Origin: a virus
DNA length: 24,106 nt
Strand: one strand, 5' to 3'
IMG/VR virus record: IMGVR_UViG_3300025872_000299
Coordinates: 1-24,106 of that record
A model generated the notes under the pieces. The model was not told where the DNA came from, made no database searches, and saw nothing but the letters and a program-made list of their open reading frames with translations. Position 1 is the stretch's first letter; the number at the start of each line of letters is the position of its first letter. Both the position numbers and the translations under genes were made by a program. Shown piece by piece: positions 1-24,106 of this stretch.

Positions 1-18
1 AAAATTGCGCGTAGGTGC

Positions 19-2325
19 TCACGGCTGGTTCTCCATCGCAGGCTTTTGAGTCATTTCACCGATGACGGGTTCATTTGCGTTATCCGCGATTTCCTTGATG
101 GTCTTGGCTGAATCCTTAATGACATGCGATAAGAGTTGCCCTGTCACCTTCCAGGCTTGCTGCCCCTTTTCACCCATCTGCAAACCGTCCCGCAGGATCT
201 TCAGCCCTTCCTTGCTGTTGAGGATTTCCCCTACCTCTTTCATCGAGAGGACATAGACGCCCGCTTGTTGAATGTTTGCCGCCGCGTTCGCCAAGGCCGT
301 CCCGAATTCCCCCTTGACAGCATGCTTGGCAAAATCGGCGGGGATATTGATGAGCATGGATTGCTCAAACCAGTTCACGAGCGAACGTCCGGTTTGGCTG
401 GGATTGCCAGCCGATCCCGCCGACTGGCTCATATTCATGCGCTTGGCAACATCCAGTGTCTTATTGAGTTCGCTGAGGTAGTCAGCGGGAAAGACCGCCT
501 TCATGGTGTTCTCACCGACGCCGTTCTTTCCGTAGATCGCGTTGTAGAGCCTGCGTCCTGTCAGGAATCCGTCCGTCGAAGAATCCTTAATGAGCTTGTC
601 GATTGCCGCCCGCCGGTAGGCATCCAGCGCCGTTTTCGCGTGCTCGTCACCGGCCAGCGAGAGCGCATCGACCAGCCGCTTGTTTTCTGTAATCGCATCC
701 TTCTTAAAGAGGATATTCGCCGCATCTTCAGGGTAGGCCGTCGCAATACGCTTGATCGTGGCATCGTTCAGAAGATCGTGGCCCTTCTTCGAGAACTCCT
801 GCGCTTGACGCCAGAGGTCATAGACATCTGAACCCGCCGTCTTCGCCGTCTGCTCCATGGACCCGCGCAACTTCTCGGCGGCGGTATTCGCTAACCCCTG
901 CTCACGATCCTTAAGCAATTCTTTGGAGCGCCCCACTTCCAGCAGCATCGAGCGCATGTCTTGCGCGTCCATCCAATCCAACTGCTTCGGCACCATTTTG
1001 GTTTTCGTCGGGATACCAGACCCCTTCGGAGCCGTCTGTGTGACGACCTCCTCTTGCAGCATCCCTTCCATTTTCTTCAGCAGCGCATGGGCCGACGGCT
1101 GCACTTGCGGGTCAACCGTTTCGAGGAGCTTCTTGACATCGGGAAGGATTGCCCCGCCATCGACCGTCACATCATCGGCCCCGGCCAAATCCTTGACCCG
1201 CTTGTAGTATTGCGTTTCCGCTGCACGAAAGAGCGGCGTCGATTTATTCTTGAGCGTGTCCTGAAGGATGCCGCCAGCTTCCAGCGGAGAGATCGCGTCC
1301 GGCCTGATAAACCGGCCTGTCAGATCGTCCAGATTCTTTCGCAAAGCGGCTTCGTTAGACACATCCAGCGCATCGAAGTAATGCCGCCCGAACAAGGACC
1401 GTCGCACTGTCTGCTCTACCATCCCCGCGCTATCTTCGCCGGTCAGTTCAGATGGGCGTAATGTAATGCCAGCCTTGGAGGCTTGCTGCTCTAACGCCTG
1501 TTGTTCCGCCGTCAGCCCCGCCCCTTTCTTGATGGTGCCCGTCGTGAGATAGCGGCCTAAGGGCTCATAGACCAGCTTGTTCCAGGCCCCGATAATGGCC
1601 CGTCCGCCGACTTCGCCAGCCGCCCCAGCCGCCGCACTCTTGGCGACTTCATCGATCAGTTCTTTGCCTTCGGGGAAGGGCTTGCCTGCACCGGCTACGT
1701 CAATAGGTTGCCGCGCCAGGGTGCCCGCCGCCGATCCCGCCGCCGCGCCCGCTACCCCACCAGCAACGGCACCAGCAGGTCCGAACCGCGCCCCCGCCGC
1801 TGCGCCACGGATACCACCTGCCACGCCGCCAACTACTTCCGTTCCGATCCCGGCAAATTCGGCTACGCCCTTCTTCATGTCCCCGGCCACATCCTCGCCG
1901 GATACATCTTTTGCCTGTTCTTCCGGCTGTCCCTTCTTCGCATCCACCACGCCAGCCGAAGAGTAATCTTTCACGGCTCCGTTAATAATCTGCTCCCGAA
2001 TCGTCTGGAAAATGCGCTGTTGCTCTTGTGGCGTGGCATGGGAAAAGACGGGATCGCGCTGCCTCAGAATATCCTGCTGATCGTCAGGGCCAAGAATGCG
2101 AAACCGAGGGTCATTAATGAGCTTTTGCCGTTTCCGTTCAATCGCCTGCCCTTCCAGATCAGAGCGCACAATGGCCGCACCCAGCGCCTCTTGTTCAGTT
2201 GGATAGACCGGCTTTTCAAAGGGATATTTCATCGGTAAGGGTTGTCCGGCTTGAGGCGTGCCCTGCCCGTAGACGTTCATAGCCTGTCCGTTGTCCACCG
2301 TTACGGTTTCGCTTTGTTCGTGCAT
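19..2325 (-). CDS. probable ejection (internal virion) protein, 768 aa
   Basis: No enzymatic domain is recognised. It is the last and largest of three consecutive genes that follow the tail-hub genes, the same relative place and size order as the P22 ejection proteins gp7, gp20 and gp16. The inferred role is therefore delivery across the host envelope during DNA entry. Residues about 155-203 form a glycine/alanine-rich, weakly hydrophobic stretch with repeated GG and GAAAG patterns, a plausible membrane-inserting segment. The rest is mostly charged and helical, with no cysteine-rich or nuclease motif. The ATG at 2325 is preceded by TAGGAG, which overlaps the stop codon of the upstream gene, so translation is probably coupled. 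A lytic transglycosylase motif was looked for and not seen. The function rests on position and composition, not on motif matches. Confidence 0.6.
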   Translation of the reverse strand: MHEQSETVTVDNGQAMNVYGQGTPQAGQPLPMKYPFEKPVYPTEQEALGAAIVRSDLEGQAIERKRQKLINDPRFRILGPDDQQDILRQRDPVFSHATPQEQQRIFQTIREQIINGAVKDYSSAGVVDAKKGQPEEQAKDVSGEDVAGDMKKGVAEFAGIGTEVVGGVAGGIRGAAAGARFGPAGAVAGGVAGAAAGSAAGTLARQPIDVAGAGKPFPEGKELIDEVAKSAAAGAAGEVGGRAIIGAWNKLVYEPLGRYLTTGTIKKGAGLTAEQQALEQQASKAGITLRPSELTGEDSAGMVEQTVRRSLFGRHYFDALDVSNEAALRKNLDDLTGRFIRPDAISPLEAGGILQDTLKNKSTPLFRAAETQYYKRVKDLAGADDVTVDGGAILPDVKKLLETVDPQVQPSAHALLKKMEGMLQEEVVTQTAPKGSGIPTKTKMVPKQLDWMDAQDMRSMLLEVGRSKELLKDREQGLANTAAEKLRGSMEQTAKTAGSDVYDLWRQAQEFSKKGHDLLNDATIKRIATAYPEDAANILFKKDAITENKRLVDALSLAGDEHAKTALDAYRRAAIDKLIKDSSTDGFLTGRRLYNAIYGKNGVGENTMKAVFPADYLSELNKTLDVAKRMNMSQSAGSAGNPSQTGRSLVNWFEQSMLINIPADFAKHAVKGEFGTALANAAANIQQAGVYVLSMKEVGEILNSKEGLKILRDGLQMGEKGQQAWKVTGQLLSHVIKDSAKTIKEIADNANEPVIGEMTQKPAMENQP

Positions 2326-2332
2326 GCCGCTC

Positions 2333-4030
2333 CTATTGGTAATCCTTCAAGAGTTCTTGCTTGAGCGATTGCTGATCGACGTAGCCTTGCGGGAGCACAA
2401 TCGGAGGGCGGTTCTGCTGCCCTGGAAGAATGCCCTTCGACTGATTGGCGACTCGTAACCGTTCCTCGATTAACCGACCCCACTTATCGCGCCACGCTTT
2501 CGCCGCTGCGGGCCATTGCTTGTCGCCCATCGAATCGTTAGGGAGTTCGTTCAAAGCGGCTTCTTGCTCGCCTGCGGTCAGCGAGGCCCCGAAGATTTTA
2601 TGCCGCGCTTCCGAGAGGAAAGCTCGACCCTCTTGCAGCCACATTTCCCGCTTGGCGCTCAAGGTGCCGGTCATCTGCCCGACGCGGCCCATGCGAGAAT
2701 CGATTGATCCGACATAGGCCGGGTCAAAGTTTTTGATGAGATTATCCAACTGCCCAACGAGCGTGCGTTCTTCGGCAATGTTCGTGCGTTCGGCTGGCGA
2801 GAGCAGCGTCACGGTTTGCTGTCCGGTGAGTTTAGGGTCTTTGAACTTGCTCGCGTCTGGTATCACCCCATATTTCTTCTGTGCGGAGTCCGCCGCCGCA
2901 ATCGCCGCCGCTTGAGGATCGCCGCCCGCCTGCAAGGCTCGCAAGAATTCCAAATTGGCGAAGTTCTGTGCCGTGTCCTGCAATTCCTTTTTGTCGGCCT
3001 TCGTCTCCATGAAGGCGAGACGTTCATCAGCCAGCCCACGCAGCCCCTTCTGCGCCACCTTGGCGGACTCCTCCATATCCCGCTGCGCTTGCACAAAGGC
3101 GTCATACTTCTTCTTGTCCGGCCCGTTCCCTCGCCCCATTTTCATATCGCTGAGGTCCGAGAAGAAGTCATATTGCGCCTGTCGAGCATTCACGGCTTTC
3201 TGAAAGGCCGTCACCCGCTCACTCACCACGGCGGGGTTTTGCGTGGATTCGCCACGATCAATCGCTGCCTGTTGCGCCTGCCAGTATGCTAAGTCCTTCT
3301 TGGACTGGTTCATCATTTCATAGGCCATGAACCGGCTATCGCTCGCCGTGTCTACGATCTTCTTAGCGTCGGGGTTCATCGCAAGAAACGCATTCCGCGC
3401 ATCAGCAGAGCCGAATTCGCCACCATAGAGGCGGACTCCTGGCGTGCCAAAGGTCTGTAATTGTGCGCGCATTTCCATGGAGAGCGGGGCATAGACTTCA
3501 TGCGTGCTCTTGAGTGTGGCCGAGCGTTCTTCAATTTCTTGCAATTTAGCTTGTCCCAGTTCTAGCTTTTGCTTATGTTCCAGCGCCTTTTCGTTCAACC
3601 CTTGGGTTTTCTCGATGAGATTTAATTGATCCAGCGCGAGCTTGGGGAAGCGGTAGCCTAATTCCATCACCGCCTGATCGCGTCCAGCTATATCCCCGTT
3701 CTTAATCGACTCACCCACTTTCTTGAGCGTGTCACCGGCAGACAGGAGTTGTTCGGGGTTCAAGTCAGGGAATCCCGCCACCCCTGCAATGAATTGATAG
3801 ACCCGCGCCTTGTCTGGCAACGAAACCGTGGGATCGTCAACCAGTTTGGTCCCCAGCGTGATTTGATTGGTTTTCCATGCCTGCTCGCGGGCTTGTTGCG
3901 CGTCCGCCAAGCGCATCCGGTCAATCGCGTTGCTTTCCCCCATGAGTTCCATGCGCTGCGCGTTCTGCTGCATGTTCTGGAAGGCAATCGCGGTTTGCGC
4001 GAACTTTCCGAAGTCGATCAAGTCACCCAT
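2333..4030 (-). CDS. probable ejection (internal virion) protein, 565 aa
   Basis: I do not recognise a domain. The protein is largely charged and alpha-helical (many Q, A, K, E), with coiled-coil-like stretches around residues 140-175 and 270-350 and no signal peptide or strong membrane segment. It lies between a gp7-like gene and a 768-residue gene, so by order and size it corresponds to the middle ejection protein (P22 gp20-like position). The reading frame is open as far as 4153, but the start is placed at the ATG at 4030 (MGDLIDFGKF). That ATG has GAGGGATTC just upstream and lies 11 bp after the stop of the preceding gene. The longer version would overlap that gene by over 100 bp and begin with residues that look like an out-of-frame shadow. 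The role is inferred from context only. Confidence 0.6.
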   Translation of the reverse strand: MGDLIDFGKFAQTAIAFQNMQQNAQRMELMGESNAIDRMRLADAQQAREQAWKTNQITLGTKLVDDPTVSLPDKARVYQFIAGVAGFPDLNPEQLLSAGDTLKKVGESIKNGDIAGRDQAVMELGYRFPKLALDQLNLIEKTQGLNEKALEHKQKLELGQAKLQEIEERSATLKSTHEVYAPLSMEMRAQLQTFGTPGVRLYGGEFGSADARNAFLAMNPDAKKIVDTASDSRFMAYEMMNQSKKDLAYWQAQQAAIDRGESTQNPAVVSERVTAFQKAVNARQAQYDFFSDLSDMKMGRGNGPDKKKYDAFVQAQRDMEESAKVAQKGLRGLADERLAFMETKADKKELQDTAQNFANLEFLRALQAGGDPQAAAIAAADSAQKKYGVIPDASKFKDPKLTGQQTVTLLSPAERTNIAEERTLVGQLDNLIKNFDPAYVGSIDSRMGRVGQMTGTLSAKREMWLQEGRAFLSEARHKIFGASLTAGEQEAALNELPNDSMGDKQWPAAAKAWRDKWGRLIEERLRVANQSKGILPGQQNRPPIVLPQGYVDQQSLKQELLKDYQ

Positions 4031-4041
4031 TGAATCCCTCG

Positions 4042-4821
4042 TTAAAAGGTCGCGCCAGGTGTATTCACGATGAACGGGTTGCCACCGCCCGCCGGTTGAA
4101 ACGCCGTGGTCCCTGCACCACTCGCGCTCCCGTAGTATGTCGGCGCTCGCCACCCACCCATGCTCATGCTGTCCATCATCGGCTGATACATTTGATATTG
4201 GCCGTAATTCGTGATCCCGTTCCCCACCGCATTGAATCCGCCCTGGATACCCTGGCCGAGCGCGTTGTATTGCGTCTGAATGGCGTTCCCTTGCGAAATA
4301 CCCATTTGCGCCTGCATGTTGCCGATAGCGTTGCCTGTCTGATTCGTGAGAGTGGCTTGCCCCGTCGCTGCGTTCGCGCCCATCGTGGTCATGTTGAACA
4401 GGCGGCTCATAATCCGTTCACCTTCGTCAGCCGCCAGTCCCTTGTTAAACATCGCCAGCGTTTCGAGTCCCGCCCCTGATCCAAAGAGGCCCCTCGCGGC
4501 CAGTTGCCGGTTGATATTCCGCGTCCCGATTTCGCTCTGAAATTGGAACATCGGACTCTCTTTGAGAAATCCCGATACATCCCCGCCGCCACTCAACAGG
4601 TTCCAGTAGGCATTCCCCGCACCGAGGCCCATCTGTCTGAATGGCGAGGTATCCTCTCTGGCCCGCTGGTTCATCGTCAGCATCGTTTCGGCGGACTTAT
4701 CCGCCGCGTAGCGCATGGCCGCTGCCGACTTCTGCGCCCCCGACGCCCCCATGATGCCGCTAAAGATGCTCCCGGCTGCACCAACCGCCGCCGCGCCAAC
4801 CATCGCTGCGCCTACACCCAT
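4042..4821 (-). CDS. P22 gp7-like DNA transfer / ejection protein, 259 aa
   Basis: The protein starts with a hydrophobic Ala/Gly/Val segment (residues 1-30, with GAAMVGAAAVGAAG followed by GSIFSGIMGA). A region rich in Ala, Met, Asn and Gln follows, with phrases such as DTSPFRQMGLGA and NINRQLAARGLFGSGAG, and then a Gly/Gln/Tyr-rich tail. This layout is typical of podoviral DNA-transfer proteins of the P22 gp7 class, which are packaged in the virion and ejected into the host. The length fits (P22 gp7 is about 229 aa). It is the first of three probable ejection genes. Its start overlaps the stop of the sulfotransferase-like gene by 10 bp. Family assignment is by sequence style and position. 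Confidence 0.65.
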   Translation of the reverse strand: MGVGAAMVGAAAVGAAGSIFSGIMGASGAQKSAAAMRYAADKSAETMLTMNQRAREDTSPFRQMGLGAGNAYWNLLSGGGDVSGFLKESPMFQFQSEIGTRNINRQLAARGLFGSGAGLETLAMFNKGLAADEGERIMSRLFNMTTMGANAATGQATLTNQTGNAIGNMQAQMGISQGNAIQTQYNALGQGIQGGFNAVGNGITNYGQYQMYQPMMDSMSMGGWRAPTYYGSASGAGTTAFQPAGGGNPFIVNTPGATF

Positions 4822-5381
4822 GCTGCCTCCTTCATCCGTCTGGCGATATGGTCAAACTCCCCCGCCGCCGCTCGCTGAATATCCTCGCGGATCTGCCAGG
4901 GCATCAGTTGCACCAGCATCCCGCTCACTTGATCGAGCCATCCTGTATCGACGGCCCGCCCAGTCATGCGCTCAAAGAGCCATGCCGACGTAGCCCGATC
5001 CCACTCGCGGCAATCCACCGTCTCGCCGGGGAGATCCTTCGCATGCGAGAATGCCGCCCGGTACTGCGCCATCATTCCCGTATAGTCCAGGTCGCCATAG
5101 GACTCTTTCAGCGATGACAGAATGGCCTCGTCGCTGTTCGTGATCGTGAGGTACTTGGCGTCAGGGAAGTGCATGCGGAGTTCATCGAGGAAGAAGACGT
5201 TGCTGCAATCGCTGTTCACCACCACCGGCGCACATTGATCCCGCATCAGCGCCCGCATCTCTGCCATGGTCTTGACGCGCTTCCAGGCTTCATGAAAGCA
5301 AGGGACGCCCGCACCGGAGAGAAAAACGGACAGCCAAGCGGTACGACAGCGGGGATAAGAGAGGACAAACCAAGGTGTCAT
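4812..5381 (-). CDS. phage sulfotransferase-like P-loop protein, 189 aa
   Basis: The N-terminus (residues 5-20) reads FVLSYPRCRTAWLSVF, which matches the 5'-phosphosulfate-binding loop of the PAPS-dependent sulfotransferase fold (canonical SYPKSGTTWL). The downstream phrase at residues 25-32, with Cys-Phe-His-Glu, is also usual in short phage members. The second PAPS contact is normally an RDP...S motif after a beta strand. Here the matching region (residues 77-90, YLTITNSDEAILSS) keeps the Ser but has Asn where Arg is expected, so activity is uncertain. At 189 residues it is shorter than cellular sulfotransferases (about 250-300). The frame is open upstream to 5627, but the ATG at 5381 gives an ATGA overlap with the preceding gene and starts exactly at the fold. 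Substrate unknown. It lies between a citrate-synthase-like gene and the ejection genes. Confidence 0.65.
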   Translation of the reverse strand: MTPWFVLSYPRCRTAWLSVFLSGAGVPCFHEAWKRVKTMAEMRALMRDQCAPVVVNSDCSNVFFLDELRMHFPDAKYLTITNSDEAILSSLKESYGDLDYTGMMAQYRAAFSHAKDLPGETVDCREWDRATSAWLFERMTGRAVDTGWLDQVSGMLVQLMPWQIREDIQRAAAGEFDHIARRMKEAAWV

Positions 5382-5908
5382 GCGAGAACCGGGGCCTCCC
5401 GTTGAATGCGGCAATATTCTTCCGTCCAGGCCGTCAAGCGCCCACGGATCAGCAATTCCCCGACACCGGCACGCGGAATGCCCAGCGCCAACGCCGCCGC
5501 AGCGGTATAGCAGGAGGGGTTCGGATAGAGATTCTTCCCGCGAGCATGAAAGAAGTTCGTAATGGTGGTGATTTTGCGAGCGATCAACGGCGCTTCCTTG
5601 ACCAGCAGCGAGGCCACCGGCACCCACAGCGGGTCATGGTCGCCTTTGGCGAATTCGCTCCCCCAGCCCGCAATCCGTTGTTTTGCGGCTAGGGCCGCTT
5701 CGACTTGATCAAGACAGTCTTGCGAGGCAAGCAGATCATACGTCTTGAGTAAGGGGGCATGGAGTCCGCCGAGCGTCAGCAATGCCGCCGCCACCGCCTT
5801 GAAGTAATCGCCGCTCCCGAAGGCGGACATGGCCAGCGCATGATGGGAACAGTTGCCGCGCAAGGCGGAGTCATGGTGGGCTTGCAGAACCGCATCCAAC
5901 AGCGTCAC
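5378..5908 (-). CDS. half-length citrate synthase-fold protein, catalytically degenerate, 176 aa
   Basis: The whole protein aligns by eye with the C-terminal half of citrate synthase / citryl-CoA lyase. Residues 10-50 correspond to the helix pair before the first catalytic His (GGLH at 47-50 against GPLHGG). Residues 79-92 (IAGWGSEFAKGDHD) match the IMGFGHRVYK..DP loop. Residues 127-145 (NLYPNPSCYTAAAALALGI) match the NVDFYSG...ALGIP segment, and 150-165 match the final helix before AHW. His50 is kept, but the second His (pig His320) is Ser84 and the catalytic Asp (pig Asp375) is Ser132, so normal citrate synthesis is unlikely. The N-terminal about 200 residues of the family are absent. Start is GTG at 5908, in a GTGA overlap with the upstream gene. 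Role unknown; a binding or structural use is possible. Confidence 0.62.
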   Translation of the reverse strand: MTLLDAVLQAHHDSALRGNCSHHALAMSAFGSGDYFKAVAAALLTLGGLHAPLLKTYDLLASQDCLDQVEAALAAKQRIAGWGSEFAKGDHDPLWVPVASLLVKEAPLIARKITTITNFFHARGKNLYPNPSCYTAAAALALGIPRAGVGELLIRGRLTAWTEEYCRIQREAPVLA

Positions 5909-6255
5909 GGCATCACCCGCACATAATAGGTTTGACTCCCTGGCGCAATCGGCGATCCTGTTCTATTGTATAGATATAGTATCACCGTGTCATCATCGGT
6001 CACATTGGCCCAAGGGACCAAGCCCGTAGACATGGCCGACGGCAAGCCTACCTGCACCGTCTGCCCCATATCCGGCCTTGCCCCGTTGACCGTGATCGTC
6101 ACTTCAGCCAGAGCGCCAGATGCAATCGAGCCGGTATCCGTCGTTGTCGAGCCCACCATCTTGAGCAGGGCTTCAATCGAACGATAGAAGGCTTCCACCG
6201 CCCGAAAGTCCTTATTCTCCGATACCGCTGGAACTGGTCTGATTCGTTCCGCCAT
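5905..6255 (-). CDS. small virion-associated protein, unknown function, 116 aa
   Basis: No family is recognised. Residues 1-40 look helical and charged (RAVEAFYRSIEALLKMV). Residues 45-116 look like a small beta domain with alternating strands (ALAEVTITVNGARPDMGQTV, then VILYLYNRTGSPIAPGS, ending in YYVRVMP), which is a common form for small phage tail or decoration proteins. It is translationally coupled on both sides: its ATG overlaps the stop of the gp10-like gene by 1 nt (TAATG), and its stop overlaps the GTG start of the citrate-synthase-like gene. A structural role beside the tail hub is inferred from context only. Confidence 0.6.
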   Translation of the reverse strand: MAERIRPVPAVSENKDFRAVEAFYRSIEALLKMVGSTTTDTGSIASGALAEVTITVNGARPDMGQTVQVGLPSAMSTGLVPWANVTDDDTVILYLYNRTGSPIAPGSQTYYVRVMP

Positions 6256-7682
6256 TACCGCCCCAGCCAGTCGATTTGTTCATGCGCCCCGATCAAAATG
6301 AAATCGGTTGGGTCGGCATGCACGATTTCGGTTTGACAGGTCTTGTAAATCCCGTTGCGCCGCCAGTCGATGGTGATTTCGTGCTGTCCCACCTGGCCGA
6401 GGGACTTCCACCGCTCATTGCCCCAGTTCCCGTTATCCCGCCGCTGACGGAGTATCACTTGCGGGTCGGTCGTCGTCGCATCGGCCAGCCCACGCTTGCA
6501 CCGGATACGGAAGATGTTGCTGCGCTTGGTGATTTCTGCTCCGTGCGAGACATGCCCGGTACGGACCACCGTGCGAATGGGGTTCCCGTTATCGGTGTAG
6601 ACTTGGCGGCTGGCCTTGTAGATGATGCCGGTGGCGTAGTCCCCGACGAGATGGAAGTTCCAGCTTCGCGCATAGGCGTAGGTTTGCCCGCGATAACGCT
6701 GGTAATCCGCCGTGGCCGTGTCCCAGTAGCCCCACTTGTGCCACTGTTGCGTGATGTAGTTATAGACCAGGGTGGTGCGGCCTGTGGGGAAGTTGAGCAC
6801 GTAGAGCGGAAAGCCATCGACGGTCATGGTATAGCCCACCGCATCGTCTACCGCCGTCATGCGCTGAATCACGCGGTCATACGGGCTGGACACCGGCAGC
6901 ACTTGCCGCCCCTGCATCGTCACCAGTTGCCGCTTGTCGCTCAACCACATCCAAGTGGACCCCACCAGGGCGAGGCTATGCGGAGCCGAAATACCGTAGG
7001 GTTGCGCCGATCCCGACACCCGCGAAAACGGCGTTTGCCCGTCGTTCACCCAAAACTCTACCGATTCCCGACCCAGTGTGATGATTTCCCTGAAGCCTTC
7101 CTTCAGCGCAATCACCGCATCGGGCCGCGATTCGGCGGTAAAGAAGTCCAACGCCACCCAAGAGGTAATGTCGGTTACATCGGAAAACTGGACCGTGCTC
7201 CCGTTATTCGCCAGCAGATACCCGTCGAGGTAGGCTAGGTGCGTGACAGACGTAGGGGCTTGCGCGTCAGCCATCGTCGTTAGCGTGGAGAGGTCGGTGT
7301 GGACGATGCTCCCGCCGTTCGCCATCGCGCAAATGGTGCCATTGTCCGCAAAGCTCACCAGTTGATTCGACCGGAGCGCCGTGGAGCCGGTGATTTCAGA
7401 ATAGGTGCCCGCCTGATCGGTAATCTTCCAGACTCGTCCCGCGCTCACCGCCAGCACGCATTCTTCTGCGTCCCACCAATAGAGGCCGTCTACCGGCTGG
7501 CCGGTGCCCAGGTCAATCCATTCGGTCAACCCTGGCCGCTTCATGATATGGAGCTTGCCTTCCACCACCACCGGCACGCCATCGATAATGGTGGAGTTCC
7601 ATTGGTCAAGCTGTTCGTCTTCCACGCTCTCATATGGTTGCCCGATCAGCGGCACATCCAGCCACTTCGCTTGATCGCTCAT
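6255..7682 (-). CDS. P22 gp10-like packaged-DNA stabilization / tail hub protein, 475 aa
   Basis: Length (475 against 472 for P22 gp10) and layout match the packaged-DNA stabilization protein that plugs the portal and forms the tail hub of P22-like podoviruses. The N-terminus describes an input-type beta protein (MKRPGLTEW, near 47-55). The middle contains the gp10-style phrases ESRPDAVIALKEGFREII and TLGRESVEFW, followed by YGISAPHSLALVGSTWMWL. The C-terminal third is rich in aromatic beta strands (YNYITQQWHKWGYWD). The assignment comes from remembered similarity to the gp10 pattern, including the 'question whether the equipment is the source of the trouble' style central motif SVEFW. It follows the gp4-like adaptor gene with a TAATG overlap, the same order as gp4 and gp10 in P22. 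Confidence 0.78.
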   Translation of the reverse strand: MSDQAKWLDVPLIGQPYESVEDEQLDQWNSTIIDGVPVVVEGKLHIMKRPGLTEWIDLGTGQPVDGLYWWDAEECVLAVSAGRVWKITDQAGTYSEITGSTALRSNQLVSFADNGTICAMANGGSIVHTDLSTLTTMADAQAPTSVTHLAYLDGYLLANNGSTVQFSDVTDITSWVALDFFTAESRPDAVIALKEGFREIITLGRESVEFWVNDGQTPFSRVSGSAQPYGISAPHSLALVGSTWMWLSDKRQLVTMQGRQVLPVSSPYDRVIQRMTAVDDAVGYTMTVDGFPLYVLNFPTGRTTLVYNYITQQWHKWGYWDTATADYQRYRGQTYAYARSWNFHLVGDYATGIIYKASRQVYTDNGNPIRTVVRTGHVSHGAEITKRSNIFRIRCKRGLADATTTDPQVILRQRRDNGNWGNERWKSLGQVGQHEITIDWRRNGIYKTCQTEIVHADPTDFILIGAHEQIDWLGR

Positions 7683-8551
7683 TAGAAGTACCTGGCCTTG
7701 TTATGCAGGTTGCCGCTCTTGGCCTGATTGCTCACAAAGAGATCGCTCGCCGCCCCTTGCGCCTTGGTGATGTATTTCTGGCATTCCGACTCAGGGATGC
7801 CCCAATGGTCCGCGAGGTCGTAGCAGAACTTGTAGAGCAGGAGGCGCGGCCACTGGATCGGGAAATCAGGGGTATTGCTCGCAGAATCGAAATCGAAGAT
7901 CGGCCTGCGGTACAGCAGGCGCAACTGTTGCGGAGCCGTGTATTCCGTATCCTCGGCCCATACCGACGGACCTGAACCGCCCGCTTCCCAAAAGAGCTTA
8001 TAATTCGCGCCGGTAATCGGCTTGTTCAGCGTCGAAGCGGTATGGCTCTGGATGCACTTGTAGACCACCGCATCGGTGCCAGTGACAACGGATTGCGTAT
8101 TGACGGAGGACAGCATCGGGTTGACGTACAACTCTCGACTTGCCAGCACGATATTGTCTGTCAGGTAGGCAAATTCTGGATCGCCGGTTTCAATCTTCCG
8201 GCCCAAGGCTTCATAGCCCTCGGCCTTCAGCATCGTCACAGGCCGGTCATTCGCTTGACTGTCCCGATAGGTGACTTTCACCAGTTCGGCAATGTTGGAC
8301 GGTAGGCCATTCGACGTGGTGTAGCGGAAGGTATTCGCTACAAGCGTAACGCTGGTCGCCACATCGATGGTCCACCGCCAGCGGCCAGCGGCATCGGTTT
8401 CCCGTACCACCAGCCCCAGGACTTGCTTCCCCACATCAAGCAATTCACCCGGCAGCGTGTCACCCGGCGGAAGTACGCCAATAATCTGATAACCCAAGGC
8501 AATGAGTTGGTCCCGCGTAACGGTAAAATCGGCGGTCGTTCCTACAGCCAT
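7682..8551 (-). CDS. P22 gp4-like tail adaptor / head completion protein, 289 aa
   Basis: The N-terminal segment (TRDQLIALGYQIIGVLPPGDTL, up to residue 33) and the helix GKQVLGLVVRETDAAG are typical of phage adaptor proteins that sit under the portal. The C-terminal segment has the pattern PIQWPRLLLYKFCYDLADHWG, common to gp4-like and other podoviral connector proteins whose terminal helices pack against the portal. A central insert (about residues 150-205, including VVYKCIQSH and KPITGANYKLFWEAGGSGPS) resembles a small carbohydrate-binding-like module (ChiA/C5-12 type), often seen fused to phage structural proteins. The length is greater than P22 gp4 (166 aa), which the insert may explain. 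It is directly upstream of the gp10-like gene (1-nt overlap), as in P22, which supports the call. Confidence 0.65.
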   Translation of the reverse strand: MAVGTTADFTVTRDQLIALGYQIIGVLPPGDTLPGELLDVGKQVLGLVVRETDAAGRWRWTIDVATSVTLVANTFRYTTSNGLPSNIAELVKVTYRDSQANDRPVTMLKAEGYEALGRKIETGDPEFAYLTDNIVLASRELYVNPMLSSVNTQSVVTGTDAVVYKCIQSHTASTLNKPITGANYKLFWEAGGSGPSVWAEDTEYTAPQQLRLLYRRPIFDFDSASNTPDFPIQWPRLLLYKFCYDLADHWGIPESECQKYITKAQGAASDLFVSNQAKSGNLHNKARYF

Positions 8552-8552
8552 G

Positions 8553-8885
8553 TTAGCGCATCTCCTTTGCCAGCCCCTTTTCGATCAACGCTCCGCTGAG
8601 ACTCTCCCGCCCGCGCACCACGCCACCCAACAAGCGCCCGAAGCTGTCCCGTTTGCAGGCGGTCAGTTCAGACGGTCCCTCCTTGAGCCAGACCGTCGTA
8701 AATTCAGAGGCCGCGTCATACCCCGCCTGTCCCTTCTCAGGCGTGTCCACCCCCAACAATCGCACCCGCTCCTCGCCGGTAATCCCGACATGGAACAGGA
8801 CGAAGGTATCGCCGTCGATCACCCGCTTGACGTGTTCAGGATGCAGGATGAACGAGAGACACAAGAGCACCAGCGCGTGCCTCAT
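8553..8885 (-). CDS. exported staphylococcal nuclease (thermonuclease) homolog, 110 aa
   Basis: A calcium-dependent DNA/RNA endonuclease of the SNase family (OB-fold) is indicated by VIDGDT at residues 22-27 (Asp24 and Asp26 correspond to Asp19/Asp21 of S. aureus nuclease). RLLGVDTPE at 42-50 supplies the equivalents of Arg35, Asp40, Thr41 and Glu43, and FGR at 82-84 supplies Arg87. The whole catalytic set is therefore present. Residues 1-15 (MRHALVLLCLSFILH) form a hydrophobic leader, so export to the periplasm is likely. The protein ends soon after the last OB-fold helix and lacks most of the usual C-terminal extension (mature S. aureus enzyme 149 aa). The start at 8885 is chosen because it gives an ATGA overlap with the lipoprotein gene and begins at the leader; the frame is open further upstream without meaningful similarity. 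It may degrade host or rival DNA at the envelope. Confidence 0.85.
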   Translation of the reverse strand: MRHALVLLCLSFILHPEHVKRVIDGDTFVLFHVGITGEERVRLLGVDTPEKGQAGYDAASEFTTVWLKEGPSELTACKRDSFGRLLGGVVRGRESLSGALIEKGLAKEMR

Positions 8886-9319
8886 TTGTGATGAATCCCC
8901 CCGTTGATGATCGTAGAGGCGGGACCGCCACCCGCCGAGGATGCCGCTGACACATTCGGCGTCGCGCTCACCCCGTTCACGGTCGTCTGGCTGGCCGGCA
9001 TCAGCGCCCCCATCCCGATCAATCCACCGAACTGCAAGAGCCCCGAAGCCACCTGCCCGCCCTGGCCCTGTGACGACATCGGTACCCAGCCCGTCATGGC
9101 GTGGCAATCGGTATAGACCGTTTCAGGGAAGAGGGGTTGCAACCCGTCCTCGGTTTTGACATGCCCTTCGCAATCCTCGACCATGACAAAACCGGCGTTG
9201 GTCCCGAACGGGGACCTGACCTCGACCACGCGAGGCACCGCCACCCGGCCATTGCCCCATTCATGCACCGTCGTACAGCCCGCCAGTACCAGCATCCCCA
9301 GCACAACCAACATCCTCAT
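8882..9319 (-). CDS. phage lipoprotein, 145 aa
   Basis: Residues 1-15 (MRMLVVLGMLVLAGC) are a signal peptide with a clear lipobox, LAGC. Cys15 should be lipidated and the mature protein anchored in the inner or outer membrane. The mature part has a short beta-rich region with two Cys (residues 50 and 72, possibly a disulfide). It ends in a low-complexity Gly/Ser/Ala/Pro tail with hydrophobic Gly-rich turns (GLLQFGGLIGMGALMP). No known spanin, Cor-like or superinfection-exclusion family is recognised, though either role would fit a lipoprotein in a phage lysis block. It is coupled by ATGA overlaps to the nuclease gene downstream and to the small basic protein upstream, so the nuclease and lipoprotein are probably made together. 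Confidence 0.72.
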   Translation of the reverse strand: MRMLVVLGMLVLAGCTTVHEWGNGRVAVPRVVEVRSPFGTNAGFVMVEDCEGHVKTEDGLQPLFPETVYTDCHAMTGWVPMSSQGQGGQVASGLLQFGGLIGMGALMPASQTTVNGVSATPNVSAASSAGGGPASTIINGGIHHK

Positions 9320-9522
9320 CGATACTCCTTGGTTAGCGTGAGCAATTCCCTCGTATGCCGTTCCTCTACTGCAATCAGCCGGTTGAGATCGTCCGTCATG
9401 GCTCCATCAGGCAGATAGGGACGCACCCGGTCCAGCGCCACAATCCGTGATCGTCCCCCACTCACCACGCGAGCGCGGCGACGATCCGGTAACACCTGAA
9501 CGGCGGCAATCTGCACCCGCAT
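9316..9522 (-). CDS. small basic protein of unknown function, 68 aa
   Basis: No family is recognised. The first half is Arg/Val-rich and looks like a small beta unit (VLPDRRRARVVSGGRSRIV). The second half looks like an amphipathic helix (LNRLIAVEERHTRELLTL). There is no signal peptide or membrane segment. The ATG at 9522 is chosen because it gives a TGATG overlap with the stop of the outer-spanin-like gene; the frame is open to 9576, but that would add residues without a better start. Its stop forms ATGA with the lipoprotein gene. This coupling on both sides supports it as a real gene despite its size. Confidence 0.55.
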   Translation of the reverse strand: MRVQIAAVQVLPDRRRARVVSGGRSRIVALDRVRPYLPDGAMTDDLNRLIAVEERHTRELLTLTKEYR

Positions 9523-9728
9523 CAGTCGGCGTCCTTGTAGCAAGCCTTCAAATCCTTCAGCATGTGCTTCATCCATTCCTTGTTGATCCGGTAGGAGTCC
9601 CGATCAATCGTGCCGTCCTGGTTGTACGCGGGCTTCAGATCCCGCAGGTACGGGCTCGTTTCCCCGCATCCCGTCAATAGCAGACATGCCGCGCTCAAGC
9701 TCATCACGATCACGCTTGGAAATCGCAT
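9522..9728 (-). CDS. outer-spanin-like (Rz1-type) lipoprotein, 68 aa
   Basis: Residues 1-21 (MRFPSVIVMSLSAACLLLTG followed by Cys21) form a signal peptide with lipobox LLTGC. The predicted mature lipoprotein is about 48 residues, the size class of outer-membrane spanins that complete host lysis by joining an inner-membrane partner. The gene starts inside the adjacent 76-residue membrane protein gene in another frame, overlapping it by about 125 bp and running past its end. That overlapping arrangement is characteristic of Rz/Rz1 pairs. The mature part is less proline-rich than classic Rz1 and has a second Cys near the C-terminus. The frame is open upstream to 9779, but the ATG at 9728 begins exactly at the signal peptide. 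The call is by topology and gene arrangement, not sequence identity. Confidence 0.65.
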   Translation of the reverse strand: MRFPSVIVMSLSAACLLLTGCGETSPYLRDLKPAYNQDGTIDRDSYRINKEWMKHMLKDLKACYKDAD

Positions 9729-9834
9729 TGTCGGCCTTCCGTTCTTTCTCCGCTTTCGCGGAATAGAGCTTGATTGCAAAGAGGACCAAGGCTGAGACTG
9801 CCGCCGCCACTGGTCCCCAGACTTCCGGTCCCAT
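9604..9834 (-). CDS. inner-spanin-like (Rz-type) membrane protein, 76 aa
   Basis: Residues 5-24 form one transmembrane segment (VWGPVAAAVSALVLFAIKLY). A charged helical stretch follows (residues 26-52, KAEKERKADNAISKRDRDEL), ending in a Gly/Pro-rich tail. An N-in, C-out topology with a short periplasmic helix is that expected of an inner-membrane spanin. It is shorter than usual for Rz proteins (often 100-150 aa). Its 3' part overlaps the lipoprotein gene in another frame, the hallmark of overlapping spanin genes. Its start overlaps the holin-like gene's stop (TGATG), placing it next in a holin-spanin order. Alternative: a small antiholin or unrelated membrane protein. Confidence 0.6.
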   Translation of the reverse strand: MGPEVWGPVAAAVSALVLFAIKLYSAKAEKERKADNAISKRDRDELERGMSAIDGMRGNEPVPAGSEARVQPGRHD

Positions 9835-10211
9835 CAGTTCGCCGGCCCTTCGGTGAGCAGCTTGGCCGGGGGAGTCGCCGCGTAGACTTGTGCCGAGGCC
9901 CCGCCCACCATGCCGGTCACGGCCATTTCAGGCGAGCCGGTCAAGCCAGCGCCCACCGCGCCGATAATGCCGGAAAGGACCACCTGCAATTCACGCGGCA
10001 CATAGGCCATCGTGTACTTATTAACCTGCTTAGTGATCGCGGCCACCGCCACCGGCCCGACCGCCATCCAGAGCGCCGGAACGAGGCTCTTAATCGCCAT
10101 GTCCAACAACGGTTTCCAGGCCGGGTCAGACGCCGCCGCTACCTCTTGCGCGTAGGCCAGTCCTGCATATAAGACCGCTCCGACTGCCATCATCCATGCC
10201 TTCAGTGTCAT
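9834..10211 (-). CDS. holin-like membrane protein, 125 aa
   Basis: Three hydrophobic segments are visible: residues 3-22 (possibly a cleavable signal ending AYA-QE), 43-62 (LVPALWMAVGPVAVAAIT) and 77-110 (a Gly/Ala-rich pair, GIIGAVGAGLTG then MVGGASAQVY). Small size, several membrane spans and location directly ahead of a spanin-like pair suggest a holin, the protein that permeabilises the inner membrane at lysis time. No holin family was recognised by sequence. The ATG at 10211 is preceded by AAAGGGGGCATC, a strong ribosome binding site; the frame is open to 10235 without a better site. An alternative is a phage pilin-like or TrbC/VirB2-like protein, since the signal peptide followed by two hydrophobic segments and the length would also fit that fold. 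Confidence 0.5.
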   Translation of the reverse strand: MTLKAWMMAVGAVLYAGLAYAQEVAAASDPAWKPLLDMAIKSLVPALWMAVGPVAVAAITKQVNKYTMAYVPRELQVVLSGIIGAVGAGLTGSPEMAVTGMVGGASAQVYAATPPAKLLTEGPAN

Positions 10212-10225
10212 GATGCCCCCTTTGG

Positions 10226-10348
10226 TTAAAACCAAAACCGAAACCCCACCGCACCGCCTTTGACATCGGCCTTTGGGTCGCGCTCAATCTTGAGTGGCCG
10301 CACATGCGCCTTCAGCCATTGCCACAATGCTTTCATTCGTTGTGTCAT
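10226..10348 (-). CDS. microprotein of 40 aa, unknown function
   Basis: A 40-codon frame fills most of the gap between the holin-like gene and the membrane coiled-coil gene. It begins MTQRMKALWQWLKAHVRP and ends GAVGFRFWF. It has GGAAG at a good distance before the ATG, which follows the upstream stop after 3 nt, and its stop lies 14 nt before the next start. The product is basic, with an amphipathic Trp-containing N-terminal helix and an aromatic C-terminus, so it may bind membranes. No homolog is recognised. Support is the tight spacing and ribosome binding site only. Confidence 0.45.
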   Translation of the reverse strand: MTQRMKALWQWLKAHVRPLKIERDPKADVKGGAVGFRFWF

Positions 10349-10351
10349 CAG

Positions 10352-10624
10352 TTACTTCCACCCGTTCCGGTAGGTCTGTCGTTCGATGGCCCGTAGACGC
10401 TGTTCCTGGTCCTCCGTTCGGCGCTCCAACTCGGCAGTACGCGGGGCAAGCGTGGCCCGCTCGTTGAGGATAGCCCGGATGTCGGCCAGGTCCTTTTCCA
10501 TGCCTGCTGACCAAATCCCAACAACCACCCCGCACAGAACAAGGATAAGGCTACAAGCACCAATGAAGGGCCGTGAGAATAGCGCGTTGATTTCCTGTGT
10601 TTGCTCACTGTCCTTGTTGACCAT
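10352..10624 (-). CDS. single-pass membrane protein with coiled coil, 90 aa
   Basis: Residues about 19-38 are a transmembrane segment (PFIGACSLILVLCGVVVGIW). Residues 43-86 form a charged heptad-like helix (EKDLADIRAILNER, then ELERRTEDQEQRLRAIERQ). The N-terminus is short and polar. This topology fits an inner spanin, an antiholin or a holin-associated protein, and the lysis module around it supports a role in lysis. It cannot be decided which, because a more typical overlapping spanin pair lies 0.5 kb downstream. The ATG at 10624 has GGGAGAC about 6 nt upstream. Confidence 0.6.
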   Translation of the reverse strand: MVNKDSEQTQEINALFSRPFIGACSLILVLCGVVVGIWSAGMEKDLADIRAILNERATLAPRTAELERRTEDQEQRLRAIERQTYRNGWK

Positions 10625-10648
10625 GCCGTGTCTCCCATTGCCTCCCCC

Positions 10649-10747
10649 TCACCGCTTCGCCCGTTTCGGACAGTGGTAACTGACATGCCCATGCGCCTCA
10701 TCATGCTTCAGCGCCTTCCCGCAATAGGGGCATTGATAGGTTTTCAT
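10649..10747 (-). CDS. zinc-ribbon microprotein, 32 aa
   Basis: A 32-codon frame encodes MKTYQCPYCGKALKHDEAHG followed by a tail with His25 and Cys26. The CPYCG knuckle (Cys6, Cys9) plus a later His/Cys (His21 or His25, Cys26) makes a minimal zinc-finger of the short phage/bacterial zinc-ribbon type. The ATG overlaps the stop of the DUF5675 gene in the ATGA form, which strongly suggests coupled translation and supports reality despite the length. Function unknown; a nucleic-acid or protein binding role is only a guess. Confidence 0.6.
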   Translation of the reverse strand: MKTYQCPYCGKALKHDEAHGHVSYHCPKRAKR

Positions 10748-11169
10748 GCCATCACCTGCACAATCGTCACCGGAGGCGGATCAAGCACATTCAACTCAAA
10801 GGCGTTGACCCCATCCAGGCAATTCAGGAATTCCATGAACCCGCGCTGGCTGCTTGCGAGCATCGGCTTTTCCCAGGTTCCGCTAAACTCCTCACCCACA
10901 AGAATGCAGCCGTGGGTATCCTCTGTAGTGTTGCCGCTATGAAACAGCACATGCGTCCGATCAGGCACATGCTTGACTTCAAACGTCCAGCCGAACTTGG
11001 GAGAACGGACACGCTCGCACCGATACCGGCCAGGGGGGATACACGAAATATTCTGCTGGTTGTCGGCCCACGGTCGCTCCAACGTCAGCACAAACGGGAC
11101 CGCCCCGAAGCGAAGCACCCCGAAGGTTCCGCGTCCCGATTGCCCGACTCGGACAAGATCAAGAATCAT
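10744..11169 (-). CDS. DUF5675 family protein, possible lysis enzyme, 141 aa
   Basis: The pattern is that of DUF5675: TLERPWADNQQNISCIPPG (residues 29-47), then YRCERVRSPKFG, then VLFHSGNTTEDTHGCILVG (residues 74-92). The conserved His77 and the His-Gly-Cys at 86-88 resemble, in spacing and style, the His...GC catalytic core of YkuD-type L,D-transpeptidases, though the fold is not proven here. Family members occur often in phage lysis or tail regions. Since no classical lysozyme, amidase or transglycosylase is visible in this window and the gene begins the lysis block, it is a candidate for the cell-wall enzyme. That function is inference. It lies 3 bp after the repeat-protein gene and is coupled to the zinc-ribbon microgene by ATGA. 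Confidence 0.72.
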   Translation of the reverse strand: MILDLVRVGQSGRGTFGVLRFGAVPFVLTLERPWADNQQNISCIPPGRYRCERVRSPKFGWTFEVKHVPDRTHVLFHSGNTTEDTHGCILVGEEFSGTWEKPMLASSQRGFMEFLNCLDGVNAFELNVLDPPPVTIVQVMA

Positions 11170-11172
11170 TCC

Positions 11173-13650
11173 TTATCCCCTCCTCCGATGACGGAGCCAT
11201 CCGCCATATCCCGTTGTGCCTGAATCGATGCGGCGTCCCGTCAAGAGCAACGCCCCCGCTGTCGGCTGAATCGTCTGGTGATCGGTTGCGGAGAGCGACG
11301 AGGTTCCGCCAGTGAAGGCCACCATGCCCACGGTTGGGATGATCCCCACATCTACCAGTGAAGTCGCGCCCGTCAGATTCAGCGCCCCCACTGCCGGGGT
11401 AACTTCAACACTGCCGCCTTCCTGAAGGGTTGGGCTCTCGCCCGTCACCGCAAGACCGCCCGCGCTGGGGATCACAGCAAAGTCAATCGTTGACCATTGC
11501 TCTGTGAGGGTCAGACTGCCCGATTCAGGAACAATCGTTGGCCCATATTGGTTGATGGTCGGTTGCCAGCCGCCGCCAGAAATGGCGGTGGTGACTTCAT
11601 CGCTATAGCCCGACTCGTTCGCGCTGGTGTCGTAGGAAGTAATGGCGAAATAGTTGTTGCCGTAGGGCAATCCGTTCCAGACGTAGGTGGTGACGTTCCC
11701 CACATCCACGGATTCGGTATAGGTCGCTGGACTGGTGCCGTGATAAACCTTGTACCCGGCCAGGTCTGGTTCGGTATTCGCCGCCCAAGAGATTTCCGCC
11801 CACTGCATGATCTTGAGCACCGCCACCGCTGGACGAACCACCGTGCCCTGGATCGGCGTATTGCCTGAGAGCGTCAGGCTGCCCGCTGAGGGGGTGATCG
11901 ACGGCGATGAGGTATTGACCAGGCTAGGGGTGCCGCCCGTCAGCGTGAGACTGCCCACCGTGGGGGTGGTTTCTGGCGAACCTACATCGACGCCAAAGCG
12001 CAAGATGCCGACGTTGGGGGTGATGGAAATGGCGCTGCCACCGACGGTCACTGTCGGGGTGTCACCCGTCAGGAGTAACGCCCCCGCGACAGGCGAAGCT
12101 GTCAGCCCTTGCGTGGCGCTATAACCTGTGAAGGCCAGCGCCCCGACAACCGGAGTCAAGCGTGAATCTGTGATGGTAGTTGCCGTGTTACCTGTGAAGG
12201 CAAGGCTACCAGCCGCAGGCGTGAGTTGCGTATCAACAATCAGGTTGCTGGTTGCGCCGGTGATAGCAAGTGCCCCAACAGCAGGGGTCGCGGTCCAGGC
12301 TTGCGGAGAACTGCCACCGGTCAGGGTGAGACCGCCAGCCGTGGGTGTGATATTGGAATTGCTTGACCCGCTTTCCTGGACCGTCGGCGCATCGCCGGTA
12401 AAGGCCAACGCCCCAGCCGTGGGAATCAGCCCAGCATCGAGGGCGGACGAATTTCCGCTGAGGGTCAGGCTCCCCACGCTCGGCGTGGTGCGCTGATCGG
12501 TCAAGAGCGTCGAAGATTGCCCTGTTAGCGCGAGACTACCCGCAGCAGGCGTGAGGAAGAAATCAGTGCGAAGCGTTGATACCTGTCCAGTCAAGGCGAG
12601 ACTGCCGACGGATGGCGTCAGTCGTGCATCGGTCAGGAGCGTGGCTGTATCGCCCGTTAGCGCCAGCGCCCCAACCACAGGCGTCAGCCGAGTATCTTCT
12701 ACGAGACTGCCCGCCGATCCGGTCAGCGCGAGGCTCCCAACGGATGGCGTCACCAGCACAGGGTTGATAATCTGAGGAGCCTCCCCTGTAAAGGTCATGC
12801 TCCCGGCAGAGGGGGTGATGGTCGTATTGGGATCAGCCGCGATGCCGAAATAGAGCGCCCCCGCTTGTGGCGTAATCGGGGTAACAGTCCCCGCAAAGAC
12901 CGTGGCCGCAAGTCCGACTGCGGCTAAGGCCCCCGCCGCCGTGGTGATGAAGCTGCCGATGGAGGCCAGCGAGGTATTGCCGGTGGCCGCCACTGCTCCC
13001 GCTGTGGGAGTAATGTATGTGTTAAAAACGAAATTGTTGGAGAATTCCAGCCAGGGCCGGTAGGTGGTGCCGGTCTGCGTATCGTCTTCCGGCAAGTCGC
13101 CAGACGAGGCGCTACAGCCCCATCGTATGCTGCCGTTGTGCCCGACGGTCCCTCCCGTCCCGCTGGTGATGTTTCCGCCAAGTCCGACTTCAACCACCAG
13201 CCGGTCCCCAGCGGTACAGGCATAACTACTCAGGGCCGTGGAGGGAAAGTTGCGGTTGGCGAGGGTCGTCCCAAGTTCATTCGTCGTGTCGCGGGTGATC
13301 GAGAGCAGCGTGGCGCGGGTGGTAGATCCGTCGTTGCTACAGACCGTAATCTTGAGCGTTAGGAACAGGTTGCAGTTGTTGAGTTCTTCTAAACATTGGA
13401 ACTGCGCCTTGACGTTGCCGCTCAACGTCTGTGCGGCCAACGGATCGCTGACATATTGCCGGTGGAGGGAGTCGTTATCGACGAGGTGATCCGCCGCATC
13501 CGGCGCATAGGCCGTCGTGGTGAGCGTGGACGAATCCGCCGTCAGCAACAGCTTGCGGGTGACGCCGTTGTTGTGTTCCCATTCGGCTCCTGCCGAGGGG
13601 GGAGTGACCGGCGCGGCTTCAGTTAAAGGGAAATAAACCCTTGTCGCCAT
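11173..13650 (-). CDS. repeat-rich adhesin or tail-fibre-like protein with embedded FN3 domain, 825 aa
   Basis: Residues 1-211 form a beta-rich head with phrases such as LLSITRDTTNELGTTLANRN and GDRLVVEVGLGGN. Residues 213-610 hold about 18-19 degenerate repeats of roughly 18-26 residues built on T-P-x-x-G-x-L-x-L-T-G. Residues 612-692 are a fibronectin type III domain (EISWAANTEPDLAGYKVYHG ... SANESGYSDEV). Residues 706-805 hold about five more repeats, and a basic tail ends in RHRRRG. There is no signal peptide. The layout (head, beta repeat shaft, Ig-like module) suggests an elongated surface adhesin, fibre or decoration protein. Its ATG follows the upstream stop directly (TAAATG). I do not recognise the repeat as a named family. 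Confidence 0.65.
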   Translation of the reverse strand: MATRVYFPLTEAAPVTPPSAGAEWEHNNGVTRKLLLTADSSTLTTTAYAPDAADHLVDNDSLHRQYVSDPLAAQTLSGNVKAQFQCLEELNNCNLFLTLKITVCSNDGSTTRATLLSITRDTTNELGTTLANRNFPSTALSSYACTAGDRLVVEVGLGGNITSGTGGTVGHNGSIRWGCSASSGDLPEDDTQTGTTYRPWLEFSNNFVFNTYITPTAGAVAATGNTSLASIGSFITTAAGALAAVGLAATVFAGTVTPITPQAGALYFGIAADPNTTITPSAGSMTFTGEAPQIINPVLVTPSVGSLALTGSAGSLVEDTRLTPVVGALALTGDTATLLTDARLTPSVGSLALTGQVSTLRTDFFLTPAAGSLALTGQSSTLLTDQRTTPSVGSLTLSGNSSALDAGLIPTAGALAFTGDAPTVQESGSSNSNITPTAGGLTLTGGSSPQAWTATPAVGALAITGATSNLIVDTQLTPAAGSLAFTGNTATTITDSRLTPVVGALAFTGYSATQGLTASPVAGALLLTGDTPTVTVGGSAISITPNVGILRFGVDVGSPETTPTVGSLTLTGGTPSLVNTSSPSITPSAGSLTLSGNTPIQGTVVRPAVAVLKIMQWAEISWAANTEPDLAGYKVYHGTSPATYTESVDVGNVTTYVWNGLPYGNNYFAITSYDTSANESGYSDEVTTAISGGGWQPTINQYGPTIVPESGSLTLTEQWSTIDFAVIPSAGGLAVTGESPTLQEGGSVEVTPAVGALNLTGATSLVDVGIIPTVGMVAFTGGTSSLSATDHQTIQPTAGALLLTGRRIDSGTTGYGGWLRHRRRG
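11236..11535 (-). repeat. second block of TPxxGxLxLTG-type protein repeats (about 5 units)
   Basis: Codes residues 706-805 of the 825-residue protein. Units include IVPESGSLTLTEQWS, VIPSAGGLAVTGESP, VTPAVGALNLTGATS, IIPTVGMVAFTGGTS and IQPTAGALLLTGRR. The units are diverged at the DNA level, so this is an old protein-level repeat and not a recent tandem duplication. Confidence 0.8.
11821..13014 (-). repeat. main block of TPxxGxLxLTG-type protein repeats (about 18 units)
   Basis: Codes residues 213-610 of the 825-residue protein. The most regular part is units 5-9 (residues 300-405), with near-constant 22-residue spacing: VTPSVGSLALTG, LTPVVGALALTG, LTPSVGSLALTG, LTPAAGSLALTG, TTPSVGSLTLSG. 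Linkers between units vary from 6 to 14 residues. Units repeat with period about 66 bp in DNA, but with many substitutions. Confidence 0.85.
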
Positions 13651-14934
13651 TTAGCCCAGCCTCACCATCGTCAAAGGGAGGAGTCCGTAATCCATGCGCC
13701 CCGCCTGTCCCGTCAACGCGCTGGTGCCAGCCGTGGGGGTAATCGTGCCGGTCGCAGCCAGTTCCATCGTCACCGCTACCAGCGTTCGCTGCTGAGCGGA
13801 CGGGCTGCTGGTCGTGCTACTCACCGCGCCGTCGAGGTCAATCGTATGCGACGAGGTATTCAGGCTGGTCATCGTCGAGAGCGCAGTGACCACTTCGTCG
13901 CCTGCGCTGTTGGTGATATGGCCTGCGTTGAACACATAGGCCGCCGTGGTCTGGCCTGCGGGCTGGTCGCTACCGTCCACCTGCACACGGAACTGATTGG
14001 TGTAGGTTGCCACAGCCTTATCGAAGCCGTGGAAGGCGAGAATCCACACATCGCCCGTCACGGTCGGGGTAATGTTGCCGGTCTGGAGCTGATCGGGCGT
14101 AGCAATGGCGGTTGCTGTATAGGTGAAGTCCGCTGCGGTATAGGCCGACATATACGCCGCGAACTTGCTCATGTTCATCGCAAAAATATTGCTGTATGTC
14201 CGCGTGCTGATCGCCCCAGACGTACACATACTTTGCTGCTTAATCGTCGTGCTGGACGCAGGGAGGTTGTAGATGTGCGGGAGAAATTCCGCATCGATCG
14301 ACCCAGATCCACTCATCGCGAGAATCATGTTTGGCACTACCTCGCTGCCAGCATTGAGATTGAGGCGAGATTGCTGGGCGGCAGCCGTTGACGTGCGTGT
14401 GTGCGCGGATTGCGCGATCACGAGCCAGTCTTGCGAGGCGGTTCCAGGGGTAAACGTGATCGTGCCGCCGTCGTACCATGTCGAGCCGGTGGTCAATGCC
14501 TGATCCGCCGTGGATTCATTGAAATACCAGTCCGTATTTTGCGTCAGGTAGTCGTCAAGCTGAATCGACAAGAGTGACGCAAAATTGACTGAGGCCGTTC
14601 CGCCAGCGCCAGTCCCACGGCGGAATTGCATATCGAGCCCTTCACCAGAAACTGCCGTCCAGACGGTCATATACTGCCAGGAAACCCGATTGCCCGCGAC
14701 CACAGAAACATAGTTCCCGAGCGATCCCTCAAAGACCGTGCTGCCGTGCAGGAGCTGAATCTCGACCACGTCGGCAGTGGATTGACCAACCTGCGCCGTG
14801 GCGACGATCAAGTATTGCTTCCCAACCGTGAAGTTCCCACTCGCCTGCGCCATGCTCGTCACTGCCGCGAACGTAGAAGTGGAGTTCGTGACGTCCGTGT
14901 TGCGCTCGGTGAATGTATGGGGAATCGCAGCCAT
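13651..14934 (-). CDS. virion surface-type protein of three tandem beta domains, 427 aa
   Basis: Internal comparison shows three similar domains, roughly residues 1-130, 140-265 and 275-393. Each begins with a strand like QYLIVATAQV, DWLVIAQSAH or VWILAFHGFD, and each ends with a strand like SLLSIQLDDY, NIFAMNMSKF or TLVAVTMELA. The pattern suggests jelly-roll or Ig-like domains, as in capsid decoration or tail proteins. The last 35 residues contain one copy of the repeat that fills the next gene (TITPTAGTSALTGQAG), so the two proteins share a module. There is no signal peptide. The start overlaps the stop of the beta-helix gene (TAATG). Function is inferred; no named family is recognised. 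Confidence 0.6.
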   Translation of the reverse strand: MAAIPHTFTERNTDVTNSTSTFAAVTSMAQASGNFTVGKQYLIVATAQVGQSTADVVEIQLLHGSTVFEGSLGNYVSVVAGNRVSWQYMTVWTAVSGEGLDMQFRRGTGAGGTASVNFASLLSIQLDDYLTQNTDWYFNESTADQALTTGSTWYDGGTITFTPGTASQDWLVIAQSAHTRTSTAAAQQSRLNLNAGSEVVPNMILAMSGSGSIDAEFLPHIYNLPASSTTIKQQSMCTSGAISTRTYSNIFAMNMSKFAAYMSAYTAADFTYTATAIATPDQLQTGNITPTVTGDVWILAFHGFDKAVATYTNQFRVQVDGSDQPAGQTTAAYVFNAGHITNSAGDEVVTALSTMTSLNTSSHTIDLDGAVSSTTSSPSAQQRTLVAVTMELAATGTITPTAGTSALTGQAGRMDYGLLPLTMVRLG

Positions 14935-16325
14935 TAGTGGCTCCCCATGCGCCGGAATCGCACAATGCTAATCCCTGTCGGTGGCGCGGGCGGCGTCAAG
15001 TCACCGAACTCATAGATCCCACGATCCCACGCCCCCCCATAGCCCCGCGTCACCCCATCGAAGTCTGTATTGACCGTAATCGTGCCGCTGGGGTACGCGG
15101 CCATCGTGACCACGGCACCTGATCCAATCCCAGGCGAGCCAGCTTGCAAGTGCCAGTCGGAGGCGCGGTTGACAAAGAGCGGGTTACTGGTCAGTTGATT
15201 AGTCCCTGTCGGCACCCCCGTACAGTTGTAGAAGATATTGGAGTCTGTGACGCGGGTGCCGGTGGATTGCGTGCCGTAATAGCCGCCAATCGCGGCCAGC
15301 CCACCACAGTCGAATATATTGTTGATGACTCGTGGATTGTCAGGGAGCGGCTGAGGGTAGCCAGCCACCCCTCCGACGCCAGAGAACAAGCCCCCGCCTC
15401 CGCCGATGACGATATTATTCATCAGGGTGCAATCTTTGCAGCCGTAGAAACCTAGCAGTTCGGGGTTTGTCGTGCTGCCTTCATTAATAATGACGTTGTT
15501 GTAGGCCACGCAGTTATAGGCTTCATAGCCAGAGGACGGGTCCCACAGGTAGATATTCGCACTGCTCCCGCCGCAGAGAATCCCCTGATCGGTCCGCCCG
15601 CGATGGGCGACATTGTTATACATTTGCAGGTTGCGGACGCCGCCTTTTCCGTTCATCGCGGAATTTTGCCCGCCGGTCGTGGCGCTATAAAGGATGTTAT
15701 TGCGGAAGATGTTGTCCTTATTGTCAAACGCTTCCAAACCCATGTGGATGGTGGAGTTTTCAACAATCGTATCGTCTTGGTTTGTCTTGAGCCCGACGTT
15801 CAGCGTCGGCATGTCGTCAATTTGCACGCCAGTAGCGCGGAATCCGACATAGCCGGAAGATTGCGTGCCCGATAACTTCGGGGTGTTGCCTCCCTGGTTC
15901 CAAGCACGTAGCGCCGTGCGGGACGCGCCGCCTGTGCAGGTTGTGCTTGGGTCGTTCGTGATGCGGATGTACTGAAACCAGACATAGCTGGCGTTGATGC
16001 TGATCCCCATGTTGCAGGACGTGGACGAGACGATCGCTTGTAGATTGTTCTCGGCCTTGACGATGATCGGATTCCCGCTGGTCCCACTAACGTTGAAATT
16101 CAGCTCGCCCGTTGTATAGGTCCCGTTGCCGATAATCAGCACGTCCCCCGCCGTGGTCAGACAGGATTCGCCCGCCGCAATCGTCAGCTTGCGATTGCCC
16201 GCCGTACTCGACTGCGCCGTGGCGCATGAATTGGCATCGCTACCGGATGTCCCGACGTAGTAGGTCGCGGCCTCGACCAGCGAGCATTGCAGGACCAACA
16301 GCAGAACAAAGATTAGGCGCATCAT
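14934..16325 (-). CDS. exported parallel beta-helix (pectate-lyase-like) protein, 463 aa
   Basis: Residues 1-19 are a Sec signal peptide (MMRLIFVLLLVLQCSLVEA). Next comes the ATYYVGTSGSDANSC start typical of DUF1565/right-handed beta-helix proteins, and then many short N-rich turns (FRNNILYS, MYNNVAHR, AYNNVIIN, LMNNIVIGG, VINNIFDCGG), the ladder of a parallel beta-helix. The C-terminal part (NPLFVNRASDWHLQAGSPG, then DFDGVTRGY, then GAWDRGIYEF) is the usual end of this family. The protein ends PPAPPTGISIV, which looks like an FN3 linker. Such folds occur in polysaccharide lyases and tailspikes, so carbohydrate binding or cleavage is plausible. A signal peptide on a tailspike would be unusual. 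Two consecutive ATGs (16325, 16322) follow GGGGATTGA. Confidence 0.75.
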   Translation of the reverse strand: MMRLIFVLLLVLQCSLVEAATYYVGTSGSDANSCATAQSSTAGNRKLTIAAGESCLTTAGDVLIIGNGTYTTGELNFNVSGTSGNPIIVKAENNLQAIVSSTSCNMGISINASYVWFQYIRITNDPSTTCTGGASRTALRAWNQGGNTPKLSGTQSSGYVGFRATGVQIDDMPTLNVGLKTNQDDTIVENSTIHMGLEAFDNKDNIFRNNILYSATTGGQNSAMNGKGGVRNLQMYNNVAHRGRTDQGILCGGSSANIYLWDPSSGYEAYNCVAYNNVIINEGSTTNPELLGFYGCKDCTLMNNIVIGGGGGLFSGVGGVAGYPQPLPDNPRVINNIFDCGGLAAIGGYYGTQSTGTRVTDSNIFYNCTGVPTGTNQLTSNPLFVNRASDWHLQAGSPGIGSGAVVTMAAYPSGTITVNTDFDGVTRGYGGAWDRGIYEFGDLTPPAPPTGISIVRFRRMGSH

Positions 16326-16365
16326 TCAATCCCCAGGTAACAGAGCCACCGCTTCCATCGGCCCC

Positions 16366-16707
16366 TTACTGAGCCACAACGCTCAGGCCAGTCGGGGCCT
16401 GGGGAGGGACCGCGTTGACGCTCGCCTCCACCTTGTTCGAGTAAATGCTTTCCAGGTTGCCCGTGTCGTAGGCCGTCAGCGCGTAGCAGTACACGCCATC
16501 AGCTGTCACTGTATCGCTGCCCGCCGTAACCTTGCCGAAGGTCTGCACGCGGGCAAACGCGCCGGGATTGGCACAGGCCCCCGGCGCACGATAGAGACGA
16601 TACCCCGCCAGGTCCGCTTCGGTATTGGCGTTCCAGGCGAGATTCACCGACGCGGCATCAGCCACCGCCGCACAGAAGAGACTGACTAGCAATACCAGTA
16701 TTCTCAT
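16366..16707 (-). CDS. exported single fibronectin type III domain protein, 113 aa
   Basis: Residues 1-18 are a signal peptide ([18 protein letters not shown]). Residues 20-98 are one FN3 domain ([20 protein letters not shown] ... [18 protein letters not shown]). It ends in a linker, [13 protein letters not shown], of the sort that normally joins FN3 to a next domain. A Cys pair (residues 45 and 74) may form a disulfide. The FN3 is a close relative of the one inside the 825-residue protein. The frame is open to 16962, but the ATG at 16707 has a GGGGGACAAC site and begins at the signal peptide. Inferred role: secreted or surface adhesion module. Confidence 0.75.
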
Positions 16708-16721
16708 GTTGTCCCCCATCA

Positions 16722-17198
16722 TTACGCCAGTGTGAACACGCCCGAAGCTGGCGGTAGAATCGTCAGGGTATTCGGGCTGGTGATGCTGAAGGCCGAACTG
16801 GACAAGGTACAGAAGGCAATCAGCTTGCCCGTGCCCGCGCCGGTGCTGTTCCGCAAGACCGCGAACCGGATGCCGGTTAGGGTCGCGCCGCTCGCCGTGA
16901 ACACGATGCCAGCCGTGGTGTAGGTGAACTTGTACTGCAACGCGCTCGCGCCCACCGTCCATTTGCCGACTGAAGGGCTCAACGTGCGTCCGTTGGCGGG
17001 ATAGCCGCCGGTCGCCGCGATCTCTTGGGCAGAGAGCGAGTTCCAGGTTGAACGGGTGGAGAGCGAATGAATGTTCAACGCCGTCGCGCTAGACTTGAGC
17101 AAGCACATATAGATTTTGCTGCCGGTGCCAAGCGTGATCGTGCCGTTGCCGATGTACTTTTTCGCCTTCGCGTAAATTTTCCATGTTCCTGCGGCCAT
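16722..17198 (-). CDS. virion structural protein, 158 aa
   Basis: A beta-rich protein with no signal peptide. Phrases such as [37 protein letters not shown] and [20 protein letters not shown] are typical of a family of small phage structural proteins found beside tail-fibre or head-decoration genes, where they are only annotated as structural. The ATG at 17198 has an ideal AAGGAGG site. It lies between the methyltransferase-DUF115 gene and the FN3 gene. The exact virion position is unknown. Confidence 0.6.
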
Positions 17199-17225
17199 AA
17201 CTGCCTCCTTGCCGAATCCGGCTGG

Positions 17226-18680
17226 TTAAGTAAGTGACTCCGTGGGGGTAATTGCCAGATCGGACATGGACGCCCCCGCATCCAAGATGTGTTTCAGTAG
17301 TCCGTCGCCGTAAATCTCCAGTTCGATTTCATCGCCCAGTAACTTGATGACTTCGATGAACTGTTGCGCTTGCGCCGCCATCCAGGTATGGCATTGGAAG
17401 GTCCGCCCGCCTGTCACCATCACCGGAATGATTACGTCTGAATTGTTTTCCGGCTGGGAGTAGGCGTGATGCGTCTTATCCTCAGCCAAGCAGGAATCGC
17501 AGCCATAGAGATGGAATTTCCTGAATCCCAGCATCCGCAACAACGGCAGCGAGGTATTCAGGACCGTGGTGCAGCTCGGCACCGGGTAGGACAGGGGATA
17601 GTGCGCGGTAATCAGATCCTCGATCTTCTCTGCCATGGTGTGCCAGAGATAGGTGCGGTCTTTCGGCAACCCGTCAAACACGCTCGGATGACATTGCGAG
17701 GCGATGAGGTATTTGCACCCGTCCACCACCGGCTTCGTGAATCGCTGATTGAACTCGCGGGCATCGACCATGATATGTGCCGAGGGGGTCAATCCATGCT
17801 CCAGCGCCCAGTTATAGGTGCCGTTGAGGGTAATGAGCTTGACGCCTTCGGCCCGTTTCTGCCTGATTTCCTCGACGTACTGATTCAGCGAGGGACCTCC
17901 ACCCAGCAACATCACTTCGACATCATTGCTCACATGCGGGACCACCTGCTCCCACCCCGCCGCGCAATTCACGGCGGCATTCGCCCGAATCTGCTCATCA
18001 GTGACGTTCAGTTGCCCCTGCTTGGTGACGTTTTTGACATCCTTCCAGCTCGACACGTAGAACAGGACCGAGGACGCCTGCTCCTGGGACCAATGGATGA
18101 GACACCCGCGCTTGGCGAACTGCATCAGCCACCACTCATAGGGATGCACACTCAAGTGCAAGGGCGCGTCGATCAACTCGCCGCAGACATCCTCGACCGT
18201 GGAAATCTGAAAGAAGGTGTGCCTGGTCGCCGCCAGGATATGGTCAAGGACCTGATCGACCTTCTCCGGTGGAATGTGCTCAAGGACATCGGTGCAAAAC
18301 CCGTATTCCGCTGTCACCGGCGAGGCGGTTTCCAGATCGTGCTTGCGGAACCGGATCGAGATGGAGTCGTCCTGGCATGCCTGCTGGACCGCCTCATCGA
18401 GGCAGTTGCGCGTAAAGTCGAGCATCGTCACATCGAGCTTGCCGTTCTTCGCCAGGGCCAAAGCCCCGCGCCCTGTGCCGCAGCCGAAGTCGATGACGGT
18501 TGAACCGGGACGAGGCGTTGCCTGGTCCAGAAAGATGCCCGCCACCTGCTCGCCAGGAGCGACTGTCCGGTATTGCGGGAACTCGCCCCACAAGCGCCCA
18601 TACTTCTCCGCTTCGGGATTGCCGGTGCCCATCGTGACGGTCGGTGCGCCTCCCGTCATGCCTGCCTGCGCGGTCATCAT
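17226..18680 (-). CDS. SAM methyltransferase fused to MptE-like (DUF115) domain, 484 aa
   Basis: The N-terminal half (residues about 25-215) is a class I SAM-dependent methyltransferase: motif I VIDFGCGTGRGALAL at 62-76, an acidic residue after strand 2 (MLDFT, 86-90), and the post-III motif TDVLEHIPPE at 130-139. The C-terminal half (about 253-460) has VMLLGGGPSL at 256-265, ITLNGTYNWALEHGLTPSAH at 283-302, MVDAREF, and FHLYGCDSC at 389-397. This is the pattern of the DUF115 family, which includes MptE-like pyrophosphokinases and the Maf flagellin glycosyltransferases. Methyl acceptor and donor substrates are unknown. A role in modifying virion or host surface glycans is inference. The start is one of two adjacent ATGs after GAGGAGG. 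Confidence 0.8.
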   Translation of the reverse strand: MMTAQAGMTGGAPTVTMGTGNPEAEKYGRLWGEFPQYRTVAPGEQVAGIFLDQATPRPGSTVIDFGCGTGRGALALAKNGKLDVTMLDFTRNCLDEAVQQACQDDSISIRFRKHDLETASPVTAEYGFCTDVLEHIPPEKVDQVLDHILAATRHTFFQISTVEDVCGELIDAPLHLSVHPYEWWLMQFAKRGCLIHWSQEQASSVLFYVSSWKDVKNVTKQGQLNVTDEQIRANAAVNCAAGWEQVVPHVSNDVEVMLLGGGPSLNQYVEEIRQKRAEGVKLITLNGTYNWALEHGLTPSAHIMVDAREFNQRFTKPVVDGCKYLIASQCHPSVFDGLPKDRTYLWHTMAEKIEDLITAHYPLSYPVPSCTTVLNTSLPLLRMLGFRKFHLYGCDSCLAEDKTHHAYSQPENNSDVIIPVMVTGGRTFQCHTWMAAQAQQFIEVIKLLGDEIELEIYGDGLLKHILDAGASMSDLAITPTESLT

Positions 18681-18697
18681 GCGTCATGCCTCCTCGG

Positions 18698-19078
18698 TTA
18701 ATAGGAACGCTCGCGCCCCCGTCGCGCTACAATCTGCGCGGTAATGCTGGTGGTCCCATCGCCTGCTGTGACGCTGGGACGTATCCACATGGGCGTCTCG
18801 ACTGCCTGGTAGAGGCCCGCCGCCGTGACGCTGATCGTATTGCCGTTCACATCGGTCAATACATGGAACGTCGAAGGGTTGGTCAATTCGTTGCTGCCTT
18901 CCAGTCGAATCGTGCCACCCGCTCCGAACGTCCCTGAGAATTGCACGCATTTATCGAAGAACTCGGTGAATTGCACGGCATCGCCGGTCTGTCCGTTCGT
19001 TAACGTCCAGCTAATATGGCGGCATTCGCCATACTGAGCATGGGAAGGAACGGGGGATTCTGTGGCTACGGTCGCCAT
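18698..19078 (-). CDS. small beta-rich virion protein, 126 aa
   Basis: Strand-rich sequence with the pattern VQFSGTFGAGGTIRLEGSNE, then HVLTDVNGNTISVTAAGLYQ, then MWIRPSVTAGDGTTSITAQI. This is a recurring phage pattern in which a value is compared with a reference distribution, as in small head or tail decoration proteins with an Ig-like fold. No named family is assigned. The ATG at 19078 follows GGAGGGTAGGGC and lies 3 nt after the stop of the coiled-coil gene. Confidence 0.6.
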   Translation of the reverse strand: MATVATESPVPSHAQYGECRHISWTLTNGQTGDAVQFTEFFDKCVQFSGTFGAGGTIRLEGSNELTNPSTFHVLTDVNGNTISVTAAGLYQAVETPMWIRPSVTAGDGTTSITAQIVARRGRERSY

Positions 19079-19081
19079 GCC

Positions 19082-19531
19082 CTACCCTCCAATCGCCGCG
19101 CCCGCCTGTTGCACGATTTGCCGCAATTTCGCCACGAGATCCTGATGCTGGGCGGTCATTTGCTGCACCGGACCCCGCAACCGATCCGCCTGTTCGCGCA
19201 ACGTCTGCACTTGTTCCGCCAACGCCTCGGTTTGCTTCTGCGCCATCGCTTGCGCCGTCCGCCGACCCGCTTCCGCCAGCCGCTTTTCTTCATGCAGGTT
19301 GTCGATGGTCACTTTCATCGCGGCCTGTTCGGCCTCATGGCTGGCCCGCAACGCCTGAATCTTCTTGTCAGCCTCACTCTTCTCCACTCCGTATCGCGCC
19401 CGCTCCGTCTCAATGGCCTTGCGGTAGTCCGCCAGCTCGCCTTGAGCCGCCGCCCGCTGCGCTTTCAAGTCGTTCAGCTCGCGCTGAAGCTGTTCTTTCG
19501 CCACCAATAACAAGTCTGTTTCAGTTTGCAT
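19082..19531 (-). CDS. coiled-coil protein, 149 aa
   Basis: Nearly the whole protein, residues 5-135, is a long charged helix with heptad-like spacing (LLLVAKEQLQRELNDLKAQ, EAEQAAMKVTIDNLHEEKRL, TEALAEQVQTLREQADRL). It ends in a short Gly/Ala tail. There is no membrane segment or enzyme motif. Location among head and structural genes suggests a fibrous virion part, a chaperone or an assembly factor; a fibre trimerisation protein is one option. The ATG has GAGGA upstream. Composition alone cannot fix the function. Confidence 0.6.
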   Translation of the reverse strand: MQTETDLLLVAKEQLQRELNDLKAQRAAAQGELADYRKAIETERARYGVEKSEADKKIQALRASHEAEQAAMKVTIDNLHEEKRLAEAGRRTAQAMAQKQTEALAEQVQTLREQADRLRGPVQQMTAQHQDLVAKLRQIVQQAGAAIGG

Positions 19532-19552
19532 CGCATCCTCGCGGCTGGTTAT

Positions 19553-19580
19553 GGAGGCGCGGCCCGTAGACCGCGCCCCC
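19553..19580 (-). other. GC-rich hairpin in the 60-bp gap between two structural genes
   Basis: GGCGCGG (19556-19562) pairs with CCGCGCC (19571-19577) around an 8-nt loop. Two further G-C pairs form after one A-C mismatch. In the transcript it lies between the stop of the 263-residue protein and the start of the coiled-coil gene. There is no U tract, so it is not a classical terminator. It may protect the upstream mRNA or trim expression of downstream genes after the abundant head proteins. Confidence 0.5.
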
Positions 19581-19591
19581 CATCCGTCCTG

Positions 19592-20383
19592 TTAGAACGG
19601 CAGTTTCCGGTAGCTGAGGTAGACGTACCCCGCCGCCGTATCCGATCCCGCCGACCCCGTGTAGCTGATCGAGGTGGCCGTGCCGTCCGTCCGATAGACT
19701 TCCGGCGTGAATCCACCGACCGTTGCCACCGCATCGGCTCCCGCAATGCTGGTACACAGCAAGGCTCCGATGTAATTGGTGCTCACATAGTCGATGGTGG
19801 TCCCGCCAGTAATCTGCGGGAGCAGTTCGCGCCATCCCGTCGTCCCGACATCCCCGGCCACAATGAACCCGTCCGCATCGCCCCCTGCTTCAGACGCGAG
19901 GATGCCGACATTCAGGGTTTCCGTTGAATCTGCCGTCGTCACCCGCAACTTAATATCGTGTGCGGTAATCAGGCAGTTCGACGCGAGGTTGAGGCCGGTA
20001 TCCGTCTCGCTGTTGTCGCTCGCTCCATACGGGACCACAAGCAACTGATGGGCGATTACTGGATTCACCGGAATCATGTGCTGGCTCGGACTCACACTAT
20101 TGAGCGCGAAGGTCCGCCCATCGGCGGTATGGCCGCAGATGTCCAGCGCCGTCACCGTCGAGGCAGTCCAGAATCGAACCGCCCCGTTGGTGAAGGTCAG
20201 CACCGCAATCCCACCCGTTTCCGTCAAGGTCGTCCCGTTGGTATCGGTATAGACCGTGGGAGAATCGGGGGTATCTTCCGTCAACGCCACCAATTTCCCG
20301 GAATCGTCGTCAATCGTCGGCATGGTGTTGATGTTTTTCGAGGCATCCATGAGCTGGAAGTGCCACTCTTGCAAAGGCAACAT
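19592..20383 (-). CDS. virion structural protein, 263 aa
   Basis: A beta-rich protein in which Thr, Ser, Gly and Asp dominate. Phrases include VNPVIAHQLLVVPYGASDNS, LRVTTADSTETLNVGILASE, GGDADGFIVAGDVG and the end GYVYLSYRKLPF, the style of phage head-fibre or decoration proteins. It is the second gene after the capsid gene. The start at 20383 has GGAGGAGA upstream, a strong site. No named family is recognised, so the structural role is inferred from place and composition. Confidence 0.6.
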   Translation of the reverse strand: MLPLQEWHFQLMDASKNINTMPTIDDDSGKLVALTEDTPDSPTVYTDTNGTTLTETGGIAVLTFTNGAVRFWTASTVTALDICGHTADGRTFALNSVSPSQHMIPVNPVIAHQLLVVPYGASDNSETDTGLNLASNCLITAHDIKLRVTTADSTETLNVGILASEAGGDADGFIVAGDVGTTGWRELLPQITGGTTIDYVSTNYIGALLCTSIAGADAVATVGGFTPEVYRTDGTATSISYTGSAGSDTAAGYVYLSYRKLPF

Positions 20384-20407
20384 AATGTCTCCTCCTTCTT
20401 GGCGGGC

Positions 20408-20704
20408 TTATCGCCGCGCCTCGCCCCAGGCGATCCACATGACCACCGAAGAGCCCGTTTTAGATCCTGCTTCGCTGACGGTTTCAATGGTCGCCGTGTT
20501 GCCGGATGTGGCGGTACAGACCACCGTTTCTCCAACACCCGTTGCGCCCTGGACCGTTCCGACGATGCCATGCAGGACGGTGAATTGCGGGACCGTCACG
20601 GTCCCACCGCCTGAACTCATGGTTGTCATCCCGTAGGCCAGGTTGCCGTACACGCCGACGATCTGAAGCAGCTCGGCTGATTGACTGGTTTTGTTAAAGG
20701 CCAT
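20408..20704 (-). CDS. small structural protein next to the capsid gene, 98 aa
   Basis: A short, mainly beta protein with Gly/Thr/Val alternation (GGGTVTVPQFTVLHGIVGTV, GVGETVVCTATSGNTATIET) and the end VMWIAWGEARR. It lies 13 nt downstream of the major capsid gene, the usual place for a decoration or head-stabilising protein. A strong site, AGAGGGGGTGAACT, precedes the ATG. The DNA-level family is not recognised, so decoration protein is a positional inference. Confidence 0.55.
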   Translation of the reverse strand: MAFNKTSQSAELLQIVGVYGNLAYGMTTMSSGGGTVTVPQFTVLHGIVGTVQGATGVGETVVCTATSGNTATIETVSEAGSKTGSSVVMWIAWGEARR

Positions 20705-20717
20705 AGTTCACCCCCTC

Positions 20718-21791
20718 TTAGTCGGCCACCGCCGCCGTGAAGTGGTGGACAACGCCCGCATCCTCGTTGCTGATGTTGCCATCCACGGCGTTCCGGTCGA
20801 ACACCACTTTCTTAATGCTGTTGATTTCATGGTGCTCCAAGCCGAGATCCTTCTTGTAGTTCGTCCACTCTTCCGTGGTCTTGCCGTACTGCGCCCAGGC
20901 CATGATGCCCGCCTGTGCTCCCAAGAGGAGGTTGTGCGCGTACTGAATGGTCGAGCTGCCAGTCTGAATCCCTTCCCACTCGTAGATCAGGACGCCCTGG
21001 TAGCCGCCCTTGAACTGCGCTCCGGTAAAGAGCGGGTTCCCAGGATTCGACACCGGGGGAATGAGCAGCATGGGGTTCTTCCAGGCTGCATCGTCATTCA
21101 CCAAGTCACGAATGGCGAGGGTATGGGCCACGTACACAAACCATTCCTGTACGCCTTCCTTGTCCCCGATCATGACCTTGTAGGGCCGGATCTTGGCCGT
21201 GGCGCTCCCGCTGATGAGCTTGGCTTTCCGCACGCACATATCGATATGCGTGAGCTTCAGCTTGTCATCGGTCCCGTCGAGGTTGGTCAAGGCCGTGGCA
21301 TGGGTCGCGTTCCAGTTGGAATCGACCGCTCCATACAGGTACCGGCCCCGCACGCGCCCGGTGGAGGTGTCAGACAAGGCCGTGGTGATTCGGTCCTCGG
21401 TCCGCAACCGGCGCTTGTCGGTCAGGCCGCTCTGCATGGCCATGACCACGCTGAACGCCGCCCGCTGCTGGGTCATGGGCAGGTTTTCCGCCTTGACCGC
21501 CACCTTGTCGTCATCGACGGTCTGCCGGTAGTTGTAGAAGTCCATCGTACCTTCGTTGCCGGAGGTCTTGGTCCGTCCCGTCACGACACCGCCCATCACC
21601 TGCGAGCGGATCTGGGTATTGATCGCATCGCCGCTGGCCTTCGTCAGGTCTTCGCGGATCTGAATGACGGCGCTATCGCCCTCGCCCATCCAGCGGGACC
21701 AGAAGGCTTGCCGCAAATACTCTTCATTGATGGTGCTATCCCACACTTCAGGGGTGATCGCGCCCCCTGACAGAATTTCAACAAACGACAT
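20718..21791 (-). CDS. major capsid protein, DUF4043 / N4-gp56-like, 357 aa
   Basis: The pattern is that of the HK97-fold capsid proteins of the DUF4043/N4 gp56 type: an N-terminal AITPEVWDSTINEEYLRQAF, then AVIQIREDLTKASGDAINTQ, then SGNEGTMDFYNYRQTVDDDK, a central KIRPYKVMIGDKEGVQEWFV, then RDLVNDDAAWKNPM and GNPLFTGAQFKGGYQGVLIY, and the late LLLGAQAGIMAWAQYGKTTE. Length is in the normal range for the group. It follows the scaffold gene at 35 nt and precedes small structural genes, the standard head-module order. The ATG has GGAGAGGAG upstream. Confidence 0.88.
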   Translation of the reverse strand: MSFVEILSGGAITPEVWDSTINEEYLRQAFWSRWMGEGDSAVIQIREDLTKASGDAINTQIRSQVMGGVVTGRTKTSGNEGTMDFYNYRQTVDDDKVAVKAENLPMTQQRAAFSVVMAMQSGLTDKRRLRTEDRITTALSDTSTGRVRGRYLYGAVDSNWNATHATALTNLDGTDDKLKLTHIDMCVRKAKLISGSATAKIRPYKVMIGDKEGVQEWFVYVAHTLAIRDLVNDDAAWKNPMLLIPPVSNPGNPLFTGAQFKGGYQGVLIYEWEGIQTGSSTIQYAHNLLLGAQAGIMAWAQYGKTTEEWTNYKKDLGLEHHEINSIKKVVFDRNAVDGNISNEDAGVVHHFTAAVAD

Positions 21792-21826
21792 GGTGCTCTC
21801 CTCTCCTTCGTCCGTGCCCGATCAGG

Positions 21827-22690
21827 CTAGACGCGATTGTGAGGGAACAGTTTCCCCGCACTGAACGTCCGAACCGGCTCCGTTCCGGCTAACCGGGGAT
21901 CGGCCCCCGCTGATCGCGCCTGATTCAGGCTCGGCACTGTGGCCGGTGGTTTCGCGCCACCGTCCTGATTGATGAGTTCGGTTTTGAATTGCTCAAACAG
22001 CTTGGGGCGCAGGATTTCTTCCGCCTTCTTGAGTACGTCCGCCTCGGTCCGCCCGAACTTCGTCAGCACCGCCTCTTCGTTGACGGCGGCAATCGCTTCA
22101 TGCACCGGCTTCTCCGCTGCAATCACGCGCTGCACCATCCAGGGCTTCTCTTGCGCGAGCTTCGTGTAGGGTCCGCTTTCGTGGTAAATCTGATTCAGCA
22201 CGTAATCCTCGCCGAACTCCTTGATGGCCGCGTCCTTTGAGGATTCCTTGCGCTGTTCAAACTTGTTCCACTCGTCCCGCAAGACCGCTTCCCGCTGCTG
22301 CTGTTCCTCTGAGGGCGGTTGATATGTCCCATCCTGCTTCGCTTCGATGACCTTCAGTTTCTCGGCCATCTCCGCTATCTGCTTCTGCAAGTCGGCCTTC
22401 TCCTTGCCCAAGCGGAGATTCGCTTTGGCCTGGTTGGAAAGCTCCTGCTTCAGCTCCTCGGCTGTCTTCTCTTTCTTGTCGGTCTTCTCGGATTCGGGAG
22501 CCTTCGCCTCTGGCGCGGGCTGGTCCGTCTCCTTGGCCGGTTCCGACTGGCCTGCTTGAGTCTGTACGGGCTGATCGGCCTTCACTGCCTGCTTCGCGGC
22601 GTCCCTGCGGCGTGCGAGAAAATCGCTGAACGCCGGGGCCGTCACAGAACTGGGGGTGTTGGTCGGGGCCTCGCTCGCTGCGGTCGTCAT
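21827..22690 (-). CDS. scaffolding protein, 287 aa
   Basis: Highly charged and helical: a Pro/Glu/Lys/Ala-rich N-terminal part (residues 40-80), a coiled-coil-like core (about 78-125, ELSNQAKANLRLGKEKADLQ then KQIAEMAEKLKVIEAK), and a second helical part (about 130-240). The end, including FSAGKLFPHNRV, is a short positively charged segment. These are normal features of phage scaffolding proteins, which guide capsid assembly and then leave. Position directly upstream of the major capsid gene supports it. No protease motif (Ser/His/Asp triad) was seen, so a fused maturation protease is unlikely. Confidence 0.8.
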   Translation of the reverse strand: MTTAASEAPTNTPSSVTAPAFSDFLARRRDAAKQAVKADQPVQTQAGQSEPAKETDQPAPEAKAPESEKTDKKEKTAEELKQELSNQAKANLRLGKEKADLQKQIAEMAEKLKVIEAKQDGTYQPPSEEQQQREAVLRDEWNKFEQRKESSKDAAIKEFGEDYVLNQIYHESGPYTKLAQEKPWMVQRVIAAEKPVHEAIAAVNEEAVLTKFGRTEADVLKKAEEILRPKLFEQFKTELINQDGGAKPPATVPSLNQARSAGADPRLAGTEPVRTFSAGKLFPHNRV

Positions 22691-22702
22691 CAGTCCTCCT
22701 CT

Positions 22703-22717
22703 GCCGTCGGTGACGGC
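22703..22717 (-). other. perfect 6-bp hairpin before the scaffold ribosome binding site
   Basis: GCCGTC (22703-22708) and GACGGC (22712-22717) pair around a 3-nt loop. In the transcript it begins at the last base of the TAG stop of the 70-residue gene and is followed closely by AGAGGAGGACTG and the ATG of the scaffold gene. It has no U tract. It could set the translation level of the scaffold gene or act as an mRNA processing or stability element. Confidence 0.45.
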
Positions 22718-22929
22718 TATTTCTTCGCCTTCTCTTCGGCCACCAGCTCAAAGAGCGTGGGGGCAATCTCAACCAACGCCAGCGCGTCGGATTCCGGCAT
22801 CGGTTGCACCGCGCCGTTGCCCGCAAACTGCACTTCGCCGGCCTTGTCGCTCAACGAGAGAAACGGCACCGGCAACAGGACGATCTTCCCCTTCTTGCTG
22901 CCCAGGTACCGCACTTTCACATCGGCCAT
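22717..22929 (-). CDS. small protein of unknown function, 70 aa
   Basis: The sequence has a beta-type start (ADVKVRYLGSKKGKIVLLPV), a Gly-rich turn and a helical, acidic end (SDALALVEIAPTLFELVAEE). It has no signal peptide or membrane segment. It lies between the portal-side gene and the scaffold gene, where small head-associated proteins are usual. The ATG at 22929 follows GAGGAGCGACAC. No homolog is recognised. Confidence 0.55.
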   Translation of the reverse strand: MADVKVRYLGSKKGKIVLLPVPFLSLSDKAGEVQFAGNGAVQPMPESDALALVEIAPTLFELVAEEKAKK

Positions 22930-22939
22930 GTGTCGCTCC

Positions 22940-23143
22940 TCATCCGTGCTTGCCGAAAAAGACCATCTTCTTCGGCGTCTGGATCTTCACCACGCGCTCG
23001 CCCCGGTGATGATCGTCATAGAGTTCGTCGATTTCATGCCGGTGCGCATCGAGGCCCACGCGCTGAAACGCCTCTTCGATTCGTGCCGAACAGGTCCGCG
23101 AGTCCCGCAGTTCGCTATGCGGGATTCTGATTTCCTTGGACAT
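22940..23143 (-). CDS. small protein of unknown function, 67 aa
   Basis: A short, charged protein (CSARIEEAFQRVGLDAHRHE, then IDELYDDHHRGERVVKIQTP) ending MVFFGKHG. It has several His residues, but no clear zinc motif. The gene overlaps the portal gene by 29 nt, so its start lies inside the portal's 3' end, and a good GGAGGG site precedes the ATG. A head-assembly or regulatory role is possible but not supported by any motif. Confidence 0.5.
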   Translation of the reverse strand: MSKEIRIPHSELRDSRTCSARIEEAFQRVGLDAHRHEIDELYDDHHRGERVVKIQTPKKMVFFGKHG

Positions 23144-24106
23144 TCATCCCTCCGGTCATCGGCTCGGCCTGAGACTGTCCGGCCATGTAGATTTCCTTGG
23201 AGCGCAATAGGCCATCCATCGCGGTTGCCGCCGCCTGGTAATCGACTTTCCCGCGCTCGACTTGCGCTTTCGTGCCTTCTTTGACTTGCGTTTTCGCCAG
23301 GTCCGCCTTGACCTTGGTCAGCCACGCCGCATCGCCGCCGCGTTGCGCCAGGAATTGCGCGAACTCCGGGCTTTGCATCGACGACATGGCGATAAACGCC
23401 TTTTCTTCGTCCGAGAGATCGGCCCAGGTCATGGAAATGGACATTTTCGGCAGATCCGGCGGGCGCTGCGTCATTTGATCGATCGACGCCATGAGCGCCT
23501 TCTTTTCGCGCAAATTCGTCAGGCTGATTGCCAGCTTCATCATCCCTGGCGGCAAGGAACCCGCTTGCGGCAGCAACTTGAACATCATGTCGAGTTCTTG
23601 TTCCCGCAACGTGGTGTAATCGGGGGTGTCCGTCACCACTACGTCATAGATCCGCTCCTTGATCGCCTGGATATGCCCCTTGGTCAGGGCCACGACTCGC
23701 GCTGCGTTGGGATCGTCCGTCACCTGGAAGGTCATTTCCTCGGTGAAGACCTCTTTGATGAGCTGAAACTTGAGATGGGCCTTGGCAAAACGGAATTCGC
23801 GCATCGCCATCGACAGCGGAGCTTGAATCAGGTTCCCCATCGCCTGTTTTTTGGCGATGCCGACGCCTGATCTGACCTCGGACGGATGCCCCATGCTCTC
23901 ATTCGGCACGCCAAAGACCCGCGGCAACGCCGCTTCTTCGGCTTGCGCGAGCTGCATTTGCCCGGCCCCAATGTCCTGGTTGTTCGGGAAGACCACGCGG
24001 CCATTCGCCAAGGCTCCGTTCGCCACTTCCACGTAGCCATCGGCCTTCGCGTTCTCGATTTGCGCGGTTTCGGGGTCCTCGACGGCGTTCTTTTCGGCCA
24101 CGATCC
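23115..24106 (-). CDS. portal protein, C-terminal part (cut by window edge)
   Basis: The visible 330 residues carry portal-type features: VFPNNQDIGAGQMQLAQAEE, then the crown and clip-like GVPNESMGHPSEVRSGVGIA, a helical IYDVVVTDTPDYTTLREQEL, and a long helical C-terminus ending in a Gln/Gly/Asn-rich tail. SEVRSGVGIAKKQ matches the conserved SGxAIQARQ-type segment of P22-like portals. A large C-terminal part after the stem also fits P22 gp1. The 5' end lies beyond position 24106, so a start cannot be given; the GTG near 24101 is internal. The terminase genes would be expected just outside the window. Confidence 0.75.
   Translation of the reverse strand, partial: IVAEKNAVEDPETAQIENAKADGYVEVANGALANGRVVFPNNQDIGAGQMQLAQAEEAALPRVFGVPNESMGHPSEVRSGVGIAKKQAMGNLIQAPLSMAMREFRFAKAHLKFQLIKEVFTEEMTFQVTDDPNAARVVALTKGHIQAIKERIYDVVVTDTPDYTTLREQELDMMFKLLPQAGSLPPGMMKLAISLTNLREKKALMASIDQMTQRPPDLPKMSISMTWADLSDEEKAFIAMSSMQSPEFAQFLAQRGGDAAWLTKVKADLAKTQVKEGTKAQVERGKVDYQAAATAMDGLLRSKEIYMAGQSQAEPMTGGMNVQGNQNPA

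Follow-up and report, generated by a model that had tools for sequence, protein, structure and literature searches.

A group of viruses has reworked the citrate synthase fold into a half-length protein that lacks two of the three catalytic residues, and the gene encoding it is frequently accompanied by a gene for a sulfotransferase-like (ST) protein. The case examined here comes from the window, i.e. the whole stretch of 24,106 nucleotides that was analysed, corresponding to virus record IMGVR_UViG_3300025872_000299, whose genes lie on the minus strand and whose gene content reads as part of a P22-type podovirus (Table 1). We tentatively propose, at a little below even chances, that this citrate synthase-like (CS-like) protein is a citrate synthase-derived, CoA-ligand-binding half of a two-part modification enzyme that would not synthesize citrate. 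Citrate synthase is a near-universal enzyme of central metabolism, and the label of TCA-cycle auxiliary metabolic gene that automated annotation would give to such a gene is probably incorrect. The position of most CS-like genes beside an ST gene, and the fusion of the two in one case, suggest a two-part viral enzyme system; literature searches on phage citrate synthase or citryl-CoA lyase with a sulfotransferase returned nothing relevant, and no earlier description of such a system was found. The frequent presence of the ST-like partner makes the function of the CS-like protein testable.

Table 1. Genes and CS-like codons of the window; residue counts refer to 48 distinct CS-like sequences
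Feature	Position	Strand	Remarks
Large internal/ejection-type protein after the gp7-like gene	2333..4153	(-)	Putative assignment, P22-type order also used; L008 homologue, 37% identity, same order
DNA-ejection protein (gp7-like), directly downstream of the cassette	4042..4821	(-)	phrog_598, E 1e-25
ST gene	4812..5381	(-)	Sulfotransferase-like P-loop protein of 189 aa; start overlaps the CS-like stop (ATGA)
CS-like gene	5378..5908	(-)	176-aa citrate-synthase/citryl-CoA-lyase-fold protein; GTG start
Arg157 codon	5438..5440	(-)	Oxaloacetate carboxylate Arg (pig R401); R in 48/48
Codons 129-132, PNPS	5513..5524	(-)	PN in 48/48
Codons 81-88, GWGSEFAK	5645..5668	(-)	CoA-adenine-type loop; G[WF]G in 48/48
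His50 codon	5759..5761	(-)	First catalytic His (pig H274), from the 2p2w alignment; H in 48/48
His11 codon	5876..5878	(-)	Oxaloacetate-binding His (pig H238); H in 46/47 with a residue there
116-aa gene upstream of the cassette	5905..6255	(-)	GTGA overlap: stop overlaps the CS-like GTG start
Head closure Hc3 (P22 gp10-like)	6255..7682	(-)	phrog_578, E 9e-56
Short staphylococcal-nuclease-like gene	8553..8891	(-)	PF00565, 34.9 bits
825-aa protein	11173..13650	(-)	Many degenerate 'TPxxGSLxLTG' repeats, without a Pfam match; probable fibre or decoration protein
SAM methyltransferase fused to an MptE-like domain	17226..18680	(-)	In the structural region; PF01973, 56.9 bits

Fold and active site of the CS-like protein

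The relationship to citrate synthase is apparent both from sequence comparisons and from the predicted fold. The protein passes the Pfam citrate synthase profile PF00285 (E 1.6e-8, 34.4 bits against a cut-off of 27), with its residues 3-162 falling on profile positions 169-341 of 357; the N-terminal half of citrate synthase is absent, and lengths in the family range from 172 to 199 aa. Among 24 aligned homologues, 23 match PF00285 individually (E up to 0.1), phmmer relates the window protein to the T. maritima citrate synthase 2p2w at E 3e-4, and a family profile searched against the PDB finds citrate synthases down to 2e-14 and citryl-CoA lyase at 8e-7. The AlphaFold2 model, obtained with the 24-sequence alignment as input, has a pLDDT of 94.6 and adopts the all-helical citrate synthase fold. 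In Foldseek and VIA-align comparisons, it superposes on citryl-CoA lyase 6hxl over 173 residues (Z 18.3, rmsd 2.6 A), on 6hxp with a TM score of 0.82, and on 2p2w over residues 1-173 (Z 17.8), although sequence identity to solved citrate synthases is about 20-24%. Taken together, the PF00285 match, the homologue and PDB profile matches and the modelled fold place the resemblance far beyond chance, and a chance resemblance was thereby ruled out. The initial annotation, made from the sequence alone, had described a half-length, catalytically broken citrate synthase domain and had proposed a profile search and a superposition as checks; the PF00285 match over residues 3-162, the PDB profile matches and the superposition at Z about 18 along the whole length all bear this description out.

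The closest solved fold is that of citryl-CoA lyase (CCL; H. thermophilus 6hxp, and the CCL module of ATP citrate lyase), with which the CS-like protein has in common the first catalytic His and the CoA-type loop. However, it is shorter than the stand-alone lyase and aligns only to residues 51-230 of the 256 modelled in 6hxp, so that both ends are absent even by comparison with that compact enzyme. With respect to membership among the citryl-CoA lyases, the fold is present, whereas the second His and the catalytic Asp are absent from every CS-like member; the ATP-citrate-lyase partner is also absent, and a sulfotransferase-like gene is linked instead. As for citrate synthase and 2-methylcitrate synthase (PF00285), the significant sequence and fold match concerns their C-terminal half, from which the equivalents of H238, H274 and R401 are kept while those of H320, D375 and R329 have been lost family-wide.

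Conservation at these sites was counted over 48 distinct CS-like sequences, with residue roles and numbering as established for pig citrate synthase. The alignment with 2p2w pairs His50 with the His of GPLHGG, Ser84 with the His of GFGHRVYK and Ser132 with the Asp of YPNVD, which confirms the initial assignment of these three residues. The Ser84 position, which replaces the catalytic His (pig H320), is occupied by Asn (26), Ser (19), Gly (2) or Thr (1) and never by His, and the Ser132 position, which replaces the catalytic Asp (pig D375), by Ala (34), Ser (13) or Gly (1) and never by Asp. Conservation of the two serines in relatives had been raised as a question: it is the absence of His and Asp that is invariant (48/48), not serine itself. 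Ser84 and Ser132 were also considered as a new catalytic pair and rejected, as the positions vary among N/S/G/T and A/S/G. Of the catalytic triad His274/His320/Asp375, only H274 is kept in the family. The oxaloacetate site is likewise incomplete, with the H238 and R401 equivalents present and the R329 equivalent (the second oxaloacetate arginine) never Arg in the 48 sequences. Lys88, at the CoA-phosphate Arg/Lys position, is Lys in 45/48. To judge from the aligned residues, one carboxylate arginine, two histidines and the CoA loop remain as a pocket throughout the family.

Considered as an auxiliary TCA-cycle gene, the CS-like gene probably does not encode a working citrate synthase, given its half length and the catalytic residues lost in 48/48 sequences. 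A citrate synthase annotation on a viral scaffold has been reported from Lake Baikal viromes, namely a gltA gene (TCA cycle) on a scaffold assigned to the Pelagibacter phage HTVC008M virotype (PMC8066274). Beyond this common annotation, the Baikal gene is set apart by its description, which, in the part of that report dealing with gltA, mentions neither a half domain nor a pairing with a sulfotransferase.

Distribution, selection and genomic context

All relatives of the CS-like protein are metagenomic. A single-sequence scan of viral contigs used patterns that were too specific and gave no match, and the family was recovered by degenerate-pattern and profile scans. A degenerate DNA pattern for YPNPxxYTAA led to nine viral contigs, each with a homologue at about 40% identity, and profile-based scans of IMG/VR raised the number to 34 and then to 69 contigs (70 including the window), several of them near-identical and thus not all independent. 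No CS-like match was found among the INPHARED isolate phages with three family members as queries, nor among PLSDB plasmids; PHROGs gave nothing above noise (one member only, at E 0.08), and the BFVD viral structure predictions gave no match up to E 0.001. Two motif scans, run on 84,980 cellular genomes, returned 13 and 21 candidate stretches with no relatives among them, these scans requiring exact motifs, so that their sensitivity is limited and distant cellular relatives may be missed. In these data, then, uncultured viruses are the only known source of the family. A recent host-derived copy was considered and set aside, the same exact-motif scans having confirmed no cellular relative.

Pairwise dN/dS values of 0.06-0.21 indicate purifying selection on the family, in agreement with the initial view of a selected gene. 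Loss of the N-terminal half and of two catalytic residues might suggest a cellular citrate synthase that was captured and is now decaying, but dozens of intact homologues have identical boundaries and identical losses at these dN/dS values. Purifying selection across lineages refutes decay, to which we attach next to no probability; the CS-like proteins form a remodelled family rather than a decayed remnant.

In the window, the Hc3 and ejection genes enclose three overlapping genes, i.e. the 116-aa gene, the CS-like gene and the ST gene, the GTGA overlap confirming the coupling to the preceding gene noticed at the outset. By size and order, genes at the high end of the window would be portal-, scaffold- and coat-like. 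The tail-operon location first proposed holds for the window but not for the whole family, a second clade of which (L036-L051, L075, L077 and relatives) is surrounded by replication genes and lies close to the gene of a T7-type RNA polymerase. Strong selection on the family is seen in P22-type as well as T7-RNA-polymerase-type phages.

The closest relatives of the window by Hc3, contigs L008, L009 and L010 (70, 61 and 59% identity), retain the 116-aa flanking gene (61, 44 and 43% identity) and the ejection gene and are without both cassette genes, CS-like and ST. At the cassette site, two of them harbor an unrelated ORF of 168-187 aa that falls into no clear family and has a weak DUF6420 match (L008:7771-8277 and L009:7769-8332), and the site is empty in the third. 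A sulfotransferase gene was absent from all of nine records lacking the CS-like gene.

The sulfotransferase-like protein and its alternative partners

What the initial annotation did not mention is that the next gene is ST-like, that the pair recurs and that the two are fused in one phage. An ST gene overlaps the CS-like gene or lies within 200 bp of it in 49 of the 70 contigs, window included, on its upstream or its downstream side depending on the lineage, according to neighbour tables based on simple ORF calling. In 8 further contigs, where the CS-like gene is in a replication region, an ST-type gene is found 1.7-3.7 kb away and belongs to a second ST subfamily (SGMPRSGSS / SSGRTGSS); in the remaining 13, no ST gene was found in the stretch examined. 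One CS-like gene standing alone (L096) has an ST gene elsewhere in its record (E 3e-34). In contig L121 (1126-2283), a single 385-aa ORF directly upstream of the gp7-like gene joins ST and CS-like domains, with Sulfotransfer_4 (PF17784) and Citrate_synt (PF00285) both above cut-off. Part of this association could be explained if both genes used the same insertion hotspot in front of the ejection gene.

The window ST protein remains below threshold against the Pfam profiles Sulfotransfer_3 and Sulfotransfer_4 (16.9 against 22.8 with one of them, 15.9 against 27 with the other), and homologues from L034, L121 and L134 exceed Pfam sulfotransferase cut-offs. The structure most similar by Z to its AlphaFold2 model (pLDDT 90) is tyrosylprotein sulfotransferase 5wrj (Z 13.0), but adenylate and NR kinases are level with it (Z 12.9); the P-loop is without the kinase Lys, which favours a sulfotransferase over a nucleotide kinase. 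As in PAPS-dependent sulfotransferases (Sulfotransfer_3/_4; tyrosylprotein sulfotransferases), this P-loop is of the PRSxTxW type, and the downstream R...S motif is present in most ST homologues. By contrast with known sulfotransferases, the ST proteins are very divergent, measure only about 165-200 aa, and occur as partners of, or in fusion with, CS-like, GNAT-like or hydroxylase proteins. A pattern scan with the ST profile was workable only after restriction to closer members, because of this divergence. Against 50,697 isolate phages, the window ST had one match, in Xanthomonas phage AhaSv, and the replication-region ST had none. The AhaSv homologue (L020:7980-8558) adjoins a MazG-like gene and lies near an annotated cysteine dioxygenase; a CS-like gene was not noticed in the stretch around it. 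Phage sulfotransferases have been reported and their function called unclear (PMC10580990), and the CS-like/ST module supplies a partner and a context for them.

An ST-centred survey covered the best 80 of 182 viral loci. Among these best 80, the ST is fused to a C-terminal GNAT-acetyltransferase-like domain in 31, an Asp/Asn beta-hydroxylase (PF05118) is nearby in 10, a CS-like protein in 7 (one of them fused) and a separate GNAT-like gene in one, while 31 have no GNAT-like, hydroxylase or CS-like protein within reach. Pfam support for the GNAT assignment is weak (E 0.02-0.03 in two fusions). Many ST loci, that of the window among them, immediately precede a gp7-like gene, and the variety of genes found there indicates that the tail-ejection junction is a cargo site, with the ST-like gene as a hub with alternative partners. 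GNAT-like and CS-like proteins are not strict alternatives, since L053 encodes a weak GNAT-like gene together with a CS-like one. ST-GNAT-like fusions upstream of a gp7-like gene are found at L125:2492-3559, L132:2489-3490, L174:2492-3586 and other loci, and the hydroxylase gene lies beside ST at L123:2964-3581 and L169:2988-3530. In Pseudomonas fluorescens phage PfAn1 (L197:4001-5065), a hydroxylase and an acetyltransferase-like gene occupy the same junction.

Proposed function and rival explanations

Sulfotransferases use PAPS, and a 3'-phosphoadenosine part is common to PAPS and CoA. The CS-like protein, which from its residues probably no longer makes citrate, may bind CoA, acyl-CoA or a related 3'-phosphoadenosine nucleotide, and could, together with its ST-like partner, make up a two-component enzyme in which it serves for ligand binding or group transfer, the pair modifying a target in the infected cell. 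CoA binding is predicted from the conservation of the G[WF]G loop and K88, with pocket equivalences taken from the sequence alignment and the residue roles in citrate synthase; among the guesses first offered for this gene, binding of CoA or an acyl ligand appears to fit the conservation best. Replacement of the CS-like protein in other phages by an acetyl-CoA-type GNAT domain, with the same ST family and at the same place, suggests by analogy a CoA-linked role. More generally, these viruses might carry a kit in which an ST-like hub works with exchangeable partners (CS-like, GNAT-like or Asp/Asn hydroxylase) so as to modify a shared target during infection, a proposal whose probability we put slightly short of one half.

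Other functions can be envisaged for the same pocket and fold. The CS-like protein might still be an active enzyme with a new chemistry: its remodelled pocket would itself act on a CoA thioester, for instance by transferring an acyl group to a monocarboxylate, and ST would come in at a different step. The conserved H274 and R401 equivalents, the loss of one of the two carboxylate arginines and the GNAT-like domain as an alternative ST partner would all suit such an enzyme, but no conserved replacement base or nucleophile is present, position 132 being usually Ala and position 84 Asn or Ser, and we consider it unlikely, albeit with an appreciable share of the probability. An antagonist of host citrate synthase, in which the half domain would form dead mixed dimers and so reduce TCA flux during infection, has less in its favour and is judged very unlikely. 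The large domains of citrate synthase and CCL, which have the same fold, do form the dimer interface, and the genes around the second-clade members are replication genes, which are expressed inside the cell. Nevertheless, the strictest conservation is mostly at the pocket (H50, R157, G[WF]G, PN and H11), which would be odd for a pure interface decoy, identity to solved citrate synthases is low, and the sulfotransferase partner and the fusion are left unexplained.

Proximity to the ejection gene raises a further alternative, a virion-assembly or ejection helper in which the fold would be reused to chaperone or modify the adjoining gp7-like protein. In P22, a non-structural gene is found at the equivalent place, and the cassette immediately precedes the gp7-like gene in the window and in the other tail-module lineages examined. 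This helper role is nonetheless quite improbable in our estimation: the ejection gene is present in L008-L010 although the cassette is not, and members of the second clade are encoded in the replication region, well away from the ejection genes. The replication-region CS-like genes of phages with a T7-type RNA polymerase also argue against a purely structural role.
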